Shown: piece after piece, positions 1 through 64,000 of the stretch
Layout: each line of letters starts with the position of its first letter
Position numbering within the stretch: position 1 is the stretch's first letter
DNA from: Myxococcales bacterium
Lineage (GTDB): Bacteria; Myxococcota; Myxococcia; Myxococcales; Myxococcaceae
Length of the DNA: 64,000 nt
Assembly: GCA_030681895.1 (NCBI GenBank)
Contig: JAUXRI010000315.1
Coordinates: 1-64,000, forward strand
Direction of reading: 5' to 3'
Position numbers and translations under genes: made by a program
The notes under the pieces: generated by a model
Told to the model about the DNA's origin: nothing
Database searches by the model: none
Seen by the model: the letters and a program-made list of their open reading frames with translations, nothing else

Positions 1-2942
1 GTTCGACGGCAGGCGGCTCGGCTGGTGGTTCCACGGCAGGCGGCTCGGCCGGTGGTTCGACGGCAGGCGGCTCGGCCGGTGGTTCGACGGCAGGCGGCGC
101 GGCCGGTGGTTCGACGGCAGGCGGCTCGGCTGGTGGTTCGACGATGATGGCTGGCGAGACGTGCGCGACTGCTCCGGTGGTCGGCGCTGGCGTCATCAAC
201 GGCACGACGACGGGCGCTTCGAATGACGCTCGCCTGAGTACTTCCAACGGATGTGCGGGTTCGAACTCTGCGGCGCCTGACGTCTACTACGCGGTGTCCG
301 TGCCCGCGCAGACCCGACTGGTTGCGAACATCAATGCAACCTGGGACACGGTCATCAACCTGATCGAGGAGCCGGTCGCCAACTGCGGCGCGGCGCTTTC
401 CGACGGCGGTCTTTCCTTCCTGTGTGTGGCAGCCGCAGACGCAATCGGAAGCAACGAAACCGTCAACTTTGCCAACCGAACTGCGAGCGCGCGCACCATC
501 TACATTCACGTTGATGGTTGGGACAGCACGGACCTCGGCGACTTCGTTCTGACCGTCGGCCTGTCACCGATTCCTGCTGGTGAAGTTTGCGACACCGCCG
601 AAGTACTGACCCTCCCGGCCTCCCGCCCAGCAGACACCCTCGTGGGTTTCGCCAACGACCTCGCCCCGGGAGGCGCCAACGGCTGCGCGTCGGGCACGGG
701 TTCGGTGGACCGCATGTACCGCGTGACAGTCCCGGCGAACAACCGCCTCACCGCGACCGTAGTCGCTTCGACGAACAGTGATGGTGGTGTCGCGTTTGCG
801 CCGACCATCAACATTGTGGCTGCGACCGCTACCTGTGGGAACACCGTGCCTTGCCTCAGCGGAGGAAACTCGGCTGGAAGCCCAGGAACGGCGACCGCCA
901 CCCTGAACAATGGGGCCGGTGCCCGTGACGTCATCGTGATTGTGGACACCGCCACAGCTTCGCCTGAGGGTACCTTCTCCCTGTCTCTCACCGCCGCGCC
1001 AGCGACCCAGCCAGTGGGCGACCTGTGCGTGAACGTTGCTGCCCCGATTGCTGCCACGACGACGTTGCAGAGCGAGAGCTTCTCAACCTTCGCGGCGGAC
1101 TACAGTCCTCGCGGTCAAACGTCGTGCGAGTTCCAATCGGGTCTCGATCGAGTTTACGCGGTGACCATTCCCGTCGGTCAGATCATGACAGCGACGGCGA
1201 CGGCCACTGACGCGGGCGTGCTGCCCGATGGTGGGTTCATCGACCTCTCTCTCAGCGTCATTGACCAGGCCACCGACTGCAACTCTGGTCCCTGCCTTGG
1301 CGGCGTCAACGCCGCTGGAACCACTGAGACTGTCGTGCAGAGCAACACCGCGGGGACGACGCCTCGATCGGTGTTTCTGGTGGTCGACTCGAACCTTCCT
1401 GCGGCAGCGGGAACCTACTCACTCAACGTCAATCTCGCGGCGCCTCTTGCGGGAGACACCTGCAGTGACACGCTCATGAACTACGGAGCGTCCATCTCGC
1501 TCATGAGTGAGACCCTGTCTGGCTACTCGAATGACTTCTCCACCGCAGTGGCTGGCTGCGCATTCGAGGCGGGCAGTGATCGCGTCTACCGGATTACGAT
1601 TCCCGCTGGGTTCAGGCTCAACGCAACGACGACCACCGCGGCCGACCATGCGCTCAGCTTGATCACCGGACCTGCTGCGAATTGCGCGGCACCGTCGTGC
1701 CTCACGAGCTCAGACGTCTTCGGCGCACCCGGTGAGAGCCTTCGCTATGACAACCTCACCTCGTCTCCGCTCACCGTCTTCCTCGTCGTGGATCGCTTTG
1801 GCACGGCAGGCCTCCCTGCATTTGGGTTGACGCTCGACCTCGCCGCAGCGCCAATGTCCGTCACTCCCGGTCTTTCCTGTTCAATGCCGACGGTCATCCC
1901 TGCGAACGGCACCGTCCTCTCAAACACGACCGGCATCATGGGTGGGTTTGCGTTCGCTGATACCGGCGCGTGTAAGGGGCAGTCTTCCATGACCAATGCG
2001 CCGGACGGTGTGTTCCAAATCACGATCCCTGCGAACTCGCGTACGACCATCACCACGCGCTCGACCTGGGATGCCGTGATCAATGTCGTGGATAGCCCTG
2101 ATACGAACTGTGGCTCAGGGATGGGCATGGGTATTGTGTGCCTCGCCGGAGCCGATTCGACGGCGAGTGGCGCTGAGACAGTCAGCGTCTCGAACACGTC
2201 GACCACCACGACTCGGACGGTCTTCCTGATCGTTGACGGTTGGGCCGATACCGACTTCGGGACGTTCGAGATCGAAACCGCCACTTCCGTGATTCCGCCG
2301 CCCGGCTACACGAAGACCACTACCAGCCAGGCTTGCACGACCCTGGCTGCCCCAACCGCACTCATTGCCAGCGTCGCTGACGACAGCACGTCACCCGTCA
2401 CCGCGCTGCCACTGGCATTCTCGTTCTTCGGAACTCCAGTGACGCACTTCGCCGCAACGACCAACGGCAACGTGCAGTTCTTCGCTGCAGCAACGGGGAC
2501 GGTTTCGAGTCAGTGGACCAACGCAGCGATTCCGACCGCCGCTGTGCCGAACGGCTTCGCAGCGCCCTTCTGGGACGACCTGCACATTCCGAACAACGGT
2601 GGCACGCCTGCAATTCGGTATGAGGTCACGGGCACGGCACCGAACCAGGTCCTCACCGTCGAGTGGTTCGACATCGCAATTGCGACCGGTGGTGGCGGCG
2701 GTGCACCGAACGCAGGAACGCGGACCGAGCGCTTGAACTTCCAGGTGAAGCTCTTCGAGACGACCAACGTCGTCGAGTTCCACTACTGCTCGCTGGTGGC
2801 CGGAACGGGATCTGCTCTCGCCGTCAGCGGCAGCGGTGCGACGGTCGGCCTCGAGAACTCGGCGGGTACGGCTGGTGTTCAGCACTCGTTCAATACGGGC
2901 AGCTCGGTGAACACGACCGATGCGCTGCGCTTCACGCCGTAA
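1..2942 (+). CDS. Modular surface protein with repeated PPC-like domains, 5' end outside window
   Basis: The reading frame is open from base 3, so the gene starts upstream; the first ATG at 144 is internal. The visible part opens with a Gly/Ser/Thr/Ala linker. Five modules of roughly 110-140 residues follow, each starting with a G-x-x-C motif and containing a D-x-VY/MYR-V-x-xP-A core and a paired CxxC-type loop. This resembles bacterial pre-peptidase C-terminal (PPC-like) beta-sandwiches. The last 220 residues contain an FxFFG...TNGNVQF...APFWDDL pattern seen in secreted adhesion-type domains. It is inferred to be an extracellular or cell-surface protein. The module set closely resembles the C-terminus of the gene at 23592-27080. 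A hairpin terminator follows the stop. The N-terminus, and so the lipoprotein status, is not visible. Confidence 0.85.
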   Translation, partial: STAGGSAGGSTAGGSAGGSTAGGSAGGSTAGGAAGGSTAGGSAGGSTMMAGETCATAPVVGAGVINGTTTGASNDARLSTSNGCAGSNSAAPDVYYAVSVPAQTRLVANINATWDTVINLIEEPVANCGAALSDGGLSFLCVAAADAIGSNETVNFANRTASARTIYIHVDGWDSTDLGDFVLTVGLSPIPAGEVCDTAEVLTLPASRPADTLVGFANDLAPGGANGCASGTGSVDRMYRVTVPANNRLTATVVASTNSDGGVAFAPTINIVAATATCGNTVPCLSGGNSAGSPGTATATLNNGAGARDVIVIVDTATASPEGTFSLSLTAAPATQPVGDLCVNVAAPIAATTTLQSESFSTFAADYSPRGQTSCEFQSGLDRVYAVTIPVGQIMTATATATDAGVLPDGGFIDLSLSVIDQATDCNSGPCLGGVNAAGTTETVVQSNTAGTTPRSVFLVVDSNLPAAAGTYSLNVNLAAPLAGDTCSDTLMNYGASISLMSETLSGYSNDFSTAVAGCAFEAGSDRVYRITIPAGFRLNATTTTAADHALSLITGPAANCAAPSCLTSSDVFGAPGESLRYDNLTSSPLTVFLVVDRFGTAGLPAFGLTLDLAAAPMSVTPGLSCSMPTVIPANGTVLSNTTGIMGGFAFADTGACKGQSSMTNAPDGVFQITIPANSRTTITTRSTWDAVINVVDSPDTNCGSGMGMGIVCLAGADSTASGAETVSVSNTSTTTTRTVFLIVDGWADTDFGTFEIETATSVIPPPGYTKTTTSQACTTLAAPTALIASVADDSTSPVTALPLAFSFFGTPVTHFAATTNGNVQFFAAATGTVSSQWTNAAIPTAAVPNGFAAPFWDDLHIPNNGGTPAIRYEVTGTAPNQVLTVEWFDIAIATGGGGGAPNAGTRTERLNFQVKLFETTNVVEFHYCSLVAGTGSALAVSGSGATVGLENSAGTAGVQHSFNTGSSVNTTDALRFTP
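3..143 (+). repeat. 27-bp coding minisatellite (GGSTAGGSA linker)
   Basis: About five tandem copies of a 27-bp unit are read in frame as a nine-residue GGSTAGGSA-type repeat. The array continues upstream of the window. Copies differ by one or two bases (tcg/tcc/gcg at Ser/Ala positions). It makes a flexible linker in the surface protein. Confidence 0.9.
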
Positions 2943-2969
2943 CAAAGGCATCTCGTTGAGATGAACGAG

Positions 2970-3003
2970 GGGCGCTGCTCGAAAGGGCAGCGCCCTTCTT
3001 CTT
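2970..3003 (+). terminator. Rho-independent terminator after the surface protein
   Basis: A perfect 9-bp GC-rich stem (2970-2978 pairing with 2987-2995) has an 8-base loop and is followed by a T-rich tract. It lies 28 bases after the stop at 2942 and just before the next gene. Confidence 0.8.
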
Positions 3004-3013
3004 GGAGGGGTGC

Positions 3014-3334
3014 TTGAACAGATTTCGCTTCTTCTGGCTGATACCGATTCTGGTGAGCGGTTGTCCGGAGCAGATCGGCAGCCGCTGCGGGCCAGACTTG
3101 CCGCCATGCCCATCAGGCACCGCGTGTGTCGATGCCACCTGCCAGGATCAAGTGGCTGGAGGGGGAGTTGCTGGTGATCCCGTCATTGGCTGTGTCGATA
3201 CGGTTGGGCGGATCGTCTTCGTCTCGACCGACGCGCGCGGCATCGACACCACGGCCGACTGGCCGATGGAAGGGCACGACCCGGCGAAGACGTTCAACAC
3301 CGCGACCGACCTCACTCGCTACGCCTGTCCCTGA
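3014..3334 (+). CDS. Small Cys-rich lipoprotein
   Basis: A predicted 106-residue lipoprotein. The start is taken as TTG at 3014 because a GGAGG at 3004-3009 sits just upstream; an earlier in-frame TTG at 3002 overlaps that ribosome site. The N-terminus is a short signal peptide ending in VSGC, a usable lipobox. A Cys-rich stretch of the type PPCPSGTACVDATC follows, common in myxobacterial lipoproteins. The rest has no recognisable domain. The stop lies one base before the MOSC gene, so the two are probably co-transcribed. Confidence 0.6.
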   Translation: MNRFRFFWLIPILVSGCPEQIGSRCGPDLPPCPSGTACVDATCQDQVAGGGVAGDPVIGCVDTVGRIVFVSTDARGIDTTADWPMEGHDPAKTFNTATDLTRYACP

Positions 3335-3335
3335 C

Positions 3336-4166
3336 GTGCGCGTCGCCGGCCTCTTTCACTACCCGGTGAAGTCGCTCCGAGGTGTCGCGGTCGAGGCGCT
3401 CGAGCTCGGAGCGCGCGGACCGCTCCACGACCGTGAGTGGATGCTCGTCGACGCGCAGGGCCGGTTCTTGAGTCAACGCGGTACACCGCGCATGGCAACG
3501 CTGACGGCGAGCCTGACGTCAGACACGCTGCGGCTCGGTGATGACAGCGGTGCGACGCTCGAGGTGCCGCGTGAGAACGACGGCACCTCACTCGACGTCA
3601 CCGTCTGGCGTGACACCGTTGCTGCCATTGATTGTGGAGACGCCGCGGCCGCCTGGCTCGAAGCGCGCCTCCACCACCCCTGTCGTCTCGTTCGCCTGCC
3701 GGACTCGACCATCCGTCCCCTCGACCCGAAGTTCAGCCCGCGACCCGACGCGCAGACTGGCTTCGCCGACGGCTACCCCGTCCTCCTCACCAACGCGTCC
3801 TCCGTCGACGCGCTCAACCGCGAGCTCCCACACCCCCTCGGCATGGAGCGCTTCCGCCCCAACGTCGTCATCACCGGCGCTCCCGAGTGGGCCGAAGACG
3901 AGTGGCGCGTCGTGCAGGCCGGCGGCGTCACCCTCGACCTCGTCAAACCCTGCGCCCGCTGCGCCGTCATCACCACCGACCAGCGCTCCGGAGAGAAGCC
4001 CGACGGCGCGACGCCGCTCACCGTGCTCGCCGCCAACCGCACGCTGCCGCCCTTCGGGGCCATCTTCGGGCAGAACGCCGTGCACCGCGCCACCGGCACG
4101 CTCCGCCTCGGCGACCCGCTCACCGTGCTCGAGAAGCAGCCCCGCCCCGCCTTCGTTCCGCGATAA
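3336..4166 (+). CDS. MOSC domain protein (YcbX/YiiM-like)
   Basis: Predicted 276-residue cytoplasmic protein. The GTG at 3336 gives MRVAGLFHYPVKSLRG, the canonical start of the MOSC N-terminal beta-barrel domain; longer in-frame extensions run into the preceding gene. The C-terminal MOSC core holds the CARC motif with the presumed cysteine ligand, followed by a TTDQ segment and a terminal IFGQN motif. By family knowledge MOSC proteins bind molybdenum cofactor or act in sulfur transfer and reductive detoxification of N-hydroxylated bases. No redox partner gene is adjacent, so the substrate is unknown. Confidence 0.85.
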   Translation: MRVAGLFHYPVKSLRGVAVEALELGARGPLHDREWMLVDAQGRFLSQRGTPRMATLTASLTSDTLRLGDDSGATLEVPRENDGTSLDVTVWRDTVAAIDCGDAAAAWLEARLHHPCRLVRLPDSTIRPLDPKFSPRPDAQTGFADGYPVLLTNASSVDALNRELPHPLGMERFRPNVVITGAPEWAEDEWRVVQAGGVTLDLVKPCARCAVITTDQRSGEKPDGATPLTVLAANRTLPPFGAIFGQNAVHRATGTLRLGDPLTVLEKQPRPAFVPR

Positions 4167-4176
4167 CTTGCCCTCC

Positions 4177-4518
4177 ATGGACTGCCTCTTCTGCCGCATC
4201 GTCTCGGGCCAGATTCCCGCGAAGAAGATTCACGAGGACGAACACTGCATCGGCTTCTTCGACATCAACCCGCAGGCGCCGCTCCACGCGCTCTTCATTC
4301 CCAAACGCCACATCGCGACGGTCAACGACCTCACCTCGGAAGACCGTGAGCTCGCCGGCCACCTGCTCGTCGCTGCGGGGAAGTTCGCGAAGGCCCAGGG
4401 CGTGTCAGACGCCGGCTTCCGGCTGGTGATGAACTGCAACGGCGACGGCGGGCAGACCGTGTTCCATCTGCACCTGCACCTGCTCGCCGGCCGTGCGCTG
4501 GCGTGGCCGCCGGGCTGA
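4177..4518 (+). CDS. HIT family nucleotide hydrolase (HinT-like)
   Basis: 113 residues, the usual length for this family. The N-terminus has the CxFCRI zinc/structural motif of HinT-type proteins, and the C-terminus carries the catalytic histidine triad HLHLHLLAG. These enzymes hydrolyse purine nucleoside phosphoramidates or AMP-lysine adducts in the cytoplasm. The gene starts 10 bases after the MOSC stop, suggesting one transcript. Assignment to HinT rather than another HIT branch is inferred from size and motif. Confidence 0.9.
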   Translation: MDCLFCRIVSGQIPAKKIHEDEHCIGFFDINPQAPLHALFIPKRHIATVNDLTSEDRELAGHLLVAAGKFAKAQGVSDAGFRLVMNCNGDGGQTVFHLHLHLLAGRALAWPPG

Positions 4519-4588
4519 GCCGCGCCGCTGCACGCCATGGGAGGCCTATGGGTTCGGCACGTCCCGGCCGAGGCGATAAGCGCTCCGC

Positions 4589-6040
4589 ATGCCCCGTGCT
4601 CTCGTCGCTCTGTCGTGCTGTCTGGTTTTCCTCACCTCATGCCGGCAGTCCGATTCGGGTGGCGTCCTCGAGGTTCCCGCGACGCTCGAGCAATCGGTCA
4701 CCGAAGGCGGCCCCAACCCGACGGCCGTGACGTTCGACCTCACCAACCTCGGCAACTGCCCGCTGGCGTACACGCTCTCGACCTCGACCGTCGACGGTGA
4801 GGCGTGGTTGTCGGTCTCTCCTTCGGCGGGCAACGTCGCTGCCGGCGCGAGCGCTTCCATCAGCGTGAGCATCGACGTCATCGCCCCGGCGCTCCTCCCC
4901 GGCAACTACACCGGCAGCATCACCGTCGCAGGCACGTGCACCACCACCGGCCAGGCCGCGCGGGGCAGCCCACTCGCCGTCGCCGTCAACCTGCGCGTCA
5001 CACCGCTCGGCGCGGCCATCGCCGTCAGCCAGACGAACATCGGCGTCGACACCAACCCCGTTGCCGACCAATGGAGCGCCGTCCCCTCCAACACGCTCAC
5101 CACCGACCGCGGCGCGCACACCGCCATCTGGACCGGCCGCGAGATGTGGGTCTTCGGCGGTGAGAACACGGCGGGCACCGTCGGTGTCGGCGGCAAGTAC
5201 GACCCGCTCACCACGCAGTGGGCCGCGATGCCCACTGCAGGCGCGCCGTCAGCCCGCATGGGCCACACCGCGGTGTGGACTGGCACGCAGATGGTGGTCT
5301 GGGGCGGTACGTCTGCCGCCAGCTTCGGAGCAGCCGGCGCGCTCGCCTCTGGCGCCAGGCTCACCACCACCGGGTGGACAGCCATCACCTCCACCGGCGC
5401 GCCGTCGGCGCGGCTCCACCACACGGCCGTGTGGACCGGCACCGAGGTGTTGGTGTGGGGCGGCCTGTCGTCCTCCAACGCGCAGCTTGGCGACGGCGCC
5501 AGGTACAACCCCGTCACCAACACCTGGTCAGCGATGTCTTCCGTCAACGCGCCCGCGGCCCGCGCGAGGCACATCGCCGTGTGGACCGGCCGTGAGCTCC
5601 TCATCTGGGGCGGCACGGGCTCGAGCGGCGCGCTCTCCGACGGCGCCAGGTACAGCCCCGGCACCAACACGTGGACGGCGATGGCGCCGGGCGCTCCCGC
5701 TGGCAACCGGCTGGTGTCTGCGTGGACTGGCGCCTCGTGGGTGGTGCTCGATGGCGCCACGGTGGCCTCCTACTCGCCATCGCAGAACGTGTGGCGAGAC
5801 CTGCCCGACGCGCCGCGCGCCCGCACGTCCGACAACGCTGCCTTCGCGTGGAGCGGCACCGAGCTGCTGCTCTGGGGCCCCGCGCCCGGAGATCGTTACA
5901 ACCCCTTCACCGGCGTCTGGAGCCCGATGGCCACGATGCAGCAGCCCAGCGCCCGCGTGCGCGCGTCCGGCGTGTGGACAGGCGTCACCTTCATCGTCTT
6001 TGGCGGCGACACCCTCACCGACGGCGCCTCGTATCGGTGA
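4589..6040 (+). CDS. Kelch-repeat lipoprotein, copy 1
   Basis: Predicted 483-residue lipoprotein with signal peptide and lipobox LTSC. Residues about 25-150 form a beta-sandwich-like domain reminiscent of BACON modules (SVSPSAGNVAAG pattern, two conserved Cys). The remainder consists of about six Kelch-type blades with the repeated core ...HTAVWTGxxMxVWGG. It probably forms a periplasmic or surface beta-propeller for ligand or protein binding; no catalytic residues are evident. The stop overlaps the start of the next gene (TGATG), and the downstream protein is a clear paralogue, so this is a translationally coupled tandem duplication. Confidence 0.85.
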   Translation: MPRALVALSCCLVFLTSCRQSDSGGVLEVPATLEQSVTEGGPNPTAVTFDLTNLGNCPLAYTLSTSTVDGEAWLSVSPSAGNVAAGASASISVSIDVIAPALLPGNYTGSITVAGTCTTTGQAARGSPLAVAVNLRVTPLGAAIAVSQTNIGVDTNPVADQWSAVPSNTLTTDRGAHTAIWTGREMWVFGGENTAGTVGVGGKYDPLTTQWAAMPTAGAPSARMGHTAVWTGTQMVVWGGTSAASFGAAGALASGARLTTTGWTAITSTGAPSARLHHTAVWTGTEVLVWGGLSSSNAQLGDGARYNPVTNTWSAMSSVNAPAARARHIAVWTGRELLIWGGTGSSGALSDGARYSPGTNTWTAMAPGAPAGNRLVSAWTGASWVVLDGATVASYSPSQNVWRDLPDAPRARTSDNAAFAWSGTELLLWGPAPGDRYNPFTGVWSPMATMQQPSARVRASGVWTGVTFIVFGGDTLTDGASYR

Positions 6041-7548
6041 TGCGTTCCTTCTTCCCTGGCTGCGCTGCGCTCGCGCTGCTGGCGGGGTGTGCACCTGCTC
6101 GTGACGACGAGGCGAGGCTCTCGCTGCCGGCGCTCGTTCGCCAGCGCGTCGTCGAGGGCGGGCCCAACCCGTCGGCCGTCACCGTCACCCTCGACGACCG
6201 TGGCAACTGCCCGCTCGTCTTCTCGGCGACGACGACGACGGTCGATGGCGCCGCGTGGGTGAGCGTTTCTCCGTCGGCTGGGGTGGTGGCGCCTTCGGGT
6301 CAGGCCACGCTGACGCTGTCGTTCGACGTCATCACGAGCGCGCTCCTCCCAGGTCTGTACACCGGCACGCTCGAGGTGACGGGCACCTGCCAGACGACGG
6401 GGCAACCCGCGCGAGGCAGCCCGAGCGTCGTTGCGCTCAACCTCGTGGTGGTGGCTGCTGGAACGGGGAACCGCTGGCTCGACTTCGCGGGCTCGCTCGT
6501 CCCCACCGCGAGGCGTGACGCGACGCTCGTCGCGAGTGAGTTCGGCGACGGAACCGTGCCCGACTTCGCGAGTCTGCTCTTCGGCGGAGAGAACGCGGCC
6601 GGACCTGTCGCGTCGCCTTTCCTGTATCGGGATGGCGTTGGGTGGGAAGACATCTCGGCGCTCGATGGCGGCCCAGGCCCGAGAACGCGTCACACGGCGA
6701 CGGCTGTCTCGTCAGAGTTCTCGGGAGCCGTGGTGTGGGGAGGCCAGGTCGAGGACGGCGGCGTGACGAACACCGGCGCGTTTCTCGCGGGGCAATCGCC
6801 GCTCCAGTGGGTGCCCGTCACCGTCGTCAACGCTCCCATCGCGCGGGCCGAGCACACGGCGACGTGGCAGATGCCCTCGCTCGTGGTGTGGGGCGGGCGC
6901 GACGTCGCAGGCCAGGTGCTGCAGACCGGTGGGCGGTACCGAATCGACTTCGATCAGTGGCTGCCGCTCTCGGTCGTCGGCGCGCCAGCCGCTCGTCGCC
7001 GCCACCACGCCGTCTTCGACTCGGTGAACTTCCAGGTGCTCATCTGGGGCGGGCTGCTCGCGTCGGGGCTGCCGACCAACACCGGCGGCCGCTACGACAC
7101 GGCCAACGACGTCTGGCAGACGATGAGCACGGTGGCAGCCCCCACGCCCCGCGAGGGCGCCAGCGTGGTGTGGACCGGAACGAAGATGGTGGTGTGGGGT
7201 GGCCGTGACGCAGGCGGGCTGCGCAACGATGGTGCGAGCTACGAGCCGTCGACGGACACGTGGCAGGCGCTGCCGTCGATGGGGGCGCCGGCGGCTCGTG
7301 AGGGCCATACCGCCGTGTGGACCGGCACCGCGATGATTGTCTGGGGTGGCCTCAGCGCAGGCGGCGTTCGGCTCGACAGCGGCGGCCTCTTCGACGAAGC
7401 GCTGGGCACCTGGGTGAACGTGCCAGTGCTGGGCGCGCCCGGTGCGCGGGCAGGACACGCGGCGGTGTGGCACCTCGACCGGATGCTCGTCGTGAGTGGC
7501 GCGACGAGCTCAGGACTGACTGGTGGAGGGCGCGCGTTTCAGCCGTGA
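6040..7548 (+). CDS. Kelch-repeat lipoprotein, copy 2
   Basis: Predicted 502 residues. The ATG at 6040 shares its A with the preceding stop. The signal peptide MRSFFPGCAALALLAGC has lipobox LAGC. The layout matches the upstream paralogue: a BACON-like domain with VVEGGPNPSAV and SVSPSAG signatures, then Kelch blades with HTAVWTGTAMIVWGG-type cores. The blades are more diverged than the N-terminal domain. The role is unknown; it is probably an envelope-bound binding protein that pairs with copy 1. The stop abuts that of the convergent gene with no spacer. Confidence 0.85.
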   Translation: MRSFFPGCAALALLAGCAPARDDEARLSLPALVRQRVVEGGPNPSAVTVTLDDRGNCPLVFSATTTTVDGAAWVSVSPSAGVVAPSGQATLTLSFDVITSALLPGLYTGTLEVTGTCQTTGQPARGSPSVVALNLVVVAAGTGNRWLDFAGSLVPTARRDATLVASEFGDGTVPDFASLLFGGENAAGPVASPFLYRDGVGWEDISALDGGPGPRTRHTATAVSSEFSGAVVWGGQVEDGGVTNTGAFLAGQSPLQWVPVTVVNAPIARAEHTATWQMPSLVVWGGRDVAGQVLQTGGRYRIDFDQWLPLSVVGAPAARRRHHAVFDSVNFQVLIWGGLLASGLPTNTGGRYDTANDVWQTMSTVAAPTPREGASVVWTGTKMVVWGGRDAGGLRNDGASYEPSTDTWQALPSMGAPAAREGHTAVWTGTAMIVWGGLSAGGVRLDSGGLFDEALGTWVNVPVLGAPGARAGHAAVWHLDRMLVVSGATSSGLTGGGRAFQP

Positions 7549-8268
7549 CTACCGGGCCTGCTTCGGGCCGGGAGCCGTGAAGGTCACCGCCGCGCTCGAC
7601 GCTCCGCGATTGCCTGACACGTCGACCGGCGTGAACACCACCGTCGCGGTCACGCCCGGCTTCAAGTCGAACGCGCCCGAGCACATGCCGTGGCCGAGGT
7701 CGAAGCCGCCTTCTTTCGGAGCGAACACCGCCGTCTCGGTCTTCCCGTCGACCGTCACCTTCGCCTCGACGAAGGCGTTCGGCTCGTTCATCGCCACGCC
7801 GTTCACTTCGAGGGACGAGCCGGGACCGCAGCCGAACTCAGACCAGCTCGTCGCTCCGGCGCTCGGCGTGCCGACGAAGGCCGGCGCCACAGAGTCGACC
7901 GTCTTCCCGACCTTCCATGAGCCGAGCGCTCGCCCAAGCTGCTCCTTCGAGCTCTTCTTCAGCGTCAACGCCCACCGCACCGGCGGCAACGCCGTCACAG
8001 GCTTCACCAGCGCCACCACCTGCGAGTACCCGGCGAACTGGCTGACCACCTCGACCGCCACCCGCTGTGCGCCAGAGACGAACTCCAGGTCGCGCGTGAG
8101 GTCGACCTTCCGAAAACGCCCGCCGAGCGTCACCAGCACGGTGGGCTGCGGCGGGAGCTCGACCTCGTTCGCCGGCGACACGTTCACCCACTCTCCCGCG
8201 CACTTCGCCCGTGCCTCGACGCCGACCAGCACGAGCCCAACCACCAGCACGGTCAAGAAGGAGCGCAT
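7549..8268 (-). CDS. Secreted protein of unknown function
   Basis: Predicted 239 residues. The ATG at 8268 is chosen because it opens a clear signal peptide (MRSFLTVLVVGLVLVGVEARA) and is preceded by CTCAGGGG. The mature part has a CAGEWVNVSPANEVELP opening and a second half with GCGPGSSLEVNGVAMNEP and FTPVDVSGNRG. That layout suggests two Ig-like beta domains. I do not recognise a family. It is transcribed divergently from the acyltransferase gene. Confidence 0.7.
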   Translation of the reverse strand: MRSFLTVLVVGLVLVGVEARAKCAGEWVNVSPANEVELPPQPTVLVTLGGRFRKVDLTRDLEFVSGAQRVAVEVVSQFAGYSQVVALVKPVTALPPVRWALTLKKSSKEQLGRALGSWKVGKTVDSVAPAFVGTPSAGATSWSEFGCGPGSSLEVNGVAMNEPNAFVEAKVTVDGKTETAVFAPKEGGFDLGHGMCSGAFDLKPGVTATVVFTPVDVSGNRGASSAAVTFTAPGPKQAR

Positions 8269-8347
8269 CCCCTGAGGATACGCCCTCTGCTCAGAACGTG
8301 CGCGAGACCGCCCCACGACCGCGTCGGATCCGCTACCTTCGCCCGCC

Positions 8348-9184
8348 ATGGGTCACCTCCAGCTCGTCGAGAAGAAAGACGTCAGCAGCTTTCGCAAGAT
8401 GGCCATCGGCACGTGGGCCACCGCGTACGACCCGACCGTCTACGGCACGCTCTCGGTGCGCATGGAGAAGGCGCTCAAGTACATCGAGCGTTTTCGTGAA
8501 GTGAACGGCGTGCGGCTCACCGTCACCCACCTCGTCGCGCGCGCCGTCGCGGTCGCTCTGCGCAAGGTGCCCGACGCCAACGCGATTCTGCGCTTCAACA
8601 AGATCTACCTTCGCCAGAACGTCGTCATCTCGGTGCTGGTGGTGCAGACCGACCAGGGCGACGGCAAGGTCGACCTCACCGCCGCGCGCATCGACGAGGC
8701 CGACAAGAAGTCGCTCAAAGAGATGGCCGCCGAGATGGCCGCCACCATCGAGAAGGTCCGTCAGCGCAAGGACGCCGCGCTCGAGAAGGGCAAGAGCACC
8801 GTGGGGATGATTCCCTTCATGTTCATGAACACCTTCCTGAAGCTGCTCCACTTCTTCATGTACACGCTCAACCTCGACCTCTCGGCGTTCGGCATGCCGA
8901 AGGACGCGTTCGGTGGCGTCACCATCACCAACGTCGGCTCGCTCGGCCTCGACATCGCGTACGTGCCGCTCGTGCCGTACACCGCGACGCCCATCTTCAT
9001 CGCGCCCGGCGCAGTGTCGGATGAGCCCGTCGTCGAAGACGGCAAGGTCATCGCCGGCAAGGTGATGCGCATCAACGCCTCGTTCGACCACCGCTTCATC
9101 GACGGCGCGCACGCCGCGCAGCTCGCCCGCACGGTGAAGGAGATGATGGAGAACCCGTTCGAGCAGTTCGACAAGCTCGACTGA
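8348..9184 (+). CDS. 2-oxoacid dehydrogenase E2-type acyltransferase catalytic domain, stand-alone
   Basis: 278 residues matching only the catalytic domain of dihydrolipoamide acyltransferases. The active-site DHRFIDG lies at residues 247-253 with catalytic His248. The upstream lipoyl domain and the E1/E3-binding domain are absent, and no E1 or E3 genes are nearby. An amphipathic hydrophobic insert (about residues 153-176, MIPFMFMNTFLKLLHFF) is unusual for the soluble core. Proteins of this shape occur singly in several proteobacteria and actinobacteria; the acyl donor and acceptor are unknown. The domain call is firm and the reaction is inferred. Confidence 0.8.
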   Translation: MGHLQLVEKKDVSSFRKMAIGTWATAYDPTVYGTLSVRMEKALKYIERFREVNGVRLTVTHLVARAVAVALRKVPDANAILRFNKIYLRQNVVISVLVVQTDQGDGKVDLTAARIDEADKKSLKEMAAEMAATIEKVRQRKDAALEKGKSTVGMIPFMFMNTFLKLLHFFMYTLNLDLSAFGMPKDAFGGVTITNVGSLGLDIAYVPLVPYTATPIFIAPGAVSDEPVVEDGKVIAGKVMRINASFDHRFIDGAHAAQLARTVKEMMENPFEQFDKLD

Positions 9185-9194
9185 GCCTTCCGTC

Positions 9195-10136
9195 TCAGAC
9201 GCGCTTGTCGAGGTGGCCCATCGTCCACGCCTGCGTTCGCAGCTCGGTGGCGCAGAAGGCACATTGAAAGCTCGTGCGCTCGGCCGGCAACAGCAGCTTC
9301 GCCGCGCAGTGCGAGCACGACGTCACCACGTTCGCGAAGAGCAGGTGCCCGCACCCATCACAGACACACTGCTTCGCGCCCTCGAGCCGGTGGACGTCGG
9401 CCTTGCACACGCCACACGGAACGACTTCGTCCGTGGCCGCGGTGGGCTCGACGTATTCCGTGGCGAGTCCGGTGCGACGCATGAGCTCGTCGATCTCCGG
9501 CTTCTTCAGGTACGGCAGCCAGCCCTGGACGAAGAGCGACAGCCCGATGCGTTCGCCGACCGGCGTGTCTCCGTCTGGCTGCAGCGCGCTGAGGCCCGTG
9601 CGCTCGCCCATTCGTTTTCCGACCTCGGCCATCTCGAGCACGGTGTCGTAGAGCGCCCAGAACGTCTCGGGTCGACAGGTGACGCCCATCGCCCCGCCGG
9701 GAATCCACTGGAGCGCCTTCATCGCGGCCGCCTGCCGGTCAGACGCTGCCTTCATCTCAGGGTCGAACACGCCTTCGGTCGCCGAGCGGGCGCTGTGCTC
9801 GAGGTACTTTTCCCGGTACGCCGGGTCGTTGATGCGCGGAGAGCACGCCGCCGGACACGCCTCGACGTACGCCGCGAAGAGCTTTCGCTGGAGCTCGAGG
9901 TAGGCGTCCTTGTCGCCTCGCTGCTGCGCCTTCTCGAGCTGGGGAGCCAGCGCCGCGCGGAGGCGCTCGTATTCGGGGCCAGGCAGCTTCGAGCGCGGGT
10001 CGCTGATGGCCGTCTGGAAGTCGAAGTCGATGAGCGCTCCGCAGAAGTCGCAGAAGACGTACGCGGTGGGGCTCGGCCGCGTCTTGGTGGCGTTGCAGAG
10101 ATGGCACCGCGACAGCTTGATGCGAAGCGTGGTCAT
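9195..10136 (-). CDS. Zinc-ribbon protein with six CxxC knuckles
   Basis: Predicted 313 residues; the ATG at 10136 gives MTTLRIKLSRCHLC. Two CxxC pairs at the N-terminus (CHLC, CDFC) and four at the C-terminus (CGVC, CDGC, CSHC, CAFC) form at least three putative zinc ribbons. A helical, charged middle region separates them. No enzyme domain is recognised. It may be a scaffold or nucleic-acid or protein-binding factor. It is convergent with the acyltransferase gene. Confidence 0.7.
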   Translation of the reverse strand: MTTLRIKLSRCHLCNATKTRPSPTAYVFCDFCGALIDFDFQTAISDPRSKLPGPEYERLRAALAPQLEKAQQRGDKDAYLELQRKLFAAYVEACPAACSPRINDPAYREKYLEHSARSATEGVFDPEMKAASDRQAAAMKALQWIPGGAMGVTCRPETFWALYDTVLEMAEVGKRMGERTGLSALQPDGDTPVGERIGLSLFVQGWLPYLKKPEIDELMRRTGLATEYVEPTAATDEVVPCGVCKADVHRLEGAKQCVCDGCGHLLFANVVTSCSHCAAKLLLPAERTSFQCAFCATELRTQAWTMGHLDKRV

Positions 10137-10400
10137 GGGTGAGGGCCCGAGCGCGAGAGTGCTCCGGTGTATAGCAGTCGAGTCAGCCGCCCACGGTCCC
10201 ACCATCGGCCCGACGAGGTGACGACCCGGGTCGCACGATGGTGCCGCGACACAATCCTTCGAGCTTCCCCAGGCAAGCGGAGCAGTCACTCGCGCGCGAC
10301 CTGGTCGGGCAGACACGCTCGTGGAGCGTGCGCCACATGGAGCGCTTCACGCCCAGCTCGGGGTTCCTCGTCGATTCGCTCGAGCCGCGCGTGCCGCTGT

Positions 10401-11594
10401 TCAGTCCGACAGACTGACCCGGTACCCGCCGCTGCCCGGCATGGTGGAGCGCCGCAGGCTGCCGTGCATTCGAGTCGCCCAGGTGTCGATTCCCTGCGTC
10501 CAGCACGCGCCACCACACACGACCGCCGGGCGACAGCCGAGCATGAAATTCGCCGCGCCCGGAGCATCGCGCAGTTCGGCGCACTCCCAGAGGTAGCCGC
10601 CTTCGCCCGTCTGCGGGTACAGCTTCGTGACGTACGCCTTCTCGAAGTACACCGGCAGGTTCACCTGCGTCGCACGGTTGCTCCACGTCGAGGCGATGGT
10701 GTCGACGCTCGAGCCGCTGAACGTCCACGTCGCCGCGCCGGTCTTGAGGCCGTTGATGGCGGTCGCTCCGATGCCGGGCCGGTTGGCGAACTCGGCCACC
10801 GAGGTCCAGGCCGAGCGCCGGGTGCCGGTGTACCTGCCGTCAGGCCCGGACTCGTACGCGATGAGCCGCGCCGCGTCGGGGAGTGCTGCGAGCTCGCTGA
10901 AGCGCGCACGGTTGAGGTAGTCGACCGCCTGGCACGCCTCAGTCTTCGTGAAGGCGACGCCATCGAACGAGCCGGCCTCGCAGCCCGTCGGTGCGGGCAC
11001 GCCGCTGAGCTGCTGCTGCACGTACGTGCGGAGCGCCGTGAGCGCCGCCGGCCCGACGCCAGTGACCGCCGCGATGGCCTCGAGCGTCGAGAACGGCCGG
11101 CGCGCGACGAGGTTCGACACCGCCGTCGACGAGAGGCCCGCGTTGACCAAACGCCCGTCATTCACCACCGCCACCGCGAGCGCGGCTTCGGGCGCCAGGA
11201 ACTTCACGCCGTCGACCGTCACCGCCGTCATCACCTGCGTCGCCGCGTACGCGTCGAGCTTCGCGAGCGCCGCCGGGCCGACGTACGGCACCGCGTCGAC
11301 CTGCGCCACCGAGGCGAAGCGCTTGTCGTCAGCAGTGCCGAGAACGCCATCGACGCCAGCGCGGAACGCCACGAGGCCCTTCGCTGCGCGCGACTCGATG
11401 CGCGCGTCTTGCGTCAGCACCGCCAGCGTCGCGCCCGGTCCGTTGAGGAAGCCCAGCAGCGTCGTCGCGTTGAGCTCATCCAGCGCCAGCTCGAGGCCGT
11501 CCGCGTCGCCGTCACCCTCCAGCGTCGCGAAGGAGTCAGGACCACAGGCGACGAGCACTGAGGAGACGGCCACTGCGGCGAAGAAGGAGCGCAT
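10401..11594 (-). CDS. Helix-hairpin-helix lipoprotein
   Basis: Predicted 397 residues; the ATG at 11594 follows a GGAG-type site and starts signal peptide MRSFFAAVAVSSVLVAC with a lipobox at the Cys. The mature protein contains a repeated unit built around helix-hairpin-helix signatures: VPYVGPAALAKL, VTGVGPAALTAL and NRPGIGATAING. Two of these are preceded by a similar GxDGxxGTxxxxxxxSVA segment. HhH motifs normally bind DNA non-specifically (as in ComEA). The last 110 residues are Cys-rich and unassigned. An exported HhH protein could bind extracellular DNA, but that is inference. Confidence 0.75.
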   Translation of the reverse strand: MRSFFAAVAVSSVLVACGPDSFATLEGDGDADGLELALDELNATTLLGFLNGPGATLAVLTQDARIESRAAKGLVAFRAGVDGVLGTADDKRFASVAQVDAVPYVGPAALAKLDAYAATQVMTAVTVDGVKFLAPEAALAVAVVNDGRLVNAGLSSTAVSNLVARRPFSTLEAIAAVTGVGPAALTALRTYVQQQLSGVPAPTGCEAGSFDGVAFTKTEACQAVDYLNRARFSELAALPDAARLIAYESGPDGRYTGTRRSAWTSVAEFANRPGIGATAINGLKTGAATWTFSGSSVDTIASTWSNRATQVNLPVYFEKAYVTKLYPQTGEGGYLWECAELRDAPGAANFMLGCRPAVVCGGACWTQGIDTWATRMHGSLRRSTMPGSGGYRVSLSD

Positions 11595-11628
11595 GAAGAG
11601 GCCGTACCCACATCGGCCCACATTCACA

Positions 11629-11644
11629 ATGGGAGGCCTCCCAT
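11629..11644. promoter_or_regulatory. Perfect 16-bp palindrome, possible operator
   Basis: ATGGGAGGCCTCCCAT is self-complementary over all 16 bases. It lies 35 bases upstream of the start of the helix-hairpin-helix lipoprotein gene, where a repressor or activator could bind. No T-run follows on either strand, so a terminator is less likely. Confidence 0.4.
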
Positions 11645-11731
11645 GACCGTCACCCGCGGGTTTCTGCTTCGTTCCCGGCTCGCGTGTCGTTGCAGGGTCG
11701 AAAAGCGACCCTGGAGCGACGCACGCTGCGT

Positions 11732-13411
11732 TCAGGCGGTCGCGCCGCTCGGTTGCCCCGGAGCCGTCGGTCGTTCGAGCAAGGCCTTTGCTCCGGTCGT
11801 GAGCAGGCTCGCGGCCAGGCCGAACAGCACCACCGCGACGACACCATTGACCTGCTGCACCGTCGTCACCGTTGCTCCGAAGAATGCGTCGCGCACCTGC
11901 AACACCAGCGACGTCAGCGTCACCACCGAGACGAACACCATCGGCGCGACCGTGTACCAGTACCGTTTCCCGGAGCGCTTCAGCCACACCGACACGCCCA
12001 TCAACGACAGCGCCGCGAGCAGCTGGTTCGACGTGCCGAACAGCGTCCAGAACGTCTTCCAGCTGCCAGCCTGCGCGACGACGAGGAACACCATCGGCAG
12101 GCCCACCGTCACGGCCGTGCCGACCAAGCTGCCGACGATGCCCTTCAGTCCGGTGAGCTCCTGCACGATGTAGCGGCCCAGGCGCGTGGTGACGTCGAGC
12201 GTGTCGAAGACGAAGGTGCTGAAGGCCATCGCGCCGAACGTGATGGCGAAGGGCAGGTGCTCTTGCCCGAGCACCACCGCGAAGAACCGCCCCAGCCCGA
12301 TGCCGTACACCGTGCCGGCTGGCTTTCCGGCGAGCTCCTCCGACGAGATGATCATCACCGTCGCCAGCGCGATGACGGCCACGAAGCCCTCGAGCAGCAT
12401 CGCGCCGTAGCCGACGGGATGGCAGTGAGACTCCTTCGCGATCTGCTTCGACGTGGTGCCGCTGCAGACGAGGCCGTGAAAGCCGCTGCACGCGCCGCAC
12501 GCGATGGTGACGAAGAGGAACGGGAACAGCGAGCCGCCTGCGCCAGGGACTTCGAAGCCCTTGAACGCCGGCAGCTGCACCTCGAAGCCACCGAAGAAGA
12601 GGCCGACCGTGCCGATGGCGAGCGCGAGGTAGAGCACGAAGCCGCCGAGGTACCCGCGCGGCTGGAGCAGCGCCCACACCGGCGCGACGAAGCAGTACAC
12701 GAGGATGAGCACGGCCCACGTCGTCGGCCCGAACGCGAGCACGGTGGACCACTTCGTGCCGAGCCACACCACGCCCAGCACGCCGGGGACGAAGACGATG
12801 GTCTGCAGCCACAGCGGCGGTTTGAGGAACCGCTCCACCAGGCCCATCACGAGGGACAACGAGAGGTAGAGCGTCGACGCCATCGCGACCGCGCCGCCCG
12901 GGTTGAAGTCGAAGTGGAGCCCTTTGAGCTCCGGGTCTCCGGCGACGAAGGTGCTGGCCGTGACGTCGGTGAACGCGACGATGACGTAGATGAGCGCGAC
13001 CCAGATGAAGGCCATCATCGCGACGCCGGAGCGTGGGCCCAGGTTCGTCTTCACGACCTCAGCGATGGACTTTCCCTCGTGCCGCACCGACGCGATGAGC
13101 GTCGAGAGGTCGTGCACCGCGCCGATGAAGACGACGCCGAAGAGAATCCACAGCACGGCAGGCAGCCAGCCGAACTGCTGCGCCGCGATGATGGGGCCGG
13201 CGATGGGGCCGGCGGCGGCGATGGCCGAGAAGTGCTGGCCCAGCAGATAGAACGGCCGCGTCGGAATGAAGTCGACGCCGTCGTTCAGGCGCTCGGCCGG
13301 TGTGCTGGTGGAGTCGTCGAGAGCGTACTGGCGCGCGACGAAGCCTCCGTAAAGGCGGTAGCCGAGCGCGAGCACCACGAGCACGGCGACGGCGAGCAGC
13401 GCGAGGGACAT
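11732..13411 (-). CDS. cstA: CstA-family carbon starvation / peptide or pyruvate transporter
   Basis: 559 residues with many hydrophobic helices. It starts MSLALLAVAVLVVLALGYRLYGGF and carries the family core: FYLLGQHFSAIAAAGPIAGPI, FGVVFIGAVHDL, CSGFHGLVCSGTTSKQI and a C-terminal TLFGTSNQLLAALSL. CstA-type inner-membrane proteins import peptides or pyruvate, often under carbon limitation. It is shorter than E. coli CstA but typical of the short form found in many bacteria. No sensor system lies next to it. Exact substrate is not determinable. Confidence 0.92.
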   Translation of the reverse strand: MSLALLAVAVLVVLALGYRLYGGFVARQYALDDSTSTPAERLNDGVDFIPTRPFYLLGQHFSAIAAAGPIAGPIIAAQQFGWLPAVLWILFGVVFIGAVHDLSTLIASVRHEGKSIAEVVKTNLGPRSGVAMMAFIWVALIYVIVAFTDVTASTFVAGDPELKGLHFDFNPGGAVAMASTLYLSLSLVMGLVERFLKPPLWLQTIVFVPGVLGVVWLGTKWSTVLAFGPTTWAVLILVYCFVAPVWALLQPRGYLGGFVLYLALAIGTVGLFFGGFEVQLPAFKGFEVPGAGGSLFPFLFVTIACGACSGFHGLVCSGTTSKQIAKESHCHPVGYGAMLLEGFVAVIALATVMIISSEELAGKPAGTVYGIGLGRFFAVVLGQEHLPFAITFGAMAFSTFVFDTLDVTTRLGRYIVQELTGLKGIVGSLVGTAVTVGLPMVFLVVAQAGSWKTFWTLFGTSNQLLAALSLMGVSVWLKRSGKRYWYTVAPMVFVSVVTLTSLVLQVRDAFFGATVTTVQQVNGVVAVVLFGLAASLLTTGAKALLERPTAPGQPSGATA

Positions 13412-13611
13412 GGGCCGTCACTCTGCCATGAGAGTTCGTGCAGCCGACGCGAGTCCGTCGGCTCCGGAATCCGAGGCGAGACGTCGTCGCGTGCCGTTCG
13501 ATGCCGCAAGCCTTCAGATGCACGGTGCTTCTTGCGATGGAGAATCCCGAGTTCGCAGCGCGAGGGCTCGGGGGTCACTCCAGCAGGCAGTCCACCCCGA
13601 AGGAGAACGCG

Positions 13612-14028
13612 ATGAACCCTCACATCAAGAAGCAGCTGGACCGGTTGTCTTCCACCCGCGACGACGACGTTGCGACGAGCGCAGTCGAAGAGCTGGTGTC
13701 GCTCGGTGCCTCCGCCATCGAGCCGCTCTGCGGGCTGCTCTCGGTCGAAGCCTTGACCGAGAAGAACGCGAACTGCGAGCCGGGCGAACGGCTCTACTAC
13801 GCCACGAAGGCGCTCCGGCTCATTGGAGACAAGGCCGCCGTCGACCCTGTGCTGCGCGCCTATGTCGACGTCGAAGCCGCCAGTGCCGAGCGCCCGTTTC
13901 TGACGAGACACCTCAAGACGCTGCTCTCGCTGGCCCGAACGCTCGACCCCGCTCGTACCGCGTCGCTGCCCGCTGAAGTCGGCGCGCCGGCACACGCAGC
14001 AGTCCGGCAGCTGATGTCTGCACCGTAG
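13612..14028 (+). CDS. Small HEAT-like helical repeat protein
   Basis: 138 residues starting at ATG 13612, seven bases after a clear AAGGAG. Composition is helical, with a pattern of paired helices (AVEELVSLGASAIEPLCGLLS; ALRLIGDKAAVDPVLRAYVD) that resembles HEAT/armadillo repeats. No signal peptide. Likely a cytoplasmic protein-interaction module; function unknown. Confidence 0.65.
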   Translation: MNPHIKKQLDRLSSTRDDDVATSAVEELVSLGASAIEPLCGLLSVEALTEKNANCEPGERLYYATKALRLIGDKAAVDPVLRAYVDVEAASAERPFLTRHLKTLLSLARTLDPARTASLPAEVGAPAHAAVRQLMSAP

Positions 14029-14122
14029 AGGTGCGGCGCGCTCAAGCGCCTCGACGCTCCACTCGTGTCACGCGCCTACACAGTCACACGTCTGGCACGC
14101 TTCCCGCACATGGCCGTCCACC

Positions 14123-15202
14123 ATGTGGAGTTCCGAACGCTTCAGCCGTCGCCCTGCGGTTCCTTCACGGAATCTCATCGGTTTACTCGTGGTTCTGGGC
14201 GTTACTTTTGTAGCGAACGCCCAGCCGATCGCGACCGGCCTGTCTGGAAGCGGGGGCGAGCTCACTGACGCCGCGAAGAGCGCAGACCGGCCGGCGTGGC
14301 GCGGCACCTCGGTCAACTACAGCCACAACCTCGGGGTGATGACGCTCGCTCCGGCGGCTGAGCCTTTCTACAACCCGACGTGGAGCCACCGCCTCGGCCT
14401 CTTCCCCGAGTGGCACTTCGGCACCCAGCTGACCCTTCGCGGCCGCTTCTTCATTTCACAGGAGTTCACGGACAGCGACTTCACGCGCTACCGCAACGAG
14501 GTGGAGCTCTCGGACGTGTGGCTCGACGGCGTGTGGAGCGGCTTCACCGAGAAGCACTCCCGCATCCACCTCGGCGCCGACCTGCGCGTCACGCTGCCGA
14601 CCTCGAAGCCGTCGCAGGCGCAGAGCCGCATTCTCACGCTGGGCCCGTCGCTCAACGTCAGCCGCCGCTTCGACGTGCTCTCGGGCCTCACGCTCATCTA
14701 CACCGCGCGCTTCACGTACCGGTTCAACCGCTTCGCCACGCGCCAGAACCAGGGCCCCACCATCTCGGCGTGTGGTGACTCGCGCTCGCTCGAGTGCATC
14801 GACTTCATCAACACCGGCGTGCGCAACCCGCAGTTCGACGTCCTCCACGGGCCCGTCGTCAGCTTCGCGCCGCACTCGAAGGTCGACGTCTCGGCCAGCT
14901 TCCTGATGCAGCGCGCGTGGCTCCCTGCGCTCGCCGCCGCGCCGGTCGAGCTCGCCGGCTCCACGCAGCTCGGCGTTGGCACCGACGTCGCAACACGCGA
15001 CCTGATGATCTTCTCGCTGAGCGTTTCGTATCAGGCGTTCAAGGCCGTGGGCTTCTCGCTCGGCGCGTGGACGTTCTCGAACCAGCTCGGCGAAGACGGC
15101 CGCTACCAGTTCCCTCTCTTCAATCGCAATACAACCCTGTACCTCGACGCCACCTTCGACCTCGAAGGCGCCGTGTCGAGCTTCCGCAAGGAGAAGTCAT
15201 GA
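14123..15202 (+). CDS. Predicted outer-membrane beta-barrel protein paired with metzincin
   Basis: 359 residues with a signal peptide (long basic n-region, hydrophobic core, cleavage after VANA). The mature chain is rich in alternating polar/hydrophobic strands with aromatic girdles (LGLFPEWHFGTQLTLRGRF; LTLIYTARFTYRFNRF), as in outer-membrane barrels. One Cys pair (ACGDSRSLEC) probably lies in an external loop. Its stop overlaps the start of the metalloprotease gene (ATGA), so translation is coupled. It may export, anchor or act as partner for that protease; this is inferred from context only. Confidence 0.7.
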   Translation: MWSSERFSRRPAVPSRNLIGLLVVLGVTFVANAQPIATGLSGSGGELTDAAKSADRPAWRGTSVNYSHNLGVMTLAPAAEPFYNPTWSHRLGLFPEWHFGTQLTLRGRFFISQEFTDSDFTRYRNEVELSDVWLDGVWSGFTEKHSRIHLGADLRVTLPTSKPSQAQSRILTLGPSLNVSRRFDVLSGLTLIYTARFTYRFNRFATRQNQGPTISACGDSRSLECIDFINTGVRNPQFDVLHGPVVSFAPHSKVDVSASFLMQRAWLPALAAAPVELAGSTQLGVGTDVATRDLMIFSLSVSYQAFKAVGFSLGAWTFSNQLGEDGRYQFPLFNRNTTLYLDATFDLEGAVSSFRKEKS

Positions 15203-18200
15203 CTCGTCGTGTCCCGGTTCGTGCAGCGCTGCTCGGTGCGTTGCTCGCAGTCTCGTGCGCGGAGCAGCAGGCTCCCATCAACCGCGTGCAGCCCGACGCG
15301 CTCGACAAGTCATTCTTCGTCGGCAAGGACTACCAGGCCCTCAGCGACGACCCTGAGTTCTACAGCCAGGCGACGCTCGTCGACGTCGGCTACGGGGCAG
15401 GGCAGGACGGGCTCTTCACCAGCACCTACGCCCAGCCGCTCACCCGCGTGAAGTGGACCGTCACGGAGGACCTGCTCATCGCGCGCCTCGCCTACGAGCG
15501 CATTCAGGGCAGCGACGGCAAGGGCCTGGGCAAGGCGACCAACGACGGCATCGTGGTGGCGGCGTACGCCATCAAGAGCCACTTCGACATCCAGCGTGAA
15601 TACAACGCGCAGACGGGCGAGCAGACCAACGTCATCAGCGAAGACACCGCCGACCGTCCCTGGCACCAACGCCAGTACATCCGCGTCGACTGGTCGAAGA
15701 ACCTGTCGACGGACAACTACGAGTTCGACACCCTCTCGCAGGTCGGCGTCTATGGCGGCGTCACCTACGAGCCGCTCGCGTACACCGTGCAGAGCCCTGG
15801 CGACGACGACGCGCCCCGCATCGACGCTGAAGCCGGCTACCTCGACGTCACCAACAAGGCCTTCGCCCGGCCGCAGCTGGTCGACCTCTCGGCGCTGGGC
15901 GGCGGCGTCATGCCGGCCTGCTACTTCGACGCTGACTTCACCGGCGGCTCGGGCCCCAACACGCAGTGCTCGCCCGTCGAGCTGACGATTCGTCAGGCGT
16001 TCCGCAAGGTGGAGGACACCGACTACGAGCCCGCCGACTGGGACGGAGACCGCTTCAAGGCCTTCGGCGCCTTCACCACCGACCGCTCGGGCTACGCGCG
16101 CGAGTACGGAATGACGGACACGCAGTGGCACCGCTTCATCAACCGCTACAACCTCTGGGAGCGCAGCCACTTCTTCCAGGACGCCAACACGAAGACGGGC
16201 GCGGTGGCCTGCTTCACGCCGACCTCGACGCCTGCTGGCGCCGACCCACACCGCGACGTGAACAAGGACGGCACCGAGGACGAGTGCGACGCCGTCGGCC
16301 GCGGCAGCCGCTGCGACACCTTCAGCCAGAAGTGCACGCTCCCGTACCGGGACCGTACGGTGAAGCCGGTGGCGTGGTTCTTCTCCGATGGCTCGAACCC
16401 CGAGTACTTCGACGCCACCCGCGACGCGGCCCATGAGTGGGACGTCGCCCTGCGCACCTCCGTCATGACGGCCCGCTACGCCGAGTGCGTGAAGACGAAG
16501 GGCGAGGCCTGTGACGCCGAGTTCCCCGTGATGACCGGCCAGCAGGACGACAACGACGACGCCATCGCGCTCGCGAAAGAGGTCGACGACTGCCGCGCCG
16601 GCCTTGCGTACGTCGGCGCCGATTGCAGCGCCGTGGCTGACTCCATCGCCGCCGCGCGTGGCTACACCGCTGGCGTCGTCGCGCTCGCGAAGCTCCCCGA
16701 AGCCATCGTGCTGTGCCACTCGCCCGTCGAGGCGAACGACCCGGCGGCCTGCGGCACCCAGCGCCTCGCCACCAACCTCACCGCTGTCGACTGCTTCGAG
16801 GCCCGCCGCCTCGCCGACGTCGACGTCATCAAGGAGTGCGACAAGGGCCTTCGCGCGCGTACGGGCGACCTGCGCTTCCACCACGTCACCACCATCGTCT
16901 CGCCGCAGACGCCGTCGCCGTGGGGCATCATGGTCGACGCGCACGACCCGCTGACGGGCGAGAAGATCTCCGCCTCCATCAACGTGTGGAGCCACGTCAC
17001 CGACCTCTGGAGCCGCGGCATCGTCGACACCGCCCGCTACATTCGCGGCGAGCTGACCACGACCGACGTCACCGAAGGCACCTACGTGCGCGACTGGGCG
17101 TCGGCCGCTGAGGCCTCCGCCACCAAGGGCTCGCTCCCCATCCTCACCTCGGACCAGCGCTTCGAGATGCTGGGCAAGCTGACGAAGGGCAAGGGCATCT
17201 CGAAGAGTGAGCTCGAGGCCTTCGAGCAGACCGCGATGTTCCAGCAGGCGAAGCAGCTGCAGGTCGCTGCGCGTGACATCAAGGCCGACGCGCTCGCGCC
17301 CTCGTCGACGAAGCCGCTCTACGAGTCGCGCCGCAAGCGGGCCCTCAACACGCCGACCGAAGCCGCGCTCACCACCAAGATGTTCCAGTCGTACGCCGGC
17401 AAGGCGGGTCTCCTCTCCAGCGAGATGATGAGCGAGCTCGCGTCACCGTTGCGCGGCGCGAACCCGAGCCGTCAGCGCGACCTGCGCAACCAGCGTGAGC
17501 TGCGGCTGGCCGAGCGTGGCGCGTGCATCATGAACGAGGCGCCCGCGCCGCTCGCCGTCGCCAACCTCGCCACCCTGCTGGAAGAGAAGTTCGGCCGTTT
17601 CGACCGCGGCTCCTCGAAGGGCGACCAGTTGGTCCGCGCCGAGCGCATGCGGGCCTACGTCGCCAGCCGCGCGCACTACGCGGTGGTGACGCACGAGATG
17701 GGTCACTCCATCGGCCTGCGCCACAACTTCGTCAGCTCCGCCGACGCGCTCAACTACCGCCCGCAGTACTGGCAGCTGCGCACCGACGACGGCACGGCCA
17801 CGCGGCCCTGCACGACGCTGGACGCCACCGGCAGCTGCACGGGCCCGCGCTACTACGACGTCATCACCGAGAACGAGAAGTCGCAGCTGCTCACCATGTT
17901 CATGCAGTCGTCGACGATGGACTACGCCGGTGAGTCGACGCAGGACCTCATCGGCCTCGGTAGCTACGACTTCGCCGCGGCGCGCATGTTCTACGGAGGC
18001 GTCGCCGACGTCGCCAACGGCGTGAACACGGGCTTCGGCACGGCGAAAGGCGGAGGCCTGCTCGAGAAGCTCGACAGCTTCGGCGGCATTCTCGGCCTGC
18101 AGTTCAGCATCGGCCGCCCGACGCCCCAGGACCGCAACAACACCGACACGATTCACTACTCGCAGCTGCAGCGGAACTACGGCCTCATCAGCTCGTGCAA

Positions 18201-19935
18201 GGTGGTCGACCCGAACGCCTTCAAGCCCGCGACGTGGGACGCCACCACGAAGGGCGCCTGGCACCCACTGCTCGACGGCCTCATCGTGAAGGTGAAGGGT
18301 CAGTTCACGCGCTGCCGTCAGATGCCGGTCGACTACGTCGCGTGGGACTCGCTGCGTTCGGCTGGCACCGGCCGCTCGGGCCCGTCGCTCGACGCGCAGA
18401 ACCGCGTGCGCTTCCCCTACGGCTTCGCCACCGACCGCTGGGCCGACCTCGGCAACCTCTCGGTGTACCGCCACGACAACGGCGCCGACCCGTACGAGCT
18501 CTTCGACTTCCTCATCACGCAACAGGAGGTGAACCACATCTTCGACAGCTACCGTCGTGGCCGTCAGACGTTCACCGTGCGCGGCTCGGTCAATCGCAAC
18601 CTCTCTCGCTACAACGAGAAGCTGCGCGACGCGGCCAAGGGCCTGGGCCTGATGGCGAACATCTATCGCGATTTCGCGGTGGCCCAGGGCTACGACTTCG
18701 AGTCGCTCTGGCCGTACCTCGGCGCCTCCATCTTCGGTGAGAACCTGATGGCGTCGGCGATGGGCTTCGACCACTTCGCGCGTCAGCTCGCGCGCCCGCA
18801 GGCAGGGCCGCACTCGCTCGAGACGGTCGGAGGCACGCAGGTGCTCCGCTCGTTGTCCGACGCGGTGGGCAACGGCGGCACCAGCGCCATCACGGTGCCC
18901 AACGGCGCGACCGGCTACTTCGGCAACGTCAGCTTCGGAGGCCGGCCCATCGAGAACGCGCTCGCCACCGACAAGGGCGAGTACAACGCCGAGTTCACCG
19001 TCAACTCCGGCAGCTATTACGAGAAGGCGTACACCGCGATGTTGATGACCGAGTCGGTCGACAACTTCATATCGGACAGCCGCCGCGACTTCCTCGACGC
19101 GCGCCACCGCTCGGTCTCGATGGCCGACGTCTTCCCTGACGGCTACCGCCGCTGGTTGGGCAACAACCTCACCGGTGACGTGGCGCTCAAGGGCATGCGC
19201 ATGGCGACGATGGCCGGCAAGCCGATGTCGGACGCCTCGGGCTACCCCGCGCAGGGCCTGGGCCACATTTCCTGGACGGGCACGGACGTGACGACGTGCT
19301 TCGCCAACCGTGACGCGCTGAGCTGCAGCCCGACGCCTCCGGCCGACACCGCCGTCGTCGACCCGCAGGTCGGCTGGGAGCAGCAGAAGTTCCTCATCGC
19401 GTACACGCTCATGTACCTGCCTGAGAACGAGCAGCAGCAGTGGCTCAACCAGATGGGCCTCTGGGAGCTCGGCGCCGACAGCGACCCCGGCTTCCAGAAC
19501 CGCGTCGAGCTGCACCTCGCCGACGGCCGCACCTTCATCGCGAAGACGTTCGGCACCGAAGAGGTGCTGGGCAAGCGCGTGCAGAAGGGCATCGGCGCGC
19601 GAATGCTGCAGTACGCGAACGAGCTGCTCGAGCGCGCGTACGTGACGGATGCAGGCCCCGACAAGGATGGCGACGGCACGCCGGATTGGGTCGTGCCGCG
19701 GCTGGTGAACGGCAGCGTGCAGGTGAAGTTCGACCCGTCGATTCAGACGCTCAACGCGATGGGCGGCCTGGTGATGGGCCGGCCGGGCTGCGACGCGACG
19801 GACTCCTCACAGTGCACGTGCTCGTCGAACAAGGCGTGCCTCGAGCTGTCGCGCTACCAGGAGGTCCCGTTCTTCATGCGGCAGGCGCTGCGTGACTACG
19901 GCCTGGCGGACCCGACGATGCGCGGGCTGCACTGA
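15199..19935 (+). CDS. Giant zinc metalloprotease lipoprotein (metzincin-like)
   Basis: Predicted 1578 residues. The ATG at 15199 overlaps the upstream stop and has GGAGAAG just before it. The signal peptide ends LLAVSC, a lipobox. The catalytic signature HEMGHSIGLRH (residues 832-842) supplies three zinc ligands and the general base, and the Met-turn SSTMDY (Met907) follows about 65 residues later. This is the metzincin layout. About 800 residues precede the catalytic core and 650 follow, with several Cys pairs and a terminal CTCSSNKAC segment. It is inferred to be a surface or periplasmic protease. Substrate unknown; size is well above typical metzincins. Confidence 0.85.
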   Translation: MTRRVPVRAALLGALLAVSCAEQQAPINRVQPDALDKSFFVGKDYQALSDDPEFYSQATLVDVGYGAGQDGLFTSTYAQPLTRVKWTVTEDLLIARLAYERIQGSDGKGLGKATNDGIVVAAYAIKSHFDIQREYNAQTGEQTNVISEDTADRPWHQRQYIRVDWSKNLSTDNYEFDTLSQVGVYGGVTYEPLAYTVQSPGDDDAPRIDAEAGYLDVTNKAFARPQLVDLSALGGGVMPACYFDADFTGGSGPNTQCSPVELTIRQAFRKVEDTDYEPADWDGDRFKAFGAFTTDRSGYAREYGMTDTQWHRFINRYNLWERSHFFQDANTKTGAVACFTPTSTPAGADPHRDVNKDGTEDECDAVGRGSRCDTFSQKCTLPYRDRTVKPVAWFFSDGSNPEYFDATRDAAHEWDVALRTSVMTARYAECVKTKGEACDAEFPVMTGQQDDNDDAIALAKEVDDCRAGLAYVGADCSAVADSIAAARGYTAGVVALAKLPEAIVLCHSPVEANDPAACGTQRLATNLTAVDCFEARRLADVDVIKECDKGLRARTGDLRFHHVTTIVSPQTPSPWGIMVDAHDPLTGEKISASINVWSHVTDLWSRGIVDTARYIRGELTTTDVTEGTYVRDWASAAEASATKGSLPILTSDQRFEMLGKLTKGKGISKSELEAFEQTAMFQQAKQLQVAARDIKADALAPSSTKPLYESRRKRALNTPTEAALTTKMFQSYAGKAGLLSSEMMSELASPLRGANPSRQRDLRNQRELRLAERGACIMNEAPAPLAVANLATLLEEKFGRFDRGSSKGDQLVRAERMRAYVASRAHYAVVTHEMGHSIGLRHNFVSSADALNYRPQYWQLRTDDGTATRPCTTLDATGSCTGPRYYDVITENEKSQLLTMFMQSSTMDYAGESTQDLIGLGSYDFAAARMFYGGVADVANGVNTGFGTAKGGGLLEKLDSFGGILGLQFSIGRPTPQDRNNTDTIHYSQLQRNYGLISSCKVVDPNAFKPATWDATTKGAWHPLLDGLIVKVKGQFTRCRQMPVDYVAWDSLRSAGTGRSGPSLDAQNRVRFPYGFATDRWADLGNLSVYRHDNGADPYELFDFLITQQEVNHIFDSYRRGRQTFTVRGSVNRNLSRYNEKLRDAAKGLGLMANIYRDFAVAQGYDFESLWPYLGASIFGENLMASAMGFDHFARQLARPQAGPHSLETVGGTQVLRSLSDAVGNGGTSAITVPNGATGYFGNVSFGGRPIENALATDKGEYNAEFTVNSGSYYEKAYTAMLMTESVDNFISDSRRDFLDARHRSVSMADVFPDGYRRWLGNNLTGDVALKGMRMATMAGKPMSDASGYPAQGLGHISWTGTDVTTCFANRDALSCSPTPPADTAVVDPQVGWEQQKFLIAYTLMYLPENEQQQWLNQMGLWELGADSDPGFQNRVELHLADGRTFIAKTFGTEEVLGKRVQKGIGARMLQYANELLERAYVTDAGPDKDGDGTPDWVVPRLVNGSVQVKFDPSIQTLNAMGGLVMGRPGCDATDSSQCTCSSNKACLELSRYQEVPFFMRQALRDYGLADPTMRGLH

Positions 19936-19946
19936 CGGCTCGAACC

Positions 19947-19975
19947 CGGTGCTCCTTCTGCGCGAAGGAGCACCG
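19947..19975 (+). terminator. Strong hairpin after the metalloprotease gene
   Basis: A perfect 12-bp inverted repeat (19947-19958 with 19964-19975) with a 5-base loop lies 12 bases after the stop. There is no clear T-run downstream, so it may stabilise the mRNA 3' end or act as an atypical terminator. Confidence 0.6.
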
Positions 19976-20011
19976 ATGGCGCCCCTGTTTCGGTGTGGGC
20001 GCTCCGCGGGA

Positions 20012-20046
20012 GTCAGGCTTCGTTCGACTCTGGTAAAGACCGAGCG
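20012..20046 (+). repeat. Imperfect direct repeat, left copy
   Basis: A 35-base block containing cgttcgactctggta recurs with about six differences at 20780-20815. The two copies bracket the gene at 20085-20768. Each lies upstream of a start codon, so they may be duplicated promoter regions. Confidence 0.6.
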
Positions 20047-20084
20047 AGCCTGTACCAACGCAGCGATGAACTCGTGGAGAGCGG

Positions 20085-20768
20085 ATGATATCCCTCCGGG
20101 ATCGATACCTCGCAGGGGAGCATGAGCGCGTCTACCAGGAGCTCGTTGCCCTATCGTCGCCCGTCCCTGACGCCCGCGCGATCGCCGCTGAGATGCTTGA
20201 GCGCGTGCGAGGCAACGTCGAGGAGCTCGCGAATCGCTGGCGAACGTACGGCTTCAGCTTGCAGAACGCGCTGTGCGAGGAGCCATGGTGGTTGGAGGAC
20301 ACGCTAGGCAGGCTGGAAAGCGCACGTGGCCCGCTTCCTCTCACGATACGCGCGTTCTATGAGCGTGTCGGCTGGACCAACTTCGCTGAGGACCCGCCCG
20401 ATGATCGCTGGCCTGATTTTGCCAGGCTTGATCCGCTCACCTCGGAAGACCCTTCTCAACAGCTCGAAGAACTCGTCGAGGGAGACGGAGAGCCACTCGT
20501 CCTCTTCCCTGGCCACGAGGAGAAGGCCGGTTTTAGCGGAAGCGGCCCAGTCTTCGTCCAGCTGGAGGGGACATCGGTCTTTGATCCCGTGCTCATGGTT
20601 CAGGATTGGGAGGTTCGCCGGCCCGATGGCAAGCCGCTCCGGTTCATTCCCTATCTCCGCACGACGATATTGGAGAGAGGCGGAATTGGTCCCCTGGGCG
20701 GCATTCCCACCTCTGAGCTTGATCAAGAGCTTCTCCGAGAGCTGACGAAGGGGCTCACGCCGTTTTGA
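20085..20768 (+). CDS. Hypothetical protein, weak SMI1/KNR4 (SUKH)-like pattern
   Basis: 227 residues; the ATG at 20085 follows GGAGAGCGG. No signal peptide or membrane segment. The central region LPLTIRAFYERVGWTNF, followed by a Pro-rich acidic stretch and WPDFARLDPL, recalls SMI1/KNR4-like folds used by many immunity and regulatory proteins, but the match is by eye. Codon use is less G/C-rich than in neighbours, and direct repeats flank it, both hinting at insertion. No toxin gene is adjacent. Confidence 0.6.
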   Translation: MISLRDRYLAGEHERVYQELVALSSPVPDARAIAAEMLERVRGNVEELANRWRTYGFSLQNALCEEPWWLEDTLGRLESARGPLPLTIRAFYERVGWTNFAEDPPDDRWPDFARLDPLTSEDPSQQLEELVEGDGEPLVLFPGHEEKAGFSGSGPVFVQLEGTSVFDPVLMVQDWEVRRPDGKPLRFIPYLRTTILERGGIGPLGGIPTSELDQELLRELTKGLTPF

Positions 20769-20779
20769 ACTGTCGTGCG

Positions 20780-20815
20780 GTCAGGCCCTCGTTCGACTCT
20801 GGTAGAGATCGAGCG
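20780..20815 (+). repeat. Imperfect direct repeat, right copy
   Basis: Partner of the block at 20012-20046. It ends on the GTG start of the DUF1189-like gene and contains ggtagagat, a possible -10 region for that gene. Confidence 0.6.
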
Positions 20816-21612
20816 TGCCCTCGTTCTTCCGTCGCCTGCTGCTCTTCGCCTCGCCCCGGCTCTGGGCCGAGGCCCGCAACTGGTCGACAGGCTCGATTCT
20901 GCTGCCGATCCTCGTCGTGCAGCTGCTGCTCGAAGCGGGGCTCGGTCTGTATCGCGGCCTCGACTTTCACGCCTCGGCCCTGACGCTGGCGCAGACGTAC
21001 GACCAACAGTTCGACCCCATCATCCTCGAGAAGAACCAGGTGCGCGTCGACGGCCCACGGCTGCCCCGGTGGGATGATGACGACCGGACCATCCTCGTCG
21101 ACCCCGAAGAGCGGGAGCCGCTCTCGATGTTGAAGGGCCGGCGCTCGATCGTGGTGCGGCGTTCAGCCATCTACGACAGCGATCGCGGCGAGCCGACGCC
21201 CATCGCGCAGGTCACCGAGCTGTTCGGCATCGACTCCCTGCGAATCGACTCGGCCTCGCTCACGACGTTCTTCGCCGAGCGGAAGGCGCAGCTCGTCGTC
21301 GGCATGCTGCTCTTCATCGGGGTCTTCGGCGTGGTCGGGCTCGCCATCACCGCTCCGCTGGGAGCGTTCCTCGCCAGCCTGCTCCTGATGGCCTTCCGCG
21401 GAAAAGAGGCGGGCCTCACGCGGGACCAGTGCTTCACCGTCGCGCTCGCCACGCTCTCGATTCGACCCGTGCTCGAGCTCGGGCTCAACCTCGCCGGGAC
21501 CGGGGTGGGCTTCTGTCTCGGCCTCGCCGTGTGGCCAGCGCTCGCGACCGGGCTGAGCCTCTTCGCGCTCAGAGGGCGTGCGCAGCAGCCGGCGGATCCG
21601 TCGCAGGGCTGA
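20815..21612 (+). CDS. DUF1189-like inner-membrane protein
   Basis: 265 residues from GTG 20815. One hydrophobic segment lies near residues 25-45 after a basic N-terminus (FFRRLLLFASPRLWAEARN). A soluble extracytoplasmic loop of about 110 residues follows, then three to four membrane segments in the last 110 residues. This topology and the loop motif TILVDPEER...LKGRRSIVVRRS match DUF1189-type proteins of unknown function. Independent of its neighbours as far as the sequence shows. Confidence 0.65.
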   Translation: MPSFFRRLLLFASPRLWAEARNWSTGSILLPILVVQLLLEAGLGLYRGLDFHASALTLAQTYDQQFDPIILEKNQVRVDGPRLPRWDDDDRTILVDPEEREPLSMLKGRRSIVVRRSAIYDSDRGEPTPIAQVTELFGIDSLRIDSASLTTFFAERKAQLVVGMLLFIGVFGVVGLAITAPLGAFLASLLLMAFRGKEAGLTRDQCFTVALATLSIRPVLELGLNLAGTGVGFCLGLAVWPALATGLSLFALRGRAQQPADPSQG

Positions 21613-21663
21613 TCCGTTCCGTTGGGCTGGTGCTCGAACGCGGTGCGTCGGTAGGGTGTGGCG

Positions 21664-22488
21664 ATGCGTCGCTTCATTCTCGGGTCCCTGGTTCTGCCAC
21701 TCTGCGCAGTCGCCGAGCCCACGCGGGTCACCGGCGCGCCGCTGAAGAACTCCGAGGTCGACGTTCACGTCCTCGAGCAGAAGCCGGTGCGTGACGCGGG
21801 GCGCTTCGAGCTGACCGTCTATCCCGTCGTGCCGCAGCTCAACGGCGTCTACACGCAGCATGTCGGTACGATGGGCCAGCTGACCTGGCACGTGCGCGAG
21901 CACTTCGGCTTCACGCTGATGGGAGGCGGGAACTGGCTCAACCGTACGTCGAACTTCAACGCGGAGTTGTTCAACAGCGCGGGGGTCGTCGGTCTGGTGT
22001 CGCTGCTGTGGACGTGGACCGCGATGGCTGGCGTCGAGGTGGCGCCCATCTCCGGAAAGTTCACGCTGTTCGATTCGGGCCTCGTGCACTTCAGCGTCGT
22101 CATCAACGCCGGCGCCGGCCTGGGCGGAACCCGCCATCTGCTCAAGCCGGCGGGCATGACGCCCGCGACGTACGGAGACACCGGCGTTCGGTTCATGGGC
22201 ACCGTTGGCGCCGGGTTTCGCCTCGTCCTCGGCGAGCACGTCGCGATTCGGCTCGAGGTGCGTGACGTCGTCTACACGTCGCGGGTCGACAGCGTGAACG
22301 GCTGCTCGTCGGCTGACGCCGTGCTCTGGAGGGGGGTCTGGCGCATCCGGCCGAGCACTCCAACCTGCTCGGAGGCTTCGTTGCCCGACTCGAACGACGA
22401 GGCGCTCGCAATCGGCCTCATCAGGAAGCGCTCGTCAGAGGTCATTCACTCCCTGGGCGCCTGGGCCGGTGTCTCGTTCATCTACTGA
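21664..22488 (+). CDS. Outer-membrane beta-barrel domain protein, myxobacterial type
   Basis: 274 residues. The ATG at 21664 is preferred over a GTG two codons upstream. The signal peptide MRRFILGSLVLPLCAVA ends before EPTR. The body shows short amphipathic strands (FELTVYPVVPQLNG, WHVREHFGFTLMGGGNWL, VAIRLEVRDVVY), and the chain ends in SFIY with an aromatic last residue, typical of barrels inserted by BamA. It resembles the outer-membrane barrel family found mainly in Myxococcota, in which members flank motility or secretion genes. Confidence 0.75.
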   Translation: MRRFILGSLVLPLCAVAEPTRVTGAPLKNSEVDVHVLEQKPVRDAGRFELTVYPVVPQLNGVYTQHVGTMGQLTWHVREHFGFTLMGGGNWLNRTSNFNAELFNSAGVVGLVSLLWTWTAMAGVEVAPISGKFTLFDSGLVHFSVVINAGAGLGGTRHLLKPAGMTPATYGDTGVRFMGTVGAGFRLVLGEHVAIRLEVRDVVYTSRVDSVNGCSSADAVLWRGVWRIRPSTPTCSEASLPDSNDEALAIGLIRKRSSEVIHSLGAWAGVSFIY

Positions 22489-22535
22489 CGTGTGCGCAGG
22501 TGCTTGAAGGTGCGCGTGAAATGTTCCCGAGCCGT

Positions 22536-22564
22536 TTGACACCGCTCGAGACACTTCGTGATGC
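22536..22564 (+). promoter_or_regulatory. Candidate sigma-70 promoter
   Basis: TTGACA at 22536-22541 is a perfect -35 box. With 17-base spacing, TGATGC at 22559-22564 is a weak -10. It sits 30 bases before the start of the small gene at 22595. The -10 is poor, so confidence is low. Confidence 0.3.
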
Positions 22565-22594
22565 TGCAGCTCGAAGCACGGGGGAACACCACAC

Positions 22595-22831
22595 ATGGCT
22601 CAACTCGCAACGCGCACTCCTGCAGGCGGTCTTCCGGCGTCTGGCAGCGACCGGGTGAAGGTGATGCTCAAGGCCGCCAGCGAAGACGAGCTCCGCGGGA
22701 ACCTGCAATCCGCCGAGACGAACCTGCGGCTCGCCCTGGCGTTCGCTCCGAGCGAACCCCTGGTGAAGCAGTCGCTCGAGCGCGTCCTCACGGCGCGTGA
22801 GCTCCAGCGCCGCAAGGCCGCAGTCCGCTAG
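22595..22831 (+). CDS. Small TPR-like protein
   Basis: 78 residues, no signal peptide. The C-terminal half reads LRGNLQSAETNLRLALAFAPSEPLVKQSLERV, a single tetratricopeptide-like helical hairpin similar to the tail of larger TPR chaperone-type proteins. It could be a small adaptor. A possible TTGACA promoter lies upstream. It is short enough that expression is not certain. Confidence 0.5.
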   Translation: MAQLATRTPAGGLPASGSDRVKVMLKAASEDELRGNLQSAETNLRLALAFAPSEPLVKQSLERVLTARELQRRKAAVR

Positions 22832-22840
22832 AGTCGAGTG

Positions 22841-23506
22841 ATGTTCGGACCCTTGCTGGCGTTGATCGTCGCGCAGCCGGTCCAGGTACTCACCTTCGTC
22901 GGTCACGCCGAGTACGTCGCGCTCCCCAACTGCGCGGCGCCCGTCGTCGCGCCGAACGCGCCGTTCGTCCTCGAGCCGCAGCATGACGACGTCGTCGGCA
23001 TCAAGGGCACAGCCAGCGGGACCGGTGTCGTCCGCTGTCGACGTGGCAAGCGCACCGACGTGGTGTTCGAGGTCGACGTTCGACGCGCGCCGACGTTCGC
23101 GGACCTCGGGAGGTTCCTTCGCTGCGGGCCGCCCGAGCCGTCGATGGTCATCGACTTCCGGCGGGTCGACGTCATCGGCGACTACCCCGCGTCGCTGCCC
23201 ATCGAGCTGTACCCGCTGGTGTTCCCCGACTGCCCGCTGCTGTTGACGTGCCTCGCCATCAACCCGCGCCCACCCAGTCCTCCGAAGCACGAGCTGATTC
23301 GCCAGCTCACCGCGGCCATCGAGGCGTGGCCTGAAGCGACTGATCACCTCACCATCGATGTCTCGGAGGCTGGCCGCGTGCAACTGCTCGGCATCGCGCA
23401 GTCGGCCGACGAGGTCGCGCGCATCAACCAACTCCGGGAGCGCTTCGGCTGGTGGGTGCAGTTCGACGTCCGTCTGCTCGACGCGACGCCGTGCCCGAAA
23501 CCCTGA
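22841..23506 (+). CDS. Secreted protein with pilus-secretin-N-like and BON-like regions
   Basis: 221 residues. The start is taken at ATG 22841 rather than the GTG one codon upstream. A short hydrophobic N-terminus is followed by a segment QVLTFVGHAEYVALPNC...DVVGIKGTASGTGVVRC. That segment resembles the N-terminal domain of type II/III secretion and pilus secretins. The C-terminus (HLTIDVSEAGRVQLLGIAQSADEVARINQL) resembles a BON/secretin N-domain. No secretin channel domain follows. Likely periplasmic; function unknown. Confidence 0.55.
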   Translation: MFGPLLALIVAQPVQVLTFVGHAEYVALPNCAAPVVAPNAPFVLEPQHDDVVGIKGTASGTGVVRCRRGKRTDVVFEVDVRRAPTFADLGRFLRCGPPEPSMVIDFRRVDVIGDYPASLPIELYPLVFPDCPLLLTCLAINPRPPSPPKHELIRQLTAAIEAWPEATDHLTIDVSEAGRVQLLGIAQSADEVARINQLRERFGWWVQFDVRLLDATPCPKP

Positions 23507-23591
23507 TCCCAACGGCGAGAACATTCTCGTCAGTCCGTTGCGCGGCGCATCTGCCTGCACTCGCTGACGCCCTTGCGGGTATAGGCACCTG

Positions 23592-26500
23592 ATGCGTCCC
23601 ACCTCTCCGTTTCCGGTCATCGCCGTTCTCTGTCTCTCCGTCGCTGCCGTCTCGGGCTGCACCGGAACCCCGCCGCCGCCCATGTGTGGGCCGAGCACGT
23701 GCACGAACGGTTGCTGTCAGGACGGACAGTGCGTCTCCGGGCTCCTCGACAACTCGTGCGGGCGAGGCGGGTTGTCCTGCTCCGCCTGCAGCATTGGGAC
23801 GACGTGCTCCCTCGGCACGTGCACCGGCTTCAACAACCAGACGGGTGGCGGAACTGCGGGCGGCTCCACGGCTGGCGGAACTGCGGGCGGCTCCACGGCA
23901 GGCGGAACGGCGGGCGGCTCCACGGCAGGCGGAACTGCGGGCGGCTCCACGGCAGGAGGAACGGCCGGCGGCTCCACGGCAGGCGGAACTGCGGGCGGCT
24001 CCACGGCAGGCGGAACGGCGGGCGGCTCCACGGCAGGCGGAACGGCTGGCGGCTCCACGGCAGGCGGAACGGCGGGCGGCTCTACGGCAGGCGGAGCAGG
24101 CGGAGGCAGCAGCCTCTGCGCGGGCACGCTGAGCGAGTGCGGCATGATGTGCGTCGACCAGCAGGCCGACGTCGAACACTGCGGCCGCTGCGGCAACGTC
24201 TGCGGCAACGGAGAGGTCTGCAACCGCGGCACCTGCCAGGTGCTCCCCACCGACTGCACGATGGGCGCAGGCTGTGGCCCCGGCTATTCGTGCGACCCGG
24301 TCACCCGCCGCTGCATGGCCGGCTGCCGGCTCAGCACCGACTGCCCGATGGGCGCGACGTGCAGCATGGGTCAATGCCGCTGCCCGACGGGCCAGCACGC
24401 GTGCGGTCAGCAGTGCGTCTCAGACACCGCCGTCTCGTCCTGCGGCTCGTCGTGCGGCGCGTGCCCCACCACGATGAACGGCTCGGCGACGTGTGGCGCG
24501 GGCGTCTGCGGGTTGACCTGCGCCTCAGGCTACGTGCGCAACGGCAACACCTGCGTCGACATCAACGAGTGCCTCACCAACAACGGTGGCTGCAGCGCCA
24601 ACGCGGCCTGCACCAACACGCCAGGCTCGCGCACCTGCGCCTGTAACGCGGGCTTCACGGGTGACGGGCTCACGTGCGCCGACGTCAACGAGTGCCTCAC
24701 CAACAACGGCGGCTGCGACGTCAACGCGATGTGCAGCAACACGCCGGGTGCACGCGCCTGCAGCTGCAACTCCGGGTACTCCGGCAACGGGCTCACCTGC
24801 ACCGACGTCAACGAGTGCCTCACCAACAACGGCAACTGCAGCGCCAACGCGATGTGCACCAACACCGTCGGCGCGCGCACCTGTGCCTGCAACGGCGGCT
24901 ACCAGGGCGACGGCGTCAGCTGCGCCGACATCAACGAGTGCCTCACCAACAACGGTGGCTGCGCGAGCGCCGGGGCCGGCGGCGTGTGCACCAACCTGCA
25001 GGGCACGCGCATGTGCTCGTGCGCGACGGGCTTCACCGGAGACGGCCTCACCTGCGCCGACGTCGACGAGTGCCTCACCAACAACGGCGGCTGCGCCAGC
25101 GTCGCGCTGGGAGGCGTCTGCAGCAACACCCAGGGCTCCCGCACCTGCGCCTGCGCGATGGGCTACTCGGGCAGCGGCTTCACCTGCGCCGACGTCAACG
25201 AGTGCCTCACCAACAATGGCGGCTGCGCCAGCGTGGCCTCGGGAGGTGCGTGTCAGAACACGACGGGCTCCCGCACCTGCTCGTGCGTGGCCGGGTACAC
25301 GGGGAACGGCCTGACCTGCGCGGACGTCAACGAGTGCCTCACCAGCAACGGCGGCTGCAGCAGCAACGCGACGTGCACCAACACCACGGGCTCGCGGACT
25401 TGCGCGTGCAACTCGGGCTACCTCGGCAACGGTGTCACCTGCACCGTTCGGCCCGGTGGTGAGACGTGCGAAGTCGCGACCGTGGTGACGAGCGGCCAGA
25501 CGGTGGTGTCGTCGTTCGTCGGCGCGGTCTCGAACTACTCGGGCTTCGGCGGCAACCTCGCCTGCGAGGTGAACGGCATTCGAGACCTGGTGTTCCAGGC
25601 GAGCATCGCGCCGGGCCAGCGAGGCCGCTTCGTCGCTGCCGGCACGTCGAACCCAGACCTCGACGTCATCGTGGGACCCGCGTCGACCTGCAACCTCAAC
25701 CCACGGGTGTGCACGACGGGTGCGACCGGCCCGGGCTCGTTCGGCAGTTTCATGAACGGCACCGCGTCGCCTGTCTCTGCGTTCGCCATCGTCGGCCCCA
25801 GCGCGGGCGACGACTTCACGCTCTCGTACCAGGCGACCACGCCCATCGCGAACGACGTCTGCTCGACGTCGACGACGACGCTCGTGAGCGGCACCCTGAC
25901 GTCTCAGTCCCTCGTCGGCTTCGAGCACGACTACGAGTGCCGGTTCATCGCGGGGGTGGCCGGGCCTGATCGCGTCTACCGGGTCCCGCTCGCCGGCAAC
26001 ACGAGGCTGCTGGTGACGGCGACTCCGACGGGCAGTCTGTCGATGAATCTCGACATCATCGATGGTCCCTCATCGGCGTGCGACGCGCCCACGCGCACCT
26101 GTGTCGCCTCGTCGGGGACCGGGAGCCTGGGCCAGGTGCGAACCGCTCAGTTCATGAACTTCAACTCGACGGCGCGCGAGGTCTTCGTGGTCGCCGGGCA
26201 ATCTGGCCCCGGCACCACCGGCACGTTCTCGCTGACCTCGGCCATCACGCCCATGGTCACCGACGACGTCTGCTCGAACGCAACCACCGTGCTTGCGGCA
26301 GGAGCGACGTTGACCAGCCAGACGCTCTCGGGCTTCGTTGCCGACTACACCTGCAGGGCGGGCGTCACCAGTGACCGGGTCTACCTGGCTCAGGTGCCGG
26401 CGATGTCGCAGCTGCTGGTGGTGATGACGCCACCCGCTGGAATGGACGCGGCGCTGGTCGGCATCAACGGGCCCGCGGCAACCTGTGATTCGGCGACCCG

Positions 26501-27080
26501 CGTGTGTCTGCCGAGCGCCGAGGCCGGCGGGGCTGGAGTCGCCGAGACGCTCCGGGTGAGCAACAACTCGATGACGCCGCGAGACTTCTTCGTCGTCGCT
26601 GGAGCGATTTCCGGCGCGACGTCGGGCCCCTTCACCATCGCGGCGACGGTGGAGCCGTTGCCCCCGGGTGAGGCGTGCGACACGGCGACGACGCTGATGG
26701 CAGGCACGTTGCCCAACGAGGCGATGGCCGGCTTCGTGTCCAACTACAACATCTCGAACAACACGCGCCCAAGCTGTCGCACGACGTTCAACGCTCCCGA
26801 CCGCGCCTATCAGGTGGTGGTGCCCGCAGGTCAGCTGCTGACGGTGACCGCGACGTCGGCCAGCGACCTCATTCTCAACCTCATTCCCGAGCCCGCGTCG
26901 TCGTGTGGCAACGTGTCGGTGGCGTGCCTCGCCTCAGCAGACGCCACGCTGTCGGGCGCGGCAGAGACCATCTCCTGGCGGAACGCCACGGCGAACCCGG
27001 CGACGGTCTACCTGCTCGTCACCGGTTTCGGGTCGATGTCGGCCGCGCCCGTCTCGTTGACCACCACGATTCAACCGTAG
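23592..27080 (+). CDS. EGF-repeat surface lipoprotein with PPC-like modules
   Basis: 1162 residues; signal peptide with lipobox at VSGC. Domain order: a Cys-rich module CGPSTCTNGCC (residues about 33-78); a Gly/Thr/Ser linker (about 86-170); further Cys-rich segments; seven calcium-binding EGF-like repeats (about 320-618), each opening D-[IV]-[ND]-ECLT-N-NGGC; then four PPC-like modules like those of the gene at 1-2942. Calcium-binding EGF repeats are rare in bacteria but known in Myxococcota surface proteins. It probably forms an extended, calcium-stiffened surface rod. The 3' end overlaps the convergent gene by 10 bases. Confidence 0.9.
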   Translation: MRPTSPFPVIAVLCLSVAAVSGCTGTPPPPMCGPSTCTNGCCQDGQCVSGLLDNSCGRGGLSCSACSIGTTCSLGTCTGFNNQTGGGTAGGSTAGGTAGGSTAGGTAGGSTAGGTAGGSTAGGTAGGSTAGGTAGGSTAGGTAGGSTAGGTAGGSTAGGTAGGSTAGGAGGGSSLCAGTLSECGMMCVDQQADVEHCGRCGNVCGNGEVCNRGTCQVLPTDCTMGAGCGPGYSCDPVTRRCMAGCRLSTDCPMGATCSMGQCRCPTGQHACGQQCVSDTAVSSCGSSCGACPTTMNGSATCGAGVCGLTCASGYVRNGNTCVDINECLTNNGGCSANAACTNTPGSRTCACNAGFTGDGLTCADVNECLTNNGGCDVNAMCSNTPGARACSCNSGYSGNGLTCTDVNECLTNNGNCSANAMCTNTVGARTCACNGGYQGDGVSCADINECLTNNGGCASAGAGGVCTNLQGTRMCSCATGFTGDGLTCADVDECLTNNGGCASVALGGVCSNTQGSRTCACAMGYSGSGFTCADVNECLTNNGGCASVASGGACQNTTGSRTCSCVAGYTGNGLTCADVNECLTSNGGCSSNATCTNTTGSRTCACNSGYLGNGVTCTVRPGGETCEVATVVTSGQTVVSSFVGAVSNYSGFGGNLACEVNGIRDLVFQASIAPGQRGRFVAAGTSNPDLDVIVGPASTCNLNPRVCTTGATGPGSFGSFMNGTASPVSAFAIVGPSAGDDFTLSYQATTPIANDVCSTSTTTLVSGTLTSQSLVGFEHDYECRFIAGVAGPDRVYRVPLAGNTRLLVTATPTGSLSMNLDIIDGPSSACDAPTRTCVASSGTGSLGQVRTAQFMNFNSTAREVFVVAGQSGPGTTGTFSLTSAITPMVTDDVCSNATTVLAAGATLTSQTLSGFVADYTCRAGVTSDRVYLAQVPAMSQLLVVMTPPAGMDAALVGINGPAATCDSATRVCLPSAEAGGAGVAETLRVSNNSMTPRDFFVVAGAISGATSGPFTIAATVEPLPPGEACDTATTLMAGTLPNEAMAGFVSNYNISNNTRPSCRTTFNAPDRAYQVVVPAGQLLTVTATSASDLILNLIPEPASSCGNVSVACLASADATLSGAAETISWRNATANPATVYLLVTGFGSMSAAPVSLTTTIQP
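23845..24100 (+). repeat. 27-bp coding minisatellite (GGTAGGSTA linker)
   Basis: About nine tandem 27-bp units, nearly identical, read in frame as GGTAGGSTA. The unit length and residue set match the array at 3-143 in another gene. Confidence 0.9.
24559..25446 (+). repeat. Seven EGF-coding tandem repeats
   Basis: Seven repeats of about 123-132 bases, each with the near-identical segment gagtgcctcaccaacaac, encode the EGF modules. High identity between copies suggests recent tandem amplification or gene conversion. Confidence 0.85.
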
Positions 27081-27817
27081 CGGTTGGCGAGCAGGGCTCC
27101 GACCGTCAGGCGGCGCCCGGCAGCGAGGAAGTCGTCTTCGTCGGCCAGGTGAAAGGCGTGGAGCCGCACGCGGCGGGGGAGGGCTCCGTCGGCGTCGACC
27201 TCGAGGTTGCGTAAGTGCGCCCGGAGCGTGGGCTTGTGCTGCGAGACGGTGCGCGCGTTGGCCAGGGACAGGTCCCAGACCTCGGCGTGGCCGTCGGGCG
27301 CGAGGGCGTTCCACACGTGCTCGAACGTCACCGCGCAGCGCAGCGCTTCGAGACTGCGTCGGGTGACTTGCAACGCCGTCGAGCATCGCGCCCATGCGCC
27401 GAGCAGACGCACTTCGAGTGGAATGACGCCGAGCGCATGCAGTGACGCGCGCAGCACTTCGCGGTCAGGCAGGCCGAGCGGGGTGACGATGAGCGGCGTC
27501 GTCGTCGGCAGTGGAGCAAGGGGGAGCGCCTCGTCGAAGTCGGCCAGCCAGCGCGCGAGCGAGTCGACCTCGTGCGCTTTGGGGTTCGGCTGTCGCCCGA
27601 TACCACGCGCTCGAAAATCCTCGCCGCCCTCGGGGCTCTTTCGCGTCCGTGCCATCACGTGCACCGTGCCGACGCAGGGCAAATCGCCGGAACGCGAGTC
27701 CTGGAGCTCGGGCTTCGGGTCGAGCGGACGATCGCGGCTCGAGCGTGAGGCCGGCTGCGAGTCCGTCCTGCGGTTCGTCGGCGCGTCGGCAGACTCTTCG
27801 TCTCGGGTCGACGTCAT
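27071..27817 (-). CDS. Unknown protein coupled to radical SAM gene
   Basis: 248 residues; its ATG at 27817 overlaps the radical SAM stop (ATGA), so the two are translationally coupled. The first 55 residues are polar and likely disordered. An alternative ATG at 27655 (MARTRKSP) would remove them. The folded part includes LIVTPLGLPDREVLRASLHALGVIPLEVRLLG and FEHVWNALAPDGHAEVWDLSLANAR. I recognise no family. Given the coupling, it may be the substrate-binding partner or a second enzyme acting with the radical SAM protein. Confidence 0.7.
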   Translation of the reverse strand: MTSTRDEESADAPTNRRTDSQPASRSSRDRPLDPKPELQDSRSGDLPCVGTVHVMARTRKSPEGGEDFRARGIGRQPNPKAHEVDSLARWLADFDEALPLAPLPTTTPLIVTPLGLPDREVLRASLHALGVIPLEVRLLGAWARCSTALQVTRRSLEALRCAVTFEHVWNALAPDGHAEVWDLSLANARTVSQHKPTLRAHLRNLEVDADGALPRRVRLHAFHLADEDDFLAAGRRLTVGALLANRYG

Positions 27818-28923
27818 CGCCCGCTCCGCGCCGCGTTGGCGGCTTCGTTGTACGCGCGCGTGCAGTGAAGGCAGTAGCGCTGGCAGATGGGGTCTTCGAG
27901 ACAGCGGCCCTCTTTCACGAAGCGAGCGCTCCGCTGTCGTTGCGCTTCGGGAGCGTCGCTCAACGGGCCGAGCGCGGCGCCGCCTTCCCGCAGGTACACG
28001 GAGCACGGGTAGTACGACGTCGCGTCGACGGTGCGCTCGGTGAGCGGAATGAAGCAGCGCCAGTCGTCGTGCGGTGCCACCTGGGTCAGGCCGATGGCGT
28101 CGGGTGCGAAGACGGTGGTGAGCTTTCGCCGCAGCAACGGGAACGCGTTCGCAGGCGCCTTCGCCAGCAGCGCGTCGAGCCCTTCCTTCACGCGCGCCGC
28201 TTCGGGGAAGTCACCCAGCGAGTCCTTCTCATCCACGTTGGTGATGAGCTTGGGGTCGTCGACGCCGAGAGAGAGCAGGAACGTCACCAACTCCACGAGC
28301 CGCGCGCGATTCTCGCGGCCCACCACCGAGTTCACGATGAGGAAGAACGGCACGCTGGACGCTCTCGCCGCGCCCAGCACCCGCACCGTCTCGACGGCCC
28401 GCGCCCACGCTGCCTTGCGTCCTGTCAGCGCCGCGCCCAGGCCCGGCTCTTCGGCGTCGAGCGACACCCGCACCTCGTCGAGACCGGCGGCGATGAACTC
28501 GAGGTACCGCGCCGGCGGGAGCGTTCCATTCGTCGTCACGCTCAACCGCTCCACGCCGGCCTGCTTCGCGCGGCGCACCAGCTCGACGAACCCGGGAACC
28601 AGCGACGCCTCGCCGCCCGTGAAGTGCAGATGACGCAGCGGCGTGCCGCGATGCTGCGAGAGCAGACGCTCGAACGCTGCCGCGTCGAACGACGTGCGCT
28701 TCTGTGGCCGCGCCTCGAGCTCGGCGTCGCTGCGCGCGATGGTCTTGCAGTACGGGCAGTCGAGGTTGCAGCGGTAGGTGAGGAAGACCGTCACCCGATG
28801 GAGCGGCGTCTGCGCCGAGAGCGCGTCGGGCTCGTCGACGAGCGCGCCCAGCTCGAGCACTCGCGCGTCACGTTCGTCGTCGAACAGCAGGTCCGGCACC
28901 GCACTCCGAAGAGCCCTGGGCAC
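27814..28923 (-). CDS. Radical SAM protein with C-terminal Cys cluster (SPASM-like)
   Basis: 369 residues. The GTG at 28923 is chosen because the GGAGG at 28929-28933 gives correct spacing; a GTG at 28929 would overlap it. The radical SAM CxxxCxxC motif appears as CNLDCPYC. HFTGGEASL is the GGE/SAM-binding motif, and VSLDAEEP lies in the barrel. C-terminal cysteines (CFIPL, YPCSVYL, GRCLEDPICQRYCLHC) suggest auxiliary iron-sulfur clusters as in SPASM proteins. These often modify peptides. No precursor peptide was found beside it, so the substrate is unknown. Confidence 0.85.
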   Translation of the reverse strand: MPRALRSAVPDLLFDDERDARVLELGALVDEPDALSAQTPLHRVTVFLTYRCNLDCPYCKTIARSDAELEARPQKRTSFDAAAFERLLSQHRGTPLRHLHFTGGEASLVPGFVELVRRAKQAGVERLSVTTNGTLPPARYLEFIAAGLDEVRVSLDAEEPGLGAALTGRKAAWARAVETVRVLGAARASSVPFFLIVNSVVGRENRARLVELVTFLLSLGVDDPKLITNVDEKDSLGDFPEAARVKEGLDALLAKAPANAFPLLRRKLTTVFAPDAIGLTQVAPHDDWRCFIPLTERTVDATSYYPCSVYLREGGAALGPLSDAPEAQRQRSARFVKEGRCLEDPICQRYCLHCTRAYNEAANAARSGR

Positions 28924-28991
28924 GCACACCTCCGTTTGGGATGTGCGACAGTGTGCTACATCGGGCGCGCGTCACGCAAACGCGAGCGAAT

Positions 28992-29855
28992 TCAGGTTGT
29001 TGTGGCCGATGCCAGCGCCCTGGCGAAGAACGGCGAGTGCTCCGCGAGCTGCTTCATCGACGCTTCGACGTCGCGCCGGGTCTCGGGCGAGAGCTTCGCG
29101 TACGGCATCACGTGCTCATCGGGCACGTAGCGGAAGGTGAAGTTGATGCGGCGGGTGTCGAAGTCCGAGACGTTCGCCGTGAAGTGATGGCCGCCCTTCG
29201 TGTCGACGCGCTGCACGCGATGGAAGGTGCGCTTCTTCCAGCGGTCGCCGCCGAAGATCTGCAGGCTGCCGTCGTCGAGCCACTGCTGCTCCACCACACC
29301 GTCGCGGTCGCCGGGCTTCGACGAGGTGACGAACTGAAACAGCGCGCGCTCGCCCAGTGACAGCGACGCGACGGGGCCGGGCTCGAAGTCCTTGTGCTCG
29401 CCGACGCGCGCGGTGTCGACCCACTTTCCGTCGATCAGCTTCGAGCCGTAGAAGTTCACCAGGCAGGTGTTGAGGTGCCAGCCCTTCGGCATGTCGTCGC
29501 CGCGGAACATGCCGCGCGCGCGCGCCTCCATCTCGGTGACGAGCGTGGCCAGCACCCGGGGGAACGGCTCGGCTTCGACGGCGCGGTTGAGCAGCCCGTG
29601 CGGCGGCCGGTAGTAGTCGAGGCACGCGAACTGCCAGTTGCCCAACCAGTACACCGGCCTCAACAGCTGGCGCTGCGTCTCGCCCTCGGGAATGGGGCGG
29701 AAGTCCGAGAAGCGGTTTTCCCAGATGGGGTGAATCGTCGAGAGCCAGGACACGATGTCCTTGCGCGCGTCACGCGACAGAAAGCCCGCGTCGAAGTGCA
29801 GCCCGGCCGCGCCTCGTGACGGTTTCTTCGACCGCAGTGGCCAGTGCGCCCGCAT
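28992..29855 (-). CDS. AlkB-like 2-oxoglutarate/Fe(II) dioxygenase
   Basis: 287 residues from ATG 29855, preceded by GGTG; a GTG three codons upstream is possible. The iron ligands HKD (His154, Asp156) and distal His212 are followed by RINFTFR, a perfect match to the RxNxTxR motif of AlkB-type enzymes. NFYGSKLIDG is the nucleotide-recognition segment. By family it oxidatively removes alkyl groups from nucleic acid bases, or occasionally acts on proteins. It lies upstream of the radical SAM gene on the same strand with about 70 bases between them. Confidence 0.85.
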   Translation of the reverse strand: MRAHWPLRSKKPSRGAAGLHFDAGFLSRDARKDIVSWLSTIHPIWENRFSDFRPIPEGETQRQLLRPVYWLGNWQFACLDYYRPPHGLLNRAVEAEPFPRVLATLVTEMEARARGMFRGDDMPKGWHLNTCLVNFYGSKLIDGKWVDTARVGEHKDFEPGPVASLSLGERALFQFVTSSKPGDRDGVVEQQWLDDGSLQIFGGDRWKKRTFHRVQRVDTKGGHHFTANVSDFDTRRINFTFRYVPDEHVMPYAKLSPETRRDVEASMKQLAEHSPFFARALASATTT

Positions 29856-30007
29856 GCGGTTCACCTACGCCCTGCGCGAAAGACAGTCGACCCGCTTTCG
29901 CTGGTACAGGCTGGCCGGGTTGTCATGACAGCGCTGTCACCCGGCGCGCATCGTCTTTGAGTGCCGTGGAGTTCGGGGATGGCCCGAGGCTTGCTCTGCG
30001 CGGGCGC

Positions 30008-30379
30008 ATGCGAACGCTCGTGCTGCTCTCGACGCTGGCCAGTCTCGGCTGTCACCCTGTGCTCCCGTACGGAGGCGTCTGCGCAGAGGACATCAAGGTC
30101 GGTCAACGCCTCGCTGACCTCACTGACGCCGGCGCCTTCCCCGCGAGGTTCAGCCGCGACCCGTCCTGGGCGGGTGCCGTCGTCTCGGGCCAGCGCTGTC
30201 AGTGTGCGCAGGACGCGGGATGTACCGACTGCTTCTATACGAACCTGACGGAGCAGTACTGGAAGGCTCCGTGCAGCGGGCTGACCTCGTCGCCTGGCGC
30301 GCTCTTTCACTGCGGCGCGTGGACGAACGCAGAGGGCCTCGTCGTTGGCGTCTACGCGAACTGCGAGCACTTCAACTGA
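30008..30379 (+). CDS. Small Cys-rich lipoprotein
   Basis: 123 residues with signal peptide MRTLVLLSTLASLGC and a lipobox. The mature chain has about nine Cys (CQCAQDAGCTDCFYT; APCSG; FHCGAW; ANCEHFN), suggesting a disulfide-bonded periplasmic domain. No family recognised. It ends eight bases before the convergent TonB-like gene. Confidence 0.65.
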   Translation: MRTLVLLSTLASLGCHPVLPYGGVCAEDIKVGQRLADLTDAGAFPARFSRDPSWAGAVVSGQRCQCAQDAGCTDCFYTNLTEQYWKAPCSGLTSSPGALFHCGAWTNAEGLVVGVYANCEHFN

Positions 30380-30387
30380 TGCGTTGG

Positions 30388-31194
30388 TCAGCCGCCACGC
30401 GCGCCGAAGTCGATGGGCACGGTGAAGCAGTGCGCCCGCGCGCGTGAAGGAAACGGCGCGGCCCGGCGAACGACACAGCTGCTGGCCGCCTCGTCGAGCG
30501 AGGCGATGCCTGACGGGGTGACGACGACGCGCTCCGGTTGGCCGTCGGCGTCGATGCAGAACGAGACCGGCACGCGCGCCTGCTGACGAAACCGTCGGGC
30601 CTGTGGCGGGTAGCACTCCGCAGCGGCAGCAGCGAGGCGCGCGTGGAGCTCGCGCGTGAAGGCGAGGTCGACGGTGTCTCCTCGTGCGTCGTCCGTCGCT
30701 GCCGTACCGGCGTGCGCGCCCGGCGACGGAAGAGCGGTGCCCGTCGCGCCTTCGACGAGCCCGCTGCCGTCTGGAACGGCGCGTGGCTGTGTGCCCTTGA
30801 AGAGTGATGCATGCGAGTCGGGCGCTTCAACAGTGACAGGACCGGGCGCCGCGAGCGCGACGTGCGACGGCGCGGGCGCGTCCGACGCCTCCGCACCTTC
30901 AGGACCGGGCGCCGCGAGCGCGACCTGCGACGGCGCGGGCGTGTCGAACGTGAGCGGGCGCGGCGCGGCCGTGGCGACTCTCCCTGCGCGAGCGGGTGGC
31001 TCTGGCGCGGCGACGGGCTCGGGCGAATGCGCCGCGCGAGGCAGTACGCCGATTCGCATCACCTCGATGGCGCGGGCGTGGGGTGCTGCTGAGGGCAGTG
31101 TGGTGGAGGACCGCCCGAGCGAGACGAAGAGCCCGCCAGCCACCGCGACGTGCGCGAGCACCGAGACAGCGACCGCTGCGGGCCATCGCGTCAC
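30388..31194 (-). CDS. TonB-like energy-transducer protein
   Basis: 268 residues. The GTG at 31194 follows GGAGGAGG with good spacing and precedes one N-terminal membrane anchor (VAVSVLAHVAVAGGLFVSL). A long Pro/Ala linker follows, then a C-terminal domain of about 100 residues with ECYPPQARRFRQQARVPVSFCIDADGQPERV, typical of TonB C-terminal folds. TonB couples the proton motive force to outer-membrane receptors. No ExbB/ExbD or receptor gene is adjacent. Its linker contains a tandem internal repeat. Confidence 0.75.
   Translation of the reverse strand: MTRWPAAVAVSVLAHVAVAGGLFVSLGRSSTTLPSAAPHARAIEVMRIGVLPRAAHSPEPVAAPEPPARAGRVATAAPRPLTFDTPAPSQVALAAPGPEGAEASDAPAPSHVALAAPGPVTVEAPDSHASLFKGTQPRAVPDGSGLVEGATGTALPSPGAHAGTAATDDARGDTVDLAFTRELHARLAAAAAECYPPQARRFRQQARVPVSFCIDADGQPERVVVTPSGIASLDEAASSCVVRRAAPFPSRARAHCFTVPIDFGARGG
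30838..30941 (-). repeat. Tandem repeat in TonB linker
   Basis: Two 41-base blocks, offset by 63 bases (30838-30878 and 30901-30941) with one mismatch, encode APSxVALAAPGP twice. This shows recent expansion of the periplasm-spanning linker. Confidence 0.8.
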
Positions 31195-31273
31195 CGGCCT
31201 CCTCCGGTCGAAGGTTCGTGAGCAGGGGCGGCTCGACGGCCCACGAGCGGTCGCATGACAGCGCGACGGCGCG

Positions 31274-32041
31274 TCACCTCGGCCACCGCGGCTGAAACGA
31301 GTGCTCGCCCGTCTGCTCCATGGCGATGCCATACACCTCGCTGAGCCGCGCTGTCGTCAACACCTCGGCGGCCGGGCCCTGCGCGACGAGCCGGCCTGCC
31401 GACATCAACGCGACGTGGGTCGCGAAGTGGGCCGCGAGCGAGACGTCGTGGAGCACTGCCAGCACTCCGACGCTCGGCGAGATGCGCTGCCGCACCAGAT
31501 GGAGCGTGTCGACCTGGTGCCGCACGTCGAGGAACGCGGTCGGCTCGTCGAGCACCAGCAACGGCGCGGCCTGCGTCAGCGCTCGCGCGAGGAAGACGCG
31601 GCGACGTTCTCCACCCGAGAGCGACGAGACGGCGCGGTCGGCGAGCGGCGCGACGTCGAACGCGGCGAGGGCCTCACGCGCCAGCTGCTCGTCGTGCGCG
31701 CCCGTCAGGCCCAGCGGGCCCAGGTGTGGAGCGCGGCCCATCAACGCCACCTCCAGCGCCGTGAAGTCGAGCCCCTCGGGCGCCTGCTGGGGCACCCACG
31801 CGACGACCTTCGCGAGCGCCGCCGGAGCCGCCGACGAGGGGAGTCCTCCGACGGTGACACGGCCCTGCAGCACGCCGAGCAGCCCCGCGGCCACCTTCGC
31901 GAGCGTCGTCTTGCCCGCGCCGTTGGGGCCCAGCACCGCCCACGCTTCGCCAGCCTTCACCTCGAGCGAGACGGCGTGGAGCACCGCGCAGCCGCCGTAG
32001 CCGGCCGTCACGTCGTGGAGGGTGGTGAGCGCCGTCGTCAC
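31274..32041 (-). CDS. ABC transporter ATPase, iron/cobalamin-uptake type
   Basis: 255 residues. Walker A GPNGAGKT (38-45), signature LSGGERRRVFLARAL, Walker B LLVLDEPTAFLD and the switch His in AVLHDVSLAA are all intact. The sequence is most like the FecE/BtuD/HmuV branch that imports iron-siderophore, haem or cobalamin. The GTG start overlaps the kinase stop (GTGA). No permease or binding protein lies beside it, so it is an orphan here. The TonB-like gene downstream supports an uptake role. Confidence 0.88.
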   Translation of the reverse strand: MTTALTTLHDVTAGYGGCAVLHAVSLEVKAGEAWAVLGPNGAGKTTLAKVAAGLLGVLQGRVTVGGLPSSAAPAALAKVVAWVPQQAPEGLDFTALEVALMGRAPHLGPLGLTGAHDEQLAREALAAFDVAPLADRAVSSLSGGERRRVFLARALTQAAPLLVLDEPTAFLDVRHQVDTLHLVRQRISPSVGVLAVLHDVSLAAHFATHVALMSAGRLVAQGPAAEVLTTARLSEVYGIAMEQTGEHSFQPRWPR

Positions 32042-34176
32042 TGGTTCTGCTTCGCGAGCGCTTCCTTCACCTTCTTGTGCAGCTCGTTCAGCTTGGCCTG
32101 GAACGTGGCATCGCCGGTCTTGGCCCGATCGCCCTCGAGCGCGCTGAGCTTGAGATTGAAGCCGCCGATCTGCGACGGGTTCGTCAGCTGATTGATGTCG
32201 GCCTTGATTGGCGCGGTCGGGTCTTCGCGGGGTGGGGCCCTGACAATCGGCTTCGGCTTCTTCGGGTCCTTCGCGATGCCGGGCAGTTCCTCTGGTTCAT
32301 GCTCCGGCTCGTCAGTCCCGACCTTCACCTCGCGCGAGGGCTCCGGCCCGACACGCGGCGGCGGCGGCACGACGGGTGTCACGTCATTGAGTTCCGAGCG
32401 CTGCGCCTCGGGAATATGCCGGTCGCTCCACTGATCCCACGCGATGTAGGTCCCGACCGAGGCGATGGCGAGCACCGGGAGCGCGAGCCAGACCAACACC
32501 GAGCTGCCCGACTTCGTCGCTGGAGTGAGTGCGTCGGCGGCTCCGGGCGCGGGCGTCTGGTCGGGGGTGAGGGTCTGCGGGTTCTCGAGTGGCGTCGCTT
32601 TCTGCGCGTTGGCCTTCTTCGTGTCGCTCTTCTCGGCCTTCCCGTTTCGCCCGGACGTCTTGAGGCCCGAGCCCGTGGTGCGGCTCTGCGACTTCCGCGC
32701 GGGGTCCGACTTCATCGGAGCTGGTGCAGCCGCGGCGCCTCTCGACGGTCGCGTCTCGGGGAGCGTGCGCGCGCGTGCGTCAGACAGCTCCGACAGCCCG
32801 TCGTCGAGCACGATGCTCTGCTGCGGCATCGCCGGTGGAGGTGGCGGCGCCGGCACAGGCACCTGGTCGGTCATTCGCCCTTCGGGCGCGACGACGATGC
32901 TGGGCAGCGTCGAGGGGTCTTCAGGGCGCGACTTCTTCTCGCCACTGGCCGAGGGGGCCTTGCGGGTCGGCTGGAAGGAGAGCGCCTGAATCGACGCCAG
33001 TGGGTCGATGGGTGCGGCGCCGTCGGTGCTGGCCTTCAGCTCTGGCGCCGTCACCCGCGCTTGCGGCACCTCATCGAGCGTCAGCGCGGGGAATGACGGG
33101 ACCTCTCTCGTCACACCACCAGCCGTCGGGTCGAGCGTCTCTTCTTCCTGCGCCACCTCTTCCGGCAGGTCGCGGGCCTGCTGCGTCAGCTCAGCCAGCA
33201 GCTTGCGTTCGCTCTGGTACTCGTTCGCGAACGCCTCGGTCATGAAGCGCGTCGCGGTCTCGGGCCCGGCGGACTGGTCGATCTCCAGCAGAATCGTGAG
33301 CAGCCGGCCGCGCAGCTCCTCGGCCGTCTGGAAGCGCTGCGCCGGGTCGACGGCGAGTGCCTTCATCACCGCGTCGTTGAGCGCCGGAGGACATAGCGGC
33401 TCGATGGAGGTGAGCGGCGCAATCTTCGGGTTGGCGACGGTGGCCATCAGCTCGCCCGGCGCGATGGCGTCGAACGGGCTCTTGCCTGCGATGAGCTCGT
33501 AGAGACAGAGGCCCACCGCGTAGAGGTCGGAGCGCTTGTCGGCCTTCTGGTGCCGCGCCTGCTCCGGCGACATGTAGAGGAACTTGCCCAGCACGATGCT
33601 CGGGTGCGTGTGCGTGGCCGACATCGTCGACTTGGCGAGGCCGAAGTCGATGACCTTCACCTCACCCTCGTACGAGATGAGGATGTTCTGGGGACTGACG
33701 TCGCGGTGGACGAGGTTGAGCTCCTTACCCTCGTCTCCCTTCTTGCGGTGCGCGTAGGCCAGCGCGTCGAGCAGCCGGGTCGCGACGTAGAGGATGAAGG
33801 AGAGCGGCAACGTCAGCGCGCGTTCGTGCGCCCGGGCCACGACGCGACGCAGGTCTTTGCCGTCGATGAACTCGAGCGCGATGTAGGGCGCGCCTTCGTG
33901 CAGGCCCATGTCGAGCACCTGCGCGATGTTGCCGTGCGAGAGCTTCACCAGAATGCGCGCCTCGTCGACGAAGCGGTCGACGAAGTCTTTGTCCTGCGCG
34001 AGGTGGGGAAGAATCTTCTTGATGACGCAGAGCTTCTCGAAGCCCTGGGCGCCCTCGAGGCGGGCGAGAAAAATCTCACCCATGCCGCCCATCGAGAGCG
34101 GCATCAACAGCGTGTAGCGCCCGAACCGTTGCGGCTTGAACGGCCTGAGGCGCTCTTTGGTGGCACCCTGACTCAT
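32038..34176 (-). CDS. Transmembrane Ser/Thr protein kinase
   Basis: 712 residues from ATG 34176 (MSQGATKERL). Kinase domain about 20-290: glycine loop LSMGGMGEIFLA, Lys53 in VIKK, catalytic HRDVSPQN (Asp159) and DFG at 177-179. A long Pro/Ser/Ala-rich linker follows, then one membrane helix near residues 575-600 (VLVWLALPVLAIASVGTYIAW) and a C-terminal extracytoplasmic tail ending in a helical KLNELHKKVKEAL. This is the PknB-like bacterial layout, abundant in myxobacteria. The downstream ABC ATPase overlaps by GTGA, so they share a transcript. Confidence 0.93.
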   Translation of the reverse strand: MSQGATKERLRPFKPQRFGRYTLLMPLSMGGMGEIFLARLEGAQGFEKLCVIKKILPHLAQDKDFVDRFVDEARILVKLSHGNIAQVLDMGLHEGAPYIALEFIDGKDLRRVVARAHERALTLPLSFILYVATRLLDALAYAHRKKGDEGKELNLVHRDVSPQNILISYEGEVKVIDFGLAKSTMSATHTHPSIVLGKFLYMSPEQARHQKADKRSDLYAVGLCLYELIAGKSPFDAIAPGELMATVANPKIAPLTSIEPLCPPALNDAVMKALAVDPAQRFQTAEELRGRLLTILLEIDQSAGPETATRFMTEAFANEYQSERKLLAELTQQARDLPEEVAQEEETLDPTAGGVTREVPSFPALTLDEVPQARVTAPELKASTDGAAPIDPLASIQALSFQPTRKAPSASGEKKSRPEDPSTLPSIVVAPEGRMTDQVPVPAPPPPPAMPQQSIVLDDGLSELSDARARTLPETRPSRGAAAAPAPMKSDPARKSQSRTTGSGLKTSGRNGKAEKSDTKKANAQKATPLENPQTLTPDQTPAPGAADALTPATKSGSSVLVWLALPVLAIASVGTYIAWDQWSDRHIPEAQRSELNDVTPVVPPPPRVGPEPSREVKVGTDEPEHEPEELPGIAKDPKKPKPIVRAPPREDPTAPIKADINQLTNPSQIGGFNLKLSALEGDRAKTGDATFQAKLNELHKKVKEALAKQNQ

Positions 34177-34263
34177 GTTGTTGGTTGGAGTGCGACCATT
34201 GAACACCAGCGTCCTGCCCCGTACCACCAGAGGTTATCGGTTGGGTGGACGAAGGGTTGCCCC

Positions 34264-34797
34264 TCAGGTCCAGCGCACATGGAAGCGGCCGCCGGTGTCG
34301 TCGTGGCTGATCAAGGTGACCTCGACGGCCTTCGCGCCAGCCAGCTCGAGGCCCCGCGTCACGATGCCCGAGTACCAGCCCGGCCGAGAGACCTGGTTGC
34401 ACCACAGCTCGGCTTCGGTGGCGCCCAGGCGGGTCAGCTTCGTCTCGGAGAAGTTGTTGCCGGTGCGGAACTTGTTGCTCAAGCGCTCCAGCGTTCGCCA
34501 CGGCCCGATGACGCGCATGCCGGCCACCATCGCGCGGCCAATCATCGTCTCCTGGTACGAGTCCATGAAGCGGCGGCCCATCTCGCGGGCCTGGTCTTCT
34601 TTCGACTTCGCCGGCGCGACGGCCGCACCTGCGTAGTCCAGCGCGGCGAGGAATTGCTCGAGCGGGTAGGCAGGGAGCAGGCGCTTGTCGACGTCGATGC
34701 CACAGCTGCGCAGCTTCGCGCGGGCCTGCTCGTTCAGCGGGCCGAGCGCGCGGACGAAGCCTTCGATGGTCTGGGCGAAGATGAGCTTCTCGGTCAT
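34264..34797 (-). CDS. DUF2378 / TIGR02265 myxobacterial paralogue
   Basis: 177 residues starting MTEKLIFAQTIEGFVRALGPL. The helical core with YQETMIGRAMVAGMRVIGPWRTLERL and the end (WYSGIVTRGLELAGAKAVEVTL) match the DUF2378 family of unknown function, which is expanded in Myxococcus and relatives. Usually about 180 residues, so full length. Divergent from the SDR gene, with 51 bases between the starts. Confidence 0.82.
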   Translation of the reverse strand: MTEKLIFAQTIEGFVRALGPLNEQARAKLRSCGIDVDKRLLPAYPLEQFLAALDYAGAAVAPAKSKEDQAREMGRRFMDSYQETMIGRAMVAGMRVIGPWRTLERLSNKFRTGNNFSETKLTRLGATEAELWCNQVSRPGWYSGIVTRGLELAGAKAVEVTLISHDDTGGRFHVRWT

Positions 34798-34848
34798 GGT
34801 GGACGGAGCGGCTGTACCCTATTTCTCTCTCTGGAGGACCCCGAGCGC

Positions 34849-35664
34849 ATGAACCCCTCGACGATGTTGATTACCGGCGCGAGCGACGGCATCGGGCTCC
34901 AGACGGCGATGCAGTTGGGGCAACACGGTGGCCGGGTGCTGGTGCACGCGCGAAGCGAGGCGAAGGCGCGCGACGTGGTGAAGCGGCTCGACGCGCACGG
35001 CGTGAAAGAGGCCGTGCCGGTGTGGGGTGACCTGAGCGTGATGGCGCAGGTGAGGGCGCTCGCCGCGCAGGTGAAGGCGCACACCAGCGTGCTCGACGTG
35101 CTGGTGAACAACGCCGGCGTGTTCATGACCGAGGAGCAGAAGAGCGCCGATGGCTTCGAGCTGACGTTCGCGGTGAACCACTTCGCGCCGTTCCTGTTGA
35201 CGCACGACCTGTTGCCGCTGCTCGAGGCAGCGCCGGCAGCGCGCATCGTCAACGTGTCGTCCATCGCGCACGCGCGGGGCCAGGTGACGGTGGAGGACCT
35301 GCCGGTGCCGAAGCGCTTCGATGGGTATGGCGTGTACGGCGCGTCCAAGCTGCTCAACGTGCTCTTCACGCATGAGCTGGCGCGGCGGCTGACGGCGGCG
35401 AAGCGCAAGAGCGTGACGTTCGCGCTCCACCCGGGCGTCATCACCACCAAGCTGCTGAAGACGGGCTTCGGCATGGCCGGCGCGAGCGTCGAGTCGGGAG
35501 CGCGGACCAGCGTGTTCTGCGCGACGTCGAAGAGCGTGGGCGTGTCGGGCTCGTACTATTCCGACGCGAGGGAAGTGCCGTGCTCGCCGCACGCGAACGA
35601 CCCGGCGCTCGAGAAGGCCGTGTACGAGAAGAGCTGTGCGTTGCTCGACTGCGCGCCGATCTGA
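34849..35664 (+). CDS. Short-chain dehydrogenase/reductase
   Basis: 271 residues, with a strong GGAGG 13 bases upstream of ATG 34849. Rossmann motif TGASDGIG (residues 9-16), NNAG, the active-site Ser in IVNVSSIAH and YGVYGASK supply the Ser-Tyr-Lys triad. The middle is similar to retinol dehydrogenase-like SDRs that use NADP(H). Substrate not inferable. Stand-alone gene. Confidence 0.9.
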   Translation: MNPSTMLITGASDGIGLQTAMQLGQHGGRVLVHARSEAKARDVVKRLDAHGVKEAVPVWGDLSVMAQVRALAAQVKAHTSVLDVLVNNAGVFMTEEQKSADGFELTFAVNHFAPFLLTHDLLPLLEAAPAARIVNVSSIAHARGQVTVEDLPVPKRFDGYGVYGASKLLNVLFTHELARRLTAAKRKSVTFALHPGVITTKLLKTGFGMAGASVESGARTSVFCATSKSVGVSGSYYSDAREVPCSPHANDPALEKAVYEKSCALLDCAPI

Positions 35665-35789
35665 CGGTCGGTGGGAAGGGCCTTGTACCGAGGGGTTTCA
35701 CCGACGGCCGGCCCGACACATTTCGGTGGAACCGCGGGGGTTGTCGTCGGCGTTCCGATGTTCATGATTGCTTCGGTCAGCAAGGCGCA

Positions 35790-36092
35790 ATGACCAGGAC
35801 GACAAGCCTGCTCGTGCTTGTGTTCGCGGCAGCGTGCCAACCACACGCCGCAAGAGTGCCCGTCGAGCCTCCTCTGGTGATTTACAGCTCCGACGCCGGC
35901 TGCTCGTTTGTTGGCGAGCGAAGCTCGGCCGGGTGTCACGTCACCGTTTGCATAGCGGTCAAGCAGGCTTCTGACGTGTTGATGTCGACGGACTCTTACC
36001 TTCGTGAACGGCTCGTTTCGTGCCCCGAGAGAGAGAACGCGTGCGGACGGAGCATCGGTTGCGATTGCTCCCACGGGCCCCCGCGGCCATGA
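35790..36092 (+). CDS. Small Cys-containing lipoprotein
   Basis: 100 residues, preceded by AAGG. Signal peptide MTRTTSLLVLVFAAAC with the lipobox at AAC. The mature part has several Cys (GCSF, GCHVTVC, SCPE, ACGR, GCDC). No family. Its stop overlaps the start of the next small lipoprotein gene (ATGA). Confidence 0.55.
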   Translation: MTRTTSLLVLVFAAACQPHAARVPVEPPLVIYSSDAGCSFVGERSSAGCHVTVCIAVKQASDVLMSTDSYLRERLVSCPERENACGRSIGCDCSHGPPRP

Positions 36093-36499
36093 GGACGGCG
36101 TTGCCCTCGCTGTTGATCCTGGTGCTCGGCACTGCCTGTGCGCCTGTCACGCGAGCAAGCGCAGAACCAGTCCTTGCCAAGCGCCTTGTTGGGCCGGCTC
36201 CACAGTGGATTGATCCGCTCTCAGATCCGTTCGCCGAACGGCGTGACGTCGCCAGCCGACCTTCGGTCGTGGTCGGCGGCATCGGGACGGATTGCAACGC
36301 GGCGCTGTCTATCGGGCCTCGTGGCTGCTTCGTTGGCGGCAGTCGGCTCATCAGACGATCGCAGGCGCCAGATGATGCTGGCTTCAGACCAACCGACCCT
36401 GACGCTGCCTTCGAATACTGGCTGGCGTGCGGCGAAGACAGTCAGCCGTGTGGCACAGCTCCCGCGTTGAAGTGCATCTGCGCGCCGGTGGAGCGATGA
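36089..36499 (+). CDS. Small lipoprotein, coupled to neighbours
   Basis: 136 residues from ATG 36089, coupled by ATGA to the upstream gene. Signal peptide MRTALPSLLILVLGTAC. The mature chain has TDCNAALS, RGCFVGG and a C-terminal CGEDSQPCGTAPALKCICAP cluster. It ends in ATGA with the next gene. Unknown function. Confidence 0.55.
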   Translation: MRTALPSLLILVLGTACAPVTRASAEPVLAKRLVGPAPQWIDPLSDPFAERRDVASRPSVVVGGIGTDCNAALSIGPRGCFVGGSRLIRRSQAPDDAGFRPTDPDAAFEYWLACGEDSQPCGTAPALKCICAPVER

Positions 36500-36798
36500 A
36501 CTTCACTGCGCCGCCGAGCCTCCTCGACCAGATGAAACCGTGTGGACGCAAGTTGCATGACGAACACGGATGCCCGCACGATGCGCTCATGAGCGCCAGT
36601 GGTGGGGAGCACCTGGAGGATGACGTGACGCTGCCTGAGCACACAGAGGTCCAGGCGCTGACTGCTGATGAGGCCGTGCACCTCGACGAGGCCACTGCGG
36701 CCGAACTCGCTGACGCCATGAAGGAGGCCGACAGCGAGGAGGGAGTACCAGCTGAAGAGGTGTTCGCAGCGCTGCCTCCCTGGAACCGCACTGCGTGA
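36496..36798 (+). CDS. Small acidic protein, third gene of the coupled set
   Basis: 100 residues, no signal peptide, Cys/His at the N-terminus (KPCGRKLHDEHGCPHDAL) and an acidic helical C-terminus (ELADAMKEADSEEGVPAEEV) that recalls the tail of antitoxin-type proteins. That resemblance is only by eye and no toxin gene follows. Coupled by ATGA to the preceding lipoprotein gene. Its cytoplasmic location is inferred from the lack of a signal. Confidence 0.5.
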   Translation: MNFTAPPSLLDQMKPCGRKLHDEHGCPHDALMSASGGEHLEDDVTLPEHTEVQALTADEAVHLDEATAAELADAMKEADSEEGVPAEEVFAALPPWNRTA

Positions 36799-36910
36799 CG
36801 ATCTCTTCGCATCGGCGGTGGCCGACTGAGTTTGACTCGAAAAGTCGAGCACGGCCGACGCAGGAAGGCATGTGCCCACTCTCTGCTGGCCTTGTTCCGA
36901 GGAGCGAGCC

Positions 36911-37462
36911 TTGAAACGCGCCGCGGTCCTGACCGACGTCCTGTCGTCCTCGGAGAGTTGGCAATTCGGCATTCCTCCCGAGCGGCCGTTGCTTGCGTAC
37001 CTTGCAGGGCTCAGCCAGAGCGAACTCGCAACGTGTCTTCGAACAACTCTGGCGGTGACTATTGACCGGCTCGAGCCAATCGACGGTTCCACCGAGATTC
37101 GGTCGTGTGCAGCTGGAACTTCGTCCTTCACGTCGCAGCCCGAGTCGATCTGGGAATTCCCGGGCGGCGATTGTCTACTTGAGGCCTTCGAGGCGGCGCG
37201 CGGAAGCGACAAGTTCTTCAAGAACTCGATCAAGAGTCTGACGTGGGCGCTCGAAGCCATGCAGCTCGCCGTCGGGGCTGTCGTCGAACGGGAGGACCAG
37301 AAGAGAAGTCCCGCCCAGTGGCAAGCACTGCGCGAGGCGGTGGCCAGCGAAGAGCCAGCTGCGGTCCTCAAACAGCAATCCCCCGAGCAGCGCGACGCGC
37401 GCGCCCGAAGCCGCCGGAAGACATGGGTTGCCGTACTCGAAATGCTCGCTCGCGACACTTGA
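36911..37462 (+). CDS. Hypothetical protein
   Basis: 183 residues from TTG 36911, preceded by GAGGAGCGAG. A GTG at 36872 would lengthen it by 13 residues without a ribosome site. No signal peptide. Mostly helical, with a C-terminal basic stretch (QQSPEQRDARARSRRKTW). I recognise no family. Confidence 0.55.
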   Translation: MKRAAVLTDVLSSSESWQFGIPPERPLLAYLAGLSQSELATCLRTTLAVTIDRLEPIDGSTEIRSCAAGTSSFTSQPESIWEFPGGDCLLEAFEAARGSDKFFKNSIKSLTWALEAMQLAVGAVVEREDQKRSPAQWQALREAVASEEPAAVLKQQSPEQRDARARSRRKTWVAVLEMLARDT

Positions 37463-37571
37463 GAGACGTCTCCGTCACTCGACCTGGCGTCGGCTGCTGG
37501 CCGGGCTTTGCGCAGCCATCATCACGCCACACGCATTGACCGCCTGAGGCGATCAGCTACAGGGCCACCGC

Positions 37572-38681
37572 ATGGGACTTTCCATCGGAATCGTGGGCCT
37601 GCCGAACGTGGGCAAATCGACGCTCTTCAACGCCGTGTCGAACGCCGGAGCGCTCGCCGCCAACTACCCCTTCGCCACCATCGAGCCGAACGTCGGCGTG
37701 GTGCCGGTGCCTGACGAGCGCCTCGAGCAGCTCGCGGCGCTCGCGAAGCCCGAGAAGGTACTCCCCACCTCGCTCGAGTTCGTCGACATCGCCGGCCTCG
37801 TGCGCGGCGCCTCGAAGGGTGAAGGCCTGGGCAACCAGTTCCTCGCCAACATCCGCCAGGTCGACGCGGTGCTCTACGTGCTGCGTTGCTTCATCGACGA
37901 CAACGTCACCCACGTCGAAGGCAGCGTGAACCCGGGCCGCGACAAGGACACCGTCGACACCGAGCTGTGCCTGAAGGACCTCGAGACCATCGAGAAGCGC
38001 CGCGAGAAGACGCACCGCTCGTCGAAGTCGCCCGGGAAAGAAGGCGAGCTTGCGAAGATTGAGCTCGCGGTGCTCGACAAACTCAAGGTGAAGCTCGACG
38101 ACGCCGTGCCCGTGCGCGCGCACGGCCTGTCGGTCGAGGAGCTCGAGGTGGTGCGCGAGCTCTTCCTGCTGACGTCCAAGCCGGTGCTCTACATCGCCAA
38201 CGTCGCCGAGGCGCAGCTCGCCACCGCCGACAACGACCCCCTCGTGAAGCAGGTGAAGGAGATCGCCGCGAAAGAGGGCGCCGAAGTCGTCGTGCTCGCC
38301 GCCGCGCTCGAGGCCGAGATTCAGCAACTCCCCGAGGCCGAGCGCCCCGCGTTCCTCGAGGCTGCGGGCCTCACCGAGCCGGGCCTCAACAAGGTCGTCC
38401 GCGCTGGCTACAAGCTGCTCGGCCTGCAGACGTACTTCACCATCGGCCCCAAAGAAGTCCGCGCGTGGACGATTCACAAGGGGTGGAAGGCGCCCCAGGC
38501 GGCCGGCGTCATTCACACCGACTTCGAGAAGGGCTTCATCAAGGCCGAGGTCATCGGCTGGAAAGAACTCATCGCCTACGGCAGCGAAGCGGCGGCCCGC
38601 GAGAAGGGCATGCTCCGCATCGAAGGCAAGGAGTACGTCGTGCAGGACGGCGACTGCATGCACTTCCGCTTCAACGTCTGA
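37572..38681 (+). CDS. ychF: Redox-regulated ATPase YchF (Obg-like)
   Basis: 369 residues, the family's usual length. G1 GLPNVGKST near residues 9-17, the G3-type region [21 protein letters not shown], then a helical insertion and a C-terminal TGS domain ending [15 protein letters not shown]. YchF binds ribosomes, prefers ATP over GTP and links translation to oxidative stress. No ribosomal gene is next to it here. Confidence 0.95.
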
Positions 38682-38707
38682 CAGGATTGAGGGCGGGGTC
38701 CTCCGTC

Positions 38708-39721
38708 ATGCCGCTCAAGCTCACCTTCACCTCTCGCGCGCACCTCTGGGCTGAGGTGGTGATGTCTCGCGGCGAGCGCGTCTTCGTCGCGAGTGAAGAG
38801 ACGATGGCGGTGGGTTCTCAGGTGGGCCTCTCGGTCGAGGCGCCCGAGCTGCCGATGGCCATCACCTGTGTGGTGACGGTTCAGGCGATGCGGCCCGCGA
38901 TGGTCGGCTTTCGTGGTGGCTACTGGGTGAAGGTCGACGAGGCCACGGTCGCGCGGCTGCAGTCGCTCATCGGCGCCAACTCGAAGGACTCCGAGCAGCA
39001 GCGCGTGGCGGGACGAACCGAGCCCCGCGTCGACTGTGACTTCCCCGCGCGCATCACCTCGCCGCAGGTGGTGGGAGACTGCGCCGTGAAGTCCATCTCG
39101 CCGCACGGACTGACGGTGCGCGCGCCCTTCACGACGAGCCCCGGCAAAGTCATCGGCCTCACCGTCACGCTCCCTGATGGAGACGCTGTTCTTTCAGGCA
39201 CGGTGATGTGGGTTCGCGCCGAGCTGCAACTGTGCGGCCTGCGCCTCATCGGCCTCGACTCGATGACCGAGGTGCGGCTCGAGAAGACGGTGAATGGGCT
39301 GACGGCGTCGAAGGCCGAGGCGGCTCCGCAGACGGGCTTCACCATCGTGGTCGCCGATGACGACCCGTCGATTCTCGACTTCATGACGCGCGTCGCGACG
39401 AAGGCTGGGCACCGGGTGGTGCGCACGGACCGCGGCGACAAGGCGCTCGAGCTCGTACGACATGAGAAACCCCAGCTCGTGTTCCTCGACGTCCTCATGC
39501 CCGGGCTCGACGGCCTCGAGGTGGCCAAGGCGATTCGTGCCGATGCGACGTTGACCGGCATTCCCGTGGTGTTGCTCTCGGCCATGGGTGAAGCGCGGCT
39601 CGGTGAAGCGATGCGTAACGTCGGCGCCGCTGACTTCCTCACCAAGCCGATGAAGCTCGAGGCCGTGCGCGCGTTGCTGCAGCGATTGCTGGCCACGGCC
39701 GCACCGCGCAAGCAGGCCTGA
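38708..39721 (+). CDS. PilZ domain plus receiver domain protein
   Basis: 337 residues from ATG 38708. An N-terminal PilZ-like domain (about 1-90) is followed by a second PilZ with the RxxxR motif at Arg103/Arg107, though the usual D/NxSxxG is SISPHG. A receiver domain (about 210-330) has the acidic pocket VADDDP, phosphoacceptor Asp261 and Lys313. PilZ domains bind cyclic-di-GMP, so this may join phosphorelay and second-messenger input. No cognate kinase is adjacent. The SISPHG change may weaken ligand binding. Confidence 0.85.
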   Translation: MPLKLTFTSRAHLWAEVVMSRGERVFVASEETMAVGSQVGLSVEAPELPMAITCVVTVQAMRPAMVGFRGGYWVKVDEATVARLQSLIGANSKDSEQQRVAGRTEPRVDCDFPARITSPQVVGDCAVKSISPHGLTVRAPFTTSPGKVIGLTVTLPDGDAVLSGTVMWVRAELQLCGLRLIGLDSMTEVRLEKTVNGLTASKAEAAPQTGFTIVVADDDPSILDFMTRVATKAGHRVVRTDRGDKALELVRHEKPQLVFLDVLMPGLDGLEVAKAIRADATLTGIPVVLLSAMGEARLGEAMRNVGAADFLTKPMKLEAVRALLQRLLATAAPRKQA

Positions 39722-39750
39722 AGCCGCGCGACGTCTGATACGTGGCCGTC

Positions 39751-41154
39751 ATGGCGAGCGTGCACGACCTCTTCGACGTCAGCGTTCTCTTCGAAGACCC
39801 AGGCATGGCCGAGCGGGCCTTCCGTGGCGTCTTCAAGGCCGCTCCCGTCGATGCGCCGGTGACGTTCGGCGAGTTGGTCGTGCTGTCGGGCATCTCGGCC
39901 CAGTCTCTTCCGGCGGCGGACCTCGACCTGCGTCACGAGCCCGGCCTGTCGCTCGGCGCTGCGTCAGTCGGGCTGAAGCTCGGCATGGTGGATGCGTTCA
40001 CCTCGCGCACCGTGCGGGGCCCGCAAGACCAGCTCGCCTCGCCCAACGGCCGCATGCGTGAGGCCTCGCGATTGGTGCTCGCGCTGCTCGACCACGGTGG
40101 CCACGCGGTGGTGCTGCACAAGGCGGTCGGGCTGGTGCGGTCGGCGCGCAGTTTCAGGAACCTGCTCGGAGACCCGAACGACCCGCTGACACGCCCTTTC
40201 GCGGCCTGGCTCGACTTGATCGCGACGACCGAGAACGACGCCTTCGTCTGTCGCAGCTTCGGCATGCCGCACTCCTTCGGGCGCCCCAACGTCACGGCGC
40301 AGGCCACCGCGCCGGCGACCGATGTCTTCACCCTCGAGCGCACGATGCAGGCGGTGCAGTTCGTCGCCGGGCGCCTCGCGGCGGACCCGTCGATCGACGT
40401 GCCGCCGGCACACTTCGACGTTCCGGTGCGGTATCGGCTGGGCGCGCGCGCGCCGGTCGCACCGACGGCGCACGAGACGGTGTTCCGGTGGAACGCGCGA
40501 CTCGACGACGATGGGCTGATGCTGGCGCTGACGTGCCCCGAGCTGGCGTCACGGCACCCGGCCCGCCTGTTCGACGAAGCTCCCGAGCGCGTGCCGTTCG
40601 ACGTGTACCAGCGGCTCATGGAGGAGCTGGTGACCCGACGCTTCGCAGGCGACGGCTTTCGAGACCTCGACGGCGCCGTGTACGAGGCGGGCAACGGGCT
40701 GCCGATGGTGGGGCTCCAGGTCTTCTCGCGTGACGACGGCGTGTTTCTGGTGGCGACCCAGGGGGTGGGCCGGCAGCGCGCGCTCTCGGGCACGGCGCAA
40801 CAGGCCACCGAGCACGCCGAGTTCTTCGTGGTGACGCGCTCCGATGCGGCGCCGGTGCGCAACGCGCTGCTCGGGTTGGCCGCGCTGGCGCTCACCACGA
40901 CCGCGCCTGGCGGGCTGAAGGACTACGACGGCTTCCCGCCCAGCCCCAATGGTCCCGGAGGCTCCGGGCTCGTCGTCATGCCGATGAATGACTTGCCCGT
41001 CGGCGGCCAGCGCCCGTTGGCGTTCCGCATGTTCGTGCCGGTGACAGCCGACGAGTACGCCGTTTTTCGCGGTCTCGACTTCGAAGGGCGCAAGGCGTGG
41101 TGCGCGCAGCACGTCGCGTCGTGGAGTCTCGCTGCGGACCGCTGGCGCGCGTAG
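39751..41154 (+). CDS. Hypothetical protein, possible DUF4261/SUFU-like regions
   Basis: 467 residues from ATG 39751, a GTG three codons upstream being possible. The N-terminal third is reminiscent of DUF4261 (MAERAFRGVFKAAPVDAPVTFGELVV). The C-terminus, with FRMFVPVTADEYAVFRGLDFEGR, is weakly similar to suppressor-of-fused-like domains, which occur in bacterial toxin-immunity contexts. Both are readings by eye. No signal peptide. Downstream of the PilZ-receiver gene on the same strand. Confidence 0.55.
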   Translation: MASVHDLFDVSVLFEDPGMAERAFRGVFKAAPVDAPVTFGELVVLSGISAQSLPAADLDLRHEPGLSLGAASVGLKLGMVDAFTSRTVRGPQDQLASPNGRMREASRLVLALLDHGGHAVVLHKAVGLVRSARSFRNLLGDPNDPLTRPFAAWLDLIATTENDAFVCRSFGMPHSFGRPNVTAQATAPATDVFTLERTMQAVQFVAGRLAADPSIDVPPAHFDVPVRYRLGARAPVAPTAHETVFRWNARLDDDGLMLALTCPELASRHPARLFDEAPERVPFDVYQRLMEELVTRRFAGDGFRDLDGAVYEAGNGLPMVGLQVFSRDDGVFLVATQGVGRQRALSGTAQQATEHAEFFVVTRSDAAPVRNALLGLAALALTTTAPGGLKDYDGFPPSPNGPGGSGLVVMPMNDLPVGGQRPLAFRMFVPVTADEYAVFRGLDFEGRKAWCAQHVASWSLAADRWRA

Positions 41155-41228
41155 GCATGCCCGGCGATGTGCTCGGCACGCGAGGCGCGTCCTCCTCTGC
41201 GCCGGTGCAATCGTGCTAGCCGTTCCTG

Positions 41229-42461
41229 ATGCGTCGTCTTCTGATGTTGGTGGCTGCAGCATTCATCGCGTGTGGCCCGGTGCCGGTGAGCGGTGATGCC
41301 GGGCTCGACGACGACGCTGGCGACGCGGGGCTCCTCCTCGACGCGGGCAGCAGTGACGCCGGTGGCTCGATGGACGCGGGGACCCAGGACGCTGGAGTCC
41401 TCGACGCGGGCCTCGCGATGGATGCAGGGACTCGAGACGCGGGGCTCCTCGATGCAGGCAGCTTGATGGACGCGGGGAACCCAGACGCCGGCCCGTTCGA
41501 TGCGGGCGCCTCGGACTCGGGGGTTTCCGACGCGGGGAGCACCGACTCCGGCACCAGCGACGCAGGCGGCGCGCTTCCCGACGCCGGGCGCGATTCCGGA
41601 ACTCCAGCCGTCGATGCCGGCTCCATCTGCGGCCGTTGCACCGCGTACGGCCCGGTGAGGAGTCTCGGGCAGGTCGGCATCACCGAACTCTCGGGCCTCG
41701 CCGCCAGTCAGAAGAACCCGGGCATTCTCTACGCGCACGACGACTCCGGTGGCCCTGCGTCCCTCACCATCATGAGCACGCTCGGCGCGACCGTCGGCCA
41801 GCTCGTCGTGATGGGCTCGATGAACGTCGACTGGGAGGACCTGGCGCTCGGTCCGTGCCCCACCGGCAGCTGTCTCTACATCGGCGAGATTGGCGACAAC
41901 GGCGCCTCGGGAGCCACGCCCACCGTCGTCTACCGCGTGACCGAGCCCACCATCGCTGCGGGCACCATGCCGGGCATGCTCACCGCGACGGCCGAGCGCC
42001 TCGAGCTGCAGTATCCGAACAACGCGCACTTCGACGCCGAGACGCTGTTGGTGCACCCGACGACAGGTGACGTGTACATCGTCTCGAAGCACACCTTCGG
42101 AACGAAGAGCTCCGCGTACAAAGCGACGGCGCCGTTGTCGTCGACCAGCCTGAACGTGATGACGCGCGTCGCGATGCTGGCGGTGCCCGATGGCCTCGAC
42201 CTGCCGCTGACCGGCGGAGACATCGACCCGTGTGGGAACACGTTGCTCCTGCGCAGCTACAGCACGCTGTATCAATTCGTGCTGCCAGCCAACGCGACCT
42301 CGTTCGACGCCATCTTCACCGCGCCGTTCACGCGCGTGCCGGTCTCACCGTTCCCTGGCGGAGAAGCGCAAGGAGAAGCGGTGTGCTGGAGGCCCGGCGG
42401 CGGGTACTACACGGCGAGCGAAGGGCAGGCGCAGCAGCTGCACTTCGTCGGGTGCCTGTAG
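41229..42461 (+). CDS. Lipoprotein with Asp-Ala-Gly linker and beta-propeller-like domain
   Basis: 410 residues. The signal peptide ends at IAC (Cys15). Residues 23-131 are a low-complexity D-A-G/D-S-G linker. The C-terminal 270 residues form a repeated-strand domain with ELSGLAASQKNPGILYAHDDSGG and YIGEIGDNG, similar to secreted propellers of unknown function. A Cys pair (CGRC) precedes it and a Cys lies near the end. Likely surface-exposed binding protein. Confidence 0.78.
   Translation: MRRLLMLVAAAFIACGPVPVSGDAGLDDDAGDAGLLLDAGSSDAGGSMDAGTQDAGVLDAGLAMDAGTRDAGLLDAGSLMDAGNPDAGPFDAGASDSGVSDAGSTDSGTSDAGGALPDAGRDSGTPAVDAGSICGRCTAYGPVRSLGQVGITELSGLAASQKNPGILYAHDDSGGPASLTIMSTLGATVGQLVVMGSMNVDWEDLALGPCPTGSCLYIGEIGDNGASGATPTVVYRVTEPTIAAGTMPGMLTATAERLELQYPNNAHFDAETLLVHPTTGDVYIVSKHTFGTKSSAYKATAPLSSTSLNVMTRVAMLAVPDGLDLPLTGGDIDPCGNTLLLRSYSTLYQFVLPANATSFDAIFTAPFTRVPVSPFPGGEAQGEAVCWRPGGGYYTASEGQAQQLHFVGCL
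41295..41621 (+). repeat. Asp-Ala-Gly coding low-complexity tract
   Basis: Irregular repeats of gacgcggg-type codons encode about 20 DAG/DSG triplets. Such linkers are common in myxobacterial lipoproteins. Confidence 0.85.
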
Positions 42462-42518
42462 AACGAGGGCCGACCGACGCCATGACTTCAGAGGGGTCCG
42501 GGAGGTACGTTCGAAGCC

Positions 42519-43079
42519 ATGTCGACCGCACGAAGGCTCCATCACACACTCGCTGACTACGTGAGCATGGAGCGAGACAGCCCCATCAAGCACGAGTACT
42601 GCGATGGCGAGATCTACGCGATGGCCGGAGGTACTGCGGCTCATGGCGCTCTGGCCGCAGCGGTCATCTCGAGCTTTGGCGCTCAATTGCCAAAGGGCTG
42701 CCGGGCGCTGACTTCTGACGTGCGGGTTCGCATCGAAGGGAGCGACCTCAGCACCTATCCTGATGCACTCGTCATCTGCGGTGCCGCGTCATATGACGCG
42801 ACCGATACCCACGCAGTCACCAACCCTGTCGTCGTCGTCGAAGTCACGAGCCCCTCGAGCGAGGACTACGACCACGGCGAAAAACTGAGCCACTACAAGC
42901 AGCTTCCGTCGCTCAAGGCCGTCGTCATCGTGTCGCACCGGACCAGGCGAGTGACGGTGCATTCGCGCGGCACCTCCTGGGACACGCGAGAGTTCCGCGC
43001 AGGCGAGATCGCGGTCATCTCCGAGCCCGCGCTAAAGCTCGAGGTCGATCGGCTCTACGCGGTGCTCGAGGGGCTGTGA
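42519..43079 (+). CDS. Uma2-family (DUF820) restriction-endonuclease-like protein
   Basis: 186 residues. YVSMERDSPIKHEYCDGEIYAMAGG is the signature opening, followed by the PD-(D/E)xK-like set: Asp in YPDALVIC, Glu in VVVEVTSPSS and Lys in HGEKLSHYKQ. The Uma2 family is widespread in cyanobacteria and myxobacteria, usually linked to mobile or toxin-like contexts, but its function is unproven. Here it stands alone, convergent with the histidine kinase gene. Confidence 0.9.
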   Translation: MSTARRLHHTLADYVSMERDSPIKHEYCDGEIYAMAGGTAAHGALAAAVISSFGAQLPKGCRALTSDVRVRIEGSDLSTYPDALVICGAASYDATDTHAVTNPVVVVEVTSPSSEDYDHGEKLSHYKQLPSLKAVVIVSHRTRRVTVHSRGTSWDTREFRAGEIAVISEPALKLEVDRLYAVLEGL

Positions 43080-43127
43080 CGGAGAAGCTCGCGAGTCGAA
43101 CCGGCCGACGTCATCCGCTCCGCTTCA

Positions 43128-44752
43128 TCAGAACCGGTCTTCGTCCCTGGCGCCTGCGCGCTTCACCGCCGCGACCTCACGGCTGGGCAGCTCGGGGCGC
43201 AGCGGCAGGTCGATGACGATCTCCGTGCCCGCTCCCGGCTCGCTGTTCAACGTCACGGTGCCCTGATGGCCGCTCACGATGGCGGCGACGATGGCGAGGC
43301 CCATGCCGCTGCCTTCTCCGGGCGCGCGCGTCGTGAAGAAGGGCTCCAGCGCCTGCTTCTTCACCTCGGCCGTCATGCCCGGGCCGTCGTCCTTCACGAT
43401 CAACCGGAAGCGCGTCTCTGCGGCCTCGAGCTTCACCAGCACGTGGCCATGCGGGCCCACCGCACGGAGCGCGTTGTCGACGAGGTTCACCAGCACCTGC
43501 TCCAGCTGGCCCGCGCGCGCCGTGACGAGCGGCAGCGGCTCGAGCTGCGTGTCGACGCGGACGCCTGGACCTGTGCGGGGCTTCAGGAGCGCGAGCGTCT
43601 GGTTGACGGCGCGCGCCAGGTCGACCTGCTCCACGCCGCGCTGGGAGGTGGTCAGGCTCTGCAGGTCTCCGATGATCAACTTCGCGCGCCGCGCGCCCTC
43701 GTCGACGTCAGAGGTGAGCCGCACGAGGTCTTCGGCGACGAACTTGAGGTCCTTCCGCGGAGAGAGCTGGGTGAGCTGCGCCAGCTCGGCCGGGGAGCGT
43801 GGCCGGCCATCGGCGAGGTCGGTCGCCACCCGCACCAGGAAGTCACAGTACCGGCGAAGCGGCCCCATGTTGCCGGCGATGTAGCCGATGGGGTTGTTCA
43901 GCTCGTGCGCGATGCCCTTCACGAGCGTGGCGACCGACGCCATGCGCTCCGCGCGAATGAGATCGGCCTGGGCCGAGCGCAACGCCTCGAGGGTCCTCGA
44001 CAGGTCCTCCGAGCGAGCCCTGAGATCGGCGTTGAGCCGCCCGAGCGCCTCGGCCTCTTTGATCTGCGCCGCCATCGCGAGCCGCTCTCTCGCCGCCTCG
44101 GCCACCTTGATCTCCTCGTTCGAGACGCCCTCCATCAGCGCCCACACCTGCTCGGTGGTGTACGCGCCGAACGTCGCGAGCGCGCCGAAGACGACGAAGG
44201 CGGCAGCGACGCCCCCCGGGTCGATGCCTCCCCGCGCCATGAGAATGGCCTGCAGCACGGCCGACACCACGCCGATGACGATGACGTTGCGCGCGCGCAT
44301 CGTCAGCACCGACACCATCAACACCACCGCGAGAATGCCGACGCTGAAGCCAGCAGTCCCGGCAGGCGAGGGCGACAACGGCACGCCCTGGTACTGAATG
44401 AGGAAGATGGTGGGCAGGTCGAGCAGCACCAGGCCGAGCACCGAGTACTTGCGGGTGGTCGGTGAGAGGCGTGCCGCCGCCCAGAGCGCCAACGAGAGGC
44501 CGAGGTACACCGTCACCGGCACGAAGTTCGCGCGCAGGTCGGGTCGATCTCCGAAGACGCCAAAGACGGTGCAGACCGCCAGCCACCCGAGCACGGCCAT
44601 GGGCCTGACGGTGAGGGTGCGTTGAGCGCTGCGGGTCGCGTGCTCGGCGAGCACCCGCTGAAAAGGAACGCCACGGCGCGTGTTCATTCGGTCCTCGACA
44701 TCATCGAACGGGAACCGCGCAGGCGCCTCGAGAAAGGTCGGCACGCGGAACA

Positions 44753-44753
<1 letters not shown>
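43128..44753 (-). CDS. Sensor histidine kinase with multipass membrane domain
   Basis: 541 residues. About five to six membrane helices fill residues 50-200 (LGWLAVCTVFGVF; SVGILAVVLMVSVL). A coiled coil of about 70 residues precedes the phosphoacceptor His283 in GIAHELNNP. An HATPase domain (NLVDNAL, DDGPGM, GMGLAIVAAI) completes it. The ATG shares one base with the stop of the upstream regulator gene, so the two form a classical two-component pair. The signal sensed is unknown. Confidence 0.9.
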
Positions 44754-46128
<1,375 letters not shown>

Positions 46129-46307
46129 GTGCCGATGATGTCAGCACGCTTCGTGCCATGCGACGCCCCTGCGGAAACCGCCTCCCATGACGGGAAGTGA
46201 CGGAATCCGACGGCCGATGACGACGCGCGCCGGTGGAGCGTGTCCGATTGGTGTCGCAGCCTCACTCCCGCTTCCCTTTTCACCTCGCCGTCGCGTAGTG
46301 ACGGCGC

Positions 46308-48191
46308 GTGCGTCTGCGGCTGCTCGTCGTCCTCCTCATCGGCGTCGGCTCGGGGTGCGCCGCCTCTCGGTCAGTCGAGAAGACCGACCTCGCCGGCTGG
46401 CAGACGCTGCCGCTGCGCGCTGCGACGTTCGCCGGCTACGACACGACGTCGCTGCTGCTCACGATGCGAGACGGCGTTCGTGTGGCCATCGACGTGCACC
46501 TGCCGCACGGTCTTCCGTCCGGCATCCGGGTGCCCACCATTCTGAGGCAGACCCGCTACAGCCGGCGCATCGTCTACCGTTTCCCCTTCGACGGGTTTCT
46601 CCGAGACCGGCGCTACGGCACCACGCGCGACGCCTTCACGAAGCATGGTTACGCCTGGGTCGACGTCGACGTGCGGGGCACCGGGGCCTCTGACGGCGTG
46701 TGGGTGTCGCCCTGGTCTCGCGACGAGGTGGAAGACGGCGCCGAGGTCGTCTCGTGGATTGTCGCGCAGGGCTGGTCGAACGGGCGCGTCGGCGCGATGG
46801 GCATCTCGTACGACGGCGCCGCGGCCGAGTTTCTGGTGCTCAACCGGCACCCCGCCGTGAAGGCCATCGCGCCCCGCTACGCGCCGTTCGACCTCTACCC
46901 CGACATGGTCTTCCCCGGCGGCGTGCACTTCACGTGGATGACGGAGAACTGGAGCCGCTTGAACGGTGCGCTCGACTTCAACGAGCTGAGCCGCTTCTTC
47001 GGAGCGGCCTCCATCGCCGCGGTCGGCATCGCCTCGGTGCCCGGTGAAGAGCGCCCCACCGCCGAGATGAAGGCCCTCCGCGCGCAGAACCTCGACGTGC
47101 ATCGGCTCACCTCGGGGCTGACGTTTCGCGATGACAGCCCGGCCGGGTTTCCTGGCCGAACCATGGAGCTCTACAGCCCGCACACGCGCTTCCTCGAGCT
47201 GAAAGACGCCGGCGTCCCGATGTACGTCGAGACCGGCTGGAGCGACGGCGCCTGCTCCCGTGCGTCGATTCACCGCTTCCTCAACGCGGCGCCCGAGGGC
47301 AGCCGGCTCGTCATCGGCCCATGGGAGCACGGCGGCCGGCAGAACATCAGCCCGTTCACCGCTGAATCGGACACGCAGTTCGACCACGACGGAGAGCTGC
47401 TCCGCTTCTTCGACAAGTACCTGCTCGAGCGCGACGACGGTGAGTCTTCGCGGCCGAAGGTCGCCTGGTACACGGTGGGCGCCGAGACGTGGCGCACCGC
47501 GAGCGACTGGCCGCCGCCGTCGACGCCCATCGAGTTCTTCTTCGGGCCGCAGCGCTCGCTCACCCGTTCTGCTGCTGCGCCGTCGCGTGAGGTCTTCGCG
47601 CTCGACCCGAAGGCGTTCGGCGTGGGCACCAGCGGCCGGTGGAACTCGGTCATCAACCTGCTGGACGAGCCGATGCCTCCCCGCGAGCAGTCCAGCCTCG
47701 ATGCGCGACGGCTGCTCTACACCTCGCCACCACTCGACGCGCCCCTCGAGGTGACGGGCCACCCGAGCCTCGAGCTGGTGCTCGCTGCCGACGCTCCCGA
47801 CACGGCCGTCTTCGTGTTCCTCGAAGACGTCGACGAAGCCGGCCGCGCCTGGGTGGTGACGGAAGGAACGCTCCGTGCGGTGCACCGCAAGACGTCTGAC
47901 GCGGGCCCCTACCGGACGATGACGCCCTGGCGCAGCTACCTGCGGGCCGACGGGCAACCGCTGGTGGTGGGCGAGCCGGCGACGCTCGACATCGAGCTCC
48001 TCCCCACCTCGTGGCGCTTCGCGGCCGGTCATCGCGTGCGCGTCTCGCTCGCAGGCGTCGACACCGACCACTTCGCCGCCATTCCCGGCGCAGCCACCCG
48101 GTGGACGGTGTCGCTGGGCGAGGGTGGCTCGCGGCTCACGCTCCCTGTGGCGTCGGCGCCGTCCAGCAGCACGCAGGCGAACTCGCGCTGA
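46308..48191 (+). CDS. CocE/NonD-family lipoprotein hydrolase
   Basis: 627 residues from GTG 46308. The signal peptide ends VGSGC (lipid Cys17). An alpha/beta hydrolase domain carries GISYDG with nucleophile Ser167; the later ETGWSDG and PWEHGG segments hold the acid and His. The C-terminal jelly-roll domain of the peptidase S15/cocaine esterase family begins after residue 380. Such enzymes cleave esters, amides or acyl-dipeptides; the substrate is unknown. It faces outward as a lipoprotein. Confidence 0.9.
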   Translation: MRLRLLVVLLIGVGSGCAASRSVEKTDLAGWQTLPLRAATFAGYDTTSLLLTMRDGVRVAIDVHLPHGLPSGIRVPTILRQTRYSRRIVYRFPFDGFLRDRRYGTTRDAFTKHGYAWVDVDVRGTGASDGVWVSPWSRDEVEDGAEVVSWIVAQGWSNGRVGAMGISYDGAAAEFLVLNRHPAVKAIAPRYAPFDLYPDMVFPGGVHFTWMTENWSRLNGALDFNELSRFFGAASIAAVGIASVPGEERPTAEMKALRAQNLDVHRLTSGLTFRDDSPAGFPGRTMELYSPHTRFLELKDAGVPMYVETGWSDGACSRASIHRFLNAAPEGSRLVIGPWEHGGRQNISPFTAESDTQFDHDGELLRFFDKYLLERDDGESSRPKVAWYTVGAETWRTASDWPPPSTPIEFFFGPQRSLTRSAAAPSREVFALDPKAFGVGTSGRWNSVINLLDEPMPPREQSSLDARRLLYTSPPLDAPLEVTGHPSLELVLAADAPDTAVFVFLEDVDEAGRAWVVTEGTLRAVHRKTSDAGPYRTMTPWRSYLRADGQPLVVGEPATLDIELLPTSWRFAAGHRVRVSLAGVDTDHFAAIPGAATRWTVSLGEGGSRLTLPVASAPSSSTQANSR

Positions 48192-48337
48192 ACGTGGTGG
48201 CCGAAGTCGACGGGTGACGTCGACGGCCGTCGAAACCCGTCAGGCCTCGGCGTGGCGTCCACCGTCTCCGAGGGAAGCGGTGCTGGCACGGTGACTGCTC
48301 TGGGCTCCTGCCAATCCCCCCTGGCCGGAGTCACCGA

Positions 48338-49879
48338 ATGTCCCGATTGGTCCTGCTGTCGTCGCTCCTCACCGTCTCGTCTGCGGCGCACGCGTTCTCC
48401 ATTGGCACCGTCGCGACGAAGGGCTGTCACGAGCGCATCACCCTCGAGGCCGCGCGCGCCGCAGGCCTCGTTCCAACCGCTGACGTCACCATCGAAGACC
48501 GCGCGCTCCTCGCGACGCTCCCCTTCAACGTCGAGGGCGCGTGGGACCGCGGCACGCTCGCGCTGCTCATCGGGCTGCGCGACCCCGACTTCCACGGCGT
48601 GGCCGCGTCTGACTTCGTCAGGCTCTCCGAGGTGCACCTCTCGCCAGTGCTTCAGCAGGAGCACTGTCTGCGCGCGCCCGGTGAGGATGAGGGACGTGGA
48701 GACCAGGAGGCCCTCGTCAGCTGCAGGGTCTTCATCGCGAACGAGCTGCGCCTCGCGGCGAACGCAGCGCCAGGCGCGACCGAGGCGGTCCTCGTCGCGC
48801 TCACCAACCAGACGACGTCGGTGCAGCTGCCCTCTGCCGAGTTCCACCTGGGGCGCGCGCTGCACGCGCTGCAAGACGGCTTCGCGCACACCCTTCGCAC
48901 CGAGGACTTCAGCACCGTGCGCTCGGTGTTCAACTACGTCGACCCGCTCGTGGGCAGTGGCTACCAGCGTGCTCGCGACGGCCACCCGCACCTCTCGGAG
49001 TACGACGCCTGCGACGAGGGCACGGCCGCCGCGCGCGCCCGGGTCGCGACCGAAGCCTCACGTGACGTCATCGCCGCGCTCACACGGCAGCGCGAGAGCG
49101 CCGAGGCCCGCATGTCGACCGCCGAGCGCGTGCTCGACCGCGTGCTCGTGTACCAGCCGGCCTGTGACGATGGCGCTGCGTGGTGCACCGAGGCCGACGC
49201 GCTGCTCCTGCAGACGCTCCCGCCGGCGGTTGGGTGCAACGTCTCGCCTGCGCAGCCCCTGTCGATGCTCGTGCTCCTCGTCCTCTTCGCGGTGGCTCGT
49301 CGGGCCCAGCTGCGCCGTCGCCTGACGCTCTTCGGCGCAGTCGCGGTGCTGGCGTTGCCGCTCGCCGCGCGCGCAGATGAGGCGCAGCAGGTCACCGAGA
49401 CGTCCACGGCGCCTGCCGTTCCCTTCGCGCTCCGGCTTCGTCCCGCGGTGAGCCTTGGCGTCTCGGCCGAGCGTGGCGCTGGCGTGGTGTCGGTGGGCGT
49501 GCGGCTGCCGCTCCAGGGCCGCTTCGAGCTGTACGGGGACGTCGAGTTCAACCCGTGGTTCGACGCGCTCGCCGGCAAGGTGAGCGCAGGCGCTCTCAAC
49601 TCTGTGGTGGGGGCCACGGTGCGCTGGGCGAGCGTCGGTGCCGTGGAGCTGCGTTCAGGCCTTGGTCTCGGCGTGAGCGTGTTGCTGCACGACACCGTCG
49701 CCGCCCGCGCCGGAGCCCTCGGCCCCTTCGCGCAGCTCGCCGTCATCAACGTGCTCATCCCCGGTCCCGGCTCGACGCGCTTCGAGGTGCGCCCCGATGC
49801 AGTGCTCAGCATTCCGTCGGTGCGCGGCGTGCCGCTCGTGTACCACCAGTACCGCATGGTTCTGACGATGCGCTTCTGA
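48338..49879 (+). CDS. Phospholipase C-like domain fused to outer-membrane barrel
   Basis: 513 residues, signal peptide ending AHA. Residues 28-200 carry GCHERIT and HLGRALHALQDGFAHT (His170, His176, Asp180, His184), the metal-ligand pattern of zinc phospholipase C/S1-P1-type folds. A MYXO-CTERM-like tail then appears: GC300, a hydrophobic stretch and an Arg cluster. It is followed at once by a second signal-peptide-like run (LTLFGAVAVLALPLAARADE) and a beta-rich domain ending in VLTMRF. It looks like two proteins joined in frame; an internal GTG at 49292 could start the second. Confidence 0.7.
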   Translation: MSRLVLLSSLLTVSSAAHAFSIGTVATKGCHERITLEAARAAGLVPTADVTIEDRALLATLPFNVEGAWDRGTLALLIGLRDPDFHGVAASDFVRLSEVHLSPVLQQEHCLRAPGEDEGRGDQEALVSCRVFIANELRLAANAAPGATEAVLVALTNQTTSVQLPSAEFHLGRALHALQDGFAHTLRTEDFSTVRSVFNYVDPLVGSGYQRARDGHPHLSEYDACDEGTAAARARVATEASRDVIAALTRQRESAEARMSTAERVLDRVLVYQPACDDGAAWCTEADALLLQTLPPAVGCNVSPAQPLSMLVLLVLFAVARRAQLRRRLTLFGAVAVLALPLAARADEAQQVTETSTAPAVPFALRLRPAVSLGVSAERGAGVVSVGVRLPLQGRFELYGDVEFNPWFDALAGKVSAGALNSVVGATVRWASVGAVELRSGLGLGVSVLLHDTVAARAGALGPFAQLAVINVLIPGPGSTRFEVRPDAVLSIPSVRGVPLVYHQYRMVLTMRF

Positions 49880-49993
49880 GGAGGGGAGACGCCGTTTGAC
49901 GGGCGATGACGGACTTCGCCGGATGGTGTCGGGCCCGGAGCGGGCGTCCCCGAGGGGCCGAGCACCGGCCTGAGGATTGCTAAGGACTCCGAC

Positions 49994-50367
49994 ATGCGCA
50001 CGATGCTGCTGGGGTCGATGCTGATGCTGGTGCTGAGCGGGTGTCTCACACGTTCGCGAGCGTCGCGTTGGCCGCAGCACACGAGGCGCTTCCGTGTCCT
50101 TCCCTGATGCAGGACGCCCACAGCGCCGGGCTCGACCAGCAGGCCGATGCGCGGTGGAACGAGGGTCAAACGCAGGCCATGTTCGGCGTGCTCCTCGGTG
50201 GCGGCGTCGGCTCGACGCAAGAGGTGGGCGCGCCGCGGCGCCGGATTTTCAAGGGCTGCGGCGTGCTGTTGCAGTGCGACGTCACGTACCCGATGCGGGA
50301 TTCTCCTCGAGCGACGTGCGTGCGGCTCGAGCCGGAGGCCTTCACCGCTCAGCAAGAGGGGCTCTGA
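49994..50367 (+). pseudogene. Small lipoprotein gene, frameshifted paralogue
   Basis: The start (MRTMLLGSMLMLVLSGC, lipobox) closely matches the intact paralogue at 50900-51265. The frame changes at about 50051-50071. The remainder (ALPCPSLMQDAHSAGLDQQADARWNEG...LQCDVTYPMRDSPRATCVRLEP) continues in a different frame to the stop at 50367. One missing base would restore it. The two copies flank an unrelated lipoprotein gene. Confidence 0.75.
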
Positions 50368-50867
50368 TGACACGACACTCGAAGACGACTGGTGCTTGCT
50401 CGCCTCGTCGCGACTTGAAAGCACCGTGGCTCGCCGTCGCGGCGCTCGCGCTCCTCGGACAGGGCTGTGTCGAGGCGCTCGTCCTCGGTGGCGGCCTGGG
50501 CATGGAACACATCAAGAACACCGAGCGGCAGCCCACCATCACCTTCCACAACGGCTTGTCCGAGCCGGTCTGCGCCATCAACCTCTGGCGCGCGTCGCAG
50601 CCGGCCGCCGAGGCCGACGCCAACTGGCTCGAGCTCACCGACCTGACGCGGCTCGACCCAGGGCAGCAGGTCTCCGTCGGCATCCGTCCGCGGGACAGCG
50701 CCTATCAACTGCGCGCGCTGGGGTGCGGTGGCCGTGCGAGTTCTCTCTACAGCGTGTCGCTGTCCGAGCTCATTCCGGGGTCGAGGGTCACGCTCGGGGC
50801 GCCGCCGCCAACGCCAACGCCAACACCGACGTCGCCGCCCACGCTGCCGGCGGCGGTGGGGCTGTGA
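50367..50867 (+). CDS. Lipoprotein of unknown function
   Basis: 166 residues; ATG 50367 shares a base with the stop of the upstream frame. Signal peptide with lipobox LLGQGC. The mature domain (TITFHNGLSEPVCAINLW...VSVGIRPRDSAYQLRALGCGG) looks like a small beta-sandwich with one Cys pair. The C-terminus is a Pro/Thr repeat tail. No family recognised. Probably one operon with the flanking paralogues. Confidence 0.65.
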   Translation: MTRHSKTTGACSPRRDLKAPWLAVAALALLGQGCVEALVLGGGLGMEHIKNTERQPTITFHNGLSEPVCAINLWRASQPAAEADANWLELTDLTRLDPGQQVSVGIRPRDSAYQLRALGCGGRASSLYSVSLSELIPGSRVTLGAPPPTPTPTPTSPPTLPAAVGL

Positions 50868-50899
50868 GTCACGGGTGTGTTGCGAACCTGAGGTTCACC

Positions 50900-51265
50900 A
50901 TGCGAACAGTGGTGCTGGGGTCGATGTTGCTGCTGAGCGGGTGTCTTCGGTCTCGCGAGGCCGCGATGGCGGCGGCACAGGAGGCGCTCCCCTGTCCCTC
51001 GCTGACGCAGGACGGCCACAGTGCCCGGCTCGACCAGCAGGCCGATGCGATGTGGAACGAGGCGCAATCGCTGGCCACGATGGGCCTGCTCCTCGGCGGG
51101 GGCGGCGGCGGCAACGTGCAAGAGGTCGGCGCGCCCCGGAGACGGTTCTTCGAAGGCTGCGGCGTGCGGTTGCAGTGCGACATCACGTACGTGGTGCGAA
51201 ATTGTCCTCGAGCGACCTGCGTGCGGGTCGAGCCGACGCCTTCCACCGAATCGCCGGGGCTCTGA
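50900..51265 (+). CDS. Small Cys-containing lipoprotein, intact copy
   Basis: 121 residues, signal peptide MRTVVLGSMLLLSGC with a lipobox. The helical opening AMAAAQEALPCPSLTQDGHSARLDQQADAMW is followed by a Gly-rich turn and a C-terminal CGVRLQCDITYVVRNCPRATC cluster. No known family. Paralogous to the frameshifted gene at 49994-50367. Confidence 0.65.
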   Translation: MRTVVLGSMLLLSGCLRSREAAMAAAQEALPCPSLTQDGHSARLDQQADAMWNEAQSLATMGLLLGGGGGGNVQEVGAPRRRFFEGCGVRLQCDITYVVRNCPRATCVRVEPTPSTESPGL

Positions 51266-51322
51266 GGACACGACCTGCAGCGGCCGCTGTCCGAGTCACC
51301 CGCGTTCGAGGCTCACGCTGGG

Positions 51323-52048
51323 CTACTTCGCAGCGGTCCAGCGGCTCTCGAGCACCATCTTCCCCGTGAAGCGCCACGGCGTCTTCCCCGGGCCCGGGTT
51401 GAAGGTGAAGTTCGCCGGCGCCTGCAGCGCGAGCGACGAGCGCCACGAGTCGGTCTTCACCGTGCCGCTCCAGACGAGCGTGAAGCTCTGGTCCAGCACG
51501 GGCATGACCTGCACCAGGCGCACGGCGTACGCGCCCGGCGTCTTCGTGCACTCCGCGGTGGCGTCGCTGAGCGGGGCCTGGTCGTCGCGGAGCGCCAGCA
51601 GCGCCATCACCACTTTCTGGGTGGCCTTCGCGACGGCCGCTCGAGTGGCCTCGTCGCAGGTGGCGCCCGACTTCGACGCCGCGATGATGGGGTCGACCCC
51701 GATGAGGGTGCTCGCGAGCGACGGGAGCCACGGAGGGCCCGCCTGGCGTTTCCCCGGCGTCAGCTCGGTCAACGCGGCTTCCCCGTAGCTGGGCTCGATG
51801 CGCCAGGAGCGCCCCTTCAAGCTCTGCGGACCCGACGTGATGGTGAGCGTGAGCTTGCGCACCTCGTCTTCGCCGGACTCGAGCACCTCGACGTCGAAGG
51901 TCAGCTTTCCGAGCTGCTTCGCGGGGTGCGCCTCGGTGTTCGAGGGCAGACCCGCCACCTTCGACTCGCGGACGTCGGTCACCGTCCACGTGAAGTGCGT
52001 ATGCGCGGCGGGGCTCGCCGCGAGGACGACCAGGAGCGTCGTCAGCAT
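51323..52048 (-). CDS. Secreted protein, third gene of CsgG/FlgO operon
   Basis: 241 residues. ATG 52048 shares a base with the upstream stop (TGATG). Signal peptide MLTTLLVVLAASPAAHT. The mature domain is beta-rich (FTWTVTDVRESKV; LTLTITSGPQSLKG; FTLVWSGTVKTDSWRSSLAL) with a central helical stretch and one Cys pair (TCDEATRA; AECTKTPG). No family recognised. Context suggests it works with the two CsgG/FlgO-like proteins. Confidence 0.65.
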   Translation of the reverse strand: MLTTLLVVLAASPAAHTHFTWTVTDVRESKVAGLPSNTEAHPAKQLGKLTFDVEVLESGEDEVRKLTLTITSGPQSLKGRSWRIEPSYGEAALTELTPGKRQAGPPWLPSLASTLIGVDPIIAASKSGATCDEATRAAVAKATQKVVMALLALRDDQAPLSDATAECTKTPGAYAVRLVQVMPVLDQSFTLVWSGTVKTDSWRSSLALQAPANFTFNPGPGKTPWRFTGKMVLESRWTAAK

Positions 52049-52743
52049 CACAGCGCCAGCTCTGCCAGGCCGAGCCGCGCGAGCATGAAGTCAGGGTTCG
52101 CCTTCACGACCTCCTCGAGCTGCTGCTTCGCTTTCTTCGGGTCCTTGTTGTCCATCGACTCGAGGGCCTTCGCGTACTCAGCGACCGTCTTGAGCGGCAG
52201 CTTGCCCTTGGCTGACTTCGCGAACGCAGGGCGAGGTGTCGGCTTTGGTGGCGGAGCGAGCGCGGCCTTCGCAGCGGCGGCCACCAGCACCGCGTCGACG
52301 TCAGCGGCGAGCTTCTGCTCGAGCGGAAAGAAGTCGTCGGTCTTGCCCGAGGTGCCGACGCCCTTGAGCGTGGCCGAGGTCTCGACCTCGAAGACGCGCG
52401 CGTCGAGCCGCATGGTGCCGCCCATCACGAAGTAGCCGCCCACCACGATGAACTTTGCCTGGAGCAGCTTGCCGACCTGCAGCGCCGCGGCGGGATCGAT
52501 TTTCTGCGTCTTCGCGAGGTTCAGCTCGGCGAGGGCCTCTTGCAGCTTCGCGCGCTCGACGACGCGGTACGCATCACGGCCGGCGAGGTCGGTGATGAGC
52601 ATCTGCGTGATGCCCTTGCGCAGGGTGAGGAGCTCGTCGTCCTTCCCGTCGTAGTCGAAGTACAGGATGGCGACGGTCGGCGGCTCTGCAGCGAGCGCCA
52701 CGCGCGCGAGGAACACCAGCACCAGCGACAGGAGGGTTCTCAT
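52048..52743 (-). CDS. CsgG/FlgO-like envelope protein, short copy
   Basis: 231 residues from ATG 52743, overlapping the upstream stop (ATGA). Signal peptide MRTLLSLVLVFLARVALA. The domain VAILYFDYDGKDDELLTLRKGITQMLITDL...VVERAKLQEALAEL...FIVVGGYFV...RLDARVFEVET matches the CsgG/FlgO/LpoB-type fold. A short TPR-like tail follows. These folds sit at the outer membrane or periplasm in curli secretion, flagella and peptidoglycan control; the role here is unknown. Confidence 0.78.
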   Translation of the reverse strand: MRTLLSLVLVFLARVALAAEPPTVAILYFDYDGKDDELLTLRKGITQMLITDLAGRDAYRVVERAKLQEALAELNLAKTQKIDPAAALQVGKLLQAKFIVVGGYFVMGGTMRLDARVFEVETSATLKGVGTSGKTDDFFPLEQKLAADVDAVLVAAAAKAALAPPPKPTPRPAFAKSAKGKLPLKTVAEYAKALESMDNKDPKKAKQQLEEVVKANPDFMLARLGLAELAL

Positions 52744-53930
52744 TTCTTCACCTTGGACGCGTAGAGGGCGATGAGCTTGCGCATCACCGCTTCGTTCTTG
52801 TGCAGCGAGACGCGCCAGTCTTCGGGGTCGAGCTTCTTCAGGTCCTCTTCGCGCTCTTCGTCCCACTCGCGCATCGCTTCGGCGCGGTCGCGCGTTGCCT
52901 CGGCCTTCAGGGACATGAGGAGCCCGCGGCAATACGACTTCGGGTAGTCGTCGGTCGGGTAGCGCGCGATGAAGTACTCACACGCTTTGGGAATGTTCTC
53001 CCACTGCGTCGGGTCCCCGGTGTGGCGGTAGACGATTTGAAGTCCGCCCATCGCGACCGCGGGCAGCCCATTCACGGCTGGCGGCGTCAGGTCGTTCTCG
53101 GCGAGCCAGAGGAGCAGCTCGACCTTGCGCTTCTGCTCGTCGGTCTTCCCTTCCTGCAGTTGGCTCAACAGCGTCGCCACCTTCTGGGGAAAGTCCTTCG
53201 CCTTCGGGTCGAGCGCCTTCCGCATCGCGTCGGCCGTCTGCACCTTCGCGTCGTCGTCGCGCTTGAAGATGACGGCGAGGCGCTCGGTGGCCGTCTTCGC
53301 CGCGCGGTAGTTCGGGTCCGCCGCGAGCGCTGCCTCGAAGTGCGCGCGGGCCTTCGCTTCGTCGCCAGCGTCCTTCGCGGTGAGGCCGGCCGCGTAGTTC
53401 GAGAACGCGTCGAAGCTCTCGGTGGCGTTGCTGCGCAGCTTCGTCTTCTCGGTGAGCTGCAGCTTCACGTCGAGCGCCTTGATGAGCAGCTCCACCAGCT
53501 CCTTCTCGAGCGCGAAGAACTCGTCCTTCTTCCCTTCGACCTTCTCGCTGAACATCACCTTGCTGGCCGGCACGTCGAAGAGCCGCGCGTCGAGGCGCAT
53601 CGTCTCGGCCGACACGACGTAGCCACCGACGAGCAGGTAGCGGGCCGAGAGTCCCTTGCCCAACTTGAGCGCGTTCTTCGGGTCGATGAACTTCGTCTTC
53701 GACAGCTTGAGCTCGTCGAGCGCGAGGTTGAGCTTGTCGCGCTCCACCAGTTGCAGCGACTGCACGTTCGAGAGGTCGGTGATCAACATGTCGGCGAGGC
53801 CGCGCGCGAGCGGCTCGTAGCCCGCCTCGAGCGAGTTGTTGTCGAAGTACGCGATGGCGACCGACAGCGGTTTGTCCGCCAGGGCACCGCAGCTGAGCAA
53901 CGCGCTCACCATGAGAAAGATTCGAGCCAT
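52740..53930 (-). CDS. CsgG/FlgO-like protein with TPR tail, long copy
   Basis: 396 residues, signal peptide MARIFLMVSALLSCGALA. The N-terminal domain of about 160 residues is paralogous to the next gene (IAYFDNNSLEAGYEPLARGLADMLITDL; VERDKLNLALDELKL; LVGGYVV). The C-terminal half is helical and TPR-like (AAGLTAKDAGDEAKARAHFEAALAADPNY). First gene of the three-gene run. Divergent from the hybrid kinase, so a shared control region (53931-54020) is possible. Confidence 0.8.
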   Translation of the reverse strand: MARIFLMVSALLSCGALADKPLSVAIAYFDNNSLEAGYEPLARGLADMLITDLSNVQSLQLVERDKLNLALDELKLSKTKFIDPKNALKLGKGLSARYLLVGGYVVSAETMRLDARLFDVPASKVMFSEKVEGKKDEFFALEKELVELLIKALDVKLQLTEKTKLRSNATESFDAFSNYAAGLTAKDAGDEAKARAHFEAALAADPNYRAAKTATERLAVIFKRDDDAKVQTADAMRKALDPKAKDFPQKVATLLSQLQEGKTDEQKRKVELLLWLAENDLTPPAVNGLPAVAMGGLQIVYRHTGDPTQWENIPKACEYFIARYPTDDYPKSYCRGLLMSLKAEATRDRAEAMREWDEEREEDLKKLDPEDWRVSLHKNEAVMRKLIALYASKVKK

Positions 53931-54020
53931 GCGCCGGGCTTGTACTTCATTCGGTGACGATCGTTCGAGTCAGAGGGGTTGCGCGCGGAACGTCGGTACG
54001 TGAGGGTTCGTCGCGGGGGC

Positions 54021-55820
54021 ATGGGTGTGACGACCGACTTCACGTTCCGAACGATGTTCGAGCAGTCGCCTGCCTTGTGCCTGCTGCTCGACACGCGCTT
54101 CTTCATCGTCGCCGCGACCGACGCGTACCTCTCCGCCACGATGACCGTGCGCGACCACATCGTCGGGCGTTCGCTCTTCGACGTCTTCCCCGACAACCCC
54201 GACGACCCGGCCGCTGATGGCGTGCGCAACCTGAAGGCCTCGCTCGAGCGGGTGCGCACGACGGCTCGCGCCGACGCCATGGCCGTGCAGAAGTACGACG
54301 TGCGCCGGCCCGAGGCCGAGGGTGGGGGCTTCGAGGTGCGGCACTGGAGCCCACGCAACTGGCCCGTCCTCGAAGGCGGCGCCCTGGCCTTCATCGTTCA
54401 TCAAGTCGAAGACGTGACGGCACTCATGCAACTGCGCGAGCGGGCCGACAACCAGAGCTCGCTCAATGACGCGCTGAAGACCCACGCTGGCCGCATGGAA
54501 GCCGAGGTCGTCAACCGCGCGAAGGAGCTGCAGGTGACGAACACCCAGCTGCGCGCCGCCGAAGAAGAGCTGCGGCGCTTCAACGAGGAGCTCGAACAAC
54601 GCGTTCGAAGCGAGAGTGAAGCGCGCGCACGCGCCGAGGATCAGTTTCGCCAGGCCCAGAAGATGGAAGCGGTTGGGCTGCTCGCGGGCGGCGTCGCGCA
54701 CGACTTCAACAACCTGCTGACGGTGATGCTGAGCTGCAGCGCGCTGGTGCTCGAGGAGCTTCATGAAGGCCACGCCGCGCGCGCCGACATTCTCGACATC
54801 GAAGAGGCCGCGCGCCGTGCCGCCGGGTTGACCAGACAGCTGCTCGCCTTCAGCCGTCGCCAGGTCTTGAGCCCGACGACGCTCAGCCTCAATGACGTCG
54901 TGCTCCAGTCACAGCCGCTGTTGCGTCGGCTGCTGGGTGAAGACATCGAGCTCGCCTCGGTGTGCGCGAAGGAACTCTCGGCGACGCGGGCCGACCGCGG
55001 CCTCATCGAGCAGGTGTTGATGAACCTGGTCGTCAACGCGCGCGACGCCATGCCTCGCGGTGGCACCATCACCATCGAGACGTCCAACCTCGAGCTCGAC
55101 GAGAACTCGGGTGGCTGCCTCGGCGCTGCGCCCGGGCGGTACGTGATGCTGGCCGTCACCGACACCGGCTGCGGCATGACGGAAGACACCAGGGCGCGCC
55201 TGTTCCTGCCCTTCTTCACCACCAAGGCCGTCGGCCGCGGCACGGGGCTCGGCCTCTCGATGGTGCACGGCGTGGTGAAGCAGAGCGGCGGTGAGCTGCT
55301 CGTCTATTCCGTGCTCGGCAAGGGCTCGACCATCAAGGTGTGCCTGCCCCGTGAGGCGAGGGTCGTCGAGGCCGAGGCCGGCGTTGCGTCGGTGGTCGAA
55401 CCCCTGCCTCACGTTCGCCTGCTGCTCGTCGAAGACGAAGAGGCGGTGCGCTCGGTCGCCGTTCGAATCCTCAAACGCGAGGGCGTGTCGGTCATCGCAG
55501 CGTCGTCGCCGCTGGAGGCGCTCGAGCTCTGTCGCGACGAGGCCACCCAATTCGACGTGGTGTTGACCGACGTGGTGATGCCCTCGATGGATGGGCCGAC
55601 CTTCATCGAGCGCCTGGCCGAGGTGCGCAGCGACTTCAGGGTGGTGTTCATGTCGGGGTACACCGGCGGCGCGCTCGTTCACCAACACGTGCTCGCGTCG
55701 AACGCGACCTTCTTGCAGAAGCCCTTCACGCCCGCGCAGTTGCTGGGTCGGCTGCGAGAGGCGTTGAGCGCGCCGATGTGGGGCCCGACGTCGGCCGCCG
55801 GAACACGTCGCTCGTCTTGA
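54021..55820 (+). CDS. Hybrid sensor histidine kinase (PAS-HisKA-HATPase-receiver)
   Basis: 599 residues from ATG 54021; a TTG at 53979 is less likely. An N-terminal PAS domain (about 8-135) is followed by a coiled coil (135-210). The dimerisation/phosphoacceptor region has His227 in GVAHDFNN, then HATPase motifs ([27 protein letters not shown]). The C-terminal receiver has phosphoacceptor Asp517 and Lys567. No transmembrane segment, so cytoplasmic. No separate response regulator is adjacent, so output probably goes through a phosphotransfer protein elsewhere. Confidence 0.92.
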
Positions 55821-55887
55821 AGTGCAGACGGCGGTCGACGCGGCCAGCCGTCAACGAGCCCGGCCGAGCGTGCTAATCATCGCCCTC

Positions 55888-56370
55888 ATGCGTCTGCTCG
55901 TCGTGGTGCTCGCCTTCAGCTCCTTCGCCTGCACGAAGCCGCCTCCTGTTGCGCCCGCCATCGACACCAACGCGACCGTGCGCTTCGTCACCGCGCCGAT
56001 GGACGGCGTCGTCTCGACCATCATGGCTGAACAGCTCGCTCGCTCGAAGGCCGAGAACCGCCGCGTGCTGCTCTACGCCGGCGCGTCGTGGTGTGAGCCG
56101 TGCCGCTTCTTTCACGAGGCCGTCGACCGTGGAGAGCTGACCGGCAAGCTGGGCGCCATCGACCTCGTCGCCTTCGACGCGCAGGTCGACGCCGAACGAA
56201 TGCTCCTGTCGGGCTACGAGTCGCAGTTCATTCCGCTCTTCGCGCTGCCCAACCCCGACGGCAAAGCGAGCGGCCGGCACATCGAGGGTTCGACCAAGGG
56301 CCCCGCGGCGGTGAACGACGACCTCATCCCGCGGCTCAAGGAACTGCTGGCCGACGCGAAGGTGAAGTGA
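55888..56370 (+). CDS. Thioredoxin-like lipoprotein
   Basis: 160 residues from ATG 55888; the signal peptide ends FSSFAC. A thioredoxin fold with the active site WCEPC and a partner Pro in FIPLFALPNPDGK. Likely a periplasmic, membrane-anchored thiol oxidoreductase. Its stop overlaps the start of the membrane kinase gene (GTGA), which is an unusual pairing. Confidence 0.85.
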   Translation: MRLLVVVLAFSSFACTKPPPVAPAIDTNATVRFVTAPMDGVVSTIMAEQLARSKAENRRVLLYAGASWCEPCRFFHEAVDRGELTGKLGAIDLVAFDAQVDAERMLLSGYESQFIPLFALPNPDGKASGRHIEGSTKGPAAVNDDLIPRLKELLADAKVK

Positions 56371-57974
56371 AGACACCCGAGTCGAGCGCATTTCAGGCGA
56401 CCCTCGAGCGCGTCATCGACGAGGAGCGCGTGGCGTTGGCGACCAGCGTCGGCTGGGTCCGCCTGGTGGTGACGGTGGCCATCTGCACGTTGACGCTGCG
56501 GCCGCTGTGGACGGGAAACGGCGTCGGAAACCTCGGGCCCACCTTCTTCACCAGCCTCGTCTCACTGGCGGCGGCCATCATCGTCGTCGTGTTGCTGAGG
56601 CGAGGGCTGCTCGACCGCCGCGCCGGCTGGGTCGCGCTCGTCGTCGACGCGCCGCTCATCGCCACCGCGCAGTTGCTCCAGACCGCGCAGCTCAATGGGC
56701 TCGCGTTCGGCATCACCAACACCCTGGGGTTGATGTCGGGGTTGATTGGTTTGTCTGCGCTGTCGCTCGACCGCCGCGTCGTGGTCGGCACGTTCCTCGT
56801 GATGCTGGTTCCGCTCGGCTACCGCATGCGGCTCGTCGAGAACGTCGACATGTTCTACCTGCTGCCGGTCTTCGGCGTGGCGGGGCTGACCGCGGTGCTC
56901 CTCGTGCTCATCGGGCGTATTCGCGGCCTCATCCGCTCGGCGCGCTCGGCAGACCTGATGGGGAAGTACCTGCTGGGGAAACGCGTCGGGCGCGGCGGCA
57001 TGGCCGAGGTCTTCGAGGCGACCTACTCGCCCGAAGGCGGCTTCGAGCGGCGCGTCGCGGTGAAGCGCATTCTGCCCAGCCAGCTCGACAACACCGAGAT
57101 GGTCGAGCTGTTTCGCCGCGAGGCCGAGCTGGGCGCGCTGCTCAACCACCCGGGCATCGTGCAGGTGCTCGACTTCGGGCGGCACGAGGGCTCGTGGTTC
57201 CTCGCGATGGAGTTCATCGACGGCGTCTCGCTGCGAGACCTGCTGGTCGACGTGCGCGCGCGCGCCGCGCCGTTGCCGCTCGAGGTGGTGACGCACGTCG
57301 CGGCGCAGCTCGCCGAGGCGCTCGACTACGTGCACACCCGCGCTGGACCAGACGGTCGGCCACTCCAGCTGGTGCATCGCGACCTGAACCCGCCGAACGT
57401 GATGCTGACGCAGGCCGGAGAGGTGAAGCTCGCCGACTTCGGCATCGCGCTGGCCGTGACGCGGGAGCGGCTGACGGCGACCGGCATCATGCGGGGCAAG
57501 CTCGGCTACGCGTCACCGGAGCAGCTCGTCGATGCGCCGTTCGATGGCCGCGCCGACCTCTACGCGCTGGGCGTGACGCTGCACGAGTGTCTGACGGGCG
57601 TGCGGTTGTTCTCGGCCACGTCCGACGTCGAGCTGATGCGCATGTGCATCGAGAAGCCGGTGGAGCGCCCCTCGTCGGTTCGCGCCGACGTGCCGCCAGA
57701 GCTCGACGCCATCGTGATGGGCCTGCTCGAGCGCGACCTGGAGCGGCGCACGCCGTCGGCCGCGACCCTGCGTCGCCAGTTGCTGACGGTGCCGCCCTCG
57801 TTGCTCGACCTGCAGCGTGCCAGGGCGATGCTCGTCGAGCGGGTCGCCCTGGTGAAGGCGTCAGCGCCGCCGAGCAGCCCGCTCGCCGCCGTGTCGAGCC
57901 CGGCGGAGCAGACCGCGACGGTCGAGCAGCCCGCGCCGCCGGCCCCGGAAAACAAACGGCTCCGCCCGCCCTGA
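56367..57974 (+). CDS. Membrane-embedded Ser/Thr protein kinase
   Basis: 535 residues from GTG 56367, overlapping the thioredoxin-like stop. About five membrane helices occupy residues 30-190. The kinase domain follows at about 200-455 (glycine loop VGRGGMAEVFE, VAVKRIL, HRDLNPPN, DFGIAL). The last 80 residues are polar. Unlike the usual PknB layout, the membrane part is N-terminal and multipass with little extracytoplasmic mass, so it may sense a membrane or redox state. Coupling to a thioredoxin-like protein supports a redox input, but this is inference. Confidence 0.9.
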   Translation: MKTPESSAFQATLERVIDEERVALATSVGWVRLVVTVAICTLTLRPLWTGNGVGNLGPTFFTSLVSLAAAIIVVVLLRRGLLDRRAGWVALVVDAPLIATAQLLQTAQLNGLAFGITNTLGLMSGLIGLSALSLDRRVVVGTFLVMLVPLGYRMRLVENVDMFYLLPVFGVAGLTAVLLVLIGRIRGLIRSARSADLMGKYLLGKRVGRGGMAEVFEATYSPEGGFERRVAVKRILPSQLDNTEMVELFRREAELGALLNHPGIVQVLDFGRHEGSWFLAMEFIDGVSLRDLLVDVRARAAPLPLEVVTHVAAQLAEALDYVHTRAGPDGRPLQLVHRDLNPPNVMLTQAGEVKLADFGIALAVTRERLTATGIMRGKLGYASPEQLVDAPFDGRADLYALGVTLHECLTGVRLFSATSDVELMRMCIEKPVERPSSVRADVPPELDAIVMGLLERDLERRTPSAATLRRQLLTVPPSLLDLQRARAMLVERVALVKASAPPSSPLAAVSSPAEQTATVEQPAPPAPENKRLRPP

Positions 57975-58061
57975 CGGAATGCGCCGCGTGCCCCCAATCA
58001 CCTGAGATGCGCCTCCCAACTCCGGAGTCGGCACTCGAGAGGCGCGGGCTATGGTGTCCTG

Positions 58062-58544
58062 ATGCGGTGGTGGGTGGGGATGTTCCTGCTGATGGTGGCG
58101 TGTGAGACGCGGCTCGACGTTGCCGACTCACCGCCGTGTTCCGCGTGCGCTGGCTGCTGCGACTTTGGCCGGTGCGTGCCGCTCGCGCTGCAGGACTCGA
58201 GCTTCTGTGGAACGACGGGGCCCTGTCAGACGTGCTCGGGGCGCTGCCTCGACGGGTTCTGCAAGCCGCCCTCGACGTGCGGCGACTGCGCCGGCTGTTG
58301 CTCCGGGAGCTTCTGTGTCGCGGGGAACAGTGACGTCGCGTGCGGCACTCGGGGCGACTCGTGTCTGGCCTGTCCCATCGAAGCGCGCTGCGTCGCTGGA
58401 GCGTGTGTCGCCTGCTCGCCGGCCACCTGCAACGGCTGCTGCTTTGGCGGCACGTGTCGCTCGGGCACGGAGCCGGTGTTGTGTGGCCGCGGTGGCGCTG
58501 CCTGTCGGGCCTGCAATACCTGCATCGGAGGCGTCTGCCAGTGA
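58062..58544 (+). CDS. Cys-rich lipoprotein with three GCC modules
   Basis: 160 residues, signal peptide MRWWVGMFLLMVAC. About 30 Cys are arranged in three modules of roughly 45 residues, each with a C-x-x-C-x-GCC core and a following CG-x-x-G-x-x-C-x-x-C spacing (ACAGCC, DCAGCC, TCNGCC). Probably a disulfide-rich extracytoplasmic protein. The stop overlaps the next gene (GTGA). The same module occurs in the lipoproteins at 23592 and 62547. Confidence 0.8.
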   Translation: MRWWVGMFLLMVACETRLDVADSPPCSACAGCCDFGRCVPLALQDSSFCGTTGPCQTCSGRCLDGFCKPPSTCGDCAGCCSGSFCVAGNSDVACGTRGDSCLACPIEARCVAGACVACSPATCNGCCFGGTCRSGTEPVLCGRGGAACRACNTCIGGVCQ

Positions 58545-59662
58545 CCGGCGCGCTCCTCGGCCTCGTGCTCGCTTCGACGTGGACGCTCTCGGTTCGACGC
58601 GACGAGCCCGCGGCGAGCTGCCCCGACGAGAGTCGGCTGCGCCGCTCCATCGCCGAGCGCCTGGGCAAGGACCCGTTCCTCGAAGCACCGCCGGTCCGGC
58701 CCGCGACGTCGCCCGACGACGAGCTCAGCAATCCGTTCGCGCCCGGCCCGAAGCCCGCTCCGCCTGCACTCCACCGGACGCTCGTCGTCCTCTTTTCGCG
58801 CACCGCGCTCGGGCACGTCGCCCAGGTGTCCCTCGTCGGCCTCGACGGGAAAGAGACGGGCAGGCGCGAGCTGACATCGACGGCGTCGGACTGTGGCGAG
58901 CTCGCTGGCGCTGTGGTGCTCGCGGCAGCCATCGTCATCGACCCGATGGTGATGACGCGCGCCGAGCCGGTGCGAGTCGAAGATGCTGGTGTGAAGGACG
59001 AGTGGGCGGCGCCGCCGCTGAGCCGTCCTCCCGATGCGCCGCGACCTCCTCCGGTGACGAGCAGGCCGCTCCCCCCGCCGACGGCACTGCCTCCGCTGGC
59101 GACCGCGCCTCCAACGCTGACGTTGCAGCCGCCCATCACGAAGAAGCCGGAGCCTCTGGTGCTGCACGCCATCTTCGTGGGGCTCGGTGGTGGCGTCTCG
59201 CTCGGTCAGGTGCCCGGCGTCGCAGCCCTCGGCCAGGTGCACGGCAGCTGGGGCACCCGCAACACGCTGCTGACGGCCCGCCTCGGTGCGACGACGCCGG
59301 GTGGCGTGACGGTCGGTGCGGGCAGCGTGCGCGCGTTGCTCCTCGATGGTGGCGTCGAGGGGTGCGCGAAGTGGTTGGTGTTCGGCGTGTGCCTGAGCGG
59401 CGACGTGGGCAGCGTGCAGGCGTGGTCGGTCGATTTGCCAAACCCCAGGCCGCAGGGCGCGCTCTTCTTCGGCGTCGGCGCGGGGGTGCTCCTCGATATT
59501 CCTGCGGGCGACCTGGTGCGCGTGCGGCTGAACGCCACGGGGCTCGTGCAACCTCGCGTCGTCCTCACGGTGGGCGGCGTTCCCGTGTGGCAGTCGTCGC
59601 AGTTCGCTTTCACTGCGGTGCTTTCGCTCCACTTCAAGGTCTGGGGCGACGTGCTGCCGTAG
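58541..59662 (+). CDS. Exported protein with Pro-rich linker and barrel-like C-terminus
   Basis: 373 residues from GTG 58541. A short hydrophobic N-terminus (GALLGLVLASTWTLSV) precedes a soluble region with LHRTLVVLFSRTALGHVAQVSLVGLDGKETG and a Pro-rich linker. The last 160 residues are rich in strands (IFVGLGGGVSLGQV, TLLTARLGATTPG) like a small outer-membrane barrel or porin-type domain. Coupled to the Cys-rich lipoprotein. Function unknown. A degraded duplicate of its 3' end lies just downstream. Confidence 0.6.
   Translation: MTGALLGLVLASTWTLSVRRDEPAASCPDESRLRRSIAERLGKDPFLEAPPVRPATSPDDELSNPFAPGPKPAPPALHRTLVVLFSRTALGHVAQVSLVGLDGKETGRRELTSTASDCGELAGAVVLAAAIVIDPMVMTRAEPVRVEDAGVKDEWAAPPLSRPPDAPRPPPVTSRPLPPPTALPPLATAPPTLTLQPPITKKPEPLVLHAIFVGLGGGVSLGQVPGVAALGQVHGSWGTRNTLLTARLGATTPGGVTVGAGSVRALLLDGGVEGCAKWLVFGVCLSGDVGSVQAWSVDLPNPRPQGALFFGVGAGVLLDIPAGDLVRVRLNATGLVQPRVVLTVGGVPVWQSSQFAFTAVLSLHFKVWGDVLP
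59593..59659 (+). repeat. 3' end repeat, copy 1 (within gene)
   Basis: 67 bases of the terminal coding region that recur at 59707-59773 with an exact 114-base offset and no indels; only a few mismatches separate them. Confidence 0.75.
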
Positions 59663-59706
59663 TCGTGCGCGTGCCGGGAGAACGAGCCCAGGCGTGCAGC
59701 GGTGGA

Positions 59707-59773
59707 GTCGTCGCAGTTCCCCTTCAGCGCGGCGCGTTCGCTGCACTTCAAGGTCTGGGGCGACGTGCTGCCG
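59707..59773 (+). repeat. 3' end repeat, copy 2 (remnant)
   Basis: Non-coding partner of 59593-59659, lying between the barrel-like gene and the ECF sigma gene. It is probably all that remains of a tandem paralogue deleted by recombination. Confidence 0.75.
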
Positions 59774-59828
59774 GAGTCGGCCGAACTTCGTCACGCAGCG
59801 ACTGCCGAGCGAATAGGGTGCCGCGCCG

Positions 59829-60353
59829 ATGGAGCCGCGCCCCACACCCACCCGTGCGGACTTCAACCGGCTCTACGAGGCCGAGTTCGACTACGTGTGG
59901 AGCACGCTCCGCCGCCTCGGCATCTCGGAGGCGAACGTCGAGGACGTGGCGCACGACGTCTTCATCACCGCGTGGAAGAAGCTCGCCGACTACGACCCCA
60001 CCCGGCCGCTGCGGCCCTGGCTCTTCGGCATCGCCTACCGCGTCGCGTCCGACTTTCGTGACCGCGCCTGGCAGAAGCGCGAGGTCGCCGACGCGGAGCC
60101 CGACTCGGTCGATGAGCGGCCGACACCGGAGGGCCAACTCCAGACGAAGCAGGCGAAGCAGCTGGTGCTCGCGGCGCTCGAGTCGATTCCCATGGAGCGC
60201 CGCGGCGTCTTCGTCATGCACGAGCTCGAGGGCCATGGCATTCCCCAGGTCGCCGAGGTCCTCTCGGTGCCGCTCAACACGGCGTACTCACGGCTTCGCC
60301 TCGCGCGTCGTGACTTTCAGCAGGCAGTCGAGAGACTGCGAGGTGCGTCATGA
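59829..60353 (+). CDS. ECF RNA polymerase sigma factor
   Basis: 174 residues. Region 2 has AEFDYVWSTLRRLGISEANVEDVAHDVFITAWKK and RPWLFGIAYRVASDF. Region 4 has LESIPMERRGVFVMHELEGHGIPQVAEVLSVPLNTAYSRLRLARRDF, the HTH that reads -35. This is a typical ECF sigma. Its stop overlaps the start of the next gene (ATGA), which is the expected position for a cognate regulator. Confidence 0.93.
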   Translation: MEPRPTPTRADFNRLYEAEFDYVWSTLRRLGISEANVEDVAHDVFITAWKKLADYDPTRPLRPWLFGIAYRVASDFRDRAWQKREVADAEPDSVDERPTPEGQLQTKQAKQLVLAALESIPMERRGVFVMHELEGHGIPQVAEVLSVPLNTAYSRLRLARRDFQQAVERLRGAS

Positions 60354-61150
60354 CGCCAGATGACCTCGAGCCGATGTCCGCGGACCTCACGTCGTTGCTC
60401 GACGCAGAGAAGCCCATCACGGCGGCCCCGGCTGGTGCGAAGGCGAAGCTGCTCGCGCGGCTCTCGGCAGACCTGTTCGACGGGCCAGGTGGAGACGGTG
60501 GTGGTGAGGGGTCTGATGGTGGCGCTGGTGGTGCGGCTCCGTCGACGCCTGCAGGTGGAGGCGTGGGCGCGAGCGCGGGCACCGGCGCCGTGGGTGCGAC
60601 GGCCTCGGGCGTCGTGGCCAAGGCGGTCGTCGCCAAGCTCGTCGTTGGCGCCAGCGTGGCGTCGCTGGCCATCGGTGGCGTCATCGGCGCAGGGGTTCAC
60701 TCGGCCGTCACCACGCCGCCGCCTCCTCCTCCGCCCATCGTTCGGCTCGCGCCGGTCGAACCTGCACCCGTCGCCGTTCCCGTCGCTGATCCGCCCCCCG
60801 CGCCGCCGCCCGTCGTCGAAGCGGTCCCGCCTGCCGTCGAGCCCAGACCCGCGCAGCCTCCGGGGTCGAAGCTGTCGGCCGATGAGCAGCTCGCCCTCGA
60901 GAAGAGCTACGTCGAGCAGGCGCGCGCCGCGATGGCGAGGAAAGACGTCGACGCCGCGTTGGATGCGCTGGCTCAGCACGAGCGGCGCTTTCCGAAGGGC
61001 CAGCTCACCGAAGAGCGACTGGCGCTGAAGGTGATGGCGCTGTCGAGCGCTGGCCGCTCCATCGAGGCGAAGAACGTCGCGGCTGAGTTCCGCCGCCGCT
61101 TCCCCACGGGGCTCTTCCGCGCCGCCGTCGACGACGCCTCGCCGGAGTGA
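60350..61150 (+). CDS. Membrane protein coupled to ECF sigma (putative anti-sigma)
   Basis: 266 residues. A cytoplasmic N-terminal 45 residues (DDLEPMSADLTSLLDAEKP) precede a Gly-rich linker and one membrane helix (VVGASVASLAIGGVIGAGV). A Pro-rich spacer and a C-terminal helical TPR-like domain (ALEKSYVEQARAAMARKDVDAALDALAQHERRFPKG) complete it. Coupling to the sigma factor suggests a regulator, but it lacks the common zinc-binding anti-sigma HxxxCxxC motif. Confidence 0.7.
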   Translation: MTPDDLEPMSADLTSLLDAEKPITAAPAGAKAKLLARLSADLFDGPGGDGGGEGSDGGAGGAAPSTPAGGGVGASAGTGAVGATASGVVAKAVVAKLVVGASVASLAIGGVIGAGVHSAVTTPPPPPPPIVRLAPVEPAPVAVPVADPPPAPPPVVEAVPPAVEPRPAQPPGSKLSADEQLALEKSYVEQARAAMARKDVDAALDALAQHERRFPKGQLTEERLALKVMALSSAGRSIEAKNVAAEFRRRFPTGLFRAAVDDASPE

Positions 61151-61271
61151 TTCTCCAGAAGGAGTCGGGCGTGCCTCGCGACGAGACGTTCATGCCCAGG
61201 TTCCTCGACGAGGCGGAGCACCCCGGGCTTGAGGCGTGACGGATTGAGAGGGGTGCCCCCAATGACTGGGT

Positions 61272-62543
61272 ATGAACGCACGTCACGTCACGCTCCTGCT
61301 CGTCTTCGTCACCACCGCGCTCGCGCCGAGTTGCAAAGGCAGGGCGCGGTTCAAGCCTCGCGCGAGCAGCTTCTCGCGTTCACTCAGCACCCCTGACTTC
61401 CGTGCGCCGCGCTCCTTCGACGTCGACGACCTCTCGTCTGCATCCGACCGGCAGGTCGACGCGCTGCTCCGCCGCGAGCTGGAGCGAGAGCTCGCGCGCA
61501 CGGGCCTGAAAGACGAGCTCACCACTGCGCTGGAGAGCACCGTCGAGCGTCACTGTGCGACCACCTCGAAGCCCCGGTACCTCGAGCCACAAGGGGCCGG
61601 GCTCCAATCGCTGTTCCGCACGACGCGTCGGGTGAACGCGCCATCCGACGTCAGCGTTCCGCCGGCGACGACCGTGATGGGCCTGCCGGTGCACGTGATG
61701 GTGACGGACGCCGAGGACCCGCGATGGTGCGCCGATGGTGACGCAGCGCTGGTGCGTGACGTCGCGCGAACGCAGGGCCCGGCGCGTGCGTCGCTGGTGA
61801 AGGTCGCGCCCGGAGCGTGGCTGGTGCTCACGAGCCGCGGCGCCGTGCCGGCCTCGAGCGCCCTGGTGTCGGAGTCGTTCCTCTCGTCGCTCGGAGTCGG
61901 CAGCCTCGTGGCCTTCGCGCCGACCGACCACGCGATTGCGCTCGCCGACGCGTCGAAGCCCGAGGCGATTCGTCAGGCCGCGAAGGCCCTGTGGGGCCAC
62001 GTCGACGTCACCGGGAACGACGGCGTGCTGCAGGCGCAGCCGCTGGTGCTGACGAAGGGTGAGTGGCGCGCGTGGAAGCCGACGAGCACTGCCGCAGAGG
62101 TCGCGATGCTTCGACGGCTGACGGACGAGCTCGAGACGAAGATGGCTGCCGACCTCACGACCGACCTCATCGAGACGGCTGAAGCCTTGCGACTCGTTTC
62201 GGGGTCGGGTCTGCCGCCGCTCGACCTCGTCGACGGCGTGAAGACGTCGCGCCTGGTGGATGAGAAGCGCCGCGTTCGGGTCATCGTCGACCTCGACTCG
62301 GAGGACGCGCAGGTCATCGGCCGCGCTGACGTCGTGAAGCTCTCCTCGGAGGCCGGGCAGGACCTCGAGGCGGAGTGGGCAGCGTTTTCGTCGACAGCTG
62401 GAGCGAGGCTCACGCCCGTGAAGGTCGACGGTGTGGTGGTGCCGAACGTCTTCCGGCTCGCGCCGTCGTTCACCTGGCCTTCGGGCGCGCCGCTGCGTCT
62501 GTCCACTCGCGCCGGCCGTCACCCGCAGCTCAGCGTCGACTGA
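61272..62543 (+). CDS. Lipoprotein of unknown function
   Basis: 423 residues, signal peptide with lipobox LAPSC. The mature chain contains a helical segment (DRQVDALLRRELERELARTGLKDEL) and later beta-rich parts (VMVTDAEDPRWCADGD; LVKVAPGAWLVLTSR). One Cys pair. No recognised family. Ends 3 bases before the convergent lipoprotein gene. It lies downstream of the ECF sigma cluster and could be one of its targets. Confidence 0.65.
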   Translation: MNARHVTLLLVFVTTALAPSCKGRARFKPRASSFSRSLSTPDFRAPRSFDVDDLSSASDRQVDALLRRELERELARTGLKDELTTALESTVERHCATTSKPRYLEPQGAGLQSLFRTTRRVNAPSDVSVPPATTVMGLPVHVMVTDAEDPRWCADGDAALVRDVARTQGPARASLVKVAPGAWLVLTSRGAVPASSALVSESFLSSLGVGSLVAFAPTDHAIALADASKPEAIRQAAKALWGHVDVTGNDGVLQAQPLVLTKGEWRAWKPTSTAAEVAMLRRLTDELETKMAADLTTDLIETAEALRLVSGSGLPPLDLVDGVKTSRLVDEKRRVRVIVDLDSEDAQVIGRADVVKLSSEAGQDLEAEWAAFSSTAGARLTPVKVDGVVVPNVFRLAPSFTWPSGAPLRLSTRAGRHPQLSVD

Positions 62544-62546
62544 TCG

Positions 62547-63335
62547 TCAGTCTTCGAAGCAGTACAACGACAGGTCGTTCGCGCACGAGTTGGTGTCACT
62601 CAGCGCGGTCCAGTCACCGCCTTGCCCGTACACGGTGCCGATGGTCGCTCGGAAGCTCGAGGACGACTCGGTCCAGTTGGCGCAGGTGCTCTGCGGTTGG
62701 TCGAACGCGGTGACGGGCAGCGACATGCCCGTGGCCTGCGTGCCGGTGAACACGTTGCGCCCACCAGGTGAGATGCCCGCGTTCGTGCCGAGCTCGGTTC
62801 GGTCGATGGGGAGCAGCGGCGCCGAACGGAGCGCCGCCCGGCTGGTGAAGACCTGCATCCGCCGGCCACGGTCGTTCACGCCAGGCAGGTACCAGGGCCC
62901 GTTGCTGACGAAGCGGTCGGCGGCGTGCACGTACACGGCGACCCTGCGCGTCGAGTCCCACTCGTTCGTCGACAGCCACGCCTTGAAGCGGCCTGGGAGA
63001 GTGCCCGCTCCGGCTGCGGCTTCGCACAGGCGGTCGGCTCCGACGAGCCCGCCCAGGTTGCCCTTGAAGGTGGTGCGCGTGACGAAGACGACCTTCGCGC
63101 CCACCGGCAGCGGCTCGACCTCGCACGTCGCGTTGGTGCAAATCCGGGAGCTGCCGCAGTCGGCGCACTGTTCTCCCGCCCGGCCGCACGCCGAGTCCGA
63201 CGCTCCCTCGAGACACCTCTCGCCCTGGCAGCATCCGCTGCAGGTGGAGGGTCCACAGGCGACCTTTGGTGGTGGCTCGAGCACCGAGCCGCAGGCCGCG
63301 CTGACGAGGCAGAGGGAAAACCAGAGGGAGCGCAT
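62547..63335 (-). CDS. DUF1554 lipoprotein with GCC Cys module
   Basis: 262 residues from ATG 63335. The signal peptide ends SAAC. A Cys-rich module CGPSTCSGCC...CGRAGEQCADC occupies about residues 28-70. The following domain starts VVFVTRTTFKGNLGGLVGADRLCEAAAGAGTLPGRFKAWLS and ends CANDLSLYCFED, the DUF1554/collagen NC10-like fold found in Leptospira and myxobacterial lipoproteins. Likely a surface-exposed lectin-like binding protein. Confidence 0.85.
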   Translation of the reverse strand: MRSLWFSLCLVSAACGSVLEPPPKVACGPSTCSGCCQGERCLEGASDSACGRAGEQCADCGSSRICTNATCEVEPLPVGAKVVFVTRTTFKGNLGGLVGADRLCEAAAGAGTLPGRFKAWLSTNEWDSTRRVAVYVHAADRFVSNGPWYLPGVNDRGRRMQVFTSRAALRSAPLLPIDRTELGTNAGISPGGRNVFTGTQATGMSLPVTAFDQPQSTCANWTESSSSFRATIGTVYGQGGDWTALSDTNSCANDLSLYCFED

Positions 63336-63436
63336 GAAAACGTCGCTTTCGTGACGGAACCGCCGAGGCCGCCCCAACTACAGGCATTCCCGGCGCGACA
63401 CGAGGCCGGGCTCACGCACGCACCCTGGAGCACCAC

Positions 63437-63739
63437 ATGTCCGCCACCTTCTCTGACCGCGCCTTCGAGCTTCAGCAACAGGGCTGCGACCCCGACGACA
63501 TCGCCAGCCAACTGCAACGCGAAGGCGCCTCGCCTGGCCTCGCGCGCATCTGCGTGGGTGACCTCGACTGGCGCGGTGAGGAGCAGACGCCGCAAGACGA
63601 CGCAGGCATCGCGATGCTCTGGCTGGTGGGAGGGGTGGCGCTCACTGCGGTGACGTTCCTGCTCGCGGCGAACGGCGGGAAGTTCATCATCGCCATCGGC
63701 CCCATCGCGTACGGGCTGAGCCGGCTGCTGCGGCGCTGA
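63437..63739 (+). CDS. Small membrane protein
   Basis: 100 residues. A soluble N-terminal helix-rich half (ELQQQGCDPDDIASQLQREGASPGLARICVGDLDW) is followed by two membrane helices (AMLWLVGGVALTAVTFLLA; FIIAIGPIAYGLSRLL). The end is basic (RR). No family recognised. Ends 8 bases before the stop of the convergent gene. Confidence 0.65.
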   Translation: MSATFSDRAFELQQQGCDPDDIASQLQREGASPGLARICVGDLDWRGEEQTPQDDAGIAMLWLVGGVALTAVTFLLAANGGKFIIAIGPIAYGLSRLLRR

Positions 63740-63746
63740 GCGTCGT

Positions 63747-64000
63747 TCAGGCCTTCGGCTTCGAGTGAAACGGCAGCGTGTAGCCGAACGAGAGCAGCGA
63801 CTTTGCGGACGCCGTGAAGCCTGCCGCGTCGGGAATCTCCCAGCCGAGCGCGTCGGCGATGCGGGCAATCTGGTTGAAGCAGTACGCCACCCACACCGCT
63901 TCTTTCGCCGCGGCTTTCGTCACACCCGCCACCTTCAGCAGCCGCGCATCATCGGCCGTCAGCGCGTCGGGCGTCAGCGTCAGCTTCTCGAGATACGCGA
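63747..64000 (-). CDS. Carboxymuconolactone decarboxylase-like protein, C-terminus only
   Basis: The frame is open to the window edge, so only the last 84 codons are visible. The sequence (YLEKLTLTPDALTADDARLLKVAGVTKAAAKEAVWVAYCFNQIARIADALGWEIPD) matches the tail of CMD/alkylhydroperoxidase-type proteins. The catalytic CxxC would lie upstream, off the window. Activity cannot be judged here. Confidence 0.75.
   Translation of the reverse strand, partial: AYLEKLTLTPDALTADDARLLKVAGVTKAAAKEAVWVAYCFNQIARIADALGWEIPDAAGFTASAKSLLSFGYTLPFHSKPKA

Follow-up and report, generated by a model that had tools for sequence, protein, structure and literature searches.

A MYXO-CTERM-like sorting tag joined directly to a second signal peptide suggests a polyprotein format for envelope proteins in Myxococcota

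Results

A gene of a Myxococcales bacterium (GenBank assembly GCA_030681895.1, contig JAUXRI010000315.1), located at 48338..49879 on the plus strand of the window, i.e., the whole stretch of 64,000 nucleotides that was analysed, appears from its sequence to encode a polyprotein of two envelope proteins, and we regard it as probable that the chain is cut by signal peptidase I and that its N-terminal half is freed by myxosortase. The open reading frame is uninterrupted over 513 amino acids, and comprises a possibly phospholipase C-like domain, a MYXO-CTERM-like tail, a signal peptide and an outer-membrane barrel, an arrangement found in one frame in 22 homologous junctions. The features described below all lie on the plus strand of the window.

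Two halves with different predicted folds

The ATG at 48338 is preceded by a GGAG ribosome-binding site and begins an N-terminal signal peptide (residues 1–19, 48338..48394), with a cleavage site between AHA and F. The mature N-terminal half (48395..49231) is predicted by AlphaFold2 to be a confident helical domain (pLDDT 85.5), and it is rich in Cys, His and Asp. Nine of its His, Asp or Glu residues are invariant in every alignment row that covers them, and H31, D84, H109, H176, D180, H184, H218 and D223 are likewise conserved wherever a row covers them, a His/Asp set that, judged by sequence, fits a metal site. The original prediction called this half phospholipase C-like, and the label stays tentative, as does enzymatic activity. 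Weak matches to Zn-dependent phospholipase C (PF00882) occur in six of 15 family members, with a best E of 0.013, and none of the 15 reaches the Pfam cut-off. The best PDB matches by Foldseek are to the Bacillus cereus phospholipase C (PC-PLC) and are not significant (E 0.57), a comparison of the N-half profile with clear PF00882 members gave nothing significant, and a sequence search of solved structures returned none for this half. Since Pfam, Foldseek and profile comparison all stayed below significance, a firm phospholipase C assignment was dropped, and we describe the domain as only distantly phospholipase C-like.

The mature C-terminal half (49376..49876) ends in Phe and is predicted to be an eight-stranded outer-membrane beta barrel. 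The AlphaFold2 model has eight strands (pLDDT 91.7) and matches solved eight-stranded outer-membrane barrels in the PDB, with an E of 4.6e-4 for PagL and a probability of 1.00 for OmpA, OprF and NspA. A search of solved structures by sequence with this half gave a single meaningless match. The same segment has a weak Pfam match to DUF6603 (E 5.6e-4), below the cut-off.

A sorting tag and a signal peptide that share an arginine cluster

Between the two halves lies an internal MYXO-CTERM-like tag (49232..49321), consisting of G299-C300, a short hydrophobic run of about 13 residues (308–320) and a basic cluster, RRAQLRRR (321–328). The tail scores 13.3 bits against TIGR03901, for which the cut-off is 20, and a plain NCBIfam scan of the protein and of the tail alone gave no match; homologous tails, including those of G101, G032, G107, G002a, L123 and others, pass the TIGR03901 cut-off. 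G299-C300 is invariant in the fused sequences that were aligned first (n = 8), and a Cys stands before the helix in 22 of 22 junctions. The tag of the window is not C-terminal, since 185 residues follow the Arg cluster, whereas it is C-terminal in the split relatives G033, G129 and G189. The genome also encodes a myxosortase, MrtX, which matches NF040593 with 342.8 bits (cut-off 180).

The Arg cluster at the same time forms the n-region of an internal type I signal peptide (49298..49375), with an h-region at residues 329–343 and a cleavage site after A344-R345-A346, before D347. The second hydrophobic run thus ends in AARA, followed by DEA and then the barrel domain, and the segment has the properties expected of a type I signal, i.e., a basic n-region, a hydrophobic core and small residues at −3 and −1. 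All 22 junctions keep the Cys, the hydrophobic run, the basic cluster, the second hydrophobic run and the cleavage site. Against shuffled versions of the same segments, the signal-peptide pattern that follows the Arg cluster scores higher in these 22 junctions, with a Fisher combined p of about 3e-23, a value that is indicative, given a home-made score and related, non-independent rows. The layout first noticed in the window, a tail of Cys300, hydrophobic run and Arg followed directly by a signal-peptide-like run and a barrel-like domain, is therefore borne out by the sequence and by its relatives.

Elsewhere in the window, a small lipoprotein gene is present as two tandem copies (49993–50367 and 50899–51265) that are 80–84% identical and lie about 900 bases from each other, separated by another lipoprotein gene; the first copy has its signal and body in different frames and looks broken or misassembled. 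On the minus strand (44753–46128), one response regulator has its receiver domain in one frame and its sigma-54-type AAA domain in another, which suggests a frameshift or an assembly error. A plasmid comparison gave no match.

Conservation and evolution of the joined frame

A survey of 195 Myxococcota genomes, most of them metagenome assemblies, with profiles of both halves detected the N-half in 24 genomes and the barrel half in 25. The two adjoin at every locus where both sides are visible, the exceptions to visible pairing (G067a and G168) being on short contigs. Reading frames were rebuilt per locus, and also for 17 named loci from GTDB genomes, a set that in several cases repeats the same contigs. 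After removal of duplicates, 22 junctions, including that of the window, show a single fused frame. The locus of G038 is divided between two contigs and that of G058 contains an N-gap, yet in each the junction is complete. The two halves were also sought as separate adjacent genes and were found as such in three genomes, overlapping by four bases (ATGA) in G033 and G129 and about 29 bases apart in G189. Both halves of these split relatives have complete signals of their own, so that either can work without the other.

The linkers span 52 to 162 codons, hairpin included, and vary in length. The original prediction took a continuous frame with conserved sequence across the junction in close relatives as a sign against its reading; the frame is conserved, but the sequence of the linker is not, and only the sorting and export signals are retained.

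A tree of 39 N-half rows (IQ-TREE, midpoint root) divides them by gene order, the split between the two orders being fully supported. In the clade where the N-half precedes the barrel, 19 rows are fused, and three split rows occur at two places, nested inside the fused forms. This pattern suggests, on a midpoint root that was not independently inferred and that limits the claim of later splitting, an old fusion followed by two later splits. Fusion through a recent loss of a stop codon, one of the two explanations offered at the outset, does not fit these data, because the joined frame is old and spread across several families, and it is the separate-gene forms that look derived.

In the sister clade the order is reversed, with the barrel gene upstream of that for the N-half, and two members, L123 and L127, have an additional fused barrel, which is a second, independent fusion. 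Other N-half relatives of this clade (L100, L101 and L121) stay in frame past the tag, where a lipoprotein-type signal is followed by a Cys-rich domain of a different kind. L103 has one open reading frame with two barrel domains of the window's barrel family, upstream of the enzyme-like gene.

Is the junction translated as one chain?

In the DNA of the window, an off-frame stretch of equal length is open in about 40% of cases, and for comparable off-frame stretches the figure ranges over 6–79%. An open frame alone is therefore weak evidence, because off-frame stretches in GC-rich DNA are often open. Stop-free passage in phase through 22 junctions over deep divergence, by contrast, would not be expected by chance. 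In the two closest pairs, linker differences at the first, second and third codon positions number 36/24/57 (G051/G058) and 22/15/35 (L114/L115), with third positions richest, and all linker gaps are multiples of three; between more distant pairs the linkers align too poorly for the codon-position pattern to be judged.

It could be argued that the barrel is translated separately from an internal start and that the joined frame is incidental. A GTG (Val319, 49292..49294), proposed originally as the start of the second protein, does exist in frame and would yield a well-formed signal peptide, MARRAQLRRRLTLFGAVAVLALPLAARA. Chance alone leaves many GC-rich frames open, and the barrel begins separately in the split relatives. 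However, no Shine-Dalgarno-like sequence precedes this GTG, and its use as a start is unlikely. Further, G002a has no in-frame ATG, GTG or TTG between the Cys and the second hydrophobic run, and its barrel must therefore derive from an upstream start, while in L119 and L127 the only in-frame starts of the junction lie far upstream. The missing ribosome-binding site and the case of G002a rule against the internal GTG, and together with a frame kept in 22 diverged junctions and the codon-like evolution of linkers in close pairs they leave separate translation of the barrel improbable.

Alternatively, the product might be one mature two-domain protein that stays uncut between its halves, with the hairpin as a lasting membrane link. 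The halves do adjoin everywhere and are mostly fused, but a signal-peptidase-type site is present in 22 of 22 junctions, relatives with separate genes exist, and in most relatives a linker of 52–162 codons looks too short to reach from a hairpin in the inner membrane to a barrel in the outer membrane. We consider an uncut protein less probable still than an internal start. A search for homologues with peptide data returned none. Least credible is a recent accident confined to this genome, such as loss of a stop or an error of assembly or sequencing. The assembly behind the window is indeed a draft (352 contigs, completeness 87.85), yet the same fused frame is present in same-genus relatives (about 51% identity) and in several Myxococcota families, and seven other genes of the genome share such a join. 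Sequencing error and recent stop loss were accordingly rejected.

Discussion

Proposed processing of the chain

Taken together, the frame and the signals kept in 22 junctions favour the other explanation offered at the outset, a polyprotein cleaved in mid-chain, with the cleavages themselves predicted from the signals. We hypothesize that the gene is translated once and that the chain is exported by Sec from its N-terminal signal. Export would halt at the MYXO-CTERM helix, and the chain would turn back at an Arg-rich cytoplasmic loop, after which the second signal peptide would drive renewed export, so that the chain would form a short inner-membrane hairpin. Signal peptidase I would then cleave after A346 to free the barrel for the outer membrane, while MrtX would cleave next to Cys300 to release the enzyme-like half for lipid-anchored display at the surface. 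The Arg cluster would play a double role in this scheme, as the cytoplasmic end of the tag and as the positive n-region of the signal peptide. With such a shared cluster, the stop and start codons between two genes of this kind could vanish without a change in topology.

Because the two proteins are near-constant neighbours, they are probably functional partners like TraA and TraB, in this case a surface enzyme and its barrel.

Recurrence of tag-to-signal joins

MYXO-CTERM tags of the window's genome were counted by family searches with TIGR03901 and TIGR03382, and the matches were traced downstream. By our own count, about 83 tails were credible once matches lacking the Cys-helix-Arg pattern had been dropped. 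Almost all of them end within about 20 residues, while about eight continue in frame over more than 150 residues, each of the eight running directly into a signal peptide. The signal is of type I in the window, in L198 (C137) and L202 (C45), which join an Ig- or cadherin-type adhesin to an OmpA protein, in L200 (C285), a repeat protein with a final MYXO-CTERM, and in L250 (C344), a matrixin protease with a small domain. It is of the lipoprotein type in L199 (C214), where MopE-type metal-binding repeats are joined to a lipoprotein, in L201 (C166), a metalloprotease-like protein with a second MYXO-CTERM protein, and in L203 (C47), a VWA protein with a lipoprotein. The parts flanking the eight joins, on either side, are unrelated among the genes. 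L200, L201 and L204 end in a second MYXO-CTERM tag, so that a single chain may give rise to two tagged surface proteins; the two halves of L204 are alike, as in a tandem duplication.

A profile of the join matched in all of 60 relatives, many of the matches spanning only the tag part of the profile. Among 25 near-full-length matches that were inspected, 22 are true in-frame joins and three have a stop; the profile was built from such joins, which makes this a biased rather than an unbiased census. We lean towards the view that these joins represent a general polyprotein format of Myxococcota, in which the Arg cluster of the tag serves as the n-region of the next signal peptide, of type I or lipoprotein type, and one open reading frame supplies two separately sorted envelope proteins, sometimes both tagged, in a fixed ratio. 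The format would involve about a tenth of the tags of this genome, and in the course of evolution genes would pass back and forth between fused, overlapping and separate states.

If the cleavages are true, many annotated giant surface proteins of myxobacteria would be two proteins, and predictions of their topology, location and function would change. The joins would also offer a simple test bed for myxosortase, signal peptidases and the handling by Sec of a two-signal hairpin, and they draw attention to new partnerships reminiscent of TraA/TraB, of an enzyme or an adhesin with a barrel.

Comparison with known systems

Cellular polyproteins are unusual in bacteria. One that is cut at an internal signal peptide is FbcH, the cytochrome b/c1 precursor of Bradyrhizobium, which differs from the present case in having no sorting tag and in giving rise to inner-membrane respiratory proteins.

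A centrally placed sorting tag is known from HVO_0405 of Haloferax volcanii, likewise a gene-fusion protein, for which archaeosortase-dependent cleavage has been shown (PMC7157517). It differs in that it involves archaeosortase and PGF-CTERM and is described as strain-specific, and the excerpts of that report available to us describe no second signal peptide (PMC7157517). In TraA/TraB of Myxococcus xanthus, the open reading frames overlap by four bases (PMC3325183), as in G033 and G129, and a MYXO-CTERM surface protein is likewise paired with an outer-membrane, OmpA-like partner. However, TraA and TraB are encoded by two genes, function in kin recognition and have domains unrelated to those of the window.

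A close likeness is to MXAN_5598 of M. xanthus, one example of the rare open reading frames with internal MYXO-CTERM motifs, described in a study in which MrtX was shown to cleave MYXO-CTERM tags (Guo, Haft and Wall 2025, PMC11980579). As in the window, one open reading frame holds an exported N-terminal part, an internal MYXO-CTERM and then an outer-membrane barrel part, and the protein was proposed to be a gene fusion with a processed N-terminal part (PMC11980579). MXAN_5598 differs in combining a large adhesin part with an OmpA part, whereas the window joins an enzyme-like domain to a bare eight-stranded barrel. The account of MXAN_5598, in its available excerpts, makes no mention of a signal peptide right after the tag, of lipobox versions or of the frequency of such joins (PMC11980579), and no earlier report of tag-to-signal-peptide joins was found in the open-access literature. 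What is new here, set beside the excerpted accounts of these systems, is the direct join of tag and signal peptide, together with its conservation in one family whether the genes are fused, overlap or stand apart, the existence of lipoprotein variants, and a measure of how often it occurs in one genome.

Follow-up and report, generated by a model that had tools for sequence, protein, structure and literature searches.

What do two overlapping genes for exported proteins of the CsgG type do when no curli genes surround them, and does a third gene located behind them belong to the same system? This question is raised by a cluster of three minus-strand genes in the window (the whole stretch of 64,000 nucleotides that was analysed), which the earlier note had described as an operon for a possible novel outer-membrane complex.

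Layout and conservation of the locus

The long member of the cluster, P1 (positions 52740–53930), encodes a protein of 396 amino acids (aa) with an apparent signal peptide, a predicted TolB-N/CsgG-core domain, TPR-like helices and a helical C-terminus. The short member, P2 (52048–52743), encodes 231 aa with an apparent signal peptide, the same core domain as P1 and a TPR-like tail. The third gene, P3, encodes an exported-looking protein and extends from 51323 to 52048 if it starts at an ATG (241 aa), or to 52051 if it starts at a GTG (242 aa). All three are overlapping open reading frames (ORFs) of the minus strand, each with an apparent signal peptide, in agreement with the overlap and export stated in the earlier note. 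P1 and P2 overlap by the four bases ATGA, with the start of P2 positioned inside the stop of P1, and the P2/P3 junction reads GTGATG, with P3 starting at the stop of P2. Third codon positions have a GC content of 0.92 in P1, 0.95 in P3 and 0.78 in a longer ORF that contains P2 and begins upstream of it. On the plus strand, divergent from P1, lies a hybrid histidine kinase gene (54021–55820; an alternative TTG start is open at 53979, and the Pfam scan was begun at 54024). The assignment of this gene, which had also been made earlier, was confirmed by clear HATPase_c and receiver matches (1.9e-20 for each), with HisKA and PAS matches below their cut-offs.

The reported lack of curli and flagellar genes in the vicinity also held, as none besides P1 and P2 was found among 16 window proteins scanned with Pfam. 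The other proteins with matches above cut-off in this set are the YchF GTPase, a HATPase_c protein, a sigma-54 activator, an S15 peptidase, two Ser/Thr kinases and a sigma-70-family factor, and a thioredoxin-like protein is just under its Pfam cut-off. CsgF had no match in the window genome (G000, 87.85% complete), and the Escherichia coli control was detected in the same search. Two adjoining plus-strand ORFs at 50041–50367 and about 50867–51265 are alike (EALPCPSL..., LDQQAD...) and appear to be a duplicated small gene.

Within the genus, P1 and P2 occur together in four of seven genomes (G000, G001, G005 and G006), each of which retains the ATGA overlap. Relative to the window, P1 is 84, 78 and 82% identical in G001, G005 and G006, respectively, and the corresponding values for P2 are 69, 70 and 72%. 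The dN/dS ratios against these three relatives, obtained with a simple counting method, are 0.21–0.42 for P1 and 0.33–0.40 for P2. A close P1 was not found in G002, G003 and G004 (completeness 89% for G003 and 85% for G004). The gene for YchF lies behind the pair at a distance of 1.1 kb in G001 and 2.9 kb in G006, and no YchF was seen in 9 kb behind P2 in the G005 stretch. In the window, about 13.4 kb separate YchF from P2 (38682–52047), with P3 and other genes inside this interval.

In the stretches from the three closest relatives (L086, L087 and L088), P1 does not have the kinase gene as its neighbour. In G001 (L086) a thioredoxin-like gene is divergent from P1, and other genes are found there in the remaining close relatives. 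For P3, none of the other six genomes of the genus gave a match at E ≤ 0.001. Its homologues occur in five of 195 Myxococcota genomes, namely G000 and four genomes outside its genus (G107, G108, G023 and G018), which together contain six copies with 23–33% identity over the alignment, and no CsgG-type genes are located beside these copies in the stretches examined, two of which are short (3.3 and 10 kb). Since P3 is unmatched in the genus relatives and P1 has neighbours other than the kinase in the closest ones, P3 and the kinase are, on comparison of gene content, local features, and the P1–P2 pair is the unit; the kinase is probably a neighbour that stands outside it. The proposal of a three-gene operon as a unit was abandoned on the same P3 evidence.

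P3 itself fits the earlier description of an exported-looking protein of no known family, as neither Pfam nor NCBIfam gave a match at E up to 1. Two cysteines are invariant in the alignment of P3 and its six relatives. In the AF2 model of P3 (pLDDT 81.8, pTM 0.79; 7 sequences), beta structure predominates and a helical stretch occupies the central part of the protein. No known family could be adopted from its structural matches by Foldseek and a second aligner, which are a mixture of MucB, FadL, barrel, apolipoprotein and LolA/LppX/LprG rows with Z-scores of at most 8.1 and, among the aligner rows listed, rmsd of at least 4 Å. We read them as a common arrangement that names no family, and a family missing from these rows is not thereby argued against. 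P3 may bind a hydrophobic ligand, which is only a guess. In G005, the place of P3 behind P2 is taken by a different gene (L088:7622–9010), whose product is exported-looking, has 462 aa and matches no Pfam family.

Predicted fold and export of P1 and P2

P1 and P2 had been labelled as CsgG/FlgO-like. The CsgG half of this label is supported, as both proteins exceed the cut-off of the Pfam CsgG profile (PF03783, cut-off 20.8; 41 bits and 1.8e-10 for P1, 42.6 bits and 5.4e-11 for P2), with matches limited to profile positions 32–97 and 38–97 of 210. The FlgO half is weak: the superfamily core is present, but the FlgO profile (PF17680) gave 17.0 bits for P1, under the cut-off of 22.6, and no match for P2 in the Pfam scan. 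Both proteins are also under the cut-off of the LpoB profile (PF13036, 22.3), with 13.0 bits for P1 and 11.7 bits for P2, and this cut-off is exceeded by both members of a paralogous pair on contig C70 of the same genome. The TPR tail that had been ascribed to one of the proteins is seen as a TPR-like tail in both. The best Pfam TPR match of P1 is 19.5 bits (under the cut-off of 27), the best TPR-type match of P2 is TPR_Slam with 20.5 bits (under the cut-off of 35.2), and the P2 tail could be aligned across all 15 chosen short proteins. Such a tail is missing from short proteins of a more distant type. All NCBIfam matches of P1 and P2 are far below their cut-offs, the best being TIGR04510 (named by NCBIfam as a putative peptide modification system cyclase), with 27.5 versus 400 bits. 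When P1 and P2 were each used as a single query against the sequences of solved structures, no match was obtained at E up to 1. PADLOC gave no match for P1–P3 at E 0.01, and a reading as a defence system was dropped for this reason.

The AF2 model of P1 (mean pLDDT 90.3, pTM 0.75; 26 sequences) comprises a core domain (residues ∼20–156), TPR-like helices (∼172–226) and then a helical C-terminus. For residues 20–170, the highest Z-score was obtained with TolB (14.0 over 131 residues, 2.5 Å, 13% identity), and further structural matches of P1 include FlgT (Z of 13.0), GNA1162 (11.4), PelC (11.2), LpoB (10.7) and CsgG (9.0–10.0). TPR chains match residues ∼172–226 with a Z of ∼9 over 51–60 residues, a range in which the aligner issues a warning for helical repeats (below 13), so these helical matches may reflect a common arrangement. 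In its model, P1 has the core fold of TolB-N, FlgT, PelC, LpoB and CsgG, and the same core domain is predicted for P2 by homology to P1. Beyond residue 135, P1 is predicted to be helical, with no beta-propeller, and P2 (231 aa) is too short for one.

Matches to CsgG above the Pfam cut-off would be expected if P1 and P2 formed a two-subunit CsgG-type secretion pore in the outer membrane, with P3 as an accessory or substrate; the lipobox-like leader of P1 in the window genome and the outer-membrane barrels among the weak structural matches of P3 are also consistent with such a pore. However, the profile match covers less than half of the profile in either protein, and P3 was not found with the pair elsewhere in the stretches examined. 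The model of P1 has, in addition, no place for the hairpins of the CsgG barrel, because its core strands (98–107, 110–119 and 124–134) are connected by short turns of 2 and 4 residues and because residues 18–154 of P1 (137 residues) are aligned to residues 30–232 of CsgG (203 residues; PDB entry 6l7a), i.e. CsgG has 66 more. The export leaders also argue against the pore. They were surveyed in 55 family proteins (duplicates were removed, and rows that scored below 100 bits were kept only if P2 was their closest match), and a hydrophobic leader was present in 53 of them according to simple hydropathy. A lipobox-like pattern was found in a single leader, that of P1 from the window genome; P2 and the P1 orthologues do not have it, and a lipoprotein reading of P1 was set aside. 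We regard the pore as highly improbable, and the novel outer-membrane complex of the earlier note is not upheld. Given the missing room for barrel hairpins and the absence of a lipobox from nearly all leaders (54 of 55), we read P1 and P2 as predicted soluble periplasmic proteins.

Another possible role for soluble proteins of this kind is suggested by CadC, which is first in the Foldseek E-value order for P1 (3.2e-6), with LpoB and TolB next in that order. The periplasmic domain of CadC matches P1 with a Z of 10.9 over 189 residues (4.2 Å), and the alignment spans both the core and the helical part. P1 and P2 might then be free periplasmic sensors with a CadC-like sensor domain that lacks the DNA-binding and membrane parts of CadC, signalling to the hybrid kinase whose gene is divergent from P1. 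This is difficult to reconcile with the three closest relatives described above, in which P1 stands next to other genes, and with the kinase itself, in which an export signal is not apparent by eye. We consider a sensor role unlikely.

Recurrent pairing and the C70 cluster

The Pfam CsgG profile has four matches in G000, all above the cut-off, and they constitute two long–short pairs, one in the window and the other on contig C70. Across Myxococcota, the domain profile has matches in 80 of 195 genomes, and the pairing counts rest on 150 matches in 62 genomes, among the matches listed. Of these matches, 75 are located within 6 kb of another one. At least one pair within 6 kb is present in 33 of the 62 genomes among the matches listed (25 of 36 in the same family), and the 29 genomes without such a pair among the matches listed include many fragmented drafts. 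A distance of 36–39 kb on one contig separates the two genes in each of G132 and G134. All six genomes that consist of one or two contigs and have a listed match are paired (G103, G104, G142, G150, G152 and G153); they represent two genera only (g7 and g23), with four of them from one genus. The genomes are related, so the pairing counts are not independent observations. With few such genes in multi-megabase genomes, two of them would presumably fall within 6 kb of each other only rarely by chance.

In a tree of 56 domains, the P2-type short proteins form a clade of 7 rows with a support of 100/99, which includes the short proteins of G037, G103 and G104, whose long partners sit outside the clade of P1. 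The C70-type short proteins form a separate clade (8 rows, support 99/95). In a third, distant set, short and long proteins are sister to each other, and their genes are adjacent in G022, G036, G042 and G150. Judged from these sequences, the long and short types are old and their pairing recurs with different partners, which is the main argument for a joint function of the long and short proteins and makes a P1–P2 complex plausible. The comparison of gene neighbourhoods in other myxobacteria thus preserves one part of the proposed linkage, that of P1 with P2, and not the linkage of P3. The gene order can differ, with the short gene preceding the long one in G108 (L092). Distant, tightly adjacent short–long pairs were seen in genomes of genera g23 and g17 (L079:7824–9721 and L078:8443–10292), in which the short protein has ∼141–154 aa and no TPR-like tail.

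The pairs could also be tandem duplicates that were kept by chance, with P1 and P2 acting singly as helpers of the LpoB or CpoB type. Neighbouring paralogues commonly arise by tandem duplication, the fold is the same as that of LpoB and TolB, and the third type, with short and long proteins as sister groups, is what duplication would leave behind. Unpaired genes are found as well: besides the 29 genomes mentioned above, P1-like genes without an adjacent short gene occur in G008 (L089) and twice in G056 (L090 and L091), on contigs that end 0.8 to 3.3 kb downstream, and one short gene of G056 is ∼16 kb from a long gene on the same contig. However, a recent tandem duplication would give sister genes, unlike the P2-type and C70-type short proteins, which form supported clades of their own and are paired with long proteins of different clades. 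Independent action of P1 and P2 is the alternative that we take most seriously, at a probability that is appreciable and still clearly in the minority.

The second pair of G000 is part of a cluster on contig C70 (L013:2169–14626). Over the stretches that matched, its long member (L013 8475–10637, 720 aa) and its short member (L013 5178–5897, 239 aa) share 33 and 30% identity with P1, respectively; both have TPR matches and an apparent signal peptide. The order of the genes is trypsin-like, 593-aa caspase-like, long CsgG/TPR, a convergent gene of 774 aa, short CsgG/TPR, DUF4145/TPR, 422-aa caspase-like and cNMP-binding. The protease assignments come from Pfam matches to Trypsin_2 (2.3e-22) and to caspase (8e-13 for the 593-aa protein and 2e-13 for the 422-aa protein). 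The trypsin-like protein contains the motif GDSG, and the 593-aa caspase-like protein contains SGHG and DACYS; no motif pattern matched the 422-aa protein, in which DACQSSG was recognized by eye. The 422-aa protein has an apparent signal peptide, and the other caspase-like protein has a probable membrane helix before the caspase domain (assigned by eye). When five C70 proteins were submitted to PADLOC, two had no match and three matched caspase, protease and CorA-like models. From its gene content, the C70 cluster looks like an envelope protease system.

The content and order of the cluster are the same in G001, G004, G005 and G006 (the 422-aa caspase-like gene of G005 and G006 was recovered by profile and not by gene calling), and also in G023, with an extra long gene. 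G004 has the protease cluster and no window-type pair. In the G023 copy of the cluster, on contig C59 (L070:6077–10449), the two long CsgG-core genes are neighbours that encode 758 and 699 aa, and the short gene is present as well. In the stretches from G103, G104 and G021, no caspase of these types was found, and the pair is accompanied by only parts of the cluster. Because these three genomes keep the pair without these caspases, the pair is, in the sequences compared, the constant part and the proteases vary. The link to proteases belongs to the C70 pair only, and none of these proteases is located beside the window pair.

Proposed role and comparison with known systems

We consider it somewhat more probable than the sum of the alternatives that P1 and P2 are a periplasmic hetero-oligomeric adaptor pair. 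Each protein would be exported by its signal peptide, would fold into a TolB-N/CsgG-core domain and would end in TPR-like helices, as seen in the model of P1 and expected for P2 from homology. The two would be made together by translational coupling, their core domains would associate into a hetero-oligomer in the periplasm, and their helical tails would hold client proteins. P3 would be an addition of this lineage, placed behind a pair that can probably do without it. The location of the C70 pair among caspase-like and trypsin-like proteins suggests that the clients of the family include envelope proteases, and the protease-linked C70 paralogue thus offers testable client candidates for the family. 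A bolder version is that myxobacterial two-subunit periplasmic adaptors, composed of a long and a short TolB-N/TPR-like protein, recruit or regulate caspase-like and trypsin-like proteases of the envelope, and that P1 and P2 serve the C70-type cluster as a second, interchangeable adaptor pair. All four genus members with the window pair (G000, G001, G005 and G006) hold such a cluster; we nevertheless rate this version as a long shot.

In the open-licence PMC literature, no description of lipobox-free, TPR-tailed long–short CsgG-core pairs was found. PMC12204202 is concerned with TolB-like propeller proteins, and CsgG is not mentioned in it. Metacaspase operons are reported in PMC3501461, four of them in Myxococcus xanthus with sigma-70 factors; trypsin, TolB and FlgO are not mentioned there.

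By Z-score, the closest structural relative of the P1 core is the N-terminal domain of TolB from the Tol-Pal system; the core fold is common to both, but the P1 model has no beta-propeller and continues with TPR-like helices. The periplasmic part of CadC consists of the core followed by a helical domain, as in P1. However, CadC is a single membrane-bound transcription factor, and P1 and P2 are free, exported-looking and paired. The soluble part of the CsgG pore contains the core that is common to P1 and P2, but the barrel hairpins are absent from the P1 model, the lipobox is not conserved and CsgF had no match in the genome. The same core without membrane strands is found in PelC, LpoB, GNA1162 and FlgT (Z of about 10–13). 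PelC, LpoB and GNA1162 are lipoproteins, and we know of no long–short pairing with TPR-like tails for any of these four proteins. The C70 pair and P1–P2 are both long–short CsgG-core pairs, with the difference that the C70 genes are separated by a convergent gene and are located amid proteases. The domain and its fold are thus known, and the recurrent pairing and the protease-linked paralogue are less expected. Proteins of this type are likely annotated in databases as CsgG- or FlgO-like, and if P1 and P2 do form a hetero-oligomer, they would be a warning against equating a CsgG profile match with curli secretion where curli partners are absent. They would also represent a soluble, two-subunit use of a domain whose best-known examples, CsgG and PelC among them, are homo-oligomers.
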